Source: Christensenella massiliensis (GTDB lineage: Bacteria > Bacillota > Clostridia > Christensenellales > Christensenellaceae). Taken from it: a DNA stretch of 64,000 nucleotides. A program made the position numbers and the translations under genes. This document shows positions 1 to 64,000 of the stretch, piece after piece. Numbering within the stretch: position 1 is the first letter of the stretch; each line of letters starts with the position of its first letter. Under the pieces are notes generated by a model, which was given only the letters and a program-made list of their open reading frames with translations, was not told the DNA's origin and did not search any database. The DNA is taken from NCBI GenBank assembly GCA_900155415.1, contig LT700187.1:1488001-1552000 (forward strand), read 5' to 3'.

Positions 1-337
1 TGTCCTGTTTGGTATATTTCAGATTCCCTGAAAGAAAAGCGCCTATATTCATGACCATATCGATCTCCTGCGCGCCTAAAAGCTCGAGCTGTTTGGCCTC
101 GTATACTTTGGCGGACGTGAGCTCGCCGCCGAAAGGAAAACCGGTCACACAGCCGTGCAGCAGGTCGTAGCCGATCGTATTCTTCAGCGTGCGGGAAAAA
201 TAACAGGGCAGGGTGATCGTAGAAGCACAATGATACGCTTTTGCGATATCACAGATGCGGTCTACGTCCGACAGGCGCGTATCCGCGGCAACTGCAGTAA
301 TGTCAATCATATTCGGTAGAGTTTCCAAAGAAACCAT
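1..337 (-). CDS. deoC: DeoC-like deoxyribose-phosphate aldolase, 3'-truncated by the window edge
   Basis: Reading leftward from ATG at 335-337 gives 112 residues with no stop before base 1, so only the N-terminal half is present. The start has a good ribosome binding site (GGAGG, seven bases ahead). The segment GFPFGGELTSAKVYEAK and the following EIDMVMNIGAF match the DeoC class I aldolase core; the Asp of EIDMVMN is the proton-relay residue of the family. The usual N-terminal IDHT signature reads IDIT here, and the segment where the family has its NPCYV-type motif reads LPCYF, so this is a divergent member. Known family role: reversible cleavage of 2-deoxyribose-5-phosphate to acetaldehyde and glyceraldehyde-3-phosphate. 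The Schiff-base lysine lies beyond the window, so activity cannot be judged; another DeoC/LacD-type aldolase is possible. Confidence 0.75.
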   Translation of the reverse strand, partial: MVSLETLPNMIDITAVAADTRLSDVDRICDIAKAYHCASTITLPCYFSRTLKNTIGYDLLHGCVTGFPFGGELTSAKVYEAKQLELLGAQEIDMVMNIGAFLSGNLKYTKQD

Positions 338-457
338 AGCGTGATCCTCCGATATTCAGGTCGAATTTAGCGGCTGATGCCTAAAACAGTATTATCATAG
401 ACCGTGGACCCCGGTGTTGTCAATGAATAAAAGTAAGAAATTTTCTATATTTTGCTG

Positions 458-463
458 TATAAT
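458..463 (+). promoter_or_regulatory. Probable -10 element for the thioesterase gene
   Basis: A consensus TATAAT lies 36 bases upstream of the thioesterase start, in an AT-rich stretch after the divergent aldolase start. No convincing -35 is visible at 17 bases. Confidence 0.45.
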
Positions 464-498
464 GAAAGCGGAACAAAAATAGAAACGGAGCATCAAAA

Positions 499-912
499 AT
501 GAACATTGAAGCAGTTAAGGAATTTTTCAGGCAGGACAGATTCGTTCAGGCAGCCGGGATCGAGATCAAAAGCGCGGAAGCCGGGGCGTGCGAGTGCGTT
601 GCGAAGATCAGGGAAATGCACCTCAACGCAGGAAATGTGGTGCAGGGCGGAATGATTTTTACGATTGCAGATTTTGCGTTCGCGGTCGCCGCGAACTGCC
701 GGCACGGGAACGTTGTTTCTCTGAATAATAATATCACCTATGTGCGCCCGCCGAAAGGGAAACTGCTGATCGCCCGCGCGAGAGAAAAGGCGGCGACGAG
801 AAAGACCTGTCTGTATGAGGTCGAGATCACAGATGAGCTCGAAACGCCGGTAGCGTTTATGACGACGTCCGGCTATATCAAGGGAGGCAGCATCGGCCTG
901 CCTGAGAAATAA
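499..912 (+). CDS. PaaI-family hotdog thioesterase
   Basis: A 137-residue single-domain hotdog protein. The diagnostic stretch is HLNAGNVVQGG followed by IFTIADFAFAVAAN (about residues 41-67), where the HxxxxxxxQGG turn and the Asp of the long helix form the acyl-CoA thioesterase site in PaaI/YdiI relatives. These tetrameric enzymes hydrolyse acyl- or aryl-CoA esters; the substrate cannot be read from sequence. A modest GGAG precedes the ATG by about nine bases. The gene is monocistronic: a divergent aldolase lies upstream and a shared terminator with the convergent transporter lies just downstream. Length is normal for the family. Confidence 0.88.
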   Translation: MNIEAVKEFFRQDRFVQAAGIEIKSAEAGACECVAKIREMHLNAGNVVQGGMIFTIADFAFAVAANCRHGNVVSLNNNITYVRPPKGKLLIARAREKAATRKTCLYEVEITDELETPVAFMTTSGYIKGGSIGLPEK

Positions 913-913
913 A

Positions 914-949
914 AAAGAACGGGAGCATCTCAGCACTCCCGTTCTTTTA
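914..949. terminator. Bidirectional intrinsic terminator between thioesterase and MFS transporter
   Basis: AAAGAACGGGAG pairs with CTCCCGTTCTTT around a ten-base loop; A-rich and T-rich flanks let it work in both directions between two convergent genes. Confidence 0.9.
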
Positions 950-957
950 TTATCCGG

Positions 958-2157
958 TCAAGCGGGCTTTTTTGCTGCATCGCGTTTCAGAGCCAGTGTT
1001 ACGAAGATACCGGCAACGGATGCGATCGCCGGAACGAGGAACGTCCATGCCGTCGGGATGCCGCTCGGCGTTACGACGGTCGCGATCGCAGGGAACATGA
1101 GGCCGGAGGCGGCGAACGCGATCATGACGAGGCCGTAATTCGTGCCGTTGTTTTTGATGCCGAAATAATCAGCCGTCACGGCAGGGTAGACTCCGGCGCT
1201 CCCGCCGAATGCAAACGATATAAGCGCGATGAGTACGATGAAGAAATAGCTTTGCGCAAAGGTCAGAAGCAAAATACTCACGAGCGTGATACCATACAAA
1301 AGGAACAATACGTTCCTGCGGCCGAGACGGTCGGACAGCCATGGAGCGAGCAGTCTGCCGGCGGCGGAGGCCATACCTGTAGCCATCACGCCGGCAAGCG
1401 CCGCGGCTTCCGTGAGGCTGCGCAGCTCTCCCAACGATTTCAGCAAAGGATTGATGATAAAATAAGCGGGGGTTAAAAGCAGCATGCTGAAGAAAATAAA
1501 GTAATAATATTTTGTTTTGAGGACCTCGCCGGGCGTATATTGTTTTTGCGCGGAAAGATCGGGCAGCTTTGTCTCGAAACGCTCCATATATCCTTTGGAG
1601 GGATTTTTGACGAACCAACCGAAAATAAGAAGCACGGCGAGGAAAATAAGCGAAAGGGTCAAAAATGTCTGCGAGACGCCGACGGCTTTCAGCAGCGTGT
1701 TTGCGACTGGAGTGAACACAACGGTGGAAGCGCCGAACGTACAGACGATCACGCCCGTTGCGAACCCTTTTCTGTCCATGAACCATTTTTGCGCGCAGGA
1801 GATCGTAGACGTATAGGCCGCTCCTACGCCAAAGCCTGCAAGCCCGCCGTAGAACAGCCAAATCAGCTGGGGCATATCCTTTGGAACGAGGGACGAGAGG
1901 AAAATACCTGCGCAAAACAGGAGGCCGCCGAGAAATACAACAGGCCGCGGTCCTTTTTTATCGCCCAGCCGCCCGCCGAGCACGATGCCGAGGACGAAAG
2001 TTGCGAGCATGATCGAAAAGGTCACGGAAGCGTCCGCTGCACTCCATGAATAATATTCCATGACGGAGGGCTGGAAAATACTCCAAATATAGATGATCCC
2101 AATACAGAGCTGGATGACTGCACCGGCAATCAGGGGGAGAGCCTTGTTTTCTTTCAT
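958..2157 (-). CDS. MFS transporter, oxalate/formate antiporter (OFA) type
   Basis: A 399-residue integral membrane protein with about twelve hydrophobic segments. It opens with a TM1 region reading LIAGAVIQLCIGIIYIWSIF, characteristic of the OFA branch of the major facilitator superfamily, and has the GGRLGDKKGPR loop between TM2 and TM3 (MFS motif A). A second, weaker motif A copy (SDRLGRRN) sits in the central loop. Family members exchange small carboxylates such as oxalate/formate or lactate/pyruvate; the substrate here is unknown. A GGAGG-type site lies just ahead of the ATG. It is transcribed away from araD with about 200 bases between, and shares a terminator with the thioesterase. Confidence 0.88.
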   Translation of the reverse strand: MKENKALPLIAGAVIQLCIGIIYIWSIFQPSVMEYYSWSAADASVTFSIMLATFVLGIVLGGRLGDKKGPRPVVFLGGLLFCAGIFLSSLVPKDMPQLIWLFYGGLAGFGVGAAYTSTISCAQKWFMDRKGFATGVIVCTFGASTVVFTPVANTLLKAVGVSQTFLTLSLIFLAVLLIFGWFVKNPSKGYMERFETKLPDLSAQKQYTPGEVLKTKYYYFIFFSMLLLTPAYFIINPLLKSLGELRSLTEAAALAGVMATGMASAAGRLLAPWLSDRLGRRNVLFLLYGITLVSILLLTFAQSYFFIVLIALISFAFGGSAGVYPAVTADYFGIKNNGTNYGLVMIAFAASGLMFPAIATVVTPSGIPTAWTFLVPAIASVAGIFVTLALKRDAAKKPA

Positions 2158-2358
2158 AGGGTACCTCCGAAAGCGTATTTTAATATGCTAACATAATAAT
2201 AGACGATTTCAGCAGGAAAAGCAACGCTGCCGGGCGCATTTTACGGGCGGGAATATTTTTTCGGGTGCGGGGGCCTCTTGTGGATTCAGGCGGCAGGATG
2301 TAAAATAAGGAATAGGCGGAAGAGCCGGACGGCAACGAAAAAGAGGACAGAAGACGAT

Positions 2359-3036
2359 ATGCTGGAAGGAATCAAAATAGAAGTATATAAAGCGAATCAG
2401 GAGCTTGCAAAAAACGGGCTTGTTACCCTGCGCTGGGGTAATATATCGGCGAAAGACGAGAATACAGGGTATATTGTCATCAAACCGCGGCGGACGGCGA
2501 GCGCGCTTCTCCGGCCGGACGATCTGATCGTCTGCGATATGGACGGGAAAATACTGGAGGGAACGCACGCGCCGACCTCCGATCTATTTACGCATCTGGA
2601 GATCTATAAGGCGTTCCCGCAGGTCATGAGCGTTGCGCATACCCATTCCAAGTGGGCGACGGTGTTCGCGCAGGCCGGGAAGAGCATTCCCAATCTCGGC
2701 ACGGCGCATGCGGATTATTTTAAATACGATATCCCCGTCACACGCACGATGCGCCCGGAAGAGATCGCAAAGGACTATGAAAAAAATACGGGCCGTATCA
2801 TTGCGGATGCTTTTACTCTGAAAGACCCAATGACCACACCGGCGGTGCTCGTCAAAAGCCACGGGCCGTTCGTCTGGGGACAGAGCATCCATGAAACGGT
2901 AGATAATGCGGTGGCGCTCGAATATGTAGCGGAAATGGCGTTCTATACGCTGCGGCTCAATACGGATACGGATATGAATACGTATCTGATCGAAAAGCAT
3001 GTACAAAGAAAACAGGGAGGGCGGAATGAGCAATAA
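2359..3036 (+). CDS. araD: L-ribulose-5-phosphate 4-epimerase (class II aldolase family)
   Basis: A 225-residue protein of typical AraD length. The ATG at 2359 follows AGAGGACAGAAG and is preferred over an in-frame ATG at 2278. The zinc-binding HTHSKWAT motif and the AraD-specific GTAHADYFKYDIPVTR segment are clear, with the third zinc His in VKSHGPFVWG. The N-terminal GNISAKDENTGYIVIKP loop binds the substrate phosphate. Known role: epimerisation of L-ribulose-5-phosphate to D-xylulose-5-phosphate in arabinose and ascorbate catabolism. No araA or araB is present in the window, so the pathway context is open. The end of the gene overlaps the WYL regulator by 11 bases, suggesting co-translation. 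Confidence 0.85.
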   Translation: MLEGIKIEVYKANQELAKNGLVTLRWGNISAKDENTGYIVIKPRRTASALLRPDDLIVCDMDGKILEGTHAPTSDLFTHLEIYKAFPQVMSVAHTHSKWATVFAQAGKSIPNLGTAHADYFKYDIPVTRTMRPEEIAKDYEKNTGRIIADAFTLKDPMTTPAVLVKSHGPFVWGQSIHETVDNAVALEYVAEMAFYTLRLNTDTDMNTYLIEKHVQRKQGGRNEQ

Positions 3037-4015
3037 GTCCACCTCGACGGAGCGGCAGCTTTTTATCCTGTCGCTGCTCTCGCAAAGAAAGAGCGGATAT
3101 ACGATTACCGAGATCATCGACAGCCTGAAGCGTATGGCGGATATCGACGCAACGCGCCGTATGGTCGCGCGGGATATGGATTATATTTCACAGAATTTCT
3201 TTGTGTACGAGGAAGAGCATGATGGGAGGCTCGTCTATAAGGCGGATAAATACGCCCTTTCAGATATTGATTTTTCCATTGCGGAGATCGTGTCGCTGTA
3301 TTTTACGGAACAGGTCCTGAAGACCTATCGCTCTCTCGGTATGGCAAAGGATGCTCTTACGATTATACGGAGGATATTGGATAAGCTGCCCGGCCTATCG
3401 CGCAGCGCGATAGAAAATGTGAAAAAAATGATCAAGATCGTTCCGGAAGCAGGCGACGATCCGGCGGATGAGGAAGTCTTGGCGCTTGTGCAGGAGGCGC
3501 TTGAAGCGTCCCGCAGCCTGCGGCTCACCTATCGTTCTTTTTCCTCGGGTGAGACGGCGCAGCGCGTATTCGACCCATACGTGCTTGAAATACGCGAGGG
3601 CTGCTGGCACACGCTGGGCTTCTGCCATCTGCGGCAGGCGGTGCGCGATCTGCGCGTATCGCGCATTATAGCGGCGGAGCTCACAGATGAGACATTCACG
3701 CCCCCGCAGCGCTTTTATGAGGAATACCGTAAAACGCGGTTCGATAAACTGGCGGGAGAGGAGCTTTGCGATATCCGAATACGGTTCACAGGAGACGCGG
3801 CGCGCCTCGTTCGGGAATATCATGCGCGCAAGGCGGACCGTATAGAAGAAAACGAAGGCTCGATCTTATTTGAGAAAAAAGCGGCTGTCACGCCGGACCT
3901 GAAAAGCTGGCTGCTTTCTTTCGGCGGGCAGGCTGAGGTGCTCGCGCCGGACAGGCTGAAAAAGGAACTGAAAGAGGAAGTGGAGCGCATGAGCGCTTTA
4001 TACGGGAAGGAGTAA
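3026..4015 (+). CDS. WYL-domain transcriptional regulator
   Basis: A 329-residue protein. The N-terminal 60 residues form a winged helix-turn-helix (sequence around RQLFILSLLSQRKSGYTITEI), followed by a linker and a C-terminal WYL-type Sm-like ligand domain with the segment LRLTYRSFSSGETAQRVFDPYVLEIREG and a WCX-like tail. This is the YafY/DeoR-like layout of regulators that sense nucleotides or other small ligands. The start at 3026 has a strong AGGGAGGGCGG site and lies inside the 3' end of araD; the next gene, nadE, starts three bases after the stop. Target and ligand are unknown. Confidence 0.85.
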   Translation: MSNKSTSTERQLFILSLLSQRKSGYTITEIIDSLKRMADIDATRRMVARDMDYISQNFFVYEEEHDGRLVYKADKYALSDIDFSIAEIVSLYFTEQVLKTYRSLGMAKDALTIIRRILDKLPGLSRSAIENVKKMIKIVPEAGDDPADEEVLALVQEALEASRSLRLTYRSFSSGETAQRVFDPYVLEIREGCWHTLGFCHLRQAVRDLRVSRIIAAELTDETFTPPQRFYEEYRKTRFDKLAGEELCDIRIRFTGDAARLVREYHARKADRIEENEGSILFEKKAAVTPDLKSWLLSFGGQAEVLAPDRLKKELKEEVERMSALYGKE

Positions 4016-4018
4016 CCA

Positions 4019-5203
4019 ATGAAACAGAGACAGATATTGAATACCCTCTCTCCTGATTTTAAACGTGATGGTCAGGGGCAGGAAGCATATATCCGAACGA
4101 AAAGAGCACAGACGGTGGATTTCGTGCGGCGTTATTTAAACAGGGCTCACGCCGGAGGCGTGGTGCTGGGCGTTTCGGGCGGGATAGACAGCTTTCTTGC
4201 GGCGGCGCTGTGTGCGCAGGCCTGCGCAGAGGAAGGGAAAAAAATGTATATCGTGCTCCTTCCGAACGGAACACAGAGCGATTTTGAGGACGCTGAGGCC
4301 TGTGCGCGGCAAATCAGGCAAATCAATCCGCAGACGGTATGCGATACGGTTTCCATCGCGGGCGGCTACCGGGGCGCGGTAGAAGACCTCTCTGCCGCGC
4401 AGGGCTTTTCGCAGGACGCCTATACGCTCGGAAATCTCCAGCCCCGGCTGCGCATGATGTACCAATACGCGCTCGCGAAAGGGATGCTCGTTGCCGGAAC
4501 AGACCATGCGACGGAGGCGATCACAGGCTTCTATACAAAATACGGGGACGGCGGGAGCGATTTCAATCCACTGCAGGAGCTTGTAAAGGACGATATTTAT
4601 GATATGGCGAAAACTTTCGGCGCGCCGCAGGCTGTGCTCGATAAGCAGCCCGCCGCAGGCCTTGGGATATCCGCAACGGATGAAGAAGAGCTCGGGATAA
4701 GCTATACGGATATCTGTGCATATCTGAAAGGGCATGTGATCGAAGACAGCGTACGGGAAAAGCTCGAAGCAGCATACGACCGCTCTGCGCATAAGCGCGC
4801 GATGGCCGCGTCGCTGAAAGATGAATATTCGCCGGTAAAGCCGGTCACGCATATCCATATTGGCCATGCGGACGAGCAGCGGGTGGAAAAAAGTACGATC
4901 GCCTATATCAACGCACATCCGGAGCAGAATGTGCTTTATGTAACAGACGGGCGGCTTGAAGATGCGTTTTATCATGAGATCAAAAAGACAGTCAATACGC
5001 CGGTCGCGCATTATAATTGCTTTGCGCCCGACGGAGACGGCGGAGTGAACAAAGAATTCGGACGGCTGGCGGATAATCTTGAAATGGACGTGGTGGTCTC
5101 CGGCAAGGTGGACGATACGTTCCGGCGCATTCTGCTGCACCTGATGAACAGCCGGTATCAGGTTACGCTCCTGAAAGACTGTCTGACAAAAGTAAAAAAA
5201 TAA
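4019..5203 (+). CDS. nadE: NAD+ synthetase (NH3-dependent type) with an unassigned C-terminal region
   Basis: Residues 1 to about 275 are an ammonia-dependent NAD synthetase: the PP-loop SGGIDS at residues 53-58, the NAD-site GTDHATE, and the GDGGSDFNPL loop that positions deamido-NAD. It would adenylate and amidate nicotinic acid adenine dinucleotide using ATP and ammonia. Family members of this type are usually about 270-280 residues; this protein is 394 and carries about 115 extra residues (from around SPVKPVTHIHIGHADEQ to the end). That part holds a run DVVVSGKVDDTFRRILLHL and YQVTLLKDCL that recalls the second half of isochorismatase/nicotinamidase folds, but without the catalytic cysteine. 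The SD GGAAGGAG overlaps the end of the WYL gene. Confidence 0.88.
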   Translation: MKQRQILNTLSPDFKRDGQGQEAYIRTKRAQTVDFVRRYLNRAHAGGVVLGVSGGIDSFLAAALCAQACAEEGKKMYIVLLPNGTQSDFEDAEACARQIRQINPQTVCDTVSIAGGYRGAVEDLSAAQGFSQDAYTLGNLQPRLRMMYQYALAKGMLVAGTDHATEAITGFYTKYGDGGSDFNPLQELVKDDIYDMAKTFGAPQAVLDKQPAAGLGISATDEEELGISYTDICAYLKGHVIEDSVREKLEAAYDRSAHKRAMAASLKDEYSPVKPVTHIHIGHADEQRVEKSTIAYINAHPEQNVLYVTDGRLEDAFYHEIKKTVNTPVAHYNCFAPDGDGGVNKEFGRLADNLEMDVVVSGKVDDTFRRILLHLMNSRYQVTLLKDCLTKVKK

Positions 5204-5247
5204 AAAGAGGGGCGGAGGCCTGCCAAAAACGGTAAAAGGGGAAAATT

Positions 5248-6624
5248 ATGGATATTTTCAAGTATGTGGACGAAGTGGTCGATTATTACGAGACCATACA
5301 ATATAAATATAAAAATATTGCGCATGACCTGAAGCACATGATGGAAGAAGCGGTATGTAAAAATTCAGAATATACGCTGAATATCTCTTACCGGGTAAAG
5401 GAGCCGGAGAGCGTGCGGGAAAAGCTGATACGCAACAGCTACTACCGCCTGCATACGACAAAAGAGGAGATCGTCGCCAATATACAGGATATCATCGGCC
5501 TGCGCATCGAGTGCAAATTCAACGACGACGAGGCCTACGTCTATTCGCTTATGCTCAAGCTGTTCAACCGGACGGACGACCAAATTTTTTATTATAACGA
5601 TAAGTTCCCCAAAATGCGCTTCAAGCTGAACGAAAAACAGCCGGCGAAACAGAAAAACGGCTTCGATATTTATAAAATAGACGCGCGCTATGAAGACCAT
5701 AAGGGAGAAGAGGACGAGATACGCGTCAACTTTGAAGTGCAGATCAAATCGATGGTCAACATGTTCTGGGGCGATATCGAGCATAAGATCATCTATAAAA
5801 ATCCTTCCTACTTCATGGTAGAACAGCAGGTCATTGAGAACATGGTTTCTATCAAGGAGAACCTGAACCTTGTCGATCATCAGCTCCATGTGCTGTATAA
5901 GCGGTATAAGCGCGATAACAACTCCAAGCTGCATTACCGCAAGGAGAATATCCAGAATATCATCAGCAAGCTGATCCACGATACCATCGCGCGTAAGATG
6001 AAAAACGACCTCGGCTTCGTCGTGCAGTTCAAGGACAGCTGCGACAGCATCGTCGATTACATTTTCATCGTGAACAACGCGGCGCAGATGGAGGATTACG
6101 GGCGCGTTATGACGGAGATGTTTTATATCACAGGAACGATGAGCGGCGAAGAGCTCAATTTCCGCGAATCGCTTCAGCTCGAGCGTGAATTCAATACAGG
6201 CGATCCGTTTATCGATACGGTAGGGACGACGATCCAAAAGCTGATGAACGTGGATTTCAACTGGCATCTTTACTGTATGATCCTGTTCGAACTGGAGCGC
6301 GGCAGCCGGATCGACGCGCTCGAGACGTTTATCCGATACTATAAGGGGAGACTGACGGCGAATTCGGAGCTGCACCGCCTCGGGGAAGTATTCCCGTCGG
6401 AAACGGCGAAGAAGATCAAGGCGGATCTGCTCTCGGAAATGGGCTATGTGTTCCGCCGTCACGCGGATATCACCCTGCTGCACGAAGAGGGGATTCTCGA
6501 AATGACACGCGCCCTGAAAAAAACGGTATCCAATATCATCAAGGACAATCCGGACTGGAATAAAGAGAAATCCATCTATTTTCTGTATCTGAACAACAGT
6601 GTCAATCTGGAAACGCGAAATTGA
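5248..6624 (+). CDS. RelA/SpoT nucleotidyltransferase-domain protein with long helical C-terminus
   Basis: A 458-residue cytosolic protein. Residues about 45-215 match the RelA/SpoT (p)ppGpp synthetase domain: YRVKEPESVREKLIRN, IQDIIGLRIECKF with the metal Asp, and FEVQIKSMVNMFWGDIEHKI, the substrate-binding ExQIR-type helix. There is no HD hydrolase domain in front and no TGS/ACT domains behind, so it is not a long Rel. It is also about twice the length of classical small alarmone synthetases (RelP/RelQ, about 210-230 residues): a further 220 mostly helical residues follow. Likely product is an alarmone or related nucleotide, not shown. It sits 45 bases after nadE and 68 before thrS, probably one transcript. 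Confidence 0.82.
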   Translation: MDIFKYVDEVVDYYETIQYKYKNIAHDLKHMMEEAVCKNSEYTLNISYRVKEPESVREKLIRNSYYRLHTTKEEIVANIQDIIGLRIECKFNDDEAYVYSLMLKLFNRTDDQIFYYNDKFPKMRFKLNEKQPAKQKNGFDIYKIDARYEDHKGEEDEIRVNFEVQIKSMVNMFWGDIEHKIIYKNPSYFMVEQQVIENMVSIKENLNLVDHQLHVLYKRYKRDNNSKLHYRKENIQNIISKLIHDTIARKMKNDLGFVVQFKDSCDSIVDYIFIVNNAAQMEDYGRVMTEMFYITGTMSGEELNFRESLQLEREFNTGDPFIDTVGTTIQKLMNVDFNWHLYCMILFELERGSRIDALETFIRYYKGRLTANSELHRLGEVFPSETAKKIKADLLSEMGYVFRRHADITLLHEEGILEMTRALKKTVSNIIKDNPDWNKEKSIYFLYLNNSVNLETRN

Positions 6625-6692
6625 CAAAAGGCCCTGTGTGGCAGTAAGATTGTAAAAGAAATGCAAATAATTGAAAAAGAGGACGAGAGGCA

Positions 6693-8630
6693 ATGAAAAT
6701 CAAACTGGCTGACGGCAGCGTCAAGGAATTTAAGGATGGCATGACCGCTCTTGAGATCGCAAAAGAGCTGAGTCAGAAACTGGGCAAATCCGCAGTAGCG
6801 GCAAAAATCGACGGTACAGTCACGGAACTCACGGCGGTTCCGACGGATGGCGCTGCGCTCGAGATCCTGACGTTCGGCGACGAGGAGGGCAGAAAAGCGG
6901 TTTGGCATACGGCGTCCCATGTGCTCGCACAAGCGGTAAAGCGCCTGTATCCGGATGCGAAGCTGGCGATCGGTCCGGCGACAGACAGTGGATTCTATTA
7001 TGATTTCGATACGGAAAAGCCCTTTTCAAACGATGACCTTGCCAAAATCGAAAAGGAAATGAAAAAGATCGTGGCGGAAAATATCCCGCTTACGAAATAT
7101 ACGCTTCCGCGCGCGGAAGCGATCGCGAAAATGAAAGAAGCGGGAGAGCCCTATAAAGTAGAGCTCATTGAGGACCTGCCCGAGGACGCGGTGCTGAGCT
7201 TCTATGAGCAGGGAGATTTTACCGACCTGTGCGCGGGGCCGCATGCGGCGGCAACCGGCAGGGTAAAAGTGCCGAAGCTCCTGCGGACAGCGGGCGCGTA
7301 TTGGCGGGGCGACGAAAAGAACAAGATGCTCCGCCGCATCTATGGTATCGCATTTCCGACGCAGAAGGAGCTGGACGAGCACCTGCAAAAGCTGAAAGAA
7401 GCGGAAGAACGCGACCACAACAAGCTGGGCCGTGAGCTTCACTATTTCACCACCAGCCCGGTGGTCGGACAGGGGCTGCCTCTTTTAATGCCCAAGGGCG
7501 CGAAAACGATCCAGCTTTTGCAGCGCTTTGTGGAGGATGAAGAAGAACGGCGCGGCTATGTGCTCACCAAAACGCCGTACATGGCAAAAAGCGACCTCTA
7601 CAAGATATCGGGGCATTGGGACCACTACAAGGAAGGCATGTTCGTGCTGGGCGACGAGGAAAAGGACGACGAAGTGCTCGCACTGCGTCCGATGACATGC
7701 CCGTTCCAATATACGGTCTACAACGCGGAGCATCATTCATATAAGGATCTTCCGATCCGCTACGGGGAAACGTCCACCCTGTTCCGCAATGAAGCGTCGG
7801 GCGAGATGCACGGCCTCATCCGTGTACGCCAGTTTACGCTTTCGGAGGGACATATCATTTGTACGCCGGGACAGCTCGAGGATGAATTTATGGGCGTGCT
7901 CGACCTTATCAAATACAATATGGGTGTGCTCGGGATCGAAAAGGACGTGACCTATCGTTTTTCCAAATGGGATCCGAACAATAAGGAAAAATATGTCGGA
8001 GACGAAGCGGAGTGGGAACGTGTGCAGGATGCGATGCGCCAGATTCTCGACCATACCGGCCTCAAGTATTATGAGGCGGACGGAGAGGCTGCGTTTTATG
8101 GCCCGAAGCTCGATATCCAGTTCAAAAACGTATTCGGCAAGGAAGATACGCTGTTTACGGTGCAGATCGATTTCTCACTCGCGGAACGGTTCCAGATGAC
8201 CTATGTGGACCGGGACGGACAGAAAAAAACGCCGTATATCATCCACCGTTCCTCGATCGGCTGCTATGAACGTACGCTTGCTATGCTGATTGAAAAATAT
8301 GCGGGCGCGCTGCCAATGTGGATGATGAGCGAGGAGGTTCGTCTGATGAACATTACAGAAGCGGCGGCGGCCTATTGCCACGAATATGCACAGCGGCTGC
8401 GGGCCGCGGGCCTGCGCGTCACGGTGGATGACCGTCAGGAAAAAATAGGCTACAAGATACGCGAAGCGCGGAATGAACGAATCCCCTACATGCTGGTTGC
8501 CGGGGAAAAGGAGATCACGGGCGGCACGTTTGCAGTACGCCGACGCGGCGAAGGAGAGATCGGCAGCATGACGCAGGATGATTTTCTGGAGATGGCGGTA
8601 CGGCAGGATCGGGAAAAGACGATTTTCTGA
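6693..8630 (+). CDS. thrS: Threonyl-tRNA synthetase
   Basis: A full-length 645-residue class II synthetase that charges tRNA-Thr. In order: N-terminal TGS domain (1-60), the editing domain with HTASHVLAQ (the HxxxH pair) and its later CAGPH, the catalytic core with motif 2 TLFRNEASGEMHGLIRVRQF and motif 3 near the IIHRSSIGCYERTLAMLIE stretch, and the C-terminal anticodon-binding domain. The zinc Cys of MTCPFQ is present. The ATG has an AAAGAGGACGAGAGG site. Only 68 bases separate it from the upstream gene, and there is no room for a T-box leader, unlike many Firmicutes thrS genes; regulation must be from an upstream operon promoter or absent. Confidence 0.98.
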   Translation: MKIKLADGSVKEFKDGMTALEIAKELSQKLGKSAVAAKIDGTVTELTAVPTDGAALEILTFGDEEGRKAVWHTASHVLAQAVKRLYPDAKLAIGPATDSGFYYDFDTEKPFSNDDLAKIEKEMKKIVAENIPLTKYTLPRAEAIAKMKEAGEPYKVELIEDLPEDAVLSFYEQGDFTDLCAGPHAAATGRVKVPKLLRTAGAYWRGDEKNKMLRRIYGIAFPTQKELDEHLQKLKEAEERDHNKLGRELHYFTTSPVVGQGLPLLMPKGAKTIQLLQRFVEDEEERRGYVLTKTPYMAKSDLYKISGHWDHYKEGMFVLGDEEKDDEVLALRPMTCPFQYTVYNAEHHSYKDLPIRYGETSTLFRNEASGEMHGLIRVRQFTLSEGHIICTPGQLEDEFMGVLDLIKYNMGVLGIEKDVTYRFSKWDPNNKEKYVGDEAEWERVQDAMRQILDHTGLKYYEADGEAAFYGPKLDIQFKNVFGKEDTLFTVQIDFSLAERFQMTYVDRDGQKKTPYIIHRSSIGCYERTLAMLIEKYAGALPMWMMSEEVRLMNITEAAAAYCHEYAQRLRAAGLRVTVDDRQEKIGYKIREARNERIPYMLVAGEKEITGGTFAVRRRGEGEIGSMTQDDFLEMAVRQDREKTIF

Positions 8631-8684
8631 TGCAGCCGCAGGGCGGCATGGAAAAGTATAAAATGCATATAGCCGTATTTTTGC

Positions 8685-8713
8685 TTGACACTATGCCAAG
8701 CGCATGATATAGT
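8685..8713 (+). promoter_or_regulatory. Strong sigma-A promoter for infC-rpmI-rplT
   Basis: TTGACA (8685-8690), 17 bases, TATAGT (8708-8713). It lies just upstream of the attenuator leader; transcription would begin around 8720. Confidence 0.85.
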
Positions 8714-8719
8714 AATAAC

Positions 8720-8880
8720 GTTAAAACAAAGCAGAGGCTGCCCGCTTCTCACCTGTACGCAAGGGCGTGCATGGTCAAATAACAGACGAAAGCTTTATTT
8801 GTCGGTATTTTTGCGGGTAGTGTAAGCTGCCCGCTTTTTTGTGGGCAGAGGGTAAAACGACATCCGATGTTAGGGGGAAA
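8720..8880 (+). promoter_or_regulatory. L20-type leader with antiterminator/terminator switch ahead of infC
   Basis: The leader carries the same eight bases CTGCCCGC twice, at 8738-8745 and 8827-8834. Either copy can pair with GCGGGTAG at 8813-8820. Pairing with the near copy gives a hairpin followed by T6 (8813-8840), an intrinsic terminator; pairing with the far copy removes it, and then the near copy can pair with GTGGGCAG at 8841-8848. Position and logic fit the firmicute ribosomal protein L20 leader, in which excess L20 causes premature termination of its own operon. The match to the Rfam family is by position and mechanism, not by a search. Confidence 0.75.
8813..8840 (+). terminator. 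Attenuator terminator in the infC leader
   Basis: GCGGGTAG and CTGCCCGC form an eight-pair stem (one G-U) with a six-base loop and six T residues after it. Confidence 0.8.
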
Positions 8881-8885
8881 AAACC

Positions 8886-9395
8886 ATCGCAAACGAACCG
8901 CTCATCAATGAGCAGATCAGAGAACCGGAAGTTCGGTTAGTTGCCGAGGACGGAAGACAGCTTGGCGTGATGTCTTCACGCGAAGCGCAGAAGCTGGCGG
9001 ACGAGGCTGACCTTGACCTTGTCAATATCTCGCCTAAGGCGAAGCCGCCGGTATGCAAGCTTATGGACTACGGCAAATACCGCTTCGAACAGAATAAACG
9101 GCAAAAGGAAGCAAAGAAGAACCAGAAGGTCATTACCTTGAAGGAAATGCGTCTTTCTGCCACGATCGACAAGCACGATATGGAAGTGAAGGCCAAAAAC
9201 GTCAAAAAGTTCTTGGAAGCAGGAGATAAAGTAAAAATATCGATTCGTTTCCGCGGCCGTCAGCTTTCCCATACAGATCAGGGCCGTCAGGTCATGGAGC
9301 TGTTCCTTGAGATGCTCGGGGAAGCGGCAGTGGTCGAGAAGAATGCAAAAATGGAAGGCCGGAGCATGTTTATGATCCTGTCTCCCAAAGCATAA
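8886..9395 (+). CDS. infC: Translation initiation factor IF-3, starting at an ATC codon
   Basis: A 169-residue IF-3 whose reading frame continues upstream of the first ATG (8967) to an ATC at 8886-8888, giving the conserved IF-3 N-terminus ANEPLINEQIREPEVRLV. A strong TAGGGGGA site precedes the ATC by seven bases. Rare ATT/ATC starts are typical of infC and let IF-3 control its own translation by discriminating against non-canonical codons. Both domains are present: the N-domain with PPVCKLMDYGKYRFEQNK and the C-domain with the RFRGRQLSHTDQG stretch. IF-3 binds the 30S subunit and monitors initiator tRNA pairing. First gene of the infC-rpmI-rplT operon behind the attenuator leader. Confidence 0.95.
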   Translation: MANEPLINEQIREPEVRLVAEDGRQLGVMSSREAQKLADEADLDLVNISPKAKPPVCKLMDYGKYRFEQNKRQKEAKKNQKVITLKEMRLSATIDKHDMEVKAKNVKKFLEAGDKVKISIRFRGRQLSHTDQGRQVMELFLEMLGEAAVVEKNAKMEGRSMFMILSPKA

Positions 9396-9442
9396 AATAG
9401 AGTACCAAACGAAAAGTTTTTATACAGAAGGAGGGCGTCAAG

Positions 9443-9640
9443 ATGCCTAAGATGAAGACACACAGGGGCGCGGCAAAAAGATTCAGCCTCACGAAATCGG
9501 GAAAAGTCAAAAGAGCCAAAGCGTACAAGAGCCACATATTGAATAAAAAATCCTCCAAGAGGAAGCGGAATCTCCGCAAGGGTACTTATATCAGCGCGGC
9601 AGAGCAGAAGAACGTAAGAGTTCTGATTCCGTATAAGTGA
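9443..9640 (+). CDS. rpmI: 50S ribosomal protein L35
   Basis: A 65-residue, very basic protein starting [20 protein letters not shown], the conserved bL35 N-terminus, and ending in the [10 protein letters not shown] tail. Length is exactly typical. It lies between infC and rplT, the invariant bacterial order, with a GAAGGAGGGCG ribosome binding site. Confidence 0.98.
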
Positions 9641-9668
9641 TCGGAAAAGAGACGAGGAGGTTTAAAAA

Positions 9669-10028
9669 ATGGCAAGAGTAAAAAGGGCAGTAAGCTCCCA
9701 TAAAAAACGCAGAAAAATATTTAAGCTCGCAAAAGGATATTTCGGAGCAAAATCCAAGCAATACAGGTCCGCAAAGCAGCAGGTAATGAAATCCATGCAC
9801 TATGCTTATGCGGGACGCAAGCTTAAAAAGCGCGATATGCGCCGCCTGTGGATCGTGCGTATCAATGCGGAGGCGCGGCAGAATGGTATCAGCTATTCTC
9901 AGTTTATGAACGGTCTTAAGCAAAGCGGGATCGACCTCAACCGGAAAGTACTGGCTGACATGGCTGTAAGCGACAAAGCCGCATTCAAACAGCTTGCTGA
10001 AACGGCGAAGAAAAAGGTGCAGGCATAA
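9669..10028 (+). CDS. rplT: 50S ribosomal protein L20
   Basis: A 119-residue basic protein with the bL20 N-terminus [19 protein letters not shown] and the globular C-terminal part containing [22 protein letters not shown]. bL20 binds 23S rRNA early in 50S assembly and in Firmicutes also binds the operon leader to repress infC-rpmI-rplT, consistent with the attenuator at 8720-8880. Strong GACGAGGAGG site; followed by an intrinsic terminator. Confidence 0.98.
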
Positions 10029-10046
10029 AACGGAAATGTACGCAAG

Positions 10047-10085
10047 GGGGATAGTAGGCTAAAGTACTATCCCCATTTTTATTTA
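10047..10085 (+). terminator. Intrinsic terminator of infC-rpmI-rplT
   Basis: GGGGATAGTA pairs perfectly with TACTATCCCC around an eight-base loop, followed by ATTTTTATTT. Confidence 0.92.
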
Positions 10086-10151
10086 TACATGCAGGATGCG
10101 GCATCTGTATCCGGACGGATAGATATGCGCAGGGTATACAGAGGGAAAACA

Positions 10152-10922
10152 ATGAAAGAGATCAGGAGCCATTCCAACGAATATATCAAGATGCTGAGAT
10201 CCCTGAAGCGCAAAAAATTCCGGGATGAACAGGGCCTGTATATTATTGAGGGAGCTAAGACCATTGAGGAGGCGGTTTCTTCAGGACAAGAGCTCGCCTG
10301 TATTCTGATATCAGATAAAAACGGCTCTGTTATGCGGTTTGCGCAGCAGCATAATGTAGAAACAATAACTGTACCATATGAAATAGTACAGCAGGTCGCG
10401 GATACAAAATCTCCGCCGAAAGAGCTTGCATGCGTGAAAAAACAGGAAAATCTTCCTGATCTCGGCGGCAGCTTCTATGTAGCGCTGGACGATGTGAACG
10501 ATCCCAAAAATCTGGGTACGATCATTCGGACGGCAGATGCCGCAGGAGCGGACGGCGTGTTTATTTCAGAGACGAGCGCGGACTTCTACGGCCCGAAAGC
10601 GCAGCGGGCCGCGATGGGAAGCACCTTTCATATACCAATCGAGGTCTGTGATCTGAAAAAACGTCTTGCGGGGCTGAAAGAAAGCGGAGTAAAAATCGTT
10701 TCCGGCTCGCTTCAGGGAAAGGAAGAAATGCCGGAAGGCCTCACGGCGGCATGCGTAGTGGTCGGGAACGAAGCGCGCGGGATATCGAAAGAAATTGCAG
10801 ACATGAGCGACGTGCTCTATAAGATATGCATCTATGGACAGGCGGAAAGCTTGAATGCGAGCGTCGCGGCGGGTATAATGATGTATGATGTGCGGCGCGC
10901 ACTGAAAGAAGCTATTATTTAG
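10152..10922 (+). CDS. TrmH-family (SpoU) RNA 2'-O-ribose methyltransferase
   Basis: A 256-residue SPOUT methyltransferase. The N-terminal 95 residues are the substrate-binding domain (KKFRDEQGLYIIEGAKTIEEA); the C-terminal half has the three SpoU motifs: NLGTIIRTADAAGADGVFIS, VVGNEARGIS and ESLNASVAAGIMMYDV, which form the knotted SAM pocket. It methylates a ribose in 23S rRNA or tRNA; the exact target is not deducible. The ATG at 10152 is chosen because AGAGGGA precedes it and the domain starts there; in-frame ATGs at 10089 and 10125 overlap the preceding terminator region. Genes of this family commonly sit between rplT and pheS in Firmicutes. Confidence 0.93.
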   Translation: MKEIRSHSNEYIKMLRSLKRKKFRDEQGLYIIEGAKTIEEAVSSGQELACILISDKNGSVMRFAQQHNVETITVPYEIVQQVADTKSPPKELACVKKQENLPDLGGSFYVALDDVNDPKNLGTIIRTADAAGADGVFISETSADFYGPKAQRAAMGSTFHIPIEVCDLKKRLAGLKESGVKIVSGSLQGKEEMPEGLTAACVVVGNEARGISKEIADMSDVLYKICIYGQAESLNASVAAGIMMYDVRRALKEAII

Positions 10923-10966
10923 TTTATCATAATTGATTTGTATTTTGATTTTGAGAGGAAACGAAA

Positions 10967-11983
10967 ATGGAATGTGAGCAGATCGTAGCAAAGGCGCAGG
11001 GCGAGATCGCCGCGGCGCAGTCGAGCGCAGAGCTTGACGGCATTCGTGTGAAGTATCTCGGTAAAAAAGGCGAGATCACGCTGCTGATGAAGCAGATGGG
11101 CGCCCTTTCCAAAGAGGAACGCCCGGCGTTCGGGCAGGCAGTCAATGCGGCAAGGAAAGCCGTAGAAGAGACGCTTGCACAGGCAATAGAGAAAATTGCA
11201 AAAAAAGAAAACGAAGAAAAGCTGGCGGCGGAGCGTATAGACGTTACGCTGCCCGGAAGAAAACAGGCGCTTGGGGCGCTTCACCCACTGACGCAGGTAT
11301 ACCGCGAGGTGCGCGATATCTTCCTCAGTATGGGCTTTGATGTTACAGAGGGACCGGAGGTAGAGCTTGACCGGTATAACTTCGAGCTTTTGAATATTCC
11401 GAAGGATCACCCTGCCCGTGATATGCAGGATACGTTTTATGTCAGCGAGGATGTGGTGCTGCGGACACACACCTCCCCGGTACAGGTGCGCACGATGCTC
11501 TCACAGAAGCCGCCGATCCGCATGGTGTGCCCGGGGCGCGTGTTCCGTACGGACGACGTAGACGCCACGCATTCCCCTGTATTTATGCAGATGGAAGGGC
11601 TCGTCGTGGGAAAGAACATTCGTTTTTCCGATCTCAAGGGAACGATCAACACGTTCATCCGTAATTTTTACGGGGAGCATGTGAAAACAAAATTCCGTCC
11701 CGGCTTCTTTCCGTTTACAGAGCCGTCCGCAGAGGTGGACGTCACATGCACGGTATGCGGCGGTAAGGGCTGCGGAGCCTGCAAGGGCGCGGGTATGATC
11801 GAAGTGCTCGGCTGCGGGCTTGTGAACCCGGTCGTGCTTGAAAACTGCGGGATCGACCCGAACGAATATTCCGGCTTTGCGTTTGGACTGGGGATCGACC
11901 GTTTGGCGAATACCAAATACGGCATCACGGATATCCGTCTGCTGTATGAAAACGACGCGCGCTTCCTGCGCCAGTTCGTATAA
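10967..11983 (+). CDS. pheS: Phenylalanyl-tRNA synthetase alpha subunit
   Basis: A 338-residue class II catalytic subunit with an N-terminal coiled coil (about 1-85), motif 2 around [19 protein letters not shown] and the phenylalanine-binding motif 3 region [17 protein letters not shown]. With PheT it forms the alpha2-beta2 enzyme that charges tRNA-Phe. A CxxC-containing insertion ([14 protein letters not shown]) is a common feature of the bacterial subunit. SD is GAGAGGA. No T-box element is visible in the 44-base upstream gap. Confidence 0.98.
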
Positions 11984-12048
11984 AGAAGAAACAGGATAGC
12001 GGACGTTCGGCGCGTTCTTTATTGGAATGATAGAAAGAGGATAGATAT

Positions 12049-14418
12049 ATGTTAGCACCCTATAGATGGATCTGCGATTACGCAGATATAAAATCAGATC
12101 CGCATACACTTGCGGAAAAAATGGTCATGACCGGAAACGGCGTAGAAGAGATCGTAGAGCTGGGCAAAAATATTCAAAATGTGGTGGTCGGCCGGATCGA
12201 GAAGATCACAAAGCATCCGGACGCGGATAAGCTGCAGATTTGTATGATCGATGTGGGAGACGAAGAGCTCCTGCAGATCGTCACAGGCGCGGACAATGTG
12301 TTCGAGGGCGCCTATATCCCGGTTGCGAAAGCGCCGTCTATGCTTCCGGCAGGGCCGATCAAAAAAGGCAAGCTTCGGGGCGTGGAGTCGTTCGGGATGC
12401 TGTGCTCGGGCGAGGAGCTGAATTTAAAGGAAGAAGACTACCCGGGCGCGGGCGTAAACGGTATCATGATACTTGAGGGCGAGCCTGCGGTCGGAACGGA
12501 TATCCGCGAGCTTTTAAACCTTTCGGGAACGGTGATCGATTTTGAGGTCGGCGCGAACCGGCCGGACTGCCTTTCCATTTTAGGAACAGCGCGCGAGGCT
12601 GCTGCCGCGGACGAAACGGCGTTCCGCCTCCCGGAAGTAAAATATGAAGAACACGGGATCAATACAGAAGATCTGGTCAGCGTAAGCATTCAGGCGCCTG
12701 AACTGTGCACGCGCTATATTGCAGCGGCGGTGACCGATGTTAAGATAGAGCCGTCGCCGGAATGGATGCGGGTGCGCCTGCGCGAGGCGGGCATACGGCC
12801 CATCAACAATATTGTGGATATCACAAATTTCGTTATGCTGGAAACAGGCCAGCCGATGCATGCGTTCGACGCCTCCAAAATACGCGGGGGAGAGATCATT
12901 GTGCGCCGGGCGAAGAACGGCGAGAAGATGAAGACGCTTGACGATAAGGAGCGCACCTTTACGGAAAATATGCTGCTGATCTGCGATAAGGAAGGCCCGA
13001 TCGGCGTTGCGGGCGTCATGGGCGGCCTTGATTCGGAAATCACAGATCAGACCAAAACGGTCGTGTTTGAATCCGCGAAATTCATGTATGGAAATATTCG
13101 TCAAACGTCGCGCGGCCTCGGACTCGCGACAGAAAGCTCTATGCGCTTTTCAAAGGGCGTAGACGCAGTGACAACGCTGCTTGCGATGCAGCGTGCACTC
13201 ACGCTGATCGATATGCTCGGAGCAGGAAAGGTAGCGAGCGGCATGATAGACGTGCTGAACGAGGACCTGAAACAAAAGGTCATCAAAGTCAATGCGGCGC
13301 GTGTCAACGCAAAGCTCGGCACAGATATCTCTGCAAAAGAGATGCAGCAGTATCTGAACCGCGTATTTATCCAGACGGGGCTTATAGGCGATGAGCTGGT
13401 GTGCACCATTCCGGCTTTCCGCGGGGATATTTGCGGTACGGCTGATATCGCAGAGGAAGTGGCGCGCATTTATGGTTATGACAATATCCCGGAGACAGAC
13501 GCGCTCATGCATCTGTGCCGCGGGCGTATGTCCGCTTATGAAAAGAAAGCGGACGCCATAAAGGATTATTTAAAGGATATGGGCTTTCTCGAATGTGTGA
13601 CCTATTCCTTTACCGGCCCGCAGGATTATGCGAAAATCGGTATGGGCGTGCCGGACAGCGTGAAGATCATCAATCCGTTGGGGGACGATTCCTCCCTTAT
13701 GCGCACTACGCTCGTTCCGCACATGCTTTCTGTCGTCGCGCTGAACCAAAACCGGAAAAATGAAAACGTACAGCTTTTTGAAGTGTCGCGTGGTTATTTC
13801 CCGCAGGACGGGGAGCCGCTGCCGCATGAAGTGCCGATGCTTGTTCTGGCGCAGACAGGCAAGGATTTTTTCGATATGAAAGGGATCATAGAGAACATCG
13901 TACGCCTGACGGCCGGAGGGGATATCCGCTGCAGGCGGGCAAACGAGCCGTGGCTGCACCCGGGCATATCGGCGGATATTTTCGCGGGCGGACAGAAGAT
14001 CGGCGTGATGGGAAGCGTACATCCGGATACGATGGAAGCGTTTGATATGCCGGAACGCGCGGTGATCGCGCAGATCGATCTCGAAGCATTATACGCAATA
14101 GAAAAACCGGAACGGAAATTCCATGCGCTTCCGAAATTCCCGGCTGCAACGCGGGACCTTGCGGTGATCGTAGACCGGGAGACCGGCGCGGGAGATATGA
14201 TGGAAGCCATGAAAAAAGCGGGCGGCAGGCGCGTAGAAAAAGTGGAGCTGTTCGACGTATTCAGCGGCGCGCAGGTCGGAGAAGGAAAAAAGAGCGTAGC
14301 CTACGCCATTACGATGCGCAGCCCGGAAGGAACGATGCGGGATGAAGAAGTGGACGCGGTCATAAAGAAGCTTCTTAGAACGCTCGAAAAAGAGTTCGGG
14401 GCGCAGCTCCGGCAATAA
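12049..14418 (+). CDS. pheT: Phenylalanyl-tRNA synthetase beta subunit
   Basis: A 789-residue subunit of normal length. It has an N-terminal tRNA-binding EMAP-like domain (about 40-150, VVVGRIEKITKHPDADKLQICMIDVG), the B3/B4 editing domain (HxxD-type region AFDASKIRGGEIIVRRA), B5, the pseudo-catalytic core, and a C-terminal FDX-ACB anticodon-binding domain (LPKFPAATRDLAVIVDRE). The editing site hydrolyses Tyr-tRNA-Phe. It follows pheS with a 65-base gap and is followed by zapA. Confidence 0.98.
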   Translation: MLAPYRWICDYADIKSDPHTLAEKMVMTGNGVEEIVELGKNIQNVVVGRIEKITKHPDADKLQICMIDVGDEELLQIVTGADNVFEGAYIPVAKAPSMLPAGPIKKGKLRGVESFGMLCSGEELNLKEEDYPGAGVNGIMILEGEPAVGTDIRELLNLSGTVIDFEVGANRPDCLSILGTAREAAAADETAFRLPEVKYEEHGINTEDLVSVSIQAPELCTRYIAAAVTDVKIEPSPEWMRVRLREAGIRPINNIVDITNFVMLETGQPMHAFDASKIRGGEIIVRRAKNGEKMKTLDDKERTFTENMLLICDKEGPIGVAGVMGGLDSEITDQTKTVVFESAKFMYGNIRQTSRGLGLATESSMRFSKGVDAVTTLLAMQRALTLIDMLGAGKVASGMIDVLNEDLKQKVIKVNAARVNAKLGTDISAKEMQQYLNRVFIQTGLIGDELVCTIPAFRGDICGTADIAEEVARIYGYDNIPETDALMHLCRGRMSAYEKKADAIKDYLKDMGFLECVTYSFTGPQDYAKIGMGVPDSVKIINPLGDDSSLMRTTLVPHMLSVVALNQNRKNENVQLFEVSRGYFPQDGEPLPHEVPMLVLAQTGKDFFDMKGIIENIVRLTAGGDIRCRRANEPWLHPGISADIFAGGQKIGVMGSVHPDTMEAFDMPERAVIAQIDLEALYAIEKPERKFHALPKFPAATRDLAVIVDRETGAGDMMEAMKKAGGRRVEKVELFDVFSGAQVGEGKKSVAYAITMRSPEGTMRDEEVDAVIKKLLRTLEKEFGAQLRQ

Positions 14419-14486
14419 TGCAGGTTGTGGAAAAGCAGAGCCTGTTGTATAATAGAAGAAAACCCGGATGAGAGAGGGAATGCGGC

Positions 14487-14777
14487 ATGGAAAAAACAAA
14501 GACGGTCGTCAGTATCGGCGGAAAAGAATATACGATCTGCGGAACAGACAGCGCGGAATATATCCACAGAGTCGCCCTGCACGTCAACAAGAAATTGACG
14601 GAGCTCAAAAAAGCGAATCCGGACCTGAATAATATCCAGCTTGCCATGCTTACTTCCCTGAATATCGCAGACGATTATATGAAAATCAGCGACGAGCTCG
14701 CAGCGGCAAAGCAGGAGCTTGAGCGGCTCGGGAAAAATACGGGAAACAGTCATCCGGCACAGTTCAACAGACGGTAA
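14487..14777 (+). CDS. zapA: Cell division protein ZapA
   Basis: A 96-residue ZapA. The N-terminal beta-hairpin region KTVVSIGGKEYTICGTDSAEYI is followed by a coiled-coil helix ending in ADDYMKISDELAAAKQELERL. ZapA binds FtsZ protofilaments and promotes Z-ring bundling. Location directly after pheT is the standard firmicute context, where mutS2 normally follows closely; here a four-kilobase surface-protein block lies between. Confidence 0.92.
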   Translation: MEKTKTVVSIGGKEYTICGTDSAEYIHRVALHVNKKLTELKKANPDLNNIQLAMLTSLNIADDYMKISDELAAAKQELERLGKNTGNSHPAQFNRR

Positions 14778-14787
14778 TGAGACCATA

Positions 14788-14815
14788 AAAACAGGCGCGC
14801 GCGCCTGTTTTTTTT
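14788..14815 (+). terminator. Intrinsic terminator after zapA
   Basis: AAACAGGCGC and GCGCCTGTTT are perfectly complementary, followed by a run of eight T residues. It separates the housekeeping block from the accessory surface genes. Confidence 0.9.
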
Positions 14816-15046
14816 GTGCCCCGAACGGCGGAAAACGGCAGGCCGCGCGGGAAAGGAAACCGGAAAACCGCCTCAAACGGGAAAGAATCTCCATAAGTGA
14901 ATCACCTAAAAGCCATATTTTGCATGATTTTGTAAGTACATATACAAAAAAACGTGCCCTTCACAGGAGGAGCGCGTAATTCTTATAAAGTATGCCTTTT
15001 GAAACAAAAGAGCAAAAATTATTATTATGAGAAGGAGAATTTCAAA

Positions 15047-16894
15047 ATGAGAAGAAAAAAATTCTTAGCTGTTTTACTGGCGGCGCTTTTAGTGTTGGCG
15101 GCTCTACCAACTATGGCGTCCGCAGCTCCGGTATACGATGTAGTCGGAGTAGAGGTGGTGGACGGAACAGACGGCTGGACGCCTGTTACGGCGCCTGAAG
15201 CCGGACAAAAGCTGACGGCAAATATTTATACGACTAACCCGGATGAACCGGCGATCGGTTCCTATCCGGTGAATGAAAATGCGCGGTATAAGTGGTATTA
15301 CAAGGAAAGCCCGGATACCGTGCTTGGTACCGAAGCGGTTTATACCGCAACGGCAGATAATACTAACAAAACACTGTGCGTGGAGGTGAGCGTAAACGGT
15401 TACAACGGCAAAGCGGTATGGGAAGCGCCCGGAACGGTGCGGTATAATGTAACCGGAGTAGAAGTGGTGGATGGAACAGATGGCTATACGCCCGTTGTCA
15501 TTCCGAAGGACGACCAGAAATTGATTGCGAACATTAAGACGGATGACCCGGACAACGCGGTGATTGGTTCCTATCCGGCGAATGAAAACGCGCAGTATAA
15601 GTGGTATTACAAGGAAAGCCCGGATACCGTGCTTGGTACTGAAGCGGTTTATACGGCCACAACGGATAACTTTGGCAAAACGCTATGCGTGGAAGTGAGC
15701 GTAAACGGTTATACCGGAACGGCTGTATGGGAAGCGCCTAACACGGTCGGAGATAAAGATAATTATGATATAACCGGGATAGAGGTAGTAGATGGAACGG
15801 ACGGCTATACGTCTGTTACTATTCCGAAATCCGGTCAGAAACTTCTTGCGAATATTAAGACGGGTGATCCGGACAACGCGGTGATCGGTTCCTATCCGGC
15901 GAATGAAAACGCGCAGTATAAGTGGTATTACAAGGAAAGCCCGGATACCGTGCTTGGTACCGGAGCATATTACACCGTAACGACAGATAATACTAACAAA
16001 ACGCTGTGCGTGGAGGTGAGCGTAAACGGTTACAACGGCAAAGCGGTATGGGAAGCATCTGCGAAAGTGCCCTATAACGTGACCGGAGTAGAGGTGGTGG
16101 ACGGAACGGACGGCTATACGCCTGTTACGGCGCCTCAAAATGGACAGAAGCTGACCGCAAACATTAAGACGGACGATCCGGACAACGCGGTGATCGGTTC
16201 CTATCCGGCGAATGAAAACGCGCAGTATAAGTGGTATTACAAGGAAAGCCCGGATGCTGTGCTTGGTACCGAAGCAACTTATACTGTAACGGAAGACAAT
16301 GTTGATAAGGTACTGTGTGTGGAAGTGAGTGTAAATGGTTATACCGGAACGGCTGTATGGAAAGCGGATTCTGTTGTAACAAAGCCGGTTTATAGGATTC
16401 TCGGCGCGGCGGTAGTAGAAAAAGACGGTGTTACACCTGTAACGGTTCCACAGGTGGGAGATATCCTGACGGCTAATATCATTACGAGCGATTTTGAAGA
16501 TCCGGTAATCGGGGCGTATCCGATCAATAAGAATGCAAAATACAGATGGCATTATGAAGATAGTGACAACGTACTTGGCACAGATCCGGTTTATACGGTA
16601 ACAAGCGATAATGTCGGCAAAACGTTGTGTGTGGAAGTAAGTGTAGCAGGATACAGCGGAAGCGCTGTATGGACGGCTAAAGGAGCGGTAGAAGAAGTGT
16701 CGGTCGTAATTCCGGGCGATGTGAACAAAGATGGTCTTGTTGACCTTCTGGATATGATCCAGATCAATAACGTGATAAACGAAGAAGCGGAATTTGATGC
16801 CGATGCGTTTAAAGCGGCAGATATCAATGCAGATGGCCTGCTCGATCTTCTGGATATGATTCAGGTCAATAACATAATAAACAGCAATATCTAA
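15047..16894 (+). CDS. Secreted protein: five Ig-like repeats plus C-terminal type I dockerin
   Basis: A 615-residue exported protein. The ATG at 15047 has AGAAGGAGA ahead of it and opens a signal peptide (RRKKFLAVLLAALLVLAALP, cleavage near MASAA). Five tandem modules of 103-107 residues follow, each with GVEVVDGTDGYTPV, YKWYYKESPDTVLGT and a D-N-x-x-K-T-L-C-V-E-V-S-V strand; repeats 1-4 are almost identical, the fifth is divergent. They resemble the bacterial Ig-like modules with a YxWY core. The last 59 residues are a dockerin with two calcium-binding F-hand repeats, GDVNKDGLVDLLDMIQ (from residue 557) and ADINADGLLDLLDMIQ (from about 591). No enzymatic domain is visible. Dockerins bind cohesins; the next gene carries a cohesin-like domain, so this protein may be held on the cell surface by it. 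Repeats have one conserved Cys each. Confidence 0.85.
   Translation: MRRKKFLAVLLAALLVLAALPTMASAAPVYDVVGVEVVDGTDGWTPVTAPEAGQKLTANIYTTNPDEPAIGSYPVNENARYKWYYKESPDTVLGTEAVYTATADNTNKTLCVEVSVNGYNGKAVWEAPGTVRYNVTGVEVVDGTDGYTPVVIPKDDQKLIANIKTDDPDNAVIGSYPANENAQYKWYYKESPDTVLGTEAVYTATTDNFGKTLCVEVSVNGYTGTAVWEAPNTVGDKDNYDITGIEVVDGTDGYTSVTIPKSGQKLLANIKTGDPDNAVIGSYPANENAQYKWYYKESPDTVLGTGAYYTVTTDNTNKTLCVEVSVNGYNGKAVWEASAKVPYNVTGVEVVDGTDGYTPVTAPQNGQKLTANIKTDDPDNAVIGSYPANENAQYKWYYKESPDAVLGTEATYTVTEDNVDKVLCVEVSVNGYTGTAVWKADSVVTKPVYRILGAAVVEKDGVTPVTVPQVGDILTANIITSDFEDPVIGAYPINKNAKYRWHYEDSDNVLGTDPVYTVTSDNVGKTLCVEVSVAGYSGSAVWTAKGAVEEVSVVIPGDVNKDGLVDLLDMIQINNVINEEAEFDADAFKAADINADGLLDLLDMIQVNNIINSNI
15140..16690 (+). 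repeat. Five direct repeats of 309-321 bp encoding the Ig-like modules
   Basis: The GGAGTAGAGGTGGTGG-type block recurs at 15146, 15455, 15776, 16085 and, diverged, 16403 (spacings 309, 321, 309, 318). The internal block beginning GACAACGCGG at 15551, 15872 and 16181 runs for some 80 bases with almost no change, pointing to recent duplication or gene conversion among repeats 2-4. Confidence 0.93.
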
Positions 16895-16924
16895 AAAGCA
16901 GTAGGAAATTTGGAGGTAAATAAC

Positions 16925-17596
16925 ATGAAGAAAAAAACGATATTGTCGATTGCGTTGGCAGCCATTCTCGTGTTGGCTTTCGCGACGACAGGCATGGCGG
17001 CAGATGTTCCGGTAAAAGTAACGATTGACAATTCAAATCCAAATCCGGGAGATACGGTAAATATCACCGTATCCTGTACAGGAAATGATATAGGTGGATT
17101 TGAGGGAAAAGTCACAACGAGCGGCTTGAAATATATAAGTGATGATGGCCAATTCAGCAATGAAACGCAGCTGAGAGCGATGGGGAGCGGTAGCGTGACC
17201 TATACCTATACGGTAGAGGGACAGTCGGGAGATGCGATTAAATTTTCGCTGTCTGATGTAAAGGTTGGAGATGCAGCTGGTAGCTCTTGGCATAATCCGG
17301 TTGGAGACTTTGCCGTAAGCGGCACGGTAGAAGCGGCAGTAAATCCGCAGCCGAGCACGCAGCCGAGCGAAGACCTGCAGCCGTCCGAGGACCCGTCCGA
17401 GCCGACGCAGCAGCCGTCTGAGCCCACGGGCGAGCCGAGCGCACAGCCGTCCGATTCCCAGAACGCTGACGAACTGGACGACGTTCCGAAGACCGGCGAC
17501 GCAACAACGGACCTTTGGGTGCTCGCAGTAGTTGGCATCGCAGCAGCCGCGACAGTGGCGGTCGTTGCAGGCAAAAAAGTGTTTTCTCATAAGTAA
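16925..17596 (+). CDS. Cell-wall-anchored protein with cohesin-like domain and VPKTG sorting signal
   Basis: A 223-residue surface protein. ATG at 16925 has GGAGG eight bases upstream. Residues 1-26 are a signal peptide ending MAADV. Residues about 28-138 form a single beta-sandwich domain with cohesin/CBM-like features: NPNPGDTVNITVS near the start, NDIGGFEGKVTTSGLKYIS, and a closing strand FAVSGTVEA. A Pro/Ser/Glu linker (about 140-180, repeated QPSE units) leads to VPKTG at 187-191, a hydrophobic segment and the basic tail KKVFSHK: a sortase sorting signal. A class B sortase lies 115 bases downstream. The cohesin assignment is by pattern and by the dockerin neighbour, not by alignment; another CBM-like sandwich is possible. 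Confidence 0.78.
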   Translation: MKKKTILSIALAAILVLAFATTGMAADVPVKVTIDNSNPNPGDTVNITVSCTGNDIGGFEGKVTTSGLKYISDDGQFSNETQLRAMGSGSVTYTYTVEGQSGDAIKFSLSDVKVGDAAGSSWHNPVGDFAVSGTVEAAVNPQPSTQPSEDLQPSEDPSEPTQQPSEPTGEPSAQPSDSQNADELDDVPKTGDATTDLWVLAVVGIAAAATVAVVAGKKVFSHK

Positions 17597-17642
17597 TAAC
17601 TTTATCCATACAATGACGCACAAGTAACCTATGAGCAGTAAG

Positions 17643-17684
17643 AACGCGGCGGGCGGGGATCACTCCCCGCCCTGCGGCGTTTTT
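17643..17684 (+). terminator. Intrinsic terminator between wall protein and sortase
   Basis: GGGCGGGG pairs with CCCCGCCC around a six-base loop, extended by AACGC/GCGTT, followed by T5. It probably reduces sortase transcription relative to its abundant substrate. Confidence 0.85.
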
Positions 17685-17710
17685 GCGGGAAGAACGGAAA
17701 AGGAAGACCA

Positions 17711-18595
17711 ATGGAGCGAAACAATAACGGATATCATAGCAATACGGGCGGCCGGCAAAGGCGCAGGGCGCAGGCCTCCCCCGCAAAGAAAAAACGGCCG
17801 GGCGGGAAAAAGAGGCTGTGGATCGTGATCATGGCAGCCGCAGCCGCGGCGGTATGCATCATCCTTGCCGCCGCCCTGCCGATGTCGCAGCCCGCGCCCC
17901 GGCCCGTGCACGTTACGACGGAAACGGCGAGCGTCAGCACGCCCGCGCCGAGCGCGGCGCCAACGGGAAAGAAGATGCTTCCCGCTATGCAGACGCTGTA
18001 TGAGCAGAACAGCGATATTGCGGGCTGGATCACGATAGAGGGGACGGAGGTGGATTATCCGGTCATGTATACGCCGGAGGACGGAGAGTACTACCTGTAC
18101 CGGAATTTTGAAAAGGAGGACGACCCGACGAAGGAGGGGTGCCTTTTCATCGATAAAAACTGCACGGTAGAGCCGCGCAGCACGAATCTTCTGATCCACG
18201 GGCACAACATGAAGAACGGAACGATGTTCCACACGCTCATCAGCTATCAGGACGAGGCGTTTTATAAGGAGCACCCGACGATACGCTACAGCACGCTCTA
18301 TGAGGAAGAGGAATACGAGATCGCGGCGGTATTCCTGTCGAAGATATACAAAAAGAGCGAAACGGACGTATTCAAATTCTATCAGTTCTATGACGCGGAG
18401 ACGGAAGAAGAATTCGATGAATTTGTGCGGAGCATCAAGGAGCAGGAGCTGTATGAAACGGGCGTGACGCCGGAATACGGCGACGAGCTCATCACGCTGA
18501 CGACGTGCGAATATTCGCAGGAGAACGGCAGAATGGTTGTCGTAGCGCGCAAGGCGGAAAAGGAAGCGCAGGCTGCGGAAACGGCGGCAGGCTGA
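17711..18595 (+). CDS. srtB: Class B sortase
   Basis: A 294-residue membrane-anchored transpeptidase. A basic N-terminus precedes a single membrane segment (about residues 36-57), then a Ser/Thr/Pro linker, then the sortase barrel. The order SDIAGWITIEGTEVDYPV, then LIHGHNMKNGTMF with catalytic His165, the long helical insert typical of class B (about 215-245), LTTCE with nucleophile Cys266, and Arg274 in NGRMVVVAR identify the family. It would cleave the neighbouring VPKTG signal between Thr and Gly and attach the protein to peptidoglycan. Clostridial class B sortases are known to use PxTG-type signals rather than the NPQTN of staphylococcal SrtB, which agrees with the neighbour. Confidence 0.92.
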   Translation: MERNNNGYHSNTGGRQRRRAQASPAKKKRPGGKKRLWIVIMAAAAAAVCIILAAALPMSQPAPRPVHVTTETASVSTPAPSAAPTGKKMLPAMQTLYEQNSDIAGWITIEGTEVDYPVMYTPEDGEYYLYRNFEKEDDPTKEGCLFIDKNCTVEPRSTNLLIHGHNMKNGTMFHTLISYQDEAFYKEHPTIRYSTLYEEEEYEIAAVFLSKIYKKSETDVFKFYQFYDAETEEEFDEFVRSIKEQELYETGVTPEYGDELITLTTCEYSQENGRMVVVARKAEKEAQAAETAAG

Positions 18596-18610
18596 ACGGA
18601 GGGAAGGGAT

Positions 18611-19009
18611 ATGCGGATCAAGGCGACGACGGTCTACGCTGTAAGGATATTGGGGTTCATGATGCGTCGGCCCGGGGTCACGACGGTAAGCGAACTCGTC
18701 CGGGGCGTCGGCATCACGCACCAGTACTGTATGAAGATATTGAACGAGCTGCGGCACGCGGGGCTGGTCGTATCGGAGCAGGGCTGCAAGGGCGGCTTTC
18801 GGCTGGCGGCGGAGGACGGGATCATCACCCTGTATGACGTCGTGGCGCTGTTCGAGCCGGAAAAGCAAAGTGAGAAAGGCTGGAAAGCCGCGGAGGGAGA
18901 CCTTTTCCACAGCCATCTTCTGAAAATATGGGAGGAAAGCGTGGAAAGGCTGAAAGGGCTGAAGCTGAAAGAGATCTATGCGGGCTGTTCCGCAGAAAAA
19001 ACATTTTGA
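18611..19009 (+). CDS. Rrf2-family transcriptional regulator
   Basis: A 132-residue winged-helix protein: MRIKATTVYAVRILGFMM start, recognition region ITHQYCMKILNELRHAGLV and the Rrf2 signature EQGCKGGFRLA. Rrf2 members include iron-sulfur sensors such as IscR and NsrR, but the three-Cys cluster loop is not present in its normal spacing; single Cys residues occur at QYC, GC and AGC. It starts 15 bases after the sortase stop with a GGAGGGAAGG site, so it is probably co-transcribed and may regulate the surface block. Target and signal are unknown. Confidence 0.85.
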   Translation: MRIKATTVYAVRILGFMMRRPGVTTVSELVRGVGITHQYCMKILNELRHAGLVVSEQGCKGGFRLAAEDGIITLYDVVALFEPEKQSEKGWKAAEGDLFHSHLLKIWEESVERLKGLKLKEIYAGCSAEKTF

Positions 19010-19017
19010 TTTGACCG

Positions 19018-19057
19018 CGGCGCTTTTTATGTGCAGATATAAAAAGCGCCGTTTTTA
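19018..19057 (+). terminator. Intrinsic terminator after the Rrf2 gene
   Basis: CGGCGCTTTTTAT pairs with ATAAAAAGCGCCG around an eight-base loop, then T5. It closes the accessory surface block. Confidence 0.9.
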
Positions 19058-19105
19058 TTTGGAAAGATTTCTGGACGGCATATTTTATGATATAATAACC
19101 ATGCT

Positions 19106-21472
19106 ATGAATAAGATGAACTTGCCAAAAGCATTGGAATTTAAAAAAATATTGGAACGGCTCGCGGAAAAGGCGGTTTCCGGGCCGGGAAAGGAAGCGGC
19201 ACTTACGGTATGGCCGGAATCTGCTTTTGAAGCAGCGGAGCTTTCCATGCGGAAGACGATGGAAGCGGAAACGATGCTCATCAAGCGGCCGGGATACCCG
19301 ATGCGCGCTTTCTCAAATATCGAGGCAGAGCTCAGACGGCTGAAAACGGGCGCGGCCCTTTCCTGCGGCGAGCTACTGCGCGTTGCGGGGGTGTTCCGCG
19401 CGGCGAAAGCGGCGGGTCCGCTCGCCAAGCCTGCAAAAGACGAAAACGTCACGCTCATTCCAGAGCTTGCGCGCGGGCTTTATTATGACGGAGCAGCGCT
19501 GAAGCGCATCACAGACTGCGTCCTTTCGGAAGACGAGCTTGCAGACGAGGCGTCCCCGGAGCTTGCGCGTATCCGAAAGGCAATGCGCAGGGAGAACGAA
19601 TCGATTCGGGAGAAGCTGCAGTCTATGATTCGTTCGCAGAACGATTCCAAATATTTACAGGATGCGATCATCACCCAGCGCGGTGGCCGGTTTGTCGTAC
19701 CCGTCAAAGCGGAATACCGGGGCAACGTGCCGGGGATCGTACATGAAAGAAGTGCTTCCGGTGCGACGCTGTTTGTAGAGCCGGCAGGCGTCGTAGAGGC
19801 GAATAACCGTATTCGGGAATTGGAGGGAGAGGAGGCACGGGAGGCAGCCCGTATCCTTGCGGAACTCACCTCTATGCTGTATCCATACCAAAAAGAACTG
19901 CGGGAGGATATCGAGATATTGACCGAGCTCGATCTGCTTTTCGCAAAGGCCTCGCTCGGCCTTGAAATGAAAGCCGTTCCGGTCACGTTCGAGCGGAAGA
20001 AAAACCTTGAGATCAATGAGGGCCGGCACCCGCTGATCGATACGCAAAAGGTGGTTCCGGTCACGGTGCACATGAAAAACGGCATACATGCACTGGTGGT
20101 GACAGGGCCGAATACAGGCGGAAAAACGGTCACGCTGAAGCTCGTCGGCCTGTTTGCGGCAATGGCGCAGGCCGGATTTTTCATCCCGGCGAAATCGCCC
20201 GTGCGGCTGCCTGTGTTTGACGGTATTTTTGCAGATATCGGAGATGAGCAAAGCATTGAACAATCCCTCTCTACATTTTCCGCGCACATGAAGAGTATTA
20301 TTTTTGCTTTGAAGCATGCGCACGGAGCTTCCCTCGTGCTTTTGGACGAGCTTGGAGCGGGCACGGACCCGCAGGAGGGAAGCGCGCTTGCGCAGGCTGT
20401 CCTCGCGGAGCTGGATACTAAGGGCTGTACCATTCTTGCGACGACACACATCGGCGAGCTGAAGGTGTTCGCGGGGGAACGGGAAGGGTTTGAAAACGCC
20501 AGTATGGAATTTGACGCGGCGACACTCACGCCGACGTACCGTCTGCTGATGGGAGTGGCCGGGCGCTCCAATGCGCTCTCTATTTCGCAAAAATTAGGGT
20601 TGCCGAAGCATGTGCTCCAGAATGCACGAAATTATATGAACGAGGAACATGTGGAATACAGCAGACTCATTGAGAACGCGGAAAAGGCGCAATCCCGTGC
20701 GGACCGCATGATGAATCAGGCTTATCAGGCGCTGGAGGAAGCAAAAAAACAGCGCCGGCGCGCGGAAGAGGAAGCGCAGCGTCTGAATGAGAAGAGAAAG
20801 AAAATGCTCGAACAGGCGAATGAAAAGGCCATTGAGATCATAAACGAAGCCCGCAATACGGCGGAGGAAGCGATTAAGGAGACGCGCAGGCTTAGAAAAC
20901 AGGACGAATCGCAGCGGACAAAGACCGTTCAAAAGGTACGCGATAAGCTTGAACATAAGAAACAGTATATTGAAAAACACAAAAAGCTGCAGAGAAAGGT
21001 CAAAACACTGCAGCCGGAGGACATCCATGCGGGCGATACGGTGACGATCGTTTCCATGGATGCGCCTGCAACAGTGCTCGAGCCGCCGAATGGGAGAGGA
21101 ATGGTGCGCCTTAAGGCGGGCATCATGACGGTGGAGCTCCACTATACAGAGCTTGCGGCGGGAAAAGGGCAGGAACAGAAGCAGGCGGCGGAGCGCATGT
21201 CGCGCATCACGCTCAGCCGGGGCAAGGCGGTGCCGCTGGAGCTTGACCTGCATGGGCAGGCGGTAGACGACGCGCTTATCATACTGGATAAATATCTGGA
21301 CGATGCGTTTCTGGCTGGCCACCATGAGGTGCGGATCGTGCACGGACGCGGAACGGGAACGCTCCGCAACGGCGTTCAGCAGTATTTGCGCACCCATCCG
21401 CATGTTGCAAAACAGAGGCTGGGAGAATATGGCGAAGGCGGGATCGGTGTGACGGTGGTCACCCTGAAATGA
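19106..21472 (+). CDS. mutS2: Endonuclease MutS2 (ribosome rescue / recombination factor)
   Basis: A 788-residue MutS2: N-terminal core and clamp domains, ATPase with Walker A GPNTGGKT (about residue 334), Walker B LVLLDELGAGTDPQEGSALA, a long coiled coil (about 515-650, rich in Glu/Lys/Arg) and a C-terminal Smr nuclease domain with LDLHGQAVDDAL and IVHGRGTGTLR. It lacks the mismatch-recognition domain of MutS. Known roles: suppression of homologous recombination and, in Bacillus, splitting of collided ribosomes. A TATAAT lies at 19091-19096 very close to the ATG and no clear ribosome binding site is visible, so the start (or one at 19115) is less certain than usual. Confidence 0.95.
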   Translation: MNKMNLPKALEFKKILERLAEKAVSGPGKEAALTVWPESAFEAAELSMRKTMEAETMLIKRPGYPMRAFSNIEAELRRLKTGAALSCGELLRVAGVFRAAKAAGPLAKPAKDENVTLIPELARGLYYDGAALKRITDCVLSEDELADEASPELARIRKAMRRENESIREKLQSMIRSQNDSKYLQDAIITQRGGRFVVPVKAEYRGNVPGIVHERSASGATLFVEPAGVVEANNRIRELEGEEAREAARILAELTSMLYPYQKELREDIEILTELDLLFAKASLGLEMKAVPVTFERKKNLEINEGRHPLIDTQKVVPVTVHMKNGIHALVVTGPNTGGKTVTLKLVGLFAAMAQAGFFIPAKSPVRLPVFDGIFADIGDEQSIEQSLSTFSAHMKSIIFALKHAHGASLVLLDELGAGTDPQEGSALAQAVLAELDTKGCTILATTHIGELKVFAGEREGFENASMEFDAATLTPTYRLLMGVAGRSNALSISQKLGLPKHVLQNARNYMNEEHVEYSRLIENAEKAQSRADRMMNQAYQALEEAKKQRRRAEEEAQRLNEKRKKMLEQANEKAIEIINEARNTAEEAIKETRRLRKQDESQRTKTVQKVRDKLEHKKQYIEKHKKLQRKVKTLQPEDIHAGDTVTIVSMDAPATVLEPPNGRGMVRLKAGIMTVELHYTELAAGKGQEQKQAAERMSRITLSRGKAVPLELDLHGQAVDDALIILDKYLDDAFLAGHHEVRIVHGRGTGTLRNGVQQYLRTHPHVAKQRLGEYGEGGIGVTVVTLK

Positions 21473-21506
21473 TACCGGCCGGTCTGGGATGACAAAGGAG
21501 TTTTTG

Positions 21507-21944
21507 ATGATCATAGTAAGCGCCTGTCTTGCAGGCAAACCATGCAGATATGATGGAGAGGCAAGGCCGAATGAAGAAACCGTGCGTCTCGTACGCGAGG
21601 GAAAAGCAGTATGCGCCTGCCCGGAGGCAATGGCCGGGCTTACGATACCGCGTCCTCCGGCCGAAATATGCGGAGGAGACGGTTTTGACGTTTTAAGTGG
21701 AAAAGCCGGTGTTTATAATAAAGAGGGAGCGTGTATCACGCAGGATTTTATAGAAGGGGCGCAGAAGTTTTTACAATATGCACAGAAAATAGGAGCGGAA
21801 GAGGTATGGCTGAAAGCCAAAAGCCCGTCGTGCGGCACGAGCCGCATCTATGACGGTTCCTTTCAGGGCGTGCTTCGCGAGGGCTGCGGCGTAACTTGTG
21901 CGCTTCTCAAGAAAAATGATATAAAAGTAGTGGAAATTCCATAA
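21507..21944 (+). CDS. DUF523-family desulfurase (TudS-like)
   Basis: A 145-residue single-domain DUF523 protein. The ATG at 21507 follows AAAGGAG by seven bases. Family motifs are present: SACLAGKPCRYDG at the start, CACPEAMAGLTIPRPPAEI, and KSPSCGTSRIYDG, giving the three cysteines that bind a [4Fe-4S] cluster in TudS-type 2-thiouracil desulfurases. Possible role: removal of sulfur from thiolated uracil. It lies between mutS2 and a response regulator with small gaps and no terminator, so it may share their transcript. Confidence 0.85.
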   Translation: MIIVSACLAGKPCRYDGEARPNEETVRLVREGKAVCACPEAMAGLTIPRPPAEICGGDGFDVLSGKAGVYNKEGACITQDFIEGAQKFLQYAQKIGAEEVWLKAKSPSCGTSRIYDGSFQGVLREGCGVTCALLKKNDIKVVEIP

Positions 21945-21972
21945 AGCCACCCGGGAATAAAGGAGGAGTTGG

Positions 21973-22644
21973 ATGAAACAGAATATTTTAGTGATCGATG
22001 ACGATAAAAATATTCGCGAGGTAGTAAAGCTATACCTGCGCAAGGAGGGATATGAGGTCACGGAAGCGGCGGACGGTGCGATCGGCGTGGACCTGTTTTT
22101 CGGCAAGCAGTACGATCTTGTGATCCTCGACATCATGATGCCGGTTCAGGACGGCATTGAGACGATCAAGCAGATTCGCGCAAAGAGCAACGTGCCTGTA
22201 ATCATGCTGACGGCAAAAGGCGAGACGTTCGATAAGGTACTCGCGCTCGAGCTCGGCGCAGACGATTATATCGTAAAACCGTTTGATCCCAAAGAACTCG
22301 TTGCGCGCGTAAAGGCGGTCATCCGGCGCAGTACGCAGGATGAAAAAACGGATATTCTTGAATATCCGGATCTTAAGATCGATATGCAGAACTATCAGGT
22401 GATTTATGAAGGCAAGGAGCTGCAAATGCCGCCCAAGGAAATCGAGCTGCTGCATTTTCTCGCCTCACGTCCCAATAAGGTGTTCACGCGCGACCAGCTT
22501 TTAGAGCAGGTATGGGGATTCGAATATTTCGGCGATTCCCGCACGGTCGACGTGCATATCAAGCGTCTGCGCGAGAAATTCAAAGACGGGGAGCCATGGC
22601 AGATCAAAACGGTGTGGGGCGTTGGATATAAATTCGAGGTCTGA
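21973..22644 (+). CDS. OmpR/PhoB-family response regulator
   Basis: A 223-residue regulator. Receiver domain 1-120 with acidic pair DDD, phosphorylation Asp in VILDIMMPVQDG, Thr in MLTAKG and Lys in YIVKPFDP; winged-helix DNA-binding domain 130-223 ending in RTVDVHIKRLREKF and TVWGVGYKFEV. AAAGGAGG precedes the ATG. Its partner kinase starts 139 bases downstream and an HtrA protease follows, the arrangement of CssRS-like secretion-stress systems. Matching phased direct repeats upstream of the kinase and the protease are candidate binding sites for it. Confidence 0.93.
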   Translation: MKQNILVIDDDKNIREVVKLYLRKEGYEVTEAADGAIGVDLFFGKQYDLVILDIMMPVQDGIETIKQIRAKSNVPVIMLTAKGETFDKVLALELGADDYIVKPFDPKELVARVKAVIRRSTQDEKTDILEYPDLKIDMQNYQVIYEGKELQMPPKEIELLHFLASRPNKVFTRDQLLEQVWGFEYFGDSRTVDVHIKRLREKFKDGEPWQIKTVWGVGYKFEV

Positions 22645-22679
22645 CCCCGCGCGCATAAAAGTGTGAAAGAAGCGGAATG

Positions 22680-22702
22680 ATCTGTATGCGCTGCATACAG
22701 AT
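22680..22702 (+). terminator. Hairpin between response regulator and kinase genes
   Basis: ATCTGTATGC and GCATACAGAT are perfectly complementary with a three-base loop. No uninterrupted T-run follows directly (TATTTCAT), so it may be a weak terminator or an RNA-processing structure. Confidence 0.5.
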
Positions 22703-22705
22703 TAT

Positions 22706-22748
22706 TTCATATTTTTTTCATATATTTGACATAAAGAAGGCCTATAAT
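22706..22748 (+). promoter_or_regulatory. Kinase-gene promoter with three 11-bp-phased TTCATA boxes
   Basis: TTCATA at 22706 and 22717 and GACATA at 22728 are exactly 11 bases apart; TATAAT begins at 22743, 15 bases after the start of the last box. OmpR-family regulators bind tandem repeats with one helical turn between them in place of a -35 element. The same layout occurs upstream of the HtrA gene. Confidence 0.65.
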
Positions 22749-22783
22749 GACCGGAGAAGGAAACGAAAAGACGGGAAGAGCGG

Positions 22784-24208
22784 ATGATTAAAACCATTTT
22801 TGGCAAAATAATGCTGCTGTTTATGGCGATCATTATGATAGCCCTGCTTTTGTCCGGCCTTATGATGAGTCAGGTCGTACGCAATGCCTATCTTGACGAC
22901 AGCAAGCAGCAAATGACGGCGACAGCGGACGATGTGGAAAATTTAGTGAATCTTTATTCCAAAGGCGTGCTGTCCTTTTCCCAGCTCAATGAGCAGATCG
23001 CCGCAAAAGCGAAAGCCGACAATAATGCGATATGGGTCATCAACAGCAATCTGTTCGGGTGGCTGATGGAAGACCCGAGCGGCCGTACGAGCGTCACGAA
23101 GGAAGAGATACAAACCTATTATGAGGACATGATCACGGAACTGAATAAGGGAAATACTGTGCGCAAGATCACCGAAGCGAACAATGTATTCAATACACCC
23201 GTGCTGACGGTGGCAACGCCGGTCGTGAGCGGCGGCCAGATCGTAGGGTATGTTTTTGTTCATAAGCAGGTCTATGAAATGGAGCAGTCTCTTATGGCAA
23301 TGTACCGGCAGATCGTGCTCGCCGCAGGCATATCGGCGGCACTTGGGATCGTATTGACGTATATTTTTTCCAAGAGTATGCTGCGGCCGCTTTCAGTGGT
23401 GACGCTCGGCGCACGTCAGCTTGCAAAAGGGGATTTCGATATCCACCTGCGGGTCAGTTCAAAAGACGAGATCGGGCAGCTCGCCTATACGTTCAACAGC
23501 GTGGCGCGGGACCTGAAAAAGTATGAGGCGTCGCGCGAGAGCCTGATCGCTAACGTATCTCACGAGCTCAGGAGCCCGCTTACCTCCATACAGGGGCTGG
23601 TACAGGCGGCTCTGGACGGAACGATACCAAAGGACGAAATCGACCATTATCTGGAAGTTGTGCTGGACGAATCAAAACGGCTGAATCTTTTGATTACGGA
23701 CATGCTCGACCTTGCGAAGATCGAATCGGGGCAGTTCCCGATGCAAATGGAACGCATAGATATCGGAGAGCTGATACGCCGCGTGCTGATCTCCTTTGAA
23801 AGTAAGATCAGCGCGAAAAAGCTGGAAGTCGAAGCAGCACTCATGGAAGAGAAGATATATGTTTTAGCAGATATGAACCGGATCACACAGGTGTTGCACA
23901 ATATCATGGAGAATGCAATCAAATTCGTTCCCGAAAATGGAACGCTGCGCGTGTCGGACGAGGTGCATGGCGACAGCGTGTGGGTGAGCGTTAATAATTC
24001 CGGTGAGCCGATCCCGAGCGAAGACATTCCCTATATTTTCGACCGGTTCTATAAGATAGACAAATCGCATACGCGGACGAAAGAGGGAACAGGCATCGGC
24101 CTTTCCATCGTCAAAAACATTTTAAAGGCGCATGGGCAAAAAGTTTGGGTGACGTCAAACGAACAGGACGGAACGACGTTCACCTTTACGCTGAAAAAAG
24201 CGAATTGA
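22784..24208 (+). CDS. Sensor histidine kinase
   Basis: A 474-residue membrane kinase. TM1 (about 8-30) and TM2 (about 172-193) flank an extracytoplasmic sensor domain of about 140 residues; then HAMP (around RPLSVVTLGARQLAKGDFDI), HisKA with phospho-acceptor in NVSHELRSPLTSIQGL, and the HATPase_c N box MENAIKFVPENG, F box DRFYKIDKSHTR and G box GTGIGLSIV. It would phosphorylate the upstream response regulator. Sensing across the membrane next to an HtrA gene suggests misfolded secreted proteins as the signal, by analogy with CssS. Confidence 0.93.
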   Translation: MIKTIFGKIMLLFMAIIMIALLLSGLMMSQVVRNAYLDDSKQQMTATADDVENLVNLYSKGVLSFSQLNEQIAAKAKADNNAIWVINSNLFGWLMEDPSGRTSVTKEEIQTYYEDMITELNKGNTVRKITEANNVFNTPVLTVATPVVSGGQIVGYVFVHKQVYEMEQSLMAMYRQIVLAAGISAALGIVLTYIFSKSMLRPLSVVTLGARQLAKGDFDIHLRVSSKDEIGQLAYTFNSVARDLKKYEASRESLIANVSHELRSPLTSIQGLVQAALDGTIPKDEIDHYLEVVLDESKRLNLLITDMLDLAKIESGQFPMQMERIDIGELIRRVLISFESKISAKKLEVEAALMEEKIYVLADMNRITQVLHNIMENAIKFVPENGTLRVSDEVHGDSVWVSVNNSGEPIPSEDIPYIFDRFYKIDKSHTRTKEGTGIGLSIVKNILKAHGQKVWVTSNEQDGTTFTFTLKKAN

Positions 24209-24242
24209 GCCATCTCAAAAATCAAATGCGTTTTTTCATTTG

Positions 24243-24277
24243 TTCATACATTTTTCATATAATTCGCGTATGATAAT
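24243..24277 (+). promoter_or_regulatory. HtrA-gene promoter with two 11-bp-phased TTCATA boxes
   Basis: TTCATA at 24243 and 24254, exactly 11 bases apart, with a TATGAT -10-like element starting at 24269, 15 bases after the last box start. This repeats the spacing seen at 22706-22748. Confidence 0.6.
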
Positions 24278-24327
24278 AATTGGAAATAAACGGTCTGAAG
24301 AAGGCGGCCGCGAGGAGGAAAACAGTT

Positions 24328-25644
24328 ATGGACGAGAATGGGTTCAATCAGTATAACGGCGGGCAGGATACACCGCCCGGACAGGGACAGCCCTATAGTT
24401 ATAGCGGCTATGGAGCGCCGCAGCCGGGTATGGCAGGACAAGGACCAGCAGGAGGAGAGCCGGCCCCTCCAAAGAAAAAAAGAAAATTTCCCAAGATATT
24501 GGTAGCCGCAGCAGCGGGCGTCGTAGCAGGCGGGCTCATTACCGGTTTTCTGATCGTACCGGCAATAACGGGGCAGTGGGTGCAGAGCAGCGGTCTGCAG
24601 CAGCTCCCGACAAAAGAGGAACAGGCGCAGGCAAATGCGGCGGAAGAAGCGCCGAACCTCGGCGGAGAGGCGGAGAATATCCAGAATACGCAGAATCCTG
24701 CAGTAGAGATCGCGGAAAACCTGTCGGGCAGCGTAGTGGGCATTACTGCTTATAACAAGCAGCTTGTTTCCGGGCAGGAGCCGGTAGAACAGGCGCTCGA
24801 CGCAGGCACAGGTTTTGTGATATCCGAAGAAGGTCATATCCTGACCAATAATCATGTAGTCGCAGATGGAAACCTCATCAAGGTAACGACGCCTGACGGG
24901 CAGGAGCACATTGCGGAAAAGATCGGCGGAGATGCTGCCACGGATATCGCGGTCATACAGGTGGAGGGGCTCGGTATCAAAGCCGTACCAATAGGAGACA
25001 GCGATTCCATCAAAGCAGGCGAGCTCGCAGTCGCCATCGGGAATGTACGGGGAACGACGTTCAACAATTCCGTTACGGTCGGACATGTGAGTATCGCGGA
25101 GCTGGAGGTAGCACTCGACGGAAATAAAATGACGATGATCCAGACGGATGCTGCAATCAATCCCGGAAACTCCGGCGGCCCCCTTATTGGAGAAGACGGC
25201 AAGGTGATCGGTGTCAATACGGCGAAAAAGTTTTATTCCGGAATGGACGCCAACGGGAACCTGCTCGATTCGGAGGGAGTAGGATATGCGATCCCGATCA
25301 ACCGGGCGGTCAGCATTGCACAGCAGCTGATTGAAAACGGCAGCATCCCGCGTGCGGGGATTGGAATCACCTATACGCTGATATCCGAGATCGATGCAAA
25401 GCTGTGGGATACGCCGCGCGGCGCTCTTGTGGTCGACGTTACGGCGGGAGGGCCTGCGGATCAGGCAGGGCTTCAGCAGAATGATGTGATCACGGAGATC
25501 GACGGGGTCGACCTTACGACAGGTGCGGATATGCCTGTCCTATCTGAAAAAGCAGTAGGGGAAACGATAACGGCCAAGGTATGGCGGGAGGGCAAGGAAT
25601 ATTCCGTGGAATTCACCCTCGCGGATATGAACAATCTTGGATGA
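24328..25644 (+). CDS. htrA: HtrA/DegP-like membrane-anchored serine protease
   Basis: A 438-residue protease. ATG at 24328 follows GAGGAGG. A 50-residue cytoplasmic region rich in Gly, Pro and Tyr precedes one membrane segment (about 57-80), so the catalytic part faces outside. Chymotrypsin-like triad: His176 in LTNNHVVAD, Asp206 in ATDIAVIQV, Ser282 in NPGNSGGPLI. A C-terminal PDZ domain (about 345-430) contains GPADQAGLQQNDVI. HtrA enzymes degrade or refold misfolded exported proteins. It lies behind the two-component pair and carries the same operator pattern. Confidence 0.94.
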   Translation: MDENGFNQYNGGQDTPPGQGQPYSYSGYGAPQPGMAGQGPAGGEPAPPKKKRKFPKILVAAAAGVVAGGLITGFLIVPAITGQWVQSSGLQQLPTKEEQAQANAAEEAPNLGGEAENIQNTQNPAVEIAENLSGSVVGITAYNKQLVSGQEPVEQALDAGTGFVISEEGHILTNNHVVADGNLIKVTTPDGQEHIAEKIGGDAATDIAVIQVEGLGIKAVPIGDSDSIKAGELAVAIGNVRGTTFNNSVTVGHVSIAELEVALDGNKMTMIQTDAAINPGNSGGPLIGEDGKVIGVNTAKKFYSGMDANGNLLDSEGVGYAIPINRAVSIAQQLIENGSIPRAGIGITYTLISEIDAKLWDTPRGALVVDVTAGGPADQAGLQQNDVITEIDGVDLTTGADMPVLSEKAVGETITAKVWREGKEYSVEFTLADMNNLG

Positions 25645-25693
25645 AAAAGAGCCGTATGCCTAAGGCGGCAGGCTGAAGTATAGAACGGAGAAG

Positions 25694-25722
25694 AAAGGCA
25701 CGGGGAACCGTGCCTTTTGTGT
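25694..25722 (+). terminator. Intrinsic terminator after htrA
   Basis: AAAGGCACGG pairs with CCGTGCCTTT across a GGAA tetraloop, followed by TGTGTTT. Confidence 0.85.
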
Positions 25723-25812
25723 TTGCCCGAATAAAAAGTTATGGAGAAAGGTATTTATGCGCGGAGTATGCTATAATAATACAGATCAAATGAATTCTGA
25801 GGCGGCGGTTTT

Positions 25813-26958
25813 ATGGAACAGGAGATATATTTAGATAACGCGGCGACAACGAAGCCGTTAGAGCAGCTAAAGGACGTTTATGCGGAATATGCCGCGGAAA
25901 TGTGGCAAAACCCCTCTGCGTTGTATGCGGGAGCCACGCGCACGCAGAAAAAGATCGACGAGGCAAAGGAAACGCTGCTCCGTGCATTCGGCGCGCAGGA
26001 ACATAAATGCTTTTTTACAAGCTGCGGTTCAGAGAGTGCGAATACGGTCATTTTACGTGGGGCAAAGCAAAAGAAAGCGATGCACTATGTATGCGGGGGA
26101 GCGGAGCACCCGTGCGTAGAGGAAAGCTTTAAGCTTCTTCAGAGCGCGGGATGCGAGGTGACCTTTGTGCCCACGGACAAAAACGGCGTGACTGCCCCGG
26201 AGGCAGTCGCGGATGCGGTGAATGAAAACACTGTGCTCGTCAGCATTATGCATGTCAACAACGAAACAGGAGCCAAAAACGATGTGGAACGCATCGCATC
26301 ACTCGTAAAAGCAAAAAATCCGAATGCCCTGTTTCATTCGGACGGCGTACAGGCCTTTTGCCGGGAACGGCTGCAAAACACTTCGAGCATCGATTATTAT
26401 ACGGTCAGCGCGCATAAGCTGCACGCGCACAAGGGAACGGGCGCCGTATTCTATAAGGAGCATACGCCACTCAAGCCCTATATCCTCGGGGGAGGACAGG
26501 AAAGCGGCCTGCGGTCAGGAACACAGAATAATCTGGGTATCTTCAGCTTTGCGGCAGCAGTGGAATATTTTGAAAATAATCCGGCAGAAGAAAAGATACA
26601 GGAGATAAGGAGGGTGTTTTTGAACGAGTGTTCAAAAATACCGGATACCGTTATCCTGTCGCCGCAGGAGGAAGAACGGTCCTGCGGACATATCATAAGC
26701 ATTTCTGTTCTAGGTGTGAACGGGGAAACGCTGCTGCATACGCTGGAAGCGCAGGGGATCTATATTTCGACCGGTTCGGCCTGTTCCTCCAAAAAGGGGA
26801 AGAGCCGGATCGCAGCAGCGCTCGGCCTCACGCCGGAAGAGGCGGCAGGCGCTGTGCGTATCAGTTTTTCGCCTTTCACTACGAAAGAGGAAGTGCGCGC
26901 CGCAGCGGACGCGATCGCAAAAAATGCCGCGCTTCTGCGCAGGTTCACACGGAAATAA
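25813..26958 (+). CDS. Cysteine desulfurase (NifS/IscS family, ThiI partner)
   Basis: A 381-residue PLP enzyme. Starts EQEIYLDNAATTKPLEQ, with the PLP Lys in VSAHKLHAHKGTGA, substrate Arg/Gln in LRSGTQN and the persulfide Cys in TGSACSSKKGKSR. It takes sulfur from cysteine as a protein persulfide. thiI follows after 27 bases, the same pairing as the Bacillus desulfurase that feeds tRNA 4-thiouridine synthesis. ThiI here lacks a rhodanese domain, so sulfur is probably passed directly from this enzyme. Confidence 0.93.
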   Translation: MEQEIYLDNAATTKPLEQLKDVYAEYAAEMWQNPSALYAGATRTQKKIDEAKETLLRAFGAQEHKCFFTSCGSESANTVILRGAKQKKAMHYVCGGAEHPCVEESFKLLQSAGCEVTFVPTDKNGVTAPEAVADAVNENTVLVSIMHVNNETGAKNDVERIASLVKAKNPNALFHSDGVQAFCRERLQNTSSIDYYTVSAHKLHAHKGTGAVFYKEHTPLKPYILGGGQESGLRSGTQNNLGIFSFAAAVEYFENNPAEEKIQEIRRVFLNECSKIPDTVILSPQEEERSCGHIISISVLGVNGETLLHTLEAQGIYISTGSACSSKKGKSRIAAALGLTPEEAAGAVRISFSPFTTKEEVRAAADAIAKNAALLRRFTRK

Positions 26959-26985
26959 ATTTATGATGAAACGGGAGAGAAAAGT

Positions 26986-28155
26986 ATGATATTACTGGTT
27001 CGTTATGGAGAAATACATTTAAAAGGCCAAAACAGGCCGCATTTCGAATCCCTGCAGTTAAAAGCGATCAAACGGGCGCTGCGGGAATTTCCGAATGCTG
27101 TGACACAAAAAGGATACGGGCGTTTTTATGTGACGGGCCTTACGGAAGAAGAGATGCCGCGCGCGGTGCGGGCGGTGTGCAAGGTTTTCGGGATCCATTC
27201 CGTTTCTCCGGCGGTGGAAATGAAGAAGGATATCGACTCCATCGGCGAAACGATGATTCGCCTTGTGCGGGAGTATATGGAGACAAAAGGAATCAAAGAG
27301 GCAAGCTTCAAGGTGCAGGCGAAGCGTGCAGACAAGCGGTTCCCGCTTTCCTCGATGCAGCTTGCCGCCGAGCTCGGCGGACGTATTTTAGAAGCAGTGC
27401 CGGAGCTTTTCGTAGATGTACACGAGCCTGATTTCAACGTTTACGTAGAAGTACGGGAGCAATGCTATGGATATGTGGATATCATCCCGGCTGTAGGAGG
27501 GATGCCTCAGCATTCGAACGGGCGTGCTATGCTGCTGCTTTCCGGCGGGATCGACAGCCCGGTCGCCGGATATATGATAGCCAAGCGTGGAGTGGAGATC
27601 AACGCCGTACACTATCACAGCTTCCCCTATACGAGCGAGGCGGCAAAACAAAAGGTGATCGACCTTGCGAAGCTCGTGTCGGAATATGCGGGCAGGATAC
27701 ATCTGAATGTGGTCAGCTTTACGGATATCCAGACGCAGATCTATGAAAAGTGCCCGCACGAGATGCTCGTTATTATCATGCGGCGTTTTATGATGCGCAT
27801 TGCGCAGAAGCTTGCCGAAAAATGCGGCGCGCAGGCCATCGTTACGGGGGAGAGCATCGGGCAGGTCGCGAGCCAGACGATGGAAAGCATGTATGTTACG
27901 AACAGCGTCGTTTCCATGCCTGTGTTCCGGCCGCTGATCGGTATGGATAAGCTCGATATCATCGGTATCGCAGAGAAGATCGGAACCTATGAAACGTCCA
28001 TTCTGCCGTACGAGGATTGCTGCACGGTATTCGTTCCCAAGCATCCGCTTACGCGGCCGAAGCTTGACCGCATCGCAGAAGCAGAGCAGGCGCTTGATAT
28101 CGATGCTTTGGTAGAGGAGGCAGTTGAAAGCGTAGAGCATATCGTCATTGGCTGA
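26986..28155 (+). CDS. thiI: tRNA 4-thiouridine synthase ThiI (no rhodanese domain)
   Basis: A 389-residue protein with N-terminal ferredoxin-like fold (about 1-60), THUMP domain (about 60-165) and PP-loop ATPase with LLSGGIDSPVAGYM (about residue 180). It adenylates U8 of tRNA and inserts sulfur. The C-terminal rhodanese domain of the enterobacterial protein is absent, as is usual in Gram-positive bacteria. It is translationally close to the cysteine desulfurase upstream and to mutM downstream (16-base gap). Confidence 0.96.
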   Translation: MILLVRYGEIHLKGQNRPHFESLQLKAIKRALREFPNAVTQKGYGRFYVTGLTEEEMPRAVRAVCKVFGIHSVSPAVEMKKDIDSIGETMIRLVREYMETKGIKEASFKVQAKRADKRFPLSSMQLAAELGGRILEAVPELFVDVHEPDFNVYVEVREQCYGYVDIIPAVGGMPQHSNGRAMLLLSGGIDSPVAGYMIAKRGVEINAVHYHSFPYTSEAAKQKVIDLAKLVSEYAGRIHLNVVSFTDIQTQIYEKCPHEMLVIIMRRFMMRIAQKLAEKCGAQAIVTGESIGQVASQTMESMYVTNSVVSMPVFRPLIGMDKLDIIGIAEKIGTYETSILPYEDCCTVFVPKHPLTRPKLDRIAEAEQALDIDALVEEAVESVEHIVIG

Positions 28156-28171
28156 ACGGAAGAGAGGATCA

Positions 28172-28993
28172 ATGCCGGAATTACCTGAGGTAGAAACAGT
28201 CAGACGGGTATTGGAGCCGCAGCTCGCCGGACGGCTGATCAAAAAAACAGTAGTAAATAGACCGGAGGTCATCGGCTGGCCCCGGTCGGAACGGTTCTGT
28301 GAAGGCGTTGCGGAGCAACACATCACGGGACTGGAAAGGCGGGGCAAGTTTTTGTTGGTATGTCTTGCGGGCGGAACGGTCGTCGTGCACCTCCGTATGA
28401 CGGGCAGGCTCGTTGCCGTACCCTCCGGCTTTCCGGAGGAAAAGCATACGCATGTCGTTTTCCATCTGGATAACGGAACGGAGCTGCGGTTTATCGATAC
28501 GCGCCGCTTTGGAAAGCTTTGGTGGATACCGGACGGAGAGGAAGACCGGTTCAGCGGGCTTGGAAAATTAGGCCCGGAGCCGTTCGGAACTGCGGCGGAT
28601 GCCGGATATTTACAGGCAGTGTGCGGAACAAGGAAACGGGCCGTCAAAGAATGCCTGCTTGATCAGAGCATCATCGCCGGGATCGGAAATATCTATGCAG
28701 ACGAGATTTTGTTTGCATCGCATATCCGGCCGGATAAGCCTGCCCGCTCTCTTTCCGAAGCGGAATGGAAAAGCCTTGCGAAAACCATTCCTGAACGGCT
28801 GAATTATTTCATCGAAAAAAATAGGGTCACGCCTGCAGAATATCTTGCCGGAAAGGGAAAGAAGTACCGCAATACTCCATTTTTGCAGGTATACGGACGG
28901 AAAGGGAAGCCTTGCCCGGTGTGCGGTGCTGCCCTCTGCCGTATAGTCATTGCGGGTAGGGGAAGCGTTTTTTGCCCGCACTGTCAGAAATAA
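28172..28993 (+). CDS. mutM: Formamidopyrimidine-DNA glycosylase
   Basis: A 273-residue Fpg/MutM. ATG at 28172 gives the obligatory MPELPEVETVRR, whose Pro2 is the catalytic amine after Met removal and Glu3 the acid; AGAGAGGATCA precedes it. Lys57-type residue lies in GLERRGKFLLV, the H2TH motif around DQSIIAGIGNIYADEILF, and the C-terminal zinc finger has CPVCGAAL and FCPHC. It removes 8-oxoguanine. The window also holds mutY, the partner that removes A opposite 8-oxoG. Confidence 0.96.
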   Translation: MPELPEVETVRRVLEPQLAGRLIKKTVVNRPEVIGWPRSERFCEGVAEQHITGLERRGKFLLVCLAGGTVVVHLRMTGRLVAVPSGFPEEKHTHVVFHLDNGTELRFIDTRRFGKLWWIPDGEEDRFSGLGKLGPEPFGTAADAGYLQAVCGTRKRAVKECLLDQSIIAGIGNIYADEILFASHIRPDKPARSLSEAEWKSLAKTIPERLNYFIEKNRVTPAEYLAGKGKKYRNTPFLQVYGRKGKPCPVCGAALCRIVIAGRGSVFCPHCQK

Positions 28994-29153
28994 TGCATGG
29001 GGAAGCTGTGTGCAATTCTGGATGCGCCGATACAGGAATATATAGAAAACAGGAAATGTTCGTCCAATCTATCATAGCTTCCATTTTGCAGGATAAAGCT
29101 TGGCTCCCATAAGCGGGTTGGTTTTTCCCGAGGGGTTCCTTAATGATCGGACC

Positions 29154-29187
29154 AAAAAGGGAAGCGCGTGACCGCGTTTCCCTTTTT
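29154..29187. terminator. Bidirectional terminator between mutM and the PTS-IIC-like gene
   Basis: AAAAAGGGAAGCGCG pairs with CGCGTTTCCCTTTTT (one G-T) around TGAC. The 160 bases before it, after mutM, hold no recognisable feature. Confidence 0.88.
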
Positions 29188-29200
29188 GTATCTGTTTTCC

Positions 29201-30235
29201 TTATTTCATCATTTCGAGCTTTAAGTCCTGCGGGCGTATCCATCCGGCTTTTCGCATGAGCGCTGCAAAAATCAAAGTAAAGATGGCCGGAAGTACGAAA
29301 TGGACAAGGGCGATCTCGAGGATGAGCATCGGTGCGGGCGTCGCAGAGCTCATGGCAGCCCACGCACCAAACTGACCGACAAGGCCGGAGGTTCCCATGC
29401 CCGCGCCGGTCGGCGTATTCGTCATTTGGAACACCATCGTTGAAATAGGACCTACGATCGCAGATGCAATGATAGGGGGCAGCCATATCTGCGGGCGGCG
29501 CAGGATATTCGGAACCTGAAGCATCGATGTGCCGAGGCCCTGCGCCAGAAGGCCGCCCCAGCCGTTTTCTTTGAAGCTCATGACCGCGAAGCCGATCATA
29601 TTGGCACAGCAGCCGGCAACTGCAGCACCAGCTGCAAGTCCGCTGATCCCCATCATGATGCACAAAGCGGCGCTGCTGATGGGCAGGGTGAGCGCCATGC
29701 CGACCAATACGGAAACGATAATACCCATCGGAAGCGGGGCAAGGACGGTCGCCGAATTGATGACCTCGCCGAGCCACGTCATGAACGTATTGAGCGGCGG
29801 CCCGACCAAAAGGCCGATAAAGCCGCCTGCAAGGATCGTAACGATGGGCGAAACGATGATGTCGACGGGCGTTTTGCCTGAAACGAGGCGGCCGACTTCA
29901 GCACCCACGAGCGCGGCCACATAGGCGCCGACAGGACCTCCCATGGCGTAACCGAACGCGCCCGTTGCCGCAGACGAAAAAATGACGAGAGGCTTGTTTT
30001 TCAAACCGTATGCGATCGCCACGCCGATCGCGGCGCCTACCACAGGCGACTGCGCGCTTAGTACCTCCGTAAATTGCGATAAGACAGAAAGTCCGGGGAT
30101 CGTCGCAAGCTGTGAAATGATCAGCCCAATGATAAGACTGGAGAAAAGACCGAGCGCCATCGCGCCCATTCCATCGATGAACCAGCGTTTTGCATATTTT
30201 TTGATCGCTGCTGTTGCGTTTGCATGATTTTGCAT
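29201..30235 (-). CDS. PTS EIIC-like membrane transporter (PF13303 type)
   Basis: A 344-residue very hydrophobic protein with about nine to ten membrane segments. The N-terminal KKYAKRWFIDGMGAMALGLF, the repeated Gly-rich helices and NMIGFAVMSFKENGWGGLLAQGLGTSMLQVPNI resemble the stand-alone PTS_EIIC_2 family. No EIIA, EIIB or HPr domains are in the protein or nearby, so sugar phosphorylation is not shown and the substrate is unknown. A strong GGGAGG site precedes the ATG. It is followed by a bidirectional terminator. Confidence 0.8.
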   Translation of the reverse strand: MQNHANATAAIKKYAKRWFIDGMGAMALGLFSSLIIGLIISQLATIPGLSVLSQFTEVLSAQSPVVGAAIGVAIAYGLKNKPLVIFSSAATGAFGYAMGGPVGAYVAALVGAEVGRLVSGKTPVDIIVSPIVTILAGGFIGLLVGPPLNTFMTWLGEVINSATVLAPLPMGIIVSVLVGMALTLPISSAALCIMMGISGLAAGAAVAGCCANMIGFAVMSFKENGWGGLLAQGLGTSMLQVPNILRRPQIWLPPIIASAIVGPISTMVFQMTNTPTGAGMGTSGLVGQFGAWAAMSSATPAPMLILEIALVHFVLPAIFTLIFAALMRKAGWIRPQDLKLEMMK

Positions 30236-30428
30236 AAAAAAATACCTCCCAAAAAGTTCATATTTGTTGCAATCAGCAAATATCGGTACTTCTCGAGCGG
30301 TACGTATACCGGAAACTATGTTTCACGACCCGGAAATCATGTGTCTTGAACTGCACATGATACCAATCAGCGTGTTTTATTATACAGAAAATCACTCTGC
30401 GATGCAAGTAGTGTTTGTGAAAAAAAGC

Positions 30429-31760
30429 TCAGCCTTTTTTCTGCTTCTTCTGCGGGAGAGGAAGGAGGACAGTAAAGCACGTTCCCTCTCCAAGGCGGCT
30501 GCGGACGGAAATTTTACCGCTACAGCTGTCTAAGATCTGTTTTACGATCGCAAGGCCAAGACCGTTTCCCTGTTTGGAATGGGAAGGATCACCCTGATAA
30601 AATTTTTCAAAGATACGGGGCAGGGCTTCTTCTGCGATCCCTGCGCCGTTGTCTGCGATCTCAGCCCTCGCAAAGGCGCCGTCGTTTTCGAGACGGACAC
30701 GCAGCAGACCGCCGTCGTGTGAAAATTTGATAGCATTGGAGAGCAGGTTGATCCATATCTGCTGGATCATTTCCTCATTTCCCACATAGCGTATGGACTG
30801 CATCTCGATATCGAGCTCGATGTTTTTTTTGCTCCAGTCGTTTTCGAGCAGCAGCAGGGTCTTGCGAATCTGCTCGTCGAGAGAAAATTCGGAATCCTGT
30901 TCGGGTATCGCTTGATTTTCCAGCCGGGACAGGCGCAAAAGATTGGAAGAAAGCTTAGCGAGACGGCCGCTCTCGCTAATAATAACATCGGTATATTCAT
31001 CAAATTCTTCAGGGGATAGGTCTTTGGATTTCAAAAGGCGCGCAAAGCCTTGAATAGAAGCAATAGGCGTCTTGAATTCGTGAGATACGCTGCTCACAAA
31101 ATCCTTTCGCAGATATTCCATATTTTTCAGCTCGCGCGTCATCAGGTTAAAGTGGTGCGCAAGCTGGCCGACCTCGTCACACGATTCATAATCCACGGTC
31201 ACGTCAAAATTACCTTTGGCAACTTCTTTGGTGGCCTGTGTAAGGCGCTTTACGGGCTTTGTCACCTGCATGACGGCTACAAGGATCAGAATAGCGCCGA
31301 TCGATGCGCAGAACAGGAGTGCCGTCAGGGAATTGCTGCGGAAATAGGTCAGCTCATTGTTATCCGCATGCGGCGTCATCACTATATAGGAATCCCGCAC
31401 TTTCAGAAACGCATAGGGAAATCGGTCTCCGTCCCGCGGTGCAAAATATATGGTGTTCTCTTTGAGGGAAGCAAGATTTTCAGAGGCTACACCTCCGGGC
31501 GGCGCGGCCGTATCCGGGTCATAAATGCTGATGGAATAAAAGGGGCTGGCGACCGTATCGAGTATCTCATCCATACTCAGGTCTGTGTCGGAAAGCCGGA
31601 CGATATTTTCGGAGGTCGTCATGATCTGATTTTTCATTTCGCTGAGGATCGCCGACTGCACAACGCCGGACGCAAGAATCAGCGCGCCGGTGCATGCAAT
31701 GAGCAAAATGCCCACGAATACGAACATGAATTTCAGCTGGATCGAGTGGAAATGCCTCAT
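30429..31760 (-). CDS. Sensor histidine kinase of the second two-component system
   Basis: A 443-residue kinase. TM1 (about 10-33) and TM2 (about 146-168) surround a short outer domain of about 110 residues; HAMP follows (VTKPVKRLTQATKEVAKGNF), then HisKA with SSVSHEFKTPIASIQGF and HATPase_c with LLSNAIKFSHDG, FEKFYQGDPSHSKQGNGLGLAIV. The start codon overlaps the response-regulator stop as ATGA, so the two are co-translated. It is encoded head-to-head with gadB, with about 240 bases between regulator and gadB starts. The signal is unknown. Confidence 0.93.
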   Translation of the reverse strand: MRHFHSIQLKFMFVFVGILLIACTGALILASGVVQSAILSEMKNQIMTTSENIVRLSDTDLSMDEILDTVASPFYSISIYDPDTAAPPGGVASENLASLKENTIYFAPRDGDRFPYAFLKVRDSYIVMTPHADNNELTYFRSNSLTALLFCASIGAILILVAVMQVTKPVKRLTQATKEVAKGNFDVTVDYESCDEVGQLAHHFNLMTRELKNMEYLRKDFVSSVSHEFKTPIASIQGFARLLKSKDLSPEEFDEYTDVIISESGRLAKLSSNLLRLSRLENQAIPEQDSEFSLDEQIRKTLLLLENDWSKKNIELDIEMQSIRYVGNEEMIQQIWINLLSNAIKFSHDGGLLRVRLENDGAFARAEIADNGAGIAEEALPRIFEKFYQGDPSHSKQGNGLGLAIVKQILDSCSGKISVRSRLGEGTCFTVLLPLPQKKQKKG

Positions 31761-32434
31761 ACGTACCGTTCCGCCTTGTAGCCGAGACCGCGTATCGTAA
31801 TGATCTTAAATTCGGAAAGCTCTTCAAATTTTTCGCGGAGTCTCTTGATGTGCACATCTACTGTACGTTCGTCTGCTTCGGCATCCATCCCCCATATTTC
31901 GTCCATAAGCTGCTGGCGGGTGAAAATTTTTTTTGGATAGGAGAGCAGCTTGAATAAAAGATAAAATTCCTTTTTGGGAAGCTCATACAGCCTGCCGTGC
32001 GCGTGTACGGTAAGGCTGTCGTAATCGAGGAGGATATCGTCGCCGATCTGCAGCTTATGCTCGTTGGCGATATTCGCTCTGCGCAGGAGCGCGGCGACAC
32101 GGAGCAGCATTTCCTCCATGTCGATCGGCTTGACCATATAATCGTCCGTTCCGGCAAGAAAGCCTTTCTTTTTATCCTCAAAGGTCTCCTTTGCCGTCAC
32201 CATCAGGATAGGTATAGTGAACCCTGCGGCGCGTAATTCCTCCACCAATTCATAGCCGTCGATGTTCGGCATCATGATGTCGCTGATCATCAGGTCGATA
32301 TGCGTGGAATCCAGAACGGTGAGCGCTGCTTCGCCATCCTCTGCATGATAGACCTCATATCCCTCCTGCTCGAGATAAGCGGCCATGAGCCGCCGCAGGT
32401 TTTTATCATCCTCTACAACCAGTATATGAAACAT
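31757..32434 (-). CDS. OmpR-family response regulator of the second two-component system
   Basis: A 225-residue regulator: receiver domain with VVEDDKNLRRLMAAYL, phospho-Asp in LMISDIMMPNIDG, Thr in MVTAKE and Lys in YMVKPIDM; winged-helix output with ERTVDVHIKRLREKF and TIRGLGYKAERYV. It shares a four-base ATGA overlap with its kinase and is divergent from gadB-gadC, which makes that operon a plausible target, though no operator was recognised. Confidence 0.93.
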   Translation of the reverse strand: MFHILVVEDDKNLRRLMAAYLEQEGYEVYHAEDGEAALTVLDSTHIDLMISDIMMPNIDGYELVEELRAAGFTIPILMVTAKETFEDKKKGFLAGTDDYMVKPIDMEEMLLRVAALLRRANIANEHKLQIGDDILLDYDSLTVHAHGRLYELPKKEFYLLFKLLSYPKKIFTRQQLMDEIWGMDAEADERTVDVHIKRLREKFEELSEFKIITIRGLGYKAERYV

Positions 32435-32671
32435 AGAAAACTCCAGCCAGTATATTTTTTACTATAGTATAGCACGATTGTGAATTGAAAATGAAGCGGC
32501 TTTCACTGCTCCCTGATCATAAAGGACAGCGTCGCGTTCTTTTTTGCAAACATTAAAATTTGGCACTATTTGTTTAGGCTGCGGAGGAGGCGTTACATAT
32601 ATGCATAATGATTCATGAATGGTCCACACTTGCGGACACGGTTTCAAATTTATTTTTTAGGAGTGATAAAC

Positions 32672-34072
32672 ATGCTACATACGAACAAACGGTTAAAAGA
32701 GGATCAAACAGATTCCCTGAATCTCGCGATTTTTGGAGCAGATGAGGGAATGCCGAAGAATGCTTTGAACGAAAAGCCGATTCCGGCGGAGGCGGCATAC
32801 CGCCTCATTAAGGACGAGCTGATAGACGAGGGGAACGCCCGGCAGAATCTTGCGACCTTCTGCCAAACCTATATGGAGCCGGAAGCGACGAAGCTGATGG
32901 CTGAAACACTTGCGGTGAATGCGATTGATAAATCGGAATATCCGCAGATGACAGAGGTGGAGAACCGCTGTGTCAATATCATAGCGGACCTTTGGAACGC
33001 GCCGGAAGGAGAGGCGATGGGCACATCCACCGTGGGCTCCTCCGAGGCGTGCATGCTCGGGGGGATGGCTATGAAATTCCGTTGGCGTGAACTCGCAGAA
33101 AAAGCAGGGATCGATACGAAAGCAAAAAAACCGAATCTGGTCATTTCCTCCGGCTATCAGGTCTGCTGGGAAAAATTCTGTGTTTACTGGGATATCGAGA
33201 TGCGTCTCGTTCCGCTCGATGAGCAGCATATGAGCATGAATATGGATACGGTCATGGATTATGTGGACGATTATACCATAGGGATCGTCGGGATCCTCGG
33301 TATTACCTATACGGGGAAATTCGACGACATCAAGAAGCTGGATAAACTGGTAGAAAAGCATAACAAATCGGCAAAGGTACCGATCGGTATTCATGTGGAC
33401 GGCGCCTCGGGCGGACTGTTCGTGCCGTTTACGGATCCTGAGCTCGAGTGGGATTTTCGTTTGAAAAACGTACATTCCATCAACGCTTCCGGACACAAAT
33501 ACGGCCTCGTCTATCCGGGTATCGGATGGGTATTGTGGAAGAGCAAAGAATATCTTCCGGAAAAACTCATTTTTTATGTAAACTATTTGGGCGGGGAGCA
33601 GCCGACGATGGCGATCAATTTCTCGCGCTCCGGCAGTCAGATCATCGGCCAGTACTATATCTTTCTGCGGTATGGGCGGGAAGGGCTTCAGCTCGTACAA
33701 AAGCATACGCAGGAGGTTGCGCTGCATATTACGCAGGCAGTCCGCGATATGGGGATTTTTGAGATCTACAACGATGCGACGAACATCCCGATCGTGTGCT
33801 ATAAGCTGAAAGATCCGGGCAAGCATAAATGGACGCTTTATGAACTGGCGGACAGGCTGGCGATGAAGGGCTGGCAGGTTCCGGCCTATACGCTGCCTGA
33901 GAATATGACGAACGTTCTGATTCAGCGTTATGTGGTGCGCGCGGACCTTTCCTACAACATGGCGGATTCCCTCATTCAGGATATGAAGATGGCTATCGAA
34001 TACCTTGAAAAGAATACAAAAGAAGAAGCGCCGGGCAAGCAGAAGAGCGGCGCACAGGGCTTTACGCATTAA
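32672..34072 (+). CDS. gadB: Glutamate decarboxylase
   Basis: A 466-residue PLP enzyme, exactly the length of the enterobacterial GadA/GadB. ATG at 32672 follows TTAGGAGTG. The PLP lysine is in INASGHKYGLVYPG, the His/Asp PLP contacts in GIHVDGASGG, and the N-terminal segment has MPKNALNEKPIPAEAAYRLIKDEL. The reaction consumes a proton while converting glutamate to GABA. With gadC behind it this forms a complete GAD acid-resistance system; it also makes the cell a potential GABA producer. The C-terminus ends in a poly-charged tail and FTH, similar to the pH-gating tail of known enzymes. Confidence 0.95.
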   Translation: MLHTNKRLKEDQTDSLNLAIFGADEGMPKNALNEKPIPAEAAYRLIKDELIDEGNARQNLATFCQTYMEPEATKLMAETLAVNAIDKSEYPQMTEVENRCVNIIADLWNAPEGEAMGTSTVGSSEACMLGGMAMKFRWRELAEKAGIDTKAKKPNLVISSGYQVCWEKFCVYWDIEMRLVPLDEQHMSMNMDTVMDYVDDYTIGIVGILGITYTGKFDDIKKLDKLVEKHNKSAKVPIGIHVDGASGGLFVPFTDPELEWDFRLKNVHSINASGHKYGLVYPGIGWVLWKSKEYLPEKLIFYVNYLGGEQPTMAINFSRSGSQIIGQYYIFLRYGREGLQLVQKHTQEVALHITQAVRDMGIFEIYNDATNIPIVCYKLKDPGKHKWTLYELADRLAMKGWQVPAYTLPENMTNVLIQRYVVRADLSYNMADSLIQDMKMAIEYLEKNTKEEAPGKQKSGAQGFTH

Positions 34073-34201
34073 ATGAGCTCCGGACGCTTTACGGCGCTCC
34101 GGCAGATCGATAGCTTGGGCAAGGTCTGCGGCTCTTCCGCCGCAGCCCCGGCCCGAATGAAAGAAAAAGAGTATGGAAATTTTTTCCAAAGGAGGTAATT
34201 T

Positions 34202-35755
34202 ATGAAAAGTGTTGTGTCTGCCGCATCCGGTAATAAGCATTTAACACTGTTCGGATTTTTTGCGATCACAGCTTCCATGGTCATGACCGTATATGAATAT
34301 CCGACGTTCGCATCCTCCGGATTTTCACTTGTATTTTTCCTGATCCTCGGCGGCGTTTTATGGTTTTTGCCTGTAGCGCTCTCCGCCGCGGAAATGGCGA
34401 CCGTAAAGGGCTGGGATACCGGCGGCGTTTACACATGGTCTGGAAATATGCTGGGTGAGAAATGGGGATTTGCGAATATATTTTTCCAATGGTTCCAAAT
34501 CACGGTAGGGTTTGTGACAATGATCTATTTCATATTGGGGGCGCTTTCCTATGTCTTGAACTGGGATGCGCTGAACAGCAACCCTGTGATCAAATTTATC
34601 GGTGTTCTGGTCATTTTCTGGGCGCTGACCTTTTCCCAGTTCAAAGGAACAAAATTTACGGCAAAGATATCAAAGATCGGATTTATATTCGGTATTATGA
34701 TCCCGGCCATCGTGCTTTTCGCATTGGCGATCGGTTTCTTTACAACGGGAGGCAAGAGCCTCGTGCCGCTTGACGCAAAAGCGCTCATTCCGGATTTCAC
34801 GAAGCTCGACACTCTGGTGGTGTTCGTGTCCTTTATCCTCGCTTATGCGGGAATCGAAGCGTCAGCAACGCATGCCAATGAAATGAAGAATGTGAAAAAA
34901 GACTATCCGGTCGCCATCATCATATTGGTGATTTTAGCGATCGTGCTCAATACGATCGGTGGTACCTCGATCGCCGCCGTAGTGCCGGAGAGCCAGCTTG
35001 GGCTTTCCACCGGCGTCATTCAGGGCTTTGAAGGCTTGGTGCACCATTTCGGAAGCGGAATGGACTGGATCGTCAGTATCATTGCGGTCCTTATTGCAGT
35101 CGGTGTGATCGCGGAAGTCTCCGCATGGGTGGTCGGCCCGTCGTGGGGCATGCTCGAAGCCGGAAAGAACGGGCTTTTGCCCAAAAAGCTGTCTGAAACG
35201 AACAAGCATGGAGTACCGACAAAGTTCCTGCTCCTTCAGGGCGTTATCGTAACGATCTGGGCGGCTGTACTTACGTTTGGCGGCGGCGGCAGCAACGTGT
35301 CGTTTTTCACGGCCATCTCGCTCACGGTAATCATTTATATTGTCGGTTACATCATCTTTTTCCTTGCCTACATCAAGCTGGTCAGGAAGCATGACGATCT
35401 TCCGAGGGCGTTTGAAATATCAAAGAAAAAGCCTGTAAAATTGATTATGGCGGTCATTGGCCTTGCGGTCTCTATTTTTGCCTTGGTCATCTCGTTTGTT
35501 CCGCCGTCTCAGCTTACCGGGCAGAATGCCGCTGCGGATTATCTGACGATCCTGATCATCAGCTTCGCAGTAGTCATATTCATTCCGTTCATTATCTATC
35601 ATTTTATGCGGAAGAAAAATCCGCTTCCTCCGGGGGTGAAGATGCCGCAGACACATGAAGCTTCGGCAGAAAACGCCGCACCAGCGGATGGAAGCGGCAG
35701 TACACGAACGGCGCCTCATGCAGCCCCGGTAGGACAAAAGCCAAAAGAGCCGTAA
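34202..35755 (+). CDS. gadC: Glutamate/GABA antiporter
   Basis: A 517-residue APC-superfamily exchanger with twelve membrane segments. LTLFGFFAITASMVMTVYEYP and the TM8-9 region EVSAWVVGPSWGMLEAGKNGLLP match GadC. An 85-residue hydrophilic C-terminal tail (from about residue 460) ends in Ala/Pro/Gly-rich sequence; in the known protein the C-terminal tail plugs the pore at neutral pH. Strong AAAGGAGG site. The 129-base gap behind gadB holds a weak GC hairpin that does not look like a full terminator, so co-transcription is likely. Confidence 0.93.
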   Translation: MKSVVSAASGNKHLTLFGFFAITASMVMTVYEYPTFASSGFSLVFFLILGGVLWFLPVALSAAEMATVKGWDTGGVYTWSGNMLGEKWGFANIFFQWFQITVGFVTMIYFILGALSYVLNWDALNSNPVIKFIGVLVIFWALTFSQFKGTKFTAKISKIGFIFGIMIPAIVLFALAIGFFTTGGKSLVPLDAKALIPDFTKLDTLVVFVSFILAYAGIEASATHANEMKNVKKDYPVAIIILVILAIVLNTIGGTSIAAVVPESQLGLSTGVIQGFEGLVHHFGSGMDWIVSIIAVLIAVGVIAEVSAWVVGPSWGMLEAGKNGLLPKKLSETNKHGVPTKFLLLQGVIVTIWAAVLTFGGGGSNVSFFTAISLTVIIYIVGYIIFFLAYIKLVRKHDDLPRAFEISKKKPVKLIMAVIGLAVSIFALVISFVPPSQLTGQNAAADYLTILIISFAVVIFIPFIIYHFMRKKNPLPPGVKMPQTHEASAENAAPADGSGSTRTAPHAAPVGQKPKEP

Positions 35756-35773
35756 TGGGATAGCAGAGTGATC

Positions 35774-35808
35774 AAAAAATGCCGGGGGGATTTCCCCCCG
35801 GCATTTTT
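35774..35808. terminator. Bidirectional terminator between gadC and the cold-shock gene
   Basis: AAAAATGCCGGGGGG pairs with CCCCCCGGCATTTTT around a four-base loop. Confidence 0.93.
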
Positions 35809-35812
35809 GCGT

Positions 35813-36022
35813 TCAGAGCGCGCACACGTTGCACGCCCTTACCTTACTGCTCCTCGCATCAAGCTCCGTATCGAACGTGACATGCTGACCGTCATTTAAC
35901 GCTTTATAACCGTCCGTCTGGATCGCGGAAAAATGTACGAATACATCCTCTCCCGTGCTGTCGTTCGTGATAAATCCATATCCCTTTTCTGCGTTGAACC
36001 ATTTTACCGTACCATTATTCAT
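35813..36022 (-). CDS. Cold-shock protein, CspA family
   Basis: A 69-residue single OB-fold protein with RNP1 KGYGFI and RNP2 VFVHFSAI, start [17 protein letters not shown]. Binds single-stranded nucleic acids as an RNA chaperone. The C-terminus ends in VRACNVCAL, with two Cys residues not common in the family. The promoter lies about 120 bases upstream, leaving a long leader typical of csp genes. AGGAGGT precedes the ATG. Confidence 0.95.
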
Positions 36023-36145
36023 TGTGGTACCTCCTGAAATTAGTATTTGTAACGATGTAAAAAGAAAAACCCCATATTTCTGTAAACCATGACGCAGGAT
36101 GATTTACACAAATACGAGGTCAATCAACTACATGAATACAATATT

Positions 36146-36174
36146 ATTATAACATTTTCGGACGGAGAAGTCAA
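36146..36174 (-). promoter_or_regulatory. Promoter of the cold-shock gene
   Basis: On the minus strand: TTGACT (36174-36169), 17 bases, TATAAT (36151-36146). The transcript would have a leader of roughly 115 bases containing a nine-pair hairpin (GTAAATCAT with ATGGTTTAC, between about 36088 and 36113), a possible cold-responsive element. Confidence 0.75.
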
Positions 36175-36201
36175 ATTTTATGAAAAAAATAGTTCCGGCA
36201 G

Positions 36202-36249
36202 TTGACATATATCACGATACGATATAAAGTATATCGTAATGTGATATAT
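36202..36249 (+). promoter_or_regulatory. padR promoter with nested palindromic operator
   Basis: TTGACA at 36202-36207 and a -10-like TAAAGT at 36225-36230. Overlapping it is a 43-bp two-part palindrome centred on 36228: outer arms ATATATCAC (36207-36215) and GTGATATAT (36241-36249), inner arms TACGATATA (36218-36226) and TATATCGTA (36230-36238), all perfect. A PadR dimer pair bound here would block the promoter. Confidence 0.85.
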
Positions 36250-36264
36250 ATGAGGAAAGGAAAA

Positions 36265-36582
36265 ATGGACGGGAAAAGAGCGGAAAACCGATATATCCCC
36301 ATGAGTGAAACGATGTTCTATATTCTGTTTTCGCTGCGCAGGAAGCGGCATGGCTATGGGGTCATGCTGCACGTGGAGGAGCGTACGCATGGCAGGCTGC
36401 GTATTGGAGCAGGAACCATGTATCAAAGCCTGTCAAAGCTTGCGGGAGACGGGCTGATCCGCCCGGCGGGAGAAGAAGGACGGCAAAAGAAATATGAGAT
36501 CACCGCGCTTGGCGAAACGATCTTGAAAAAAGAGGCGCGCCGGCTGCGGGAGCTATACGAAGCCGCGGAGGAACTGTTATGA
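36265..36582 (+). CDS. PadR-family transcriptional regulator
   Basis: A 105-residue winged-helix protein with the PadR pattern MFYILFSLRRKRHGYGVMLHVEE followed by LRIGAGTMYQSLSKLAGDGLI. The start at 36265 is chosen because GAGGAAAGGA lies ahead; the in-frame ATG at 36250 sits at the edge of the operator. The gene overlaps the next by ATGA. The palindrome over its promoter indicates autorepression. PadR/DUF2812 pairs are common in Firmicutes; the inducing ligand is unknown. Confidence 0.9.
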   Translation: MDGKRAENRYIPMSETMFYILFSLRRKRHGYGVMLHVEERTHGRLRIGAGTMYQSLSKLAGDGLIRPAGEEGRQKKYEITALGETILKKEARRLRELYEAAEELL

Positions 36583-37112
36583 AAACAACGAAAAGAGCGT
36601 GGTGGACGCCATATAAATACGCCGTGCCCTCCGATTGGGAACATTTTATGGAAGATATGGCCGCGCAGGGCTGGAACGTAGACAAGATACGGCAGAGCAG
36701 CTCTTTTTGCATGGTGTTCCGTAAAACGGAGCCGAAGCGGTACCGATATGTAATGGACCTCAATGCCTTTCCAAAAAAGGACTATACTGCGACCTTTGAG
36801 GCGTTCGGCTGGGAGCTTGTGGGGAAGATGGCGAGCGAGTATATCTGGCGGAAAGAATATGAGGGCGAGCGGCCGGAAGCGTTCAGCAGCGAGGAGAGCA
36901 GGATAAAACGGTCGATGAATATTATAAACGTGCTTCGTATCTTATTGCTTCTGATGCTCGCCGGGGCGGGGATAGTCACAGCGGTTCGGATAGCGGCTCC
37001 GCAGTATTTCAACCGTCCGGAAGAATATGCGGCGCCCGTTGTGATCTTTGGGGCAATGGCGGTATTTTTGGGGATATTCATCGGGAAGATATACCGAAAG
37101 CGGGAATATTGA
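36579..37112 (+). CDS. DUF2812 membrane protein (PadR partner)
   Basis: A 177-residue protein. The N-terminal 105 residues match DUF2812: WEHFMEDMAAQGWNVDKI, an aromatic FCMVFRKTEPKRYRYVMDL strand and FEAFGWELV. Two membrane segments follow (about 118-137 and 150-170) with a short RKREY end. Function is unknown; such proteins are regularly encoded directly after padR and may act as a membrane anti-regulator or stress sensor. Four-base overlap with padR. Confidence 0.82.
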   Translation: MKTTKRAWWTPYKYAVPSDWEHFMEDMAAQGWNVDKIRQSSSFCMVFRKTEPKRYRYVMDLNAFPKKDYTATFEAFGWELVGKMASEYIWRKEYEGERPEAFSSEESRIKRSMNIINVLRILLLLMLAGAGIVTAVRIAAPQYFNRPEEYAAPVVIFGAMAVFLGIFIGKIYRKREY

Positions 37113-37118
37113 AGCCTG

Positions 37119-37625
37119 CTACAGAAAACGGGCGATATCCACATGGTTCTCACGCAGGCGGACGAGAAACGCTTCACGATAGACGATACCAGCGGAAAAA
37201 CGGTAGGTTTTGGCTGCCGTTTCCATCAGAAAAAGCCTGCGGGTGACGGTAACATGCCGGATATCCTTGAAATAGACCTGCCTTTTTCGTCCAAAGATGT
37301 TATAGGTCATCACATATTCGGAAAAGACCTTGATGCGCCATACGAGGGCAAGAAGCAGGACATATACGCCGCATGCGGCGAGGATGGAAAGAAGGATAAC
37401 GCCCGTCCAGTCAAACGCATGCCAGATGAGGAGCAGCAGCAAAACGCAGGAGAGGAAACAGAAAAACACTACCGCGAGCCACACGAATACGCGGGGATAG
37501 CGGACAGTAAAATCCTGCCCTGCAGACAGTGCGGGAACACGCTCGTTTTTTCCGGCGGTTAAAATAAAATTGACCGCCACCGCGATGAGCACGGCGGCGA
37601 GGATGATTTGAAAAGCTGCTGACAT
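37119..37625 (-). CDS. Small membrane protein of unknown function
   Basis: A 168-residue protein with an N-terminal membrane segment (about 4-23), two more (about 47-70 and 74-95) and a basic 70-residue C-terminal domain with alternating beta-type pattern (VMTYNIFGRKRQVYFKDIRHVTVTRR) like bacterial PH-like domains. I do not recognise a named family with certainty. It converges with the DUF2812 gene with only six bases between stops, and no terminator is visible there. Confidence 0.7.
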   Translation of the reverse strand: MSAAFQIILAAVLIAVAVNFILTAGKNERVPALSAGQDFTVRYPRVFVWLAVVFFCFLSCVLLLLLIWHAFDWTGVILLSILAACGVYVLLLALVWRIKVFSEYVMTYNIFGRKRQVYFKDIRHVTVTRRLFLMETAAKTYRFSAGIVYREAFLVRLRENHVDIARFL

Positions 37626-37795
37626 GCCTGCGCTTCCTTTGTTGTTATTTTACCCTGTTTATTATAGCATAGAGAAAAGAGAAACGGAAAGCGGTCGCTA
37701 TGTTTTGAAACGGTGTAAAAATATTTGCGCAGTCTTCTTGATAAAGTGATAAAATAGAAATAGAAATGTTTGGTTCTCAAAAGGGGGTTATACAA

Positions 37796-39187
37796 ATGGT
37801 AACAGCTGAACAGGTGCAGCGTTTTTTAGGGAGCGCTTTTATCCAACGCAGCCTAAAAAAGCTGTCGGAGGCCGAGGGGGACGGCCGGATGCGTATAGAC
37901 CACTTGATGGCCGCATACGCGCGGGAGGAGAAAAAACAGTTCAGGAATATTCCGTATCATATTTTGCTGTCTTTTCTTCCCTTGTTTTTTAAAGTGAAAC
38001 GCAGCGAGATCGAAGAGACGTTTGCGCAGCCGTTCTACCGAAAGGCGATCTGTAATATTGCGAACAGCCTGCCGGAGTTCGGATTGAGTGCGCCGCAGTG
38101 CTTTTCTTCGCCTATCCTGATCGTGTGGAATTTTACAAATATCTGTAATCTGCGCTGTGTGCATTGCTATCAGGACGCGCATAAAGCGCTGCCTGACGAG
38201 CTTACGCTGGAGGAACGTCTGCATGTGATAGACGAAATGGATAAAAACTATGTGGCGTCGCTGGCGATCTCCGGCGGGGAACCGCTGATGCATCCGGATT
38301 TTTGGAAAGTAGCGGAATACGCACACCAAAAGGGCATTTATCTTTCCGTAGCGACGAATGGAACGCTGATCGACGAGGAAACGGCTGCGCGCCTCCACGA
38401 GGTCGGCGTAGATTATGTCGAGATCAGCGTGGACAGCGTAGACCCGGAAACGCACGATACGTTCCGCGGCGGGAAGGGGCTGTGGGATAAAGCAGTGCAG
38501 GGCATCAAAAACTGTGTGGCAACGGGAAAGCTCGACGTAGGTATGGCGTCCACCATTACGCGCCGGAATTTCGGAGAATTAGACGCGCTTATTGACCTCG
38601 CCACGTCGCTGAAAGTAAACTCTTTTTACGCATTTAACTATATTCCGGCAGGACGGGGAAAGAGTATAGAGGAAGAGGACCTTACTCCCGAAATGCGGGA
38701 AGAGATGCTGCATAAGCTGCATACGGCGCTGCTTGATGATAAAAAGGTGGATACGTTTTCCACCTGCACGCAGTATGGGCGTTATTGTATCGAAAATGCA
38801 CCGGACGATAAAATAATCGTGAACCATTACGGGGCGTTCAAAGGACAGCAGGCAAAAATGCTCTGCGAATATATAGGAGGGTGCGGAGCCGGAAGATTGT
38901 ACTGCGCGCTCCAGCCGAACGGTCTTGTAACGCCTTGCGTTTTTATCCCGAAGGTAGTAGGCGATCTGCGGAAGCAAAGTCTGAACGAGGTATGGCATGA
39001 ATCGGAGGTCATGCAGCAGCTGAGGGACCGCACACTGCTGGAGGAACACTGTGTATCGTGCAAAAACCGCACCATTTGCGGCGGCTGCCGCGCACGGGCG
39101 TATGGCTATTATGACGACTATCTGGCGCCCGATCCGGGCTGTATCTACAATACAGAGGCATGGAACAGCCTCGCAGGAATGAAATAA
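37796..39187 (+). CDS. Radical SAM / SPASM-domain protein
   Basis: A 463-residue iron-sulfur enzyme. ATG at 37796 follows AAAGGGGGT. About 110 N-terminal residues without a known motif precede the radical SAM core (WNFTNICNLRCVHCYQDA with the CxxxCxxC cluster, and LAISGGEPLMHP). The C-terminal SPASM region has many cysteines: CEYIGGCGAGRLYCAL, VTPCVF, CVSCKNRTICGGCRARAYG, enough for two auxiliary [4Fe-4S] clusters. Members modify peptides or tetrapyrroles (heme AhbC/AhbD, RiPP maturases); no precursor peptide is visible nearby. The stop codon overlaps the start of the next radical SAM gene by one base (TAATG). Confidence 0.88.
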   Translation: MVTAEQVQRFLGSAFIQRSLKKLSEAEGDGRMRIDHLMAAYAREEKKQFRNIPYHILLSFLPLFFKVKRSEIEETFAQPFYRKAICNIANSLPEFGLSAPQCFSSPILIVWNFTNICNLRCVHCYQDAHKALPDELTLEERLHVIDEMDKNYVASLAISGGEPLMHPDFWKVAEYAHQKGIYLSVATNGTLIDEETAARLHEVGVDYVEISVDSVDPETHDTFRGGKGLWDKAVQGIKNCVATGKLDVGMASTITRRNFGELDALIDLATSLKVNSFYAFNYIPAGRGKSIEEEDLTPEMREEMLHKLHTALLDDKKVDTFSTCTQYGRYCIENAPDDKIIVNHYGAFKGQQAKMLCEYIGGCGAGRLYCALQPNGLVTPCVFIPKVVGDLRKQSLNEVWHESEVMQQLRDRTLLEEHCVSCKNRTICGGCRARAYGYYDDYLAPDPGCIYNTEAWNSLAGMK

Positions 39188-40110
39188 TGGCGGCAGGAGA
39201 AGCGCTCGCACACTGCACATTATGTCCGCACGCGTGCGGAACAAACAGGCTTTCGGGGGAAAAGGGAGCCTGCGGCATGGATGCCCGGCTGCGGATAGCG
39301 CGGGCGGCGCTCCACTTCTGGGAAGAACCGTGCATTTCAGGAACGGCAGGCTCCGGGGCTGTGTTTTTTTCCGGATGCCCTCTTCACTGCGTCTATTGCC
39401 AGAATGCGGAAATCAGCGAAGGCAGGGCGGGCGCAGTGGTAAGCACACGCCGCTTGGCGGATATCTTCCTCGAGCTTCAGGAAAAAGGGGCTGTGAATAT
39501 CAATCTTGTCACGCCGACACAGTATGCGGTGCAAATCAGGGAGGCGCTTTGCGATGCGGACAAAAGAGGGCTTTCCATTCCTATCGTTTATAATTGCGGC
39601 GGATATGAAAGCGTACAGGCCCTCCGAATGATAGAGAGCAGCATAGATATTTATCTTACGGATTTCAAATATATGGATAGGAAGCTGGCCGGACGTTTTT
39701 CGCATGCGGAAGATTATCCGCTGTGTGCGCGGGAAGCGCTGAAAGAAATGGTGCGGCAAAAGGCAGAGGCTGTGTTCGATGAGACGGGTATGATGAAAAG
39801 AGGCGTGATCGTCCGGCATCTCTTGCTTCCGGGCTGCCTCGAGGATTCCAAACAGGTCGTACGCTATTTATATGAAACGTATGGAAACGATATTTATATC
39901 AGCCTGATGCGCCAGTATACTCCTGTGCATGCCGAAAACCTGCCGGAGGAATTACGCCGTACGGTGTGCACGGAGGAATATGAAGAATTGGTCGATTATG
40001 CGCTTGCGCTTGGTGTGGAAAATGGATTCCTTCAAGAGGAAGGAACGGCAAGCGAGAGCTTTATTCCTCCCTTTGATCTTACAGGAGTGCTGGAAAAGAC
40101 GCGGAGATGA
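39187..40110 (+). CDS. PflX-like radical SAM protein (pyruvate formate-lyase activase homologue)
   Basis: A 307-residue protein. CTLCPHACGTNRLSGEKGACG at the N-terminus and the radical SAM motif FFSGCPLHCVYCQNAEIS identify the PflX/COG1313 group. The rest forms the partial TIM barrel (VTPTQYAVQIREAL, IYLTDFKYMD, VRHLLLPGCLEDS). Role unproven; related to glycyl-radical activases. The start at 39187 overlaps the previous stop by one base; an in-frame ATG at 39160 is an alternative. Tight coupling suggests both radical SAM proteins act in one process. Confidence 0.87.
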   Translation: MAAGEALAHCTLCPHACGTNRLSGEKGACGMDARLRIARAALHFWEEPCISGTAGSGAVFFSGCPLHCVYCQNAEISEGRAGAVVSTRRLADIFLELQEKGAVNINLVTPTQYAVQIREALCDADKRGLSIPIVYNCGGYESVQALRMIESSIDIYLTDFKYMDRKLAGRFSHAEDYPLCAREALKEMVRQKAEAVFDETGMMKRGVIVRHLLLPGCLEDSKQVVRYLYETYGNDIYISLMRQYTPVHAENLPEELRRTVCTEEYEELVDYALALGVENGFLQEEGTASESFIPPFDLTGVLEKTRR

Positions 40111-40140
40111 GGAAAATAAAAAGAAGACAGATAGATACAC

Positions 40141-40166
40141 AAAAACCGCTGTATATAGCGGTTTTT
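40141..40166. terminator. Bidirectional terminator between PflX-like and DUF815 genes
   Basis: AAAAACCGCT and AGCGGTTTTT around GTATAT. Confidence 0.88.
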
Positions 40167-40200
40167 ATAACTGTATTATTATGCATAATACAGATTGTTC

Positions 40201-40220
40201 CGGGCAAAATGCCCGTTTTT
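40201..40220 (+). terminator. Second hairpin terminator before the DUF815 gene end
   Basis: CGGGCA and TGCCCG around AAA, followed by T5. Confidence 0.6.
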
Positions 40221-40226
40221 CACCCG

Positions 40227-41420
40227 CTATATTCCAATCGCCTGCACCTGTTCCAAAAACTGCTTTGCCACACGGGGCGAACGTCCGCCGCGTTCAAGCG
40301 CATAGATCTCAGCCTGACGGAAAAGCTCGTCGCGTTCGGTCTTGATACTGTAAATATCGGCGAGATGTCCAACGATTGCAAGATATTGTTCCCGATTCGG
40401 ACGGGAGAACGTGAGCGTGAGGCCGAACCGGTCCGAGAGGGAGGTAAGCTGCTGCACCGTATCGTTTGCGTGCACCTCATCGCCCTCGCGGTCGGAAAAG
40501 GTCTCGCGCACCAAGTGACGGCGGTTGCTGGTGGCATATACCGCCAGATTTTTCGTCCGCGCGGAAACAGAGCCCTCGAGGATCGCTTTCAGCGCGCCGA
40601 AATCATCGTCGTCCCGCGTGAAGGAAAGATCGTCGATGAACAGAATGAATTTCAGCGGATTTTCGCCCAAGCTATCGATCAGGCCGGGGATCATACGAAG
40701 CTGATTTTTTTTGATCTCGATCAGCCGCAGCCCTCTTCCGGCAAATTCGTTCACAACAGCCTTTACGGTAGAAGATTTTCCGGTGCCGCTGTCGCCGTAC
40801 AGCAAGACGTTTGCGGCGGGCTTCCCGTCCAGCAGCGCAAGCGTATTGCGAATGACACAGCTCCGTTCATATTCATAGCCGGATAACTCGGAAAGCCGTG
40901 TACTGTCCGGATGCTTCACGGGAACAAGGTTCCCGTCTGCAACTGTAAAGAAATGATGATTTGCAAACGGGCCGTAGCCGTATATGCCAATGTGCGCGAT
41001 ATGCTCCCGATAGGCGCGTATAAAATCATGTTTTGATATTTCCCAGTCGGGCAGGAAACCATCGTAGGGAATGAGGCGTTTTACTTGTGCGCTGGAAACG
41101 GCGGATAATTCCTGAAGAATGGCAAGCTCATTCTTCAGGCAGCGTTCCAGCCCGTGCGCGGGCCGCTCTCCTTTGCCCTTTTTCAGCGCATACAGGTTTT
41201 CGCTTTCCAGTACGGCATTTAAAATATGATCGCTGAAATTCGTTCCATGTGCAAAAAGATGAGCGCAGAAGCCGGAATAGGCATCCAAGCATTTTTCAGG
41301 ATTGCCCTGCTCGGCGGCGCGCATCAGTGCGGTGAATTTCCGCAGGACCGGAGTTTTCAGCAAATTGCGGAATAATACGAGAGAATGAAGCTTCAGAGAC
41401 AATTGCTGCAAAGTTTCCAT
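40227..41420 (-). CDS. DUF815 AAA+ ATPase
   Basis: A 397-residue ATP-binding protein. Walker A is in NVLLYGDSGTGKSSTVKAVVNEF and Walker B in FILFIDDLSFTRDDDDFGALKAILEG, followed by sensor 1 AVYATSNRRHLVRE; all are hallmarks of DUF815 (COG2607). The N-terminal 190 residues are an uncharacterised helical region. The biological role of the family is unknown. It stands alone between convergent radical SAM genes and a short upstream gap; a GGAG-type site precedes the ATG. Confidence 0.9.
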   Translation of the reverse strand: METLQQLSLKLHSLVLFRNLLKTPVLRKFTALMRAAEQGNPEKCLDAYSGFCAHLFAHGTNFSDHILNAVLESENLYALKKGKGERPAHGLERCLKNELAILQELSAVSSAQVKRLIPYDGFLPDWEISKHDFIRAYREHIAHIGIYGYGPFANHHFFTVADGNLVPVKHPDSTRLSELSGYEYERSCVIRNTLALLDGKPAANVLLYGDSGTGKSSTVKAVVNEFAGRGLRLIEIKKNQLRMIPGLIDSLGENPLKFILFIDDLSFTRDDDDFGALKAILEGSVSARTKNLAVYATSNRRHLVRETFSDREGDEVHANDTVQQLTSLSDRFGLTLTFSRPNREQYLAIVGHLADIYSIKTERDELFRQAEIYALERGGRSPRVAKQFLEQVQAIGI

Positions 41421-41550
41421 GATATAGCTCCCTTTCTGCCAAATCTAAAATACCCGTTTATTATACTGCGTTTTCTTTTTGAAAGCAAAGGCCGCAGGAA
41501 CAGAAAAGGGGCCTGCACTAAGGTGCAGGCCCCTGCCGTTTGCGAACCGC

Positions 41551-42660
41551 TCAGCCCTGATTTACTTTCTGGCGGTATGCTTCCATTTCCCAGTTAGTAA
41601 TGAAATCGATCAGCTCGGGCGTCATGTGCAGAGGACCTCCGAAGTTTTCCGAATAAACGGCGATCTTTACCGCATCAAGGAACAGCGCCTTTGAAGTCGC
41701 GATCTCCTTTTCCGTATTTCCGAGGATAAACGCGCCAAAACCCTTGATGCAGACGATCTTGGGAGCATAGCCGTTTTTGTCCATGAATTCCGTAAACTTT
41801 ACGTCGAGCAGATCGGGAGCTTCCGTATACAGGAATTCAGCCTTGCAGTAAACGATATGGTCGGGCGTGAAAGCTGCCGAAAGAGGGGCAAAAGCGCTCT
41901 TTGAAGCCGTAAGGGATAAAATTTCCCGATTGCACAAAAGCTCGGCCTTTCCGTTCGGCGAATAGAGCGCGGCCAGTTCGCGCTTCAGGGCTTCCGCCTT
42001 TTCCATATCGCAGGAAGCTTCTGAAAAGTCCGGCGTGCGGCCGAGCCTGCCGTTTAGCTGCCCGATCACATGTGTCATCAGCGCGTCGATCTCCTCCCGC
42101 GTGTCGGCGGCAACAAAGATACCATGATTTTGCAGCAAGAGGATCTGCGCTTCTTTTCCGTGCTTCGCCTTATATTCCGCGAGCTTTTTCCGGCACAACA
42201 GCGATAACACATAGCCCGGGCGTGAAAGCGGGATCCATACATGCTCGCCGGGGAAGAGCTCCGCCGCGATCCTCTCGCCCTCCTGCCCGCAGGTGAGGCC
42301 GTTTACCAGCGCCGGATGTATGTGCAGGATCAGACGGAACGGGAACAAATTGTGAAGCGTCGTTTCAACGCTCGGGCGCTTTTCCTCAAAGCCGGGAAGG
42401 CGCGCGGCCATCATGTCCGCAAGAGAAGCCGCTTCCCGCTCTTTATCGACGGACGGGTAATCCGCCGTCATCATGGCGGAGAGCTTTGCACGGTCCATAC
42501 CGACGAATCCGTCTTCCGTAATGGTAGCAAGCGTCGTCCCCGAGCCTTTGATATACATTTCCCGCTCGTCTTTCAGAGAAGTATTTCCCCCGCCTGCAAG
42601 AACGTAATCTTCGTTTTTGCCGTAATCATTCGAAAGTTTTACCAGTTCCGCAAGATTCAA
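41551..42660 (-). CDS. Class II aldolase/adducin-domain protein, probable TTG start
   Basis: A protein of 369 residues if translation starts at TTG 42660-42658, which follows AAGAGGT; an ATG at 42720 in frame has no clear ribosome binding site. N-terminal NDYGKNEDYVLAGGGNTSLKD and the zinc-type segments ETTLHNLFPFRLILHIHPALVNG and LLQNHGIFV match the class II aldolase half of RhaD-type bifunctional aldolase/dehydrogenases, but the dehydrogenase half is absent and replaced by about 130 residues of a different C-terminal region. Likely acts on a phosphorylated deoxysugar. Its divergent neighbour is a PHP protein and fucO lies five kilobases away. Confidence 0.8.
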   Translation of the reverse strand: MNLAELVKLSNDYGKNEDYVLAGGGNTSLKDEREMYIKGSGTTLATITEDGFVGMDRAKLSAMMTADYPSVDKEREAASLADMMAARLPGFEEKRPSVETTLHNLFPFRLILHIHPALVNGLTCGQEGERIAAELFPGEHVWIPLSRPGYVLSLLCRKKLAEYKAKHGKEAQILLLQNHGIFVAADTREEIDALMTHVIGQLNGRLGRTPDFSEASCDMEKAEALKRELAALYSPNGKAELLCNREILSLTASKSAFAPLSAAFTPDHIVYCKAEFLYTEAPDLLDVKFTEFMDKNGYAPKIVCIKGFGAFILGNTEKEIATSKALFLDAVKIAVYSENFGGPLHMTPELIDFITNWEMEAYRQKVNQG

Positions 42661-42764
42661 TTTCGTTACCTCTTTTCCTGAATTTTGTTTAGATTTTCCT
42701 ATGAAAATCGTGAGAAGCATGATATAGTAAAGATGAGTTTGAACGTTTCATACACTACTGCTTC

Positions 42765-42793
42765 ATTATATGTAATTTATTTGTGCTTTTCAA
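42765..42793 (-). promoter_or_regulatory. Promoter of the class II aldolase gene
   Basis: On the minus strand: TTGAAA (42793-42788), 17 bases, TATAAT (42770-42765), leaving a leader of about 100 bases to the TTG start. Confidence 0.7.
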
Positions 42794-42800
42794 TAAGAAA

Positions 42801-42821
42801 ATTGTGAAAAAATAACACAAT
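42801..42821. promoter_or_regulatory. Inverted repeat ahead of the PHP-domain gene
   Basis: ATTGTG (42801-42806) and CACAAT (42816-42821) with nine bases between, just upstream of the aldolase -35 and of the PHP gene start. Possible shared operator; resembles a Rex or CRP-like site but the spacing fits neither. Confidence 0.4.
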
Positions 42822-42852
42822 ATTGAGGGGCAACAGAAATGGAGGAAGAGCG

Positions 42853-44139
42853 ATGGATCAGGAGACATTGTTAAAAGGTTTAAACGCGCCGGAAAAGCAG
42901 CAGCGCCTTGAAGCTCTGCGCGGCCTGCGCAAAATGCTTGACGAAGGACAGATTGCGGAGCCGGAGCGCACGACGGACACGAACAATCACGTTCACACGA
43001 CGTATTCGTTTTCTCCCTATTCGCCGTCTGCGGCAGTCTATTATGCTTACATGAGCGGACTGTGCACGGTCGGGATCATTGACCATGACTCGATCAGCGG
43101 TGCGCGGGAATTCATAGAGGCAGGGGAAATTATGCGTATCACGACCACGATCGGCTGCGAGGTACGCGTGAGCTTTGCGGGAACTCCTTTTGAGGGACGC
43201 ACGCTCAACAATCCGGACGAGCCGACAGTCGCCTATATCGCACTGCATGGCCTGCCGCACAACAAAATAGACGAAATGGACGCCCTGCTCATGAAAATCC
43301 GCGCGAAGCGCAATGAACGGAATGCACAGCAGGTGCAGAGGCTGAACGGGATCATAAAGCCTTACGGACTCTCGCTGGATTTTGAAGAGGACGTGAAGCC
43401 GCTTTCCATGGCGCACGATGGCGGCAGCGTCACGGAGCGCCATATCCTGTTTGCACTGACGAAAAAGCTGATCGGCCGATATGGAAAAGGAGAAGGGCTG
43501 ATCCGCTTCCTTGAAGAGCGTATGAGGCTCACGATCAAGCCGAATGTGAGGAAAATGCTCGAGGATACGGAGTTTTTTGCCTATGAATACGATGTGCTCA
43601 ATATCTTAAAGTCGGAATTTGTTCCGCAGTTCTTCATTGCGGGAGGCGAAGACAGCTTCCCGGTGAAGGAGGTCGTGGAATATGCGCGTTCTCTGGGCGT
43701 GATACCGACCTATTGTTATCTCGGAGATGTGGCGGAATCGCCCACGGGGGATAAAAAAGCGCAGAAGTTTGAGGATGAATTCTTGGACGAACTATTCCCG
43801 TTCGTAAAAGAGCTCGGCTTTGAAGCGCTTTCCTATATGCCTTCGCGGAACACGATGGAACAGCTTGTGCGCGTGATGGACAAATGCCGTGAGCTTGACT
43901 TCTTTGAGATATCCGGAGAAGATATCAACCAGCCACGGCAGAGTTTTATCTGTATGAAGCAGCGCGACGAAGCGTTCCGGCATCTGTCGGACAACACATG
44001 GGCGCTCGTCGGACACGAAAACGCGGCGACCGCCGACCCGGAGGAGAGTATTTATTCGGATAAGATCAAAAAAGAGTATCCCGGGCTGAAGGAACGGGTA
44101 GCCCATTTTAAGGAGATCGGACTGCAATACAAAAAATAA
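42853..44139 (+). CDS. PHP-domain metal-dependent phosphoesterase-like protein
   Basis: A 428-residue protein. ATG at 42853 follows GGAGGAAGAG. PHP motifs: NNHVHTTYSFSPYSP (first metal pair HxH), GIIDHDSISGAREF, and later IGCEVRV and LVGHENAATADP near the C-terminus. PHP enzymes hydrolyse phosphate esters or nucleic acid ends with a trinuclear metal site. Length exceeds simple histidinol-phosphatase-type members because of a helical insert between the early and late motifs. Divergent from the class II aldolase; a link to sugar-phosphate metabolism is inference. Confidence 0.85.
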   Translation: MDQETLLKGLNAPEKQQRLEALRGLRKMLDEGQIAEPERTTDTNNHVHTTYSFSPYSPSAAVYYAYMSGLCTVGIIDHDSISGAREFIEAGEIMRITTTIGCEVRVSFAGTPFEGRTLNNPDEPTVAYIALHGLPHNKIDEMDALLMKIRAKRNERNAQQVQRLNGIIKPYGLSLDFEEDVKPLSMAHDGGSVTERHILFALTKKLIGRYGKGEGLIRFLEERMRLTIKPNVRKMLEDTEFFAYEYDVLNILKSEFVPQFFIAGGEDSFPVKEVVEYARSLGVIPTYCYLGDVAESPTGDKKAQKFEDEFLDELFPFVKELGFEALSYMPSRNTMEQLVRVMDKCRELDFFEISGEDINQPRQSFICMKQRDEAFRHLSDNTWALVGHENAATADPEESIYSDKIKKEYPGLKERVAHFKEIGLQYKK

Positions 44140-44156
44140 AAACCTGTCAATACAAG

Positions 44157-44185
44157 AAAAGAGGCCGCCCGGCGGTCTCTTTTTG
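44157..44185 (+). terminator. Intrinsic terminator after the PHP gene
   Basis: AGAGGCCG and CGGTCTCT (one G-T pair) around a short loop, then T5. Confidence 0.8.
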
Positions 44186-44309
44186 TGCCCGAAAAACAGT
44201 ATGGAAAATTATCTGCGAAAGATTTTATGAGCCGTTTGAGCAGGAAAGATACAACTGTGAAACAAACGGGCGGTATCGTAGATAAAAATCCAATAGACAG
44301 AGGTAAAAA

Positions 44310-45848
44310 ATGAAAAAAGTAATTGCAGCCATTCTAACGGCGGTCCTGCTCCTTTTCTGTACCGCCTGCCAAACGGAAAAAGCCGCGAAAGAAGGAGGAG
44401 CGGCGGTATTCCTTCCGGTGGAGAGCGGCCAGCCGGAGCGCCTTGCGGAAGAGACGCCCGCGCCGTCTTCTGACGCGATCCCGTTTCCCCAAGGAGGGGA
44501 ACCGATTAACCGGTTCGATTTACAGTTTACGCTCGACGACGCTTCGCATACGCTGGTCGTACAGGAAAAGCTCAAGTATTATAACGGTACGGGAAACGGA
44601 CTTACAGAGCTTTACTTCAATCTCTATCCGAACGCTTTCCAGACGGACGGCGGCGGAATCGAATTGAAAACGTTTGAGATAGAGGGAGAGGCGTCGGAGC
44701 TTGCGCAGGCGGATGGAACGGTTTGGAAGACAGAACTGCCGGAGGAGCTTCCGGCAGGAGAAACGGTCGGCATACAAATGGAATATATCGTCTGCATCCC
44801 CAACATCAACAACCGCTTCGGTTATCAGGATGAGGTTTATAATCTGGGGAATTGTGTGATCACGCCCGCCGTATATGGGGAAAACGGCTGGACGGTTGAG
44901 CCGTATGTGGACCTCGGAGACGCATTTTATACGGATATAGCGGATTATACGGCGGAAATAGAAGTGCCGGACGGCTACATGATCGCAGCGGGAGGAACGG
45001 AAACACAGCCGGGTATATTTGAGGCGCGGAACGTGCGGGATTTCGTGTTTTGCGCGGGTAAGGCGTATGAGCAGCGTTCCGCCGAGGTACAGGGGACGGA
45101 AATTCATGTTTTCTGCGATAAGGAACTGCCGGAAACAGGGGAATTTCTACTGGACGCGGCGTGTAAGGCGCTTACGCTCTATAATGAATTGCTCGGACGG
45201 TATCCCTATGATACGCTGACAGTCGTGAGCAGCGGCCTTACGGGAGGGGTGAGCGGCACGGAATATCCGACGCTGATTATGGTCGCGCCTGAGGTGCCGT
45301 TGGAGCAGTTCGAGATGGGGATATCCGGTTCCGATGGCCCGGGGAGAGAATATTATGAAGCACAACTCGCGGTTACGGTGGCGCACGAGGTCGCGTACCA
45401 ATGGTTTTATGGAATCGTAGGCAACGACCAGATCCAGGACCCGTGGCTCGACGAGGGCTTTTGCCGGTTCGCGGAATATTTCTACGAGCAGGAATATCTG
45501 CCTGAGGAGATCGAAGGCTTTTATTGGAAGCGGGAACGGTTTAAAGATACGGACGTTATGCAGCGGGGCGGAAACGAAAACACGATAAGCGACCAAACGA
45601 AGATCGGCGGTTCTCTTTATGATTGGCTGAACGAGCCGGCCGAATATTCGTCCGGCGTATACGATAAGCCGGCGGCGATGCTTTATCAGATGATGCTGCA
45701 GATGGGCGGGGAACAGTTTCTGAACGCTTTGAAGGAATATGTCGCCGTGTTTGCGTGGGATTTTGTGTCGCCCGGGGACTTCAGGGCCTTTTGGAACGGA
45801 AAAGAGGATTTTTCCGAGCTGTTCGCTTTATATATGGGGGAAGCATGA
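44310..45848 (+). CDS. M1-like (gluzincin) peptidase lipoprotein with altered zinc motif
   Basis: A 512-residue exported lipoprotein: signal peptide with lipobox FCTAC, lipidated Cys20. The N-terminal half is the beta-sandwich of M1 aminopeptidases; the catalytic part has GTEYPTLIMV in place of the exopeptidase motif and the zinc region VAHEVAYQWFYGIVGNDQ followed by DPWLDEGF. The M1 consensus is HExxH with a distant Glu; here His359, Glu360 and Glu382 are present but the second His is Tyr363 (codon TAC where CAC would give His). Zinc binding is therefore probably weakened or lost, which suggests a non-catalytic or altered enzyme. Frame and length are otherwise intact. Confidence 0.85.
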   Translation: MKKVIAAILTAVLLLFCTACQTEKAAKEGGAAVFLPVESGQPERLAEETPAPSSDAIPFPQGGEPINRFDLQFTLDDASHTLVVQEKLKYYNGTGNGLTELYFNLYPNAFQTDGGGIELKTFEIEGEASELAQADGTVWKTELPEELPAGETVGIQMEYIVCIPNINNRFGYQDEVYNLGNCVITPAVYGENGWTVEPYVDLGDAFYTDIADYTAEIEVPDGYMIAAGGTETQPGIFEARNVRDFVFCAGKAYEQRSAEVQGTEIHVFCDKELPETGEFLLDAACKALTLYNELLGRYPYDTLTVVSSGLTGGVSGTEYPTLIMVAPEVPLEQFEMGISGSDGPGREYYEAQLAVTVAHEVAYQWFYGIVGNDQIQDPWLDEGFCRFAEYFYEQEYLPEEIEGFYWKRERFKDTDVMQRGGNENTISDQTKIGGSLYDWLNEPAEYSSGVYDKPAAMLYQMMLQMGGEQFLNALKEYVAVFAWDFVSPGDFRAFWNGKEDFSELFALYMGEA

Positions 45849-45902
45849 ACGGAAAGCGGCCTGAGCTTCCTAAAAAATGGTGTAAAATAAAGGAAAAGAC
45901 GG

Positions 45903-45931
45903 TTGTACAGACAGGGAAAAAAGACTACAAT
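45903..45931 (+). promoter_or_regulatory. Promoter of fucO
   Basis: TTGTAC (45903-45908), 17 bases, TACAAT (45926-45931), about 45 bases ahead of the fucO start. Confidence 0.6.
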
Positions 45932-45979
45932 AAATGCAATGAAAGAATTTTTGCCGCTCGCATAAAGGAGGAAGAGCAG

Positions 45980-47137
45980 ATGCCGCAGAGAATGATATTA
46001 AATGAAACGTCCTATTTCGGGCAGGGGGCGCTTTTGAATTTGCCGGAGGAGGTGCGCAGGCGCGGTTTTCGGAAAGCGCTTATCATAACAGACGCCGTTT
46101 TGGTAGAACGCGGCGTTGTCGCTAAGGCAACGGCGTTTTTGGACGCAAACGGTATGCCCTATAATATTTTTTCGCAGGTGAGAGCAAACCCGACCGTAGA
46201 CGTCGTAAAGAAGGGGCTCAATGCGTTTCGGGTGAGCGGAGCGGATTATTTGATCGCGATTGGCGGAGGTTCGTCTATCGATACGGCGAAGGCGGTGGGG
46301 ATCATTGCCGCGAACCCGGAGTTTTCAGATGTCGTGAGCCTCGAGGGAACGGCAAATACGGCGCGTCCGGCGGTTCCGATCATCGCCGTTCCCACGACGG
46401 CAGGCACGGCGGCGGAGGTAACGATCAACTATGTTATCACAGACGAAGAAAGAAAACGGAAATTCGTATGTGTGGACGCGCACGATATCCCGCAGGTCGC
46501 GATCGTGGATCCGGATATGATGGCGTCTATGCCGCGGGGGCTTGCGGCGGCTACGGGAATGGACGCCCTGACGCATGCCATAGAGGGTTATGTGACAAAG
46601 GGCGCATGGGAAATGACGGATATGTTCCATCTGCAGGCAATCAAAATGATAGCGGAAAATCTTCGGGCAGCGGTGGACGGCAACGCGGCGGCGCGCGAGA
46701 AAATGGCGGCCGCTCAATATATCGCGGGAATGGGATTTTCAAACGTAGGGCTGGGAGCGGTGCACGGAATGGCGCACCCGCTGGGCGCGTTTTACGATAC
46801 GCCGCACGGAGTGGCAAACGCGGTGCTGCTGCCCTATGTGATGGAGCATAATCAGGACGAGACGGGAGAAAAATACCGCGAGATCGCACGGGCGATGGGC
46901 GTTTCGGGTGTGGACGGCATGAGTCCGGAGGAATACCGCCGGGCGGCGGTCGAAGCGGTGCGGGAGCTTTCAAGAGCGGTCGGTATCCCGCAGACGCTTG
47001 CAGAGATCGGCGTGCGTACGGAGGACCTTGAAGACCTCGCAAAAGCGGCGCTGCGCGATGTGTGCACGGGTGGAAATCCAAAGGAGATGACGGAAGAGAG
47101 CATTCTCGGCGTGTATCGCTGGGCGCTTGGGATTTGA
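45980..47137 (+). CDS. fucO: Lactaldehyde reductase (iron-containing alcohol dehydrogenase)
   Basis: A 385-residue group III alcohol dehydrogenase, very similar from end to end to E. coli FucO as remembered: RMILNETSYFGQGAL start, NAD motif LIAIGGGSSIDTAKAVG, AVPTTAGTAAEVTINYVITDEE, and metal-binding Asp/His in MDALTHAIEG and GMAHPLGAFYDTPHG. It reduces L-lactaldehyde to 1,2-propanediol with NADH in fucose and rhamnose fermentation. ATG at 45980 follows AAAGGAGGAAGAG. An in-frame ATG at 45845, overlapping the peptidase stop, would add 45 unrelated residues and is unlikely. Confidence 0.94.
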   Translation: MPQRMILNETSYFGQGALLNLPEEVRRRGFRKALIITDAVLVERGVVAKATAFLDANGMPYNIFSQVRANPTVDVVKKGLNAFRVSGADYLIAIGGGSSIDTAKAVGIIAANPEFSDVVSLEGTANTARPAVPIIAVPTTAGTAAEVTINYVITDEERKRKFVCVDAHDIPQVAIVDPDMMASMPRGLAAATGMDALTHAIEGYVTKGAWEMTDMFHLQAIKMIAENLRAAVDGNAAAREKMAAAQYIAGMGFSNVGLGAVHGMAHPLGAFYDTPHGVANAVLLPYVMEHNQDETGEKYREIARAMGVSGVDGMSPEEYRRAAVEAVRELSRAVGIPQTLAEIGVRTEDLEDLAKAALRDVCTGGNPKEMTEESILGVYRWALGI

Positions 47138-47162
47138 TTTTAAAAGATAAAGAGGAGTATCA

Positions 47163-47197
47163 AAATAAGCCTCCGGCCTTATAGGCCGGGGGCTTTT
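47163..47197. terminator. Bidirectional terminator between fucO and mutY
   Basis: AAGCCTCCGGCCT pairs with AGGCCGGGGGCTT (one T-G) around TAT; the mutY stop codon lies inside it. Confidence 0.88.
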
Positions 47198-48240
47198 AAA
47201 TACTGTATGGCAGTTTTGGTATAGGTGCGGAACGCGGAGGGAAGCGCGTGCGTATGCGCCAGCTCCTCCCATGTGCACCATGTGAATCCCTCGCCCGGAG
47301 AGGACGTGTCCACGAGATAACCCGTCATGCGCCATTCGATGTGCGTAAAAATATGCTTCGCAGGCGCGAGCGGTACAATGCGGTACGGAACGATACCGGA
47401 GGCGCGGAGAAAATCTTCCGCCTCCGCAGAAGAAAGCGCGCCCTCTGTACCCGGAAATTCCCACAGGCCGGCGAGCAGACCCTTTTCTTCTCTTTGCCGT
47501 ATGGCGGCGCGGCTGCTGCGAATGAGCACGAATATGGTGCGCGCCTCGATCCGCCGTTTTTTCTTTGCGGCTTTTACGGGGATATCGCCTGTGAGCCCCT
47601 CCGCATACGCCCGGCACAATGAAGCGAGCGGACATTTTCCGCATAGGGGCTGCCCGTTCGGCAGGCAAACGACAGCGCCGAGCTCCATCATCGCCTGATT
47701 AAAATCGCCCGCACAGCCGTGCGGGAGGATTGCCGCGATGTCTTCCGAAATACGGAGCTTTACTTTTGGATCGGCAATGTCGTCTTTGCTGGCGCGCAGG
47801 CGGGAAACAACGCGCAGTACGTTTCCGTCTACCGCCGGAACAGGAATGCCGAACGCGATAGATGCAATCGCGCCTGCGGTATAGGCGCCGATACCGGGAA
47901 GAGAAAGCAGAGCATCAAAAGAGGAGGGAAGCTCTCCCTTCCATTGCTCCACAATGATTTGGGCGGCTTTTTTCAGGTTGCGCGCCCGATTGTAATATCC
48001 AAGCCCCTCCCACAGCTTCATCAGCTTTTCGTCAGGAACCGCTGCGAGCTCCGCGGGGGAAGGAAGCGCATGCAAAAAACGCTCGTAATACGGCATGACC
48101 GCCGTAACGCGCGTTTGCTGGAGCATGATTTCAGATATCCATACGCGGTATGGGGAGGGTTCGTTCCGCCACGGCAGGATACGAGCGTTTTCGCCGTACC
48201 ATTGGAGCAGCGGGGCGGGAATACGGGATAAGACGTCCAC
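47179..48240 (-). CDS. mutY: A/G-specific adenine DNA glycosylase
   Basis: A 353-residue MutY. Catalytic Glu in EIMLQQTRVTAV, helix-hairpin-helix in LPGIGAYTAGAI, Asp in GDFNQAMMELGA, the [4Fe-4S] loop with CLPNGQPLCGKCPLASLC, and a C-terminal NUDIX-like domain recognising 8-oxoG (about 225-350). It removes adenine paired to 8-oxoguanine. The start lies six bases before the ACP stop, and the three minus-strand genes look like one transcript from the acyl ligase. Confidence 0.95.
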   Translation of the reverse strand: MDVLSRIPAPLLQWYGENARILPWRNEPSPYRVWISEIMLQQTRVTAVMPYYERFLHALPSPAELAAVPDEKLMKLWEGLGYYNRARNLKKAAQIIVEQWKGELPSSFDALLSLPGIGAYTAGAIASIAFGIPVPAVDGNVLRVVSRLRASKDDIADPKVKLRISEDIAAILPHGCAGDFNQAMMELGAVVCLPNGQPLCGKCPLASLCRAYAEGLTGDIPVKAAKKKRRIEARTIFVLIRSSRAAIRQREEKGLLAGLWEFPGTEGALSSAEAEDFLRASGIVPYRIVPLAPAKHIFTHIEWRMTGYLVDTSSPGEGFTWCTWEELAHTHALPSAFRTYTKTAIQYLKAPGL

Positions 48241-48246
48241 GGAGCT

Positions 48247-48480
48247 TCAGCCCTTGGAAGCGTGCTGCTTCAGATAGGCTTCGATATCCGCGACGCGCTG
48301 AAAAGAACGCAGGTCGTCGTTCGATATCTCCACGCCGAATTCGTCCTCAAACGCCACAACAATGTTGATCACGTCAAGCGAATTCAGTCCGAGGTCGGCA
48401 GTCAGCCGGGCATCCGGAACAATGCTGCCCCGGTCTGCTCCCGAATATTCCTGTAAGATGGTAACGATTTTTTCAAACAT
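48247..48480 (-). CDS. acpP: Acyl carrier protein
   Basis: A 77-residue acidic four-helix protein with DLGLNSLDVINIV; the Ser of NSLD takes the 4'-phosphopantetheine arm. It lies nine bases after an acyl-activating enzyme and away from any fatty-acid synthase cluster, so it may be a dedicated carrier for that ligase rather than, or besides, the main fatty-acid ACP. Confidence 0.92.
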   Translation of the reverse strand: MFEKIVTILQEYSGADRGSIVPDARLTADLGLNSLDVINIVVAFEDEFGVEISNDDLRSFQRVADIEAYLKQHASKG

Positions 48481-48489
48481 GATGCTTCC

Positions 48490-50139
48490 TCACTTATTTA
48501 AAACGAAACGTTTTATTTTTTTGGTCGTGGTCTTTTCAAATTCCACATCGCGGAATTTGACCGCCTGTATCTGCTTATATTGGGGAAAAGACGCGTTGAG
48601 CTTATCGATCTCCCCGCGCAGGAACGCCTGCACATCCGCGACCTTTTCACGTTCCGCGGCTTCGATATCCGGGAACAGCTCTGCTGTAACCGCGCCGCCG
48701 CTTTCATAGACGACAGCCTCTTTGATAAGCGGTATGCGCATCAGATAGGTCTCCAGCTCTTCCGGACTGATGTTTTCCCCGTTGCTCAAAATAATCAGGT
48801 TCTTTTTACGGCCGGTGATGTGGAGAAACCCTTTTTCATCTACACGGCCAAGATCGCCTGTGCGGAACCAGCCGTCCGAAAAAGCGGCCTGCGTCTCCGC
48901 GTCGTTTTTGTAATATCCGAGCATTACATTGTCGCCCTTCACAAGGATCTCGCCGTCCTCTATTTTCAATTCGCAGCAGGGAAGAGCAGGGCCCACCGAA
49001 GAATCATTATAATACTTTTCACGGTTTACTGCAACAAGCGGGGAGCACTCCGTAATGCCGTACCCCTGCAGCATCACGATGCCGAGATCGCGGAAAAATT
49101 CTGTGATCTGCGGGTCGAGCGCCGCGCCGCCTACAAAGGCTTTTTTGAAGCGCCCGCCAAACGGCTCGTATACGTCGCGGAACAGCCTGCGCGGAACGCC
49201 AAGGCCGAGCTTACGCATAAAATGGCTTAACTTTCGCCCAAACATCAGCTTTTTATATTTCCCCATCCGTTTGGCGCCCTCGATCACCTGCTTATACATC
49301 GTTTCGGAGAACATGGGAACGAGCGACATACCGGTTGGCTTAAATAATTTCAGGTTATCAAAAAAATATTTCAGATTTTCGTTGAAGCATACGACCGTGC
49401 TGGTGTGGAGCATTGCGAGAATGCCACAGTTGCTTTCGTAGGCATGATGCAGCGGGAGTACGGAAAGCATGACGTCGTCTTCTGTGAAGCTGACGTGCTT
49501 GCAGGCGCAGTCAAAGCTTGTGATCAGGTTTTTCTGCGACAGCATAACGGCCTTGCTGTTGCCGGACGTACCCGACGTAAAGAGGATAGCGGCCATTTTT
49601 TCCGTATCGGGCTGTATGTCCAGATAAGAACGGTCTCCTGCTTCAAGCAGCGCACGCCCCTCTTCAATGAGCGCGCCGAGCGTCACGCCGAACGTCTCTT
49701 CGCCGTTCGTGCTTGCAAAAAGCGTTATTTCGGGCAGCGAGGGCGCGAGCTCCTGCATTTTTGCTTCGTAGGTTTTGGAAAAAAAGACGGCCGTCGCATC
49801 GGAAAACCGCATTTGTTCCGCGAGCTTTTCAGCGGGCAGGTCACGGTCGAGCGGTACGATCACACCCGCGCCGCATAAAACGGCCATATAGACGAGCACC
49901 CATTCGTAGGAGTTTTCGCCGATCACGCAAATGTGCGCGTCTGCAAGTCCGCGGCGGCAAAGAGCCGTTCCAAGCGCGTTCACATCACTTTCAAATTGCT
50001 TCCATGAAATACCTTTATAATGATTGCGGTCGATACGCACGCGGAAAGCGTCTTTTTCGGGCGTGCGGGACGCAGGCCAAGAAATCACGTCCCGAAGTGT
50101 GGAAACGGGCCGCGTCTCATAATAAGGATAGGGTCTCAA
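48490..50139 (-). CDS. AMP-forming acyl-CoA synthetase / acyl-ACP ligase
   Basis: A 549-residue ANL-superfamily enzyme. A3 motif ILFTSGTSGNSKAVMLSQKN, A5 GYGITECSPLVAV, A7 DGWFRTGDLG, A8 region ITGRKKNLIILSNGENISPEE and C-terminal catalytic Lys in TTTKKIKR. It would activate a fatty acid as acyl-AMP and transfer it to CoA or to the phosphopantetheine of the adjacent ACP; close genetic linkage favours the ACP as acceptor, which is inference. Long-chain type by resemblance. Ends nine bases before the ACP gene. Confidence 0.9.
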   Translation of the reverse strand: MRPYPYYETRPVSTLRDVISWPASRTPEKDAFRVRIDRNHYKGISWKQFESDVNALGTALCRRGLADAHICVIGENSYEWVLVYMAVLCGAGVIVPLDRDLPAEKLAEQMRFSDATAVFFSKTYEAKMQELAPSLPEITLFASTNGEETFGVTLGALIEEGRALLEAGDRSYLDIQPDTEKMAAILFTSGTSGNSKAVMLSQKNLITSFDCACKHVSFTEDDVMLSVLPLHHAYESNCGILAMLHTSTVVCFNENLKYFFDNLKLFKPTGMSLVPMFSETMYKQVIEGAKRMGKYKKLMFGRKLSHFMRKLGLGVPRRLFRDVYEPFGGRFKKAFVGGAALDPQITEFFRDLGIVMLQGYGITECSPLVAVNREKYYNDSSVGPALPCCELKIEDGEILVKGDNVMLGYYKNDAETQAAFSDGWFRTGDLGRVDEKGFLHITGRKKNLIILSNGENISPEELETYLMRIPLIKEAVVYESGGAVTAELFPDIEAAEREKVADVQAFLRGEIDKLNASFPQYKQIQAVKFRDVEFEKTTTKKIKRFVLNK

Positions 50140-50734
50140 TGTTTTTCCTCCATTGCTTGCTCTTTTAACATACTAAATCATTATACCAGTTGGGAATGGT
50201 TTTGTGAATATAGCTGGCGGAAAAACAGTGCAGGAAAGATACGGATCGGAGGGCTGCCCTCCGGCCCTTTTATTAAGGCTTTAGCTAGGCGAGTACACAA
50301 AAGATGAGAAATATAAACCACCCATTATACGGATACGCGATAAAAGTTATATCTCAAAATTGCTGTTAGATTTTTGGAATGATACTTTGGAGTACCCAAG
50401 CTATCTATCCTGCTGTTTTACTAAATCGAAATGAGTAGAAGACGACAGTATTATATCGTATCGGAGAACGGAATCGCACTCGAAATTTTGTATGCATGGC
50501 AGAAAGGCAGATGAGGCAAATAGTTTATGACGATGAAAGACAGGGTATAAGTAACGCAACAGAAGGGATAAACGTTTTTGAGCCGGGAAAAATCAAATGA
50601 TATAAATGAAACAGCAAAACACAGTTAAAAAAGAAATTTTTGTTATTTCTATCGGAGATATATCTTGACACAAGCGATATTGTTTTCTCTGCTGCACAAG
50701 AAAAGAACCGAATTGGTTCGGAAAGGAAGATTTT
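50140..50734. other. Gene-free 595-base stretch before the WxL cluster
   Basis: No coding region of convincing length on either strand. It holds a GC-rich hairpin (GGAGGGC/GCCCTCC around 50248-50262, followed by CGGCCCTTTTATT) with no gene to terminate on the plus strand, then about 450 bases that are richer in A and T than the neighbours, with only short broken frames. A TTGACA at 50665-50670 lacks a convincing -10. The last part should carry the promoter of the small WxL gene. It may be a decayed gene or an insertion scar. Confidence 0.5.
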
Positions 50735-51310
50735 ATGAAAAAAAGAAAATTGTTTGCCGTTATAGCGGCGGTAGGCATCTTATTTGCATTTGGAGCGACT
50801 GGATTCGCAGCGGGTGCGGATACGAAAACTTCGGAGGCTTCGATTGAATTCAAAGCCGGGATTCTGGAATTGAATTCTGTTCCGGCACTTGATTTTGGAG
50901 CGCATACGATCGATGGAACGACTACTCAGTTCCCAATGGCTGACGGCACCCCCTCTATGCAGGTGGCGGACGCGAGGGGAAACGGCGCAGGATGGAAAGT
51001 AACAGCTGCGCTTGGCGCGTTTTCCACAACAGGAGGCGCGACGCCTATTGAGAGTGCGACGATCACGTTAGGACAGGGTACCTCAAGAGCAACGGGGACC
51101 TTAGACACGGCTCCGACGGTCAAGCAAGCCGTTACCTTAGCGGCAAACGGCGCGTCGGATACGGTTGCAACGGCTGCTGTAAGCTCTGGACGCGGAACAT
51201 GGAACGTGGACTGGACTGCGGGCAACATCATGATCGATGTGCCGATACAGCACCAGCGTACAGGAACGCACACGGCGACACTCACATGGACACTGGAAGA
51301 TGCGCCGTAA
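50735..51310 (+). CDS. Small WxL-domain surface protein
   Basis: A 191-residue exported protein. Signal peptide MKKRKLFAVIAAVGILFAFG, cleavage near GFAAG. Nearly the whole mature protein is a WxL domain: LDFGAHTIDGTT, then VADARGNGAGWKVTAAL (first Trp motif), SSGRGTWNVDW, and the end HTATLTWTLEDAP (second motif, WTL). WxL domains bind peptidoglycan without covalent attachment. It is first in a three-gene WxL cluster and is followed by its own terminator, suggesting higher expression than the two genes behind. GGAAAGGAAG precedes the ATG. Confidence 0.88.
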   Translation: MKKRKLFAVIAAVGILFAFGATGFAAGADTKTSEASIEFKAGILELNSVPALDFGAHTIDGTTTQFPMADGTPSMQVADARGNGAGWKVTAALGAFSTTGGATPIESATITLGQGTSRATGTLDTAPTVKQAVTLAANGASDTVATAAVSSGRGTWNVDWTAGNIMIDVPIQHQRTGTHTATLTWTLEDAP

Positions 51311-51321
51311 GAGAAAAACGG

Positions 51322-51356
51322 AAAACGTGTACCCGGGTGAGACCGGGTACGCGTTT
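51322..51356 (+). terminator. Terminator after the small WxL gene
   Basis: AAAACG-GTACCCGG pairs with CCGGGTAC-CGTTTT around a six-base loop, with one T/G bulge pair in the stem. Confidence 0.82.
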
Positions 51357-51428
51357 TATATGGACGATCTTTGTATAGACGGTAAACCCGGATCTGACAA
51401 GGAGAGGATAGAGTGGGGATAAAAGAAA

Positions 51429-52529
51429 ATGGAAACGGTCCGAAGAAACGGATATATGAAAAAAAGAAAAATTGGAATAAGCAAGTGGTTTATCGCTTTG
51501 ATCTTGGCTGCGGCTTTGCTTTTCGGATCAGTTCCGGCGGCGTATGCCTCCGGGGAACCGGAACAGGTGACATTCGCAGTCAGCGCGGTTTTGCCGGAGA
51601 ATCAAATCAATGAGACGGTATCCTACTTTGATCTGCGCATGCAGCCGGAGGAAGAACAGGATTTGGCAGTCACAGTATATAATCAGGGTACGAAAGAAAT
51701 AAAGGTGCGGGCAGAGGCGATCAGCGCGTCTACGAACGCGAATGGTATCATCGATTATAAAACACCGGATAAAAAGGATGAGACTCTGAAAATACCATTT
51801 TCGGAGATCGCGGAAGTAAAGACTCCCGTGCTTACTATTCCGGCTGGCGGTGAAAAAACGGCGTATATACATGTTTCTATGCCCCGAAGTTTATATGACG
51901 GCACAGTACTTGGCGGGATCGTTTTGACACAGGAGAAAGAACCGGAAGCTGCGGAGGAAACAAAACAGGGCGTAGTGATTCAAAACGAATACAGCTATGT
52001 AGTCGGCATAAAACTGTCTGAAACAGATGTGGAAGTGCTGCCTGAATTCGAGCCGGTCGAAGCTGTTCCGGGGATAGAAAACTACCATGCGGCAGTCACT
52101 CACTATATCCGGAACAGAGAAGCGGCGATCGCAAAGGATATATCGCTCGCGATCGAAGTATTCCGTGACGGAAAGCAGGAAGCAGTAAAAACTTCCGCAG
52201 CGACTGTTGATATGGCGCCGAATTCCGTGCTCCCTTATCCGATTCTATGGGAAGAAGAACTCCAGCCCGGGAAATATGTCAGCCATGTTGAGATGGAAAT
52301 GGACGGCAGAACTTGGGAAATGGATATGCCCTTTGAAATAACCGCACAGGCGGCGCAGGAGATCGCAACTGGTTCTGTTGATACAGAGCCGGGCCTGCCA
52401 TGGTGGGGGATCCTGCTTATCGTCTTAGTCATTGTATTGATCGTGATCCTGCTTCTGCTGCTTGCCGCAGTCAAGAGAAAAAAGAGGAATGATCCGGATG
52501 AGAATACCAGAGCGGGAAGACGAAAATAA
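51429..52529 (+). CDS. WxL-interacting protein (DUF916 + DUF3324), membrane-anchored
   Basis: A protein of 366 residues from the ATG at 51429, or 357 from 51456; neither start has a strong ribosome binding site. Signal peptide around WFIALILAAALLFGSVP. The DUF916-type domain (about 35-175) begins FAVSAVLPENQINETVSYFDLRM and includes IPAGGEKTAYIHVSMP and YDGTVLGGIVL; the DUF3324-type domain follows (about 190-315, LPEFEPVEAVPGIENYHAAV). One C-terminal membrane helix (LPWWGILLIVLVIVLIVILL) and a basic tail RKKRNDPDENTRAGRRK anchor it. Proteins of this layout bind WxL proteins at the cell surface and occur with them in Lactobacillales. Confidence 0.86.
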   Translation: METVRRNGYMKKRKIGISKWFIALILAAALLFGSVPAAYASGEPEQVTFAVSAVLPENQINETVSYFDLRMQPEEEQDLAVTVYNQGTKEIKVRAEAISASTNANGIIDYKTPDKKDETLKIPFSEIAEVKTPVLTIPAGGEKTAYIHVSMPRSLYDGTVLGGIVLTQEKEPEAAEETKQGVVIQNEYSYVVGIKLSETDVEVLPEFEPVEAVPGIENYHAAVTHYIRNREAAIAKDISLAIEVFRDGKQEAVKTSAATVDMAPNSVLPYPILWEEELQPGKYVSHVEMEMDGRTWEMDMPFEITAQAAQEIATGSVDTEPGLPWWGILLIVLVIVLIVILLLLLAAVKRKKRNDPDENTRAGRRK

Positions 52530-52541
52530 GAAAGATATATT

Positions 52542-54878
52542 ATGATGAAGCAAACGAGAAAAAAACTGTTTCCGGTCTTGGCAGCCGTTCTCCTGATAGT
52601 GATGGCACTGACGTTTGCCGGAAGTGCGTTGGCCTATTCTGAGGCGGAAGTTGGGAACGGAGAAGAGGGCTTTTCTGAAGAAGGTTCTAACTCAGAAGAA
52701 GAACCAAAGGAGCCGCCGGTGCCGGAGGAAGCGCCGGAAAAAAGCGATCCCCCCGAAACGGAAGAAAATGTCGGGGTAAGCCCTGATACAGAGCCTGAAG
52801 CGACAGGTGAACCCGTGCCGGATGAAGAAGTAAAACCGGAGGCAAGTCCTGAAACAAGTATGGAGCCAACTCTTATAGAGCAGGAAGAGGCTGTGCCGGA
52901 CGCGGAAGAGAATGCCGTGCTCATGCCGGCTTCTATCATAACAGATGGACTCGCCGCAAACGAGGTAATGGTCAGCAGTTTTGCAGACCTTAAAACAGTT
53001 TTGACAGATTACAGTACTTATGCGGGGATAGACACCGTTTATTTGAACGGAGATATCGTTTATGAGCCGGGAGGGATTGCGATCCATGCGAGCAGAAGCA
53101 AACTCACGATCGTCGGACACCCGAAGGGTGGAACAGGACGGCATACGGTCAGCGATATTGCGGGAGGACAAGGCAACTTGATCCGCCCTCAGCAATCGGG
53201 CTTCAGCCTGACGGTAAAAGATGCTGTGATCGCCGGAAAAAATTATTACGGCGCCTTTACGGTCTCGGATTCCTACAGCGGGGTAACGACCAGCTATGTG
53301 AACGTTTCCTACCATGGCCCGCAGTTTTCCTATAACCGTCGGGGACTGGTACGCTATATCGACACGTCCATTACGATCGCGAATACCGGAGGAGACCCTG
53401 CGCAGGAGATCGCGGAGCTGGCGCAGCTTGAGATAGGCGGCAATACAACGCTTACGAATACGGCGGGCGGAAACGCAATGTTCTGGCTTGCGGGGAATTC
53501 GGGAAGCAATCAATATTTTAAAGTGTTGGACGGGGCGAATGTAACGGCTGTTCACAATTCCGCCAATTCTCCCTATGGCTTTATTTATGTGGAAGGCTCC
53601 GGCAGCACTGCGAATCAGAAGCCGGAAGTTACGGTCGGAACGAATGCGTCCTTATCCGTCACGACCAAGGTCGGCTTTACGCACAGCGGGCATCGTGTAG
53701 AGTCCATAACAGTGCAGCCGGGCGGTACTCTTACGGTCGCGCAGACGAGCAATTCGGGAGACTATCCCTCCATTTATGTAAATTCATCGGTGACGGTGCG
53801 CGAGGGAGGAACCTTGAGCGTGAAAAGAGGCGCGAATACCAGCTCGAATGGATTGGTTCGTTTTTACAATGCGGGCGGCGTGATGAAGCTGGATGCCCCG
53901 CGAAGGATTCTGCTCTATAATCCAAATGGGCGGCTCATTACAACAAATTCCGGAACAGCGGCTATAGAGGGCTCCATACAGGCAGTCAATGTATGGGATA
54001 CGGATAAAGGCTTTACCGACAGCATGGAAAATATGCCGAAAAATATCTGGAACAAAAATGATTCGGGAGCAATGGAGCTGAAAGCGGTCCTGAATACTTC
54101 CGGCGTAACGTCCGCCGTTATATCGAACCGGACGGAAGACGATCCATTTACCGCGGAATTTAACGCTGCATCGTTCAATACCTATGCGATGCCGATGCTG
54201 GCGATGGGAAGCTATACGCTCGAACCTGATACGGTGTATACGAACAGCATCGGTATATCGGGCAGCAGCCGAGCAGGCGCTAAGATACAGGCCGGCTATC
54301 AAAATGCAGGAACGGCCCAAAAGCTTTCGGCTGAAGCGGATTCATCCGGACGGTATGATATGGCGATACCAGATGCGCCTCTCAGCGTGGGAACAAAGAT
54401 ACTGACATTATGCCACTCTGATTTTTTAAAAGTACAGAAACAAAATGCTGTACAGCTGCCTCCGGCGGTCCTTGAATTCGAAACAGTTCCGGATATTCTG
54501 TTTCAAACAACGATATCAGCGCTGCCGCAAACAGTGCAAAGGACTGATGCGGATTGGGCTATGTCCGTGTATGATACGCGCGGAGCGGGAAGCATGTGGA
54601 GGATAGAGGCCGCAGCCGCTCATCCGCTCACGGGGCTGTATAATGGAAGCAGCGTTACACTCCCGGAAGCGCTTGTATTTATAGACGAAGAGGGAGGAAC
54701 GCATCCGCTTGAGAATGGATCTGTTGTAGTCCGGGAGGGAACGACGGGGAACACAGCGCTGAATGAAGTGCGGTGGCAAGAAAATGAAGGAATACTCGTA
54801 TCGCTGAACGGCGGAGAGGGAAAGCCCGGCGTGACCTATAAAACCACGATCGAATGGACGCTGGTGGACGCACCGTAA
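52542..54878 (+). CDS. Large WxL protein with beta-helix region
   Basis: A 778-residue exported protein. Signal peptide (KKLFPVLAAVLLIVMALTFAG), then an acidic Pro/Glu-rich region (about 35-120) with many EEPKEPP-like units, then a long Gly/Asn/Thr/Val-rich region (about 145-480) of pectate-lyase-like beta-helix character (LYNPNGRLITTNSG, VQPGGTLTVAQTSN, VREGGTLSVKRG), an Ig-like domain (about 545-640), and a C-terminal WxL domain with VYDTRGAGSMWRIEAAA and the final YKTTIEWTLVDAP. No catalytic residues recognised. Likely a wall-bound adhesin or carbohydrate-binding protein. It follows the WxL-interacting protein after 12 bases. Confidence 0.84.
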   Translation: MMKQTRKKLFPVLAAVLLIVMALTFAGSALAYSEAEVGNGEEGFSEEGSNSEEEPKEPPVPEEAPEKSDPPETEENVGVSPDTEPEATGEPVPDEEVKPEASPETSMEPTLIEQEEAVPDAEENAVLMPASIITDGLAANEVMVSSFADLKTVLTDYSTYAGIDTVYLNGDIVYEPGGIAIHASRSKLTIVGHPKGGTGRHTVSDIAGGQGNLIRPQQSGFSLTVKDAVIAGKNYYGAFTVSDSYSGVTTSYVNVSYHGPQFSYNRRGLVRYIDTSITIANTGGDPAQEIAELAQLEIGGNTTLTNTAGGNAMFWLAGNSGSNQYFKVLDGANVTAVHNSANSPYGFIYVEGSGSTANQKPEVTVGTNASLSVTTKVGFTHSGHRVESITVQPGGTLTVAQTSNSGDYPSIYVNSSVTVREGGTLSVKRGANTSSNGLVRFYNAGGVMKLDAPRRILLYNPNGRLITTNSGTAAIEGSIQAVNVWDTDKGFTDSMENMPKNIWNKNDSGAMELKAVLNTSGVTSAVISNRTEDDPFTAEFNAASFNTYAMPMLAMGSYTLEPDTVYTNSIGISGSSRAGAKIQAGYQNAGTAQKLSAEADSSGRYDMAIPDAPLSVGTKILTLCHSDFLKVQKQNAVQLPPAVLEFETVPDILFQTTISALPQTVQRTDADWAMSVYDTRGAGSMWRIEAAAAHPLTGLYNGSSVTLPEALVFIDEEGGTHPLENGSVVVREGTTGNTALNEVRWQENEGILVSLNGGEGKPGVTYKTTIEWTLVDAP

Positions 54879-54888
54879 AATAACAAAT

Positions 54889-54925
54889 AAAAGCCGTATC
54901 CGGCAAAAATCTGGATACGGCTTTT
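54889..54925. terminator. Bidirectional terminator between large WxL gene and rlmD
   Basis: AAAAGCCGTATCC pairs perfectly with GGATACGGCTTTT around an eleven-base loop. Confidence 0.92.
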
Positions 54926-54932
54926 ATATTCC

Positions 54933-56279
54933 TTAATTTTTACAGGACAAAACAACAACGCACTCCACATGCGTCGTCTGCGGAAACATATCGACAGGCT
55001 GAACGACGCCCGCGCTGTAGCCAAGCTCGCTGAACAAGGCAAGATCGCGCGCAAGCGTAGACGGATTGCAGGAAACATAACCGATCTTCGGTACGCCGGA
55101 CGCGGCGAGCGCGCGTACAACAGCCTCGTCGAGCCCTTTGCGCGGTGGGTCGACGATCACGGTGCTGACGGCTTCGCGTTCCAAAACGGACGGAAGCAGA
55201 CGGGCGGTATCTCCGGCAAAGAAAATGGCGTTTTCAATGCCGTTCAATTTGGCGTTAAATTTTGCGTTTTCCACGGCTTCCTCCACAAGCTCGATACCGA
55301 TCACCCTTTTTGCGCGTCGCGCGGCGGCAAGCGATATCGTTCCGGCACCGCAATAAAGGTCGAGGACGGTATCGGCCTTGGTAAGGGCGAGCATGCGCAG
55401 CAGCGTGTTGTAAAGAGCCTCCGTTTGCGCGGAATTGACCTGCAAAAAGGTCTGCGGCCCGATGCGGAATTCAAGCCCGCACAGCGTCTCGAACAGATAG
55501 TCTTTGCCATAGATGCATACAGAGCGGCCGCCCATGATAGTATTGGTTCGTTTTGTATTGAAGCTGAGTATGATAGATTTCACCTGTGGAAGTACAAATT
55601 CGAACAGCATGATAAGGTGCGCCTTATTCGGAATATCCTCCCCGTTGATACACAGGATCAGCATAAGCTCGCCCGCCTTGTTTTCACGCAGGACGATGTG
55701 GCGCAGAAGCCCGGTGTGCGTACTTTCATCGTAAATGGAAACCTTGTTTTTTACGAGCCATACCCGCAGCTGCGACATCACGATGCGGAGCGCGGACGGC
55801 TGTATCCGGCAGTCGTCCACATCGATCAAACGGTGCGAATGCGCCGCATAAAAACCGATGTCGATCTGCTCCCCGTTTTTTTGCACCGGAAAGGCCGCTT
55901 TGTTACGGTAACGGTATTCATTGCGCGTGGGCAAAGGAAAATTGACGGGAAGCTCCAGCTTCCCGATGCGCTGGATACAATTCCGGACAAAATTTTGCTT
56001 GAATTGAAGCTGTGCAGCATAGGAAAGATGCTGCAAACTGCAGCCTCCGCATTTTCCAAAAACGCGGCAGGGCGGTTTGACGCGCATGGGAGAGGCAGAT
56101 AGGATCTCCTCCAGTTTGCCCACAACATAATTTTTTTTCAGCGCGATCACTTTTGCACGCACCCTTTCTCCGGGTAAGGCGCCGTCCACAAAAACAGCCG
56201 CTCCGTCTTTGTGCCCGATCCCCTGACCGTCCGTGCCGAGGTCGTCGATATCAAGTTCGATCCAATCATTTTTTTTCAT
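54933..56279 (-). CDS. rlmD: 23S rRNA (uracil-C5)-methyltransferase, RlmD/RumA type
   Basis: A 448-residue methyltransferase. N-terminal TRAM domain (about 1-60, GQGIGHKDGAAVFVDGALPGERV), iron-sulfur cysteines in CRVFGKCGGCSLQHL plus the distant Cys, SAM motif VLDLYCGAGTISLAAA, and catalytic Cys in IGYVSCNPSTLARDL with a final Glu in THVECVVVL. It forms 5-methyluridine in 23S rRNA; RlmD and RlmCD-type paralogues cannot be separated by eye. It runs opposite to the dehydrogenase operon with a shared intergenic region of 221 bases. Confidence 0.92.
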   Translation of the reverse strand: MKKNDWIELDIDDLGTDGQGIGHKDGAAVFVDGALPGERVRAKVIALKKNYVVGKLEEILSASPMRVKPPCRVFGKCGGCSLQHLSYAAQLQFKQNFVRNCIQRIGKLELPVNFPLPTRNEYRYRNKAAFPVQKNGEQIDIGFYAAHSHRLIDVDDCRIQPSALRIVMSQLRVWLVKNKVSIYDESTHTGLLRHIVLRENKAGELMLILCINGEDIPNKAHLIMLFEFVLPQVKSIILSFNTKRTNTIMGGRSVCIYGKDYLFETLCGLEFRIGPQTFLQVNSAQTEALYNTLLRMLALTKADTVLDLYCGAGTISLAAARRAKRVIGIELVEEAVENAKFNAKLNGIENAIFFAGDTARLLPSVLEREAVSTVIVDPPRKGLDEAVVRALAASGVPKIGYVSCNPSTLARDLALFSELGYSAGVVQPVDMFPQTTHVECVVVLSCKN

Positions 56280-56344
56280 ACCGTTATTATATCAGAAGAT
56301 AGAAAAAAGTGATAGGAAAACCTCATAAAAGGTAGTGAAATGCA

Positions 56345-56374
56345 TTGACAAAGAGAAGAGGTATTTGTTACAAT
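56345..56374 (+). promoter_or_regulatory. Promoter of the 2-oxoacid dehydrogenase operon
   Basis: TTGACA (56345-56350), 18 bases, TACAAT (56369-56374). The leader to the E2 start is about 120 bases and AT-rich. Confidence 0.75.
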
Positions 56375-56387
56375 GAGAACATAAAAA

Positions 56388-56473
56388 TGTTAAATTTTAA
56401 CAAGAATGTGTCCGAAATTGTTGAATGAAGCGTTTTTAACATGTAAAATTAACAATTTTGGTACATTTTAACA
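56388..56473 (+). promoter_or_regulatory. Repeated TTTTAACA boxes in the dehydrogenase leader
   Basis: TTTTAACA occurs at 56395, 56434 and 56466, with AATTAACA at 56447. The first is half of a palindrome TGTTAAATTTTAACA (56388-56402). All lie just after the promoter, where a repressor could bind. It resembles the TTAACA half-site of Rex (NADH sensor) but the palindrome is one base shorter than the known Rex site. Confidence 0.5.
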
Positions 56474-56500
56474 AATTGAATGACGACGGAGGTAAATTCG

Positions 56501-57775
56501 ATGGCAACAGCGGTAATCATGCCAAGACAGGGACAGTCTGTAGAGAGCTGTATCATTACCAAGTGGAACAAAAAGGTAGGGGACAGCGTAGCGGAGGGCG
56601 ACATCCTTTTTTCCTATGAAACGGATAAAGCGTCCTTTGAAGAAGAAGCCAAGATATCCGGTACGATGCTCGCGATTCTGGCGGAAGAGGGAGACGACGT
56701 TCCGTGTCTTGAAAATGTATGCGTGATCGGAGAGCCGGGCGAGGATGTGTCCGGGTTTGCAGCGGCGGCGACGATCGGCGGCGAAGCGGCAGCTCCGGCT
56801 CAGCAGGAAGCGTCCGCGGCACAGGCGGAGGCAGCGCCTGCGGCAACTCCGGCTGCCGCTGCGACGGGCAGCATACAGGAGGGAGAACGCATCAAGATCT
56901 CTCCGCGTGCAAGAGGCATTGCGGAAAACCAGAATCTTGATATCAAAAAGGCAGTTCCGACGGGGCCGAACGGTCGTATCATCGAACGTGATATCTTAAC
57001 GCTTTCGAAGCTCGGCGCGGATGCAATGGTCTCTGCGGCTCCAGCGGCGGCAAGCACAGCGGAAGCAGTGGCGCCGGCGGCAGAATATGAGGATGTGCCG
57101 CTGCCGAATATCCGGAAGGTAATCGCGAAATCGATGCACGCATCGCTGTCGGAAATGGCGCAGCTGACGCACTCGTTCTCGTTCGACGCGACACAGATCA
57201 TGGCATACCGCAAGCTCGTGAAAGAGAACGCGGAAAAGCTTGGGCTGGCGAACATCACGTTCAACGATATCATCCTGTACGCGGTATCGCGCGTGCTGCC
57301 GAAGCATAAGGACCTGAACGCACATTTTCTCGGAGACAAGATGAGATACTTCACGGATGTGAACCTCGGTATGGCGGTAGATACGCCGAGAGGGCTGCTG
57401 GTGCCGACGATCTTCGGAGCGAACAGGATGTCGCTGAACGAGATCGCGCTCAAGGCAAAGGAGCTTGCGAAGCAGGCACAGGAGGGGACGATCTCGCCGG
57501 ACCTTTTGAGCGGGGCGTCGTTCACGGTATCGAACCTCGGAACGTTCGGGGTAGAGCACTTCACACCGGTGATCAACCCGCCGCAGACGGGCATCTTGGG
57601 AGTGAACAATATCCAGACGCGTCTTAAGATGGTGGACGGGGAAGCGGTGCCGTATCAGGCGATGGGGATATCGCTGACGTACGACCACAGGGCGCTGGAC
57701 GGTGCGCCGGCGTCGCGGTTTGCACAGGAGCTGTGCAAGACGCTGGAGAACTTCATGGCACTTTTGGCAAAATAA
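56501..57775 (+). CDS. Dihydrolipoamide acetyltransferase (E2) of a 2-oxoacid dehydrogenase
   Basis: A 424-residue E2. ATG at 56501 follows GGAGG by eight bases. Lipoyl domain 1-80 with lipoylated Lys43 in YETDKASFEE; an Ala/Pro-rich flexible linker (about 90-130); peripheral subunit-binding domain (about 138-172, ISPRARGIAENQNL); second linker; catalytic domain 195-424 with the active-site LTYDHRALDGAPASRF. Transfers the acyl group from TPP-E1 to CoA. In the PDH/acetoin-dehydrogenase-like group; substrate not fixed by sequence. First gene of the operon E2-E3-E1. Confidence 0.92.
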   Translation: MATAVIMPRQGQSVESCIITKWNKKVGDSVAEGDILFSYETDKASFEEEAKISGTMLAILAEEGDDVPCLENVCVIGEPGEDVSGFAAAATIGGEAAAPAQQEASAAQAEAAPAATPAAAATGSIQEGERIKISPRARGIAENQNLDIKKAVPTGPNGRIIERDILTLSKLGADAMVSAAPAAASTAEAVAPAAEYEDVPLPNIRKVIAKSMHASLSEMAQLTHSFSFDATQIMAYRKLVKENAEKLGLANITFNDIILYAVSRVLPKHKDLNAHFLGDKMRYFTDVNLGMAVDTPRGLLVPTIFGANRMSLNEIALKAKELAKQAQEGTISPDLLSGASFTVSNLGTFGVEHFTPVINPPQTGILGVNNIQTRLKMVDGEAVPYQAMGISLTYDHRALDGAPASRFAQELCKTLENFMALLAK

Positions 57776-57790
57776 GAAGAGGTAAAGCAA

Positions 57791-59155
57791 ATGAGTTACG
57801 ATCTGGTAGTGCTGGGCGGCGGCCCGGCGGGATATCTTGCCTGCGAGCGCGCGGCGCATGAGGGCATGAAAGTAGTATTGATTGAAAAAAGGAACGTAGG
57901 GGGCGTATGTCTCAACGAGGGCTGTATTCCGTCGAAAACGTTCCTGTATTCGGCAAAGCTGAAGGACGGCGCGGCGCATGGCAATAAATACGGCGTGAAA
58001 TGCAAGGGAATCGAGATCGACCATCCGGCAGTCGTCGCGCGGAAGAATAAAGTAGTCAAGACGCTGACAGGCGGCATTGCCTCCATGCTGAAAGGACTCA
58101 AGGTAGAATGGGTGAAAGCAGCGGGCGTCATCAAAGGGAAAGGGCCGGACGGCTATGAAGTGGAAGCGGACGGCAAGATCTATGCAGGTAAACGTCTCTT
58201 GATTGCAACGGGCAGCGAGGCGGCCATGCCCCCGATCGACGGGCTGTACGAGCAGTTTGAAAAAGGGTTTGCGCTTACGAACCGCGAGATATTGGATATC
58301 GAAGCGGTGCCGAAAAAGCTGGTCGTGATCGGCGGCGGTGTGATCGGCCTCGAAATGGCAAGCTATTTCAATTCGGCGGGCAGCGAGGTAACAGTCATCG
58401 AGATGCTCGATCAGATCGGCGGGCCGATCGATTCGGACATTGCGAAGCTGCTGAAAAAGAATTACGAAGCAAAGGGCATCACATTCAAGATGGGGTGCAA
58501 GGTCACGAAGATAGAAGCGGGTGCAGTCGTTTACGAGGAAGCGGGCAAGCAGCAGAAAGCAGAATGCGATAAAACGCTTGTGTGCATCGGCCGCAAAGCG
58601 AATACACAGGGCATCGGCCTTGAGACGATCGGCGTTCTTACGGAACGCGGCGCGGTCGTGACGGATGAACGCATGAAGACGAACCTGCCGGAGGTATATG
58701 CGGCGGGCGATGTGAACGGGAAGTCCATGCTTGCGCATACGGCTTACCGCGAAGCAGAAGTCGCAGTGAACAATATGCTCGGCAAAAAAGACATTATGAA
58801 ATATAATGCGATCCCGGGCGTCATCTATACGAATCCGGAAGTTGCTGGAGTGGGCGAAACGGAACAGAGCGCAAAGGCGAAAGGGCTTGACGTGACTATC
58901 AAGAAAGTACCGATGCAGTTTGCGGGGCGCTACGTTGCGGAGAACGAAGGCGGCAACGGCTTCATCAAGATCATCGTCGACAATAAATGGAACAAGCTCG
59001 TGGGCGTGCACATGATCACGAATTATTCTTCCGAGATCATTTGGGGAGCAGACGCTCTCGTAGATAAGGAAATGAATATCGAAGCGATCAAGAAAATCGT
59101 GTTCCCGCACCCGACGGTCAGCGAGATCATTCGCGAAGCGATTTTCCAGCTGTAA
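57791..59155 (+). CDS. lpdA: Dihydrolipoyl dehydrogenase (E3)
   Basis: A 454-residue flavoprotein. FAD motif VVLGGGPAGYLACERA, redox disulfide Cys40/Cys45 in GGVCLNEGCIPSKT, NAD motif VVIGGGVIGLEMASYF, and C-terminal interface with His/Glu in FPHPTVSEIIREAI. Reoxidises the lipoyl arm of E2 with NAD+. Begins 15 bases after E2, same transcript. Confidence 0.95.
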   Translation: MSYDLVVLGGGPAGYLACERAAHEGMKVVLIEKRNVGGVCLNEGCIPSKTFLYSAKLKDGAAHGNKYGVKCKGIEIDHPAVVARKNKVVKTLTGGIASMLKGLKVEWVKAAGVIKGKGPDGYEVEADGKIYAGKRLLIATGSEAAMPPIDGLYEQFEKGFALTNREILDIEAVPKKLVVIGGGVIGLEMASYFNSAGSEVTVIEMLDQIGGPIDSDIAKLLKKNYEAKGITFKMGCKVTKIEAGAVVYEEAGKQQKAECDKTLVCIGRKANTQGIGLETIGVLTERGAVVTDERMKTNLPEVYAAGDVNGKSMLAHTAYREAEVAVNNMLGKKDIMKYNAIPGVIYTNPEVAGVGETEQSAKAKGLDVTIKKVPMQFAGRYVAENEGGNGFIKIIVDNKWNKLVGVHMITNYSSEIIWGADALVDKEMNIEAIKKIVFPHPTVSEIIREAIFQL

Positions 59156-59188
59156 ATGATTAGTGAATTTATATAAAGGAGAAAAACA

Positions 59189-61660
59189 ATGACGAAAAGT
59201 TTGGTAATCGAGCCTAAAAAGATGAGAAAACCGGGCAAGATCACGTTCAAGGATATCCCGATGAACGTCTATCAGAAAACGGTAAAAGACGAAGTAAAGA
59301 ACTTCACAAAGGAACAGTTCAAGAATATTTACAGGGATATGTGGGTCGTCCGTGAATTTGAGACGATGCTCAATTCCATTAAAACGACGGGACAGTATGA
59401 GGGCATCGAATATAACCACCCGGGTCCGGCCCATCTTGGCATCGGGCAGGAAGCGGCCTATGTTGGTCAGGCGTTCGAGCTTGGCGTAGAAGATTTTACC
59501 TTTGGTTCCCACAGAAGCCACGGCGAAATTCTTGCGAAGGGCATGTCCTGCATTGAAAAGCTTTCCGACGACCAGCTGATGGAAATCATGGAAAACTTCT
59601 TCGACGGCGAAACGTTCGCGGTCGTAAAGGAGCATACACAGTATAAAGCGGTAAAGGATATGGCGCGCGAATTCCTGCTGTATGGCATGGTCGCTGAAAC
59701 GTGGGGACGCCAGACGGGCTTTAACCGCGGCCTCGGCGGCTCGATGCACGCATTCTTCATTCCATTTGGCATTTTCCCGAACAATGCGATCGTAGGCGGC
59801 AGCGCTCCAATCTCGACAGGCGCGGCGCTCTTCAAGCGCGTAAACCAGAAGCCGGGCATGGTCGTCTGCAATATCGGCGACGGCTCCATCGGCTGCGGTC
59901 CGGTTTATGAATCCATGAACTTTGCTTCCATGGACCAGTTCAACACCCTGTGGGATAAAGATCACAAGGGAGGCCTACCGATTATTTACAACATCTGGAA
60001 CAACAGCTATGGCATGGGCGGTCAGACAAGCGGAGAAACGATGGGCTACGGCGAAGTGGCGCGTCTCGGCGCAGGCGTGAACCCGGACGAGATGCATGCG
60101 GAGCGCATCGACGGTATGAACCCGCTGGCAGTAATCGACGCTTACCGCCGTAAACGGAAAATCATTGAAGACCGCAAAGGACCGGTTCTCCTCGACGTCG
60201 TGACCTACAGGACTTCCGGCCACAGTCCGTCAGACTCGTCCTCCTATCGTACGAAAGAAGAGATTGCGATGTGGGCGGAGATCGACTCCATCAAGGTGTT
60301 CGGAGAGCAGATGATCGAAGCAGGTGTTGCAACGGCGGAAGAGCTCAAAGAGATTGAACTGGGCATCCGCAGAGATATGACGTGGGCCGTGAAGCTCGGC
60401 AAAGACGAGACCATTTCTCCGCGTATCAACCTTGACAAAGACCCGAACGCGATTGCGGATATGATGTTTACGAATCTTGAGATCCCAAGCATGGATACGA
60501 CGAGAAAGCCCGACGTTCTCATGCCGAAGGAAGAAAACCCGCGCGTGCAGAAGCTTGCCAAGAAAGTAAGAAGCGCGTTTGAAGCGGACGGAAAACCGGT
60601 CTCCAAAAACAGAACCTTCCAGAACCGTGACGCGATTTTCGAAGCGACGATTGATAAATTCTATCAGGACCCGACGTTTATTGCCTATGGTGAAGACAAC
60701 CGCGACTGGGGCGGTGCATTCGGCGCATATACGAACCTCACGGAATCCATTCCGTATCACAGGTTCTTTAACTCCCCAATTTCCGAGGCGGCGATCGTGG
60801 GTACGTCCGTCGGTTATGCGATGGCAGGCGGGCGCGTGATGTCCGAGCTGATGTATCTTGACTTCATCGGCCGTGCGGGCGACGAGGTGTTCAACCAAAT
60901 GGCAAAATGGCAGGCAATGAGCGGCGACGTTCTGAAAATGCCGTTTGTGCTCCGCTGCTCGGTTGGCTCCAAATACGGCGCGCAGCACTCTCAGGACTGG
61001 TCGGCGCTGTGCACGCACATTCCGGGCCTCAAGGTCGTGTTCCCGGCAACGCCTTATGACACGAAAGGCCTGCTGAACGCAGCTCTCAACGGAACGGATC
61101 CGGTCATCTTCCTTGAAAGCCAGAGAACCTACGACCTCGGCGAAATGTTCCAGAAGGAAGTACCGGCAGGATATTATGAAGTAAAAATTGGTGAGCCGGA
61201 CGTAAAACGCGAAGGAAAGGATCTCACGATCCTGAGCGTCGGCGCAACGCTGTACAGAGTGACGAAAGCAGCGGATATCCTTCAGGAAAAATACGGTATC
61301 TCTACGGAAATCATCGACGCACGCTCCCTTGTACCGTTCAACTACGAGCCGGTCATCGAATCCGTTAAGAAGACGGGCAAGATCATCGTGACGGGCGACG
61401 CCTGCGAGCGCGGCTCGCACCTGAAAGACTTTGCGCAGTCTATCAGTGAGATGGCGTTCGATTACCTCGACGCGCCGCCGGTCGTTGTGGGCGCGAAGAA
61501 CTGGATCACGCCGGCGCACGAGCTGGAAGAATACTTCTTCCCGCAGCCGGAATGGATCATCGATGCGGTGCATGAGCGCATCATGCCGCTGCCGGGCCAT
61601 ACGTGCACGACAAACCAGACGATCCTCCAGCAGATCGAAAACGATAAGAAAGGCGTATAA
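59189..61660 (+). CDS. Fused E1 alpha-beta subunit of a 2-oxoacid dehydrogenase
   Basis: An 823-residue protein joining the two E1 chains that are usually separate. Residues about 30-435 are E1-alpha: TPP motif IGDGSIGCGPVYESMN ending in YNIWNNSYGMGGQ, and the loop region HSPSDSSSYRT. Residues about 465-823 are E1-beta: FIAYGEDNRDWGGAFGAYTNL, RFFNSPISEAAIVGTSVGYA and VTGDACERGSHLKD. E1 decarboxylates a 2-oxoacid (pyruvate or acetoin most likely) on TPP and loads E2. Stand-alone alpha and beta genes are the norm, so the fusion is unusual though known in some anaerobes. It is the last gene before a terminator; E1 after E2 and E3 is a rare order. Confidence 0.9.
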   Translation: MTKSLVIEPKKMRKPGKITFKDIPMNVYQKTVKDEVKNFTKEQFKNIYRDMWVVREFETMLNSIKTTGQYEGIEYNHPGPAHLGIGQEAAYVGQAFELGVEDFTFGSHRSHGEILAKGMSCIEKLSDDQLMEIMENFFDGETFAVVKEHTQYKAVKDMAREFLLYGMVAETWGRQTGFNRGLGGSMHAFFIPFGIFPNNAIVGGSAPISTGAALFKRVNQKPGMVVCNIGDGSIGCGPVYESMNFASMDQFNTLWDKDHKGGLPIIYNIWNNSYGMGGQTSGETMGYGEVARLGAGVNPDEMHAERIDGMNPLAVIDAYRRKRKIIEDRKGPVLLDVVTYRTSGHSPSDSSSYRTKEEIAMWAEIDSIKVFGEQMIEAGVATAEELKEIELGIRRDMTWAVKLGKDETISPRINLDKDPNAIADMMFTNLEIPSMDTTRKPDVLMPKEENPRVQKLAKKVRSAFEADGKPVSKNRTFQNRDAIFEATIDKFYQDPTFIAYGEDNRDWGGAFGAYTNLTESIPYHRFFNSPISEAAIVGTSVGYAMAGGRVMSELMYLDFIGRAGDEVFNQMAKWQAMSGDVLKMPFVLRCSVGSKYGAQHSQDWSALCTHIPGLKVVFPATPYDTKGLLNAALNGTDPVIFLESQRTYDLGEMFQKEVPAGYYEVKIGEPDVKREGKDLTILSVGATLYRVTKAADILQEKYGISTEIIDARSLVPFNYEPVIESVKKTGKIIVTGDACERGSHLKDFAQSISEMAFDYLDAPPVVVGAKNWITPAHELEEYFFPQPEWIIDAVHERIMPLPGHTCTTNQTILQQIENDKKGV

Positions 61661-61670
61661 CGCCAAGGAT

Positions 61671-61702
61671 AAAAAAGGAACGGCGCATGCCGTTCCTTTT
61701 TT
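61671..61702 (+). terminator. Intrinsic terminator of the dehydrogenase operon
   Basis: AAAAAAGGAACGGC pairs with GCCGTTCCTTTTTT around GCAT. Confidence 0.93.
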
Positions 61703-61834
61703 GTGTTGTCCGCGGCGTTTTTGCAGGCGTTTTCGGTAGGGCGTGTCTATCCGGACGGTATTGAGACTTGACCGGCGCGCAGAAAGAGAATAAAATGTGA
61801 ACAACCCATCTGTTGGAGAGGGGAAAGGGGATTT

Positions 61835-63406
61835 ATGTACCGTATTCTGATCGTCGACGACGAAGCCCTTGTGCGCAGGGGTATCAAGAAGAGCATCAAT
61901 TGGAACGAGCTTGATATAGAAATGGTGGCCGAAGCGGAAAACGGCGTGGAAGCGTTGGAGCAGGTGCTTGAAAATGTACCGGATATCATTCTGCTCGATA
62001 TTTGCATGCCGAAAATGGACGGCCTTGAGTTTGCCAGTATTGTCAAGCAGAAATATCCGCAGATGCGGATCGTTATTATTACCGGCTTCGATGATTTCGA
62101 ATATGCCCGCAGCGCCCTGCGCGCCGGCGTTGACGACTATATTCTCAAGCCGATCACGCGGGAAATGGTGGAGGATGTCGTAAAAAAGCAGATCGAAAAA
62201 ATTGCCGAGGAACGGGAAAAAAATATACCGGTAAAGCCGGACGAAAGTAAAGCCGCTGCTGCCGTTCTGAATGCGGCGCTGCGGCGTGAAGCGCGTGCGG
62301 GGCAGGACTTTTCGGTGTTTCTGGATTATGCGCAAATCCAAGACGAGCACATCTATTTTGTCATCATGAAGGATTATCTGTCGCGGTGTAAAATATGGGC
62401 TGATGCAGCGGCCGATGATCTTGCAGGCTTTGCGATCCTGAATATTGCAGAAGAGCTTTTGCGCGATACTCGTACGGGCTTTGCCTTTGAAACCTACCGA
62501 AACGAGCTGGCTATGGTGGTATCATGCGCCACTCTCCGCGGACTGGAGGAGCTTCTGGCCGATATCTACCATAATATTCTGGATTTTATCGAGATCCCCG
62601 TAGATTTTGCAGTTTCCGAGGAAGGAACGCTCGCAAAGCTTCCTGAGCTTGCAGAGCAGGCACGGGAGGCGCTTGAATGCACCTTTGTGCTTTCCGAAAA
62701 AAATATTATTCATTACGGGGAGGTAAAAGCACACGGCGCTGCAGATTTTCAATATCCAGAGAAGATCGAAAAAGAGCTTTTGGCTGTCATGTATTCCGGC
62801 GATGCGGAAGAAAGCAAGAGGCTGATCGAAGAGTTCTTTTCCCGCCTGCGGGAGGCAACGCCGGATGTGACACGTTGCAAAAGTATGCTGCTTCGCCTGC
62901 TTTTGAATTTGTCGAACACAATGGAATCCGTGAGCTCACGTTTACATATTGAGACGAGGAACGGTGCTGTGTTATTCGATCCGGTGAAAAGACTGGAACA
63001 ATTCGAGACATTGGAAGAGGCGGAGGAATGGGTGAAAAAGCTTTATCAAGAGACGCTTTCCTATGTATCCGCCATGCGGTCGCGCAGCGGGCAGCTGTTT
63101 TTGAAGATCGTTCAATATATTGAAAAAAACTATGGAGACAGCGATCTGAATTTGAAAAAGTGCAGCGAAGACCTTTTTCTTTCCTCCGGATATATCAGCA
63201 TGATCCTGAAAAAAGAATCCGGAAAGACGTTTGTAGACTACCTGAATGAATTCCGCATTGCGCGTGCTGTCGAACTGCTGGAGGAGCCGGAAAGCAAGGT
63301 GTATGAGGTGGCCGCGGACGTGGGCTTTACGCATCAAACCTATTTCAGCTCGGTTTTTAAGAAGATAATAGGTGTATCTCCCAAGCAATTCAAGGAAAGA
63401 AAATGA
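61835..63406 (+). CDS. YesN-type response regulator with AraC output
   Basis: A 523-residue regulator. Receiver domain 1-120: ILIVDDEALVRRGIKKSINW, phospho-Asp in IILLDICMPKMDG and Lys in YILKPIT. A 280-residue middle region without a clear motif, then a C-terminal AraC double helix-turn-helix (about 420-520: LFLSSGYISMILKKESGKTFVDYLNEFRIARAVELLE and VGFTHQTYFSSVFKK). Such regulators pair with YesM kinases and control carbohydrate uptake genes. The stop overlaps the kinase start as ATGA. GGGGAAAGGGG precedes the ATG. Confidence 0.93.
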   Translation: MYRILIVDDEALVRRGIKKSINWNELDIEMVAEAENGVEALEQVLENVPDIILLDICMPKMDGLEFASIVKQKYPQMRIVIITGFDDFEYARSALRAGVDDYILKPITREMVEDVVKKQIEKIAEEREKNIPVKPDESKAAAAVLNAALRREARAGQDFSVFLDYAQIQDEHIYFVIMKDYLSRCKIWADAAADDLAGFAILNIAEELLRDTRTGFAFETYRNELAMVVSCATLRGLEELLADIYHNILDFIEIPVDFAVSEEGTLAKLPELAEQAREALECTFVLSEKNIIHYGEVKAHGAADFQYPEKIEKELLAVMYSGDAEESKRLIEEFFSRLREATPDVTRCKSMLLRLLLNLSNTMESVSSRLHIETRNGAVLFDPVKRLEQFETLEEAEEWVKKLYQETLSYVSAMRSRSGQLFLKIVQYIEKNYGDSDLNLKKCSEDLFLSSGYISMILKKESGKTFVDYLNEFRIARAVELLEEPESKVYEVAADVGFTHQTYFSSVFKKIIGVSPKQFKERK

Positions 63407-64000
63407 AAAAGGCGCGCGTTCCGAAACGCATCTCAACGATTATCATTTTATGCTTTTCCCTGTTTATGATAGCGATCCTAATTATCATGAGCGTTCTTTC
63501 CTATTATTATTCCTATGAAAGTATGCGGGAACGGACGATCGCAGATACAGAGGTGATCCTGTCTCAGGTCGGAAAAAACATAGGGCGCTACATCAGCAAT
63601 ATTGAAAGTATTTCCGAGATCATCAATGCAAATCAGGACGTTTTGACCTATCTGAAGGATCCGGATGCGGAAAATGCGGGGCTCACCCGGACGAATTTCA
63701 GCAATTTTCTCAACTATCTTCCCCAAATCGATGCAAACATTGTTTCCATCTTTATTTTTGACCGGGAAAATCGGCCCGTCTATGTTCCGGCAAACCTGCG
63801 TATGAAGAAGAACTATGATATTACGCAGGATAAATGGTATCAAAATATGGAAAATTATAAGGCGGGACAGCCAGCCTTAACGGGCACGCAGGTGCGCGTC
63901 ATGACGGAAAAGGAAAATCCGTGGGTGCTCTCTCTCGCTCAGCGCATACTAAACACCGCGACAGGAGAGGTGATCGGTACACAGCTGGTAGAATTGAATT
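63403..64000 (+). CDS. YesM-type sensor histidine kinase, 3'-truncated by window edge
   Basis: ATG at 63403-63405 overlaps the yesN stop (ATGA) and follows CAAGGAAAG. The 199 residues present start with a basic stretch and a membrane helix (about 12-37, IIILCFSLFMIAILIIMSVLS is split by the Tyr-rich end), then an extracytoplasmic dCache-type sensor domain with IFIFDRENRPVYV and DKWYQNM. HAMP and kinase domains lie beyond the window. The pair likely senses a sugar or other ligand outside the cell; the transporter it would control is not in view. Confidence 0.85.
   Translation, partial: MKKARVPKRISTIIILCFSLFMIAILIIMSVLSYYYSYESMRERTIADTEVILSQVGKNIGRYISNIESISEIINANQDVLTYLKDPDAENAGLTRTNFSNFLNYLPQIDANIVSIFIFDRENRPVYVPANLRMKKNYDITQDKWYQNMENYKAGQPALTGTQVRVMTEKENPWVLSLAQRILNTATGEVIGTQLVELN

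Follow-up and report, generated by a model that had tools for sequence, protein, structure and literature searches.

A probable surface-display cassette of dockerin, compact cohesin and sortase in Christensenella massiliensis

Three consecutive genes of Christensenella massiliensis, located in the stretch of 64,000 nucleotides analysed here (the window; all features given below lie on its plus strand), probably constitute a self-contained surface-display cassette, in which the interaction of a dockerin with a cohesin would keep an Ig-repeat protein attached to the cell wall; both the anchoring and the docking are steps that we infer. The sortase would link a protein carrying a VPKTG signal to the peptidoglycan, and the single wall-bound cohesin of this protein would then hold the Ig-repeat protein of the neighbouring gene non-covalently via its dockerin, mounting one adhesin-like filament per wall anchor. 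Each cassette would represent a private 1:1 cohesin-dockerin pair, composed of a constant half (anchor, sortase and regulator) and of a half, the cohesin with the dockerin-bearing cargo, that would be swapped as a unit. Cohesin-dockerin pairs are known chiefly from enzyme complexes; those of C. massiliensis seem to serve for mounting single adhesin-like proteins that are not enzymes. Christensenella, which lives in the gut, has drawn attention through its association with leanness and with heritability, and little was found on its surface in the literature searched. Cohesin, dockerin and "class B sortase" were not found together in that literature, and the papers that mention both Christensenella and dockerin do so, judging from their titles and abstracts, in other contexts.

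The preliminary description of this DNA had proposed three consecutive plus-strand genes, the first encoding a secreted repeat protein that ends in a two-repeat dockerin, and all three open reading frames were recovered. Gene 1 (15047-16894) encodes the cargo protein of 615 amino acids, formed by a signal peptide, five Ig/PKD-like repeats of about 95 amino acids each (PKD_3 and Ig_7 being above the Pfam cut-off) and a C-terminal dockerin (about 16712-16891). Residues 556-612 match the Pfam family Dockerin_1 (PF00404) with an E-value of 1.5e-7 and 32 bits, against a cut-off of 22.9, and the E-value in a search of the whole genome is 6.6e-9. Both calcium loops are complete by sequence (DVNKDGLVDLLD and DINADGLLDLLD) and are accompanied by their flanking helices; with the Pfam match and two calcium-binding loop-helix repeats, the domain belongs to the type I dockerins. 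The loops are nearly or fully intact in both dockerins of C. massiliensis. Counting against the docking, the dockerins of most relatives have one degenerate calcium loop, so that calcium dependence may differ among species.

Gene 2 (16925-17596) encodes a presumably wall-anchored protein of 223 amino acids, composed of a signal peptide, a sandwich domain of about 110 amino acids (17000-17350), a Pro/Thr/Ser linker and a sorting signal (17486-17593) in which VPKTGD is followed by a hydrophobic segment and a basic tail, and which is matched by the LPXTG model. The (V/M)PKTGD motif is invariant in relatives. Genes 1 and 2 are in the same frame, with a TAA between them.

The sandwich had been described as cohesin-like, and its identification as a cohesin is supported by three tests (structure model, profile-profile homology and gene position), being due to these and not to a Pfam match. 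Indeed, the Pfam cohesin model (PF00963) has no match above its cut-off in the gene 2 protein or in the rest of the genome, and by sequence no cohesin was retrieved for gene 2 and its family from Pfam, NCBIfam or the PDB, their resemblance being seen only by fold and profile-profile comparison; two of ten relatives show a weak match to the Pfam cohesin (best E-value 0.011). AlphaFold2 predicted a nine-strand jelly-roll beta-sandwich (pLDDT 92.3, pTM 0.83) from an alignment of eight rows, the alignments used for structure prediction (8 and 14 rows deep) having been built from related loci only. In a Foldseek search of the PDB, this model matched best a CLIPPER domain from a fibrillar adhesin (9ifr, E-value 4.3e-5), and the matches that came next were almost only cohesins, among others that of C. 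cellulolyticum (1g1k; TM 0.75 by query, the highest among the cohesins cited), those of Ruminococcus flavefaciens (5lxv, chains A/C, and 5n5p), and those of C. perfringens (2jh2) and Archaeoglobus (2xdh). The sequence identity to these fold matches is 7-18%, and type I cohesins are longer than the domain by about 30 residues; it thus represents a compact and divergent cohesin branch. In agreement with the fold, hhalign related the gene 2 family to a set of 22 cohesins that Pfam recognises in the same order, with probabilities of 92.2% and 95.1% in the two directions, while the controls stayed low (profiles of Ig repeats gave 0.2% and 8.2%, 60 column shuffles no more than 0.5% and a reversed profile 1.6%). 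The solved dockerin nearest to that of gene 1 in the PDB, 5lxv_B, was crystallised with the cohesin 5lxv_A/C, a structure that also ranks high in the fold search with gene 2. When dockerin and cohesin were modelled as a read-through fusion, from an alignment in which the two domains stood in separate rows, both were folded and the dockerin showed three helices, with a pTM of 0.56; as this is about the value for two unrelated domains, the model speaks neither for nor against docking.

Gene 3 (17711-18595) had been taken for a class B sortase, an assignment supported by its nearest solved relatives. It matches the Pfam Sortase family (E-value 3.8e-12), its best PDB match is Sortase B (E-value 6.2e-34), its closest solved relatives are SrtB proteins, and the catalytic motifs LIHGHN (His), LTTCEYS (Cys) and VVVAR (Arg) are present, but its 143 bits on the NCBIfam class B sortase model TIGR03064 are just below the cut-off of 153.75; it is referred to here as class B-like. 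There are two other sortases elsewhere in the genome, and that of gene 3 presumably anchors the gene 2 protein. The block ends, as had been noted, with its own regulator of the Rrf2 family (18611-19009, Pfam), found only in the two cassettes of this genome, and with an intrinsic terminator of 16 pairs (19017-19052).

The whole block (14778-19105) lies between zapA and mutS2, which are separated by about 4.3 kb in the window. In three congeners, these two genes are contiguous, about 90-150 bases apart, and the cassette is therefore an insertion, in agreement with the earlier suggestion. The cassettes of other species are found at different genomic sites.

The host genome, a single contig of 2,560,186 bases, contains a second cassette at about 1212064-1216700. 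The two share a tract (17314-19022 in the window) with 98.1% DNA identity that covers the linker, the sorting signal, the sortase and the Rrf2 gene. In contrast, their cohesin domains are 36% identical, their dockerins 29%, and the cargo differs; the break in identity coincides with the C-terminal boundary of the cohesin domain. Judging from this sequence pattern, the simplest reading is that the mount would have been duplicated or gene-converted and that the recognition half would be of separate origin. Selection for a matching cohesin and dockerin would hold both together.

The linkage proposed for relatives was borne out in the genus. Searching six Christensenella genomes with a profile for dockerins and with the protein of gene 2, we obtained dockerin/cohesin counts of 2/2, 2/2, 1/1, 0/0, 1/1 and 1/1, the congener without dockerins being also devoid of the cohesin. 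Each of the seven dockerin genes immediately precedes a cohesin-like gene, and the five cassettes that are clear of contig ends all continue with an adjacent srtB, while both cassettes of C. hongkongensis run into such ends. The related loci include those of C. hongkongensis and C. intestinihominis, and the gene trio is shared by Candidatus Parachristensenella and by a Bacilli metagenome-assembled genome (MAG), where in the latter a second dockerin gene comes after srtB. Across 10 pairs, the distances among dockerins correlate with those among cohesins (r 0.79, Mantel p 0.00025), a correlation to which shared species history contributes; r is 0.75 without the Bacilli pair. The correlation between dockerin and sortase distances is lower (r 0.41, 7 pairs). 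No enzyme was detected in the Christensenella cargo proteins scanned, which are Ig-like or have no assigned domain, as expected from the non-enzymatic cargo that had been proposed.

The compact cohesin family is sparsely distributed, being found in 15 of 297 genomes of the order, several of them with weak matches, and in 2 of 391 genomes in a class-wide search. In other Christensenellales, dockerin genes immediately precede those of cohesins that Pfam recognises and that end in a transmembrane tail, the cargo often carrying SpoIID or Amidase_3 domains. A Christensenellaceae MAG (G006) contains 31 dockerins and 15 cohesins of the compact family, displayed as single anchored cohesins and as proteins with two to four cohesins together with dockerins; the dockerin cargo includes BspA-type leucine-rich repeats, CAP, NlpC/P60 and a GH5 cellulase. 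Adaptor scaffoldins likewise combine cohesins and dockerins in one protein, and this likeness supports reading the family as cohesins. The Pfam cohesin model has no match in the G006 genome. Because these compact cohesins are invisible to Pfam, surveys based on it would label such genomes as cohesin-free, even this relative with its 31 dockerins. More tentatively, and with somewhat more doubt than confidence on our part, the compact cohesins of the Christensenellaceae could be a general display platform, in which cargo, dockerin and cohesin are interchangeable on a constant module of sortase, anchor and regulator, so that the adhesins vary while their mount stays fixed; in one relative, this platform would have expanded into a large network, invisible to Pfam, that includes adaptor scaffoldins and a cellulase.

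The absence of a Pfam cohesin match, the top position of the CLIPPER domain in the fold search and a fusion model that lends docking no support speak for another reading, in which the sandwich would be an adhesin or CBM-like domain with a cohesin fold, the genes adjoining because both encode surface proteins, and the dockerin binding otherwise or only stabilising the C-terminus of its own protein. Nevertheless, nearly all the remaining best fold matches are cohesins, the profile-profile homology to Pfam cohesins comes with clean controls, the dockerins of the genus never occur apart from a gene 2-type domain, and the dockerin genes of other Christensenellales are found upstream of recognised, membrane-anchored cohesins; we therefore consider this explanation unlikely. 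The rich repertoire of G006, which belongs to the same family, could instead suggest that the cohesin serves as a hub to which dockerin proteins from other loci bind, the cassette being the remnant or the seed of a cellulosome-like complex. This seems quite improbable for C. massiliensis, whose only two dockerins and two compact cohesins form adjacent pairs, and the genus cargo scanned is devoid of enzymes. Even less credible, and indeed hardly to be expected, is that the dockerin and the cohesin act between cells or between bacterium and host instead of retaining the product of the neighbouring gene: the adhesin-like cargo is compatible with it, and nothing speaks for it directly, while the two proteins share a locus with a sortase of their own. 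As the pairs retained by the display reading are small, soluble and positionally cognate, their binding and specificity are open to direct test.

The cassette is not a cellulosome. The genome contains two single cohesins of the compact family, with no Pfam cohesin and no multi-cohesin scaffoldin, and only two dockerins, each on an Ig-repeat protein, none on a glycoside hydrolase. The lack of a multi-cohesin scaffoldin stated by the preliminary description thus applies to C. massiliensis and does not extend to the wider family, given the dockerin-bearing proteins of G006, which carry two to four cohesins. Most likely, these are ordinary parts in an unusual use, namely a minimal display cassette that joins a 1:1 cohesin-dockerin pair to a sortase and uses a cohesin branch unseen by Pfam.

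Several known systems share part of this arrangement. In the ScaE type of R. flavefaciens cellulosomes, a sortase attaches a single cohesin to the wall, where it takes up a dockerin protein. The likeness would lie in this single sortase-anchored wall cohesin with a dockerin partner; however, ScaE carries a multi-cohesin scaffoldin with enzymes, whereas the C. massiliensis anchor would carry one Ig-repeat protein encoded by its neighbour, and has its own sortase and a compact cohesin missed by Pfam. Sortase anchoring has been described for Ruminococcus scaffoldins (PMC11557425). The mucinolysome of the gut bacterium Limousia also combines cohesin-dockerin complexes with a scaffoldin bearing a sortase motif (PMC12997984), resembling our case in its gut host, its domains and its sortase motif. 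In contrast to the 1:1 pairs without enzymes of C. massiliensis, it comprises multi-cohesin scaffoldins and many dockerin CAZymes, and was found by Pfam models. In Clostridium perfringens, cohesins and dockerins are present on hydrolases and are used pairwise between enzymes (PMC12997984). This non-cellulosomal pairwise use (NagJ and others) is similar to the one proposed here, and the NagJ cohesin is the close fold match 2jh2 of gene 2, but the domains of C. massiliensis are located on a wall anchor and on non-enzymatic cargo instead of on hydrolases. Finally, the other Christensenellales pairs display the same gene order, with the dockerin gene directly upstream of the gene for an anchored single cohesin, but differ from C. 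massiliensis in their Pfam-recognised cohesins, their cargo, often with SpoIID or Amidase_3, and their transmembrane tail, in place of which the cassette described here has a sorting signal.

Three cassettes are immediately preceded on their 5' side by a small serine resolvase/invertase gene, namely the second cassette of the window's genome (gene at L025:2075-2881) and those of two related loci (genes at L027:6122-6856 and L028:3868-4509). Such a gene was not found within the window, nor were clear inverted repeats seen on either side of the cassette. Beyond the sortases of its cassettes, the window's genome encodes two others (G000:C1:1103393-1103887 and G000:C1:65613-66122), together with several further LPXTG-like proteins.

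In the cassette of the Bacilli MAG (L051), a second dockerin gene is located after srtB (L051:7985-9721), so that two different dockerin proteins may share a single cohesin in this organism. Its cohesin protein also contains FIVAR repeats. The repeats making up one group of Christensenella dockerin proteins (the cargo genes of L026, L030, and L032) have no convincing Pfam assignment.

The Christensenellaceae MAG G006 (contigs at L029, L033-L037, L098, and L173-L192) encodes 31 dockerins and, despite the absence of any match to the Pfam cohesin, 15 compact cohesins. Polycohesin-dockerin proteins are also present, as well as a dockerin-bearing GH5 cellulase and other cargo (CAP, NlpC/P60, and BspA-LRR). 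In other Christensenellales (L152, L153, and L154), the dockerin forms the C-terminal end of SpoIID or Amidase_3 proteins, and the gene directly downstream encodes a Pfam-recognised cohesin; this adjacency suggests that cell-wall enzymes are tethered via dockerin and cohesin at these three loci.
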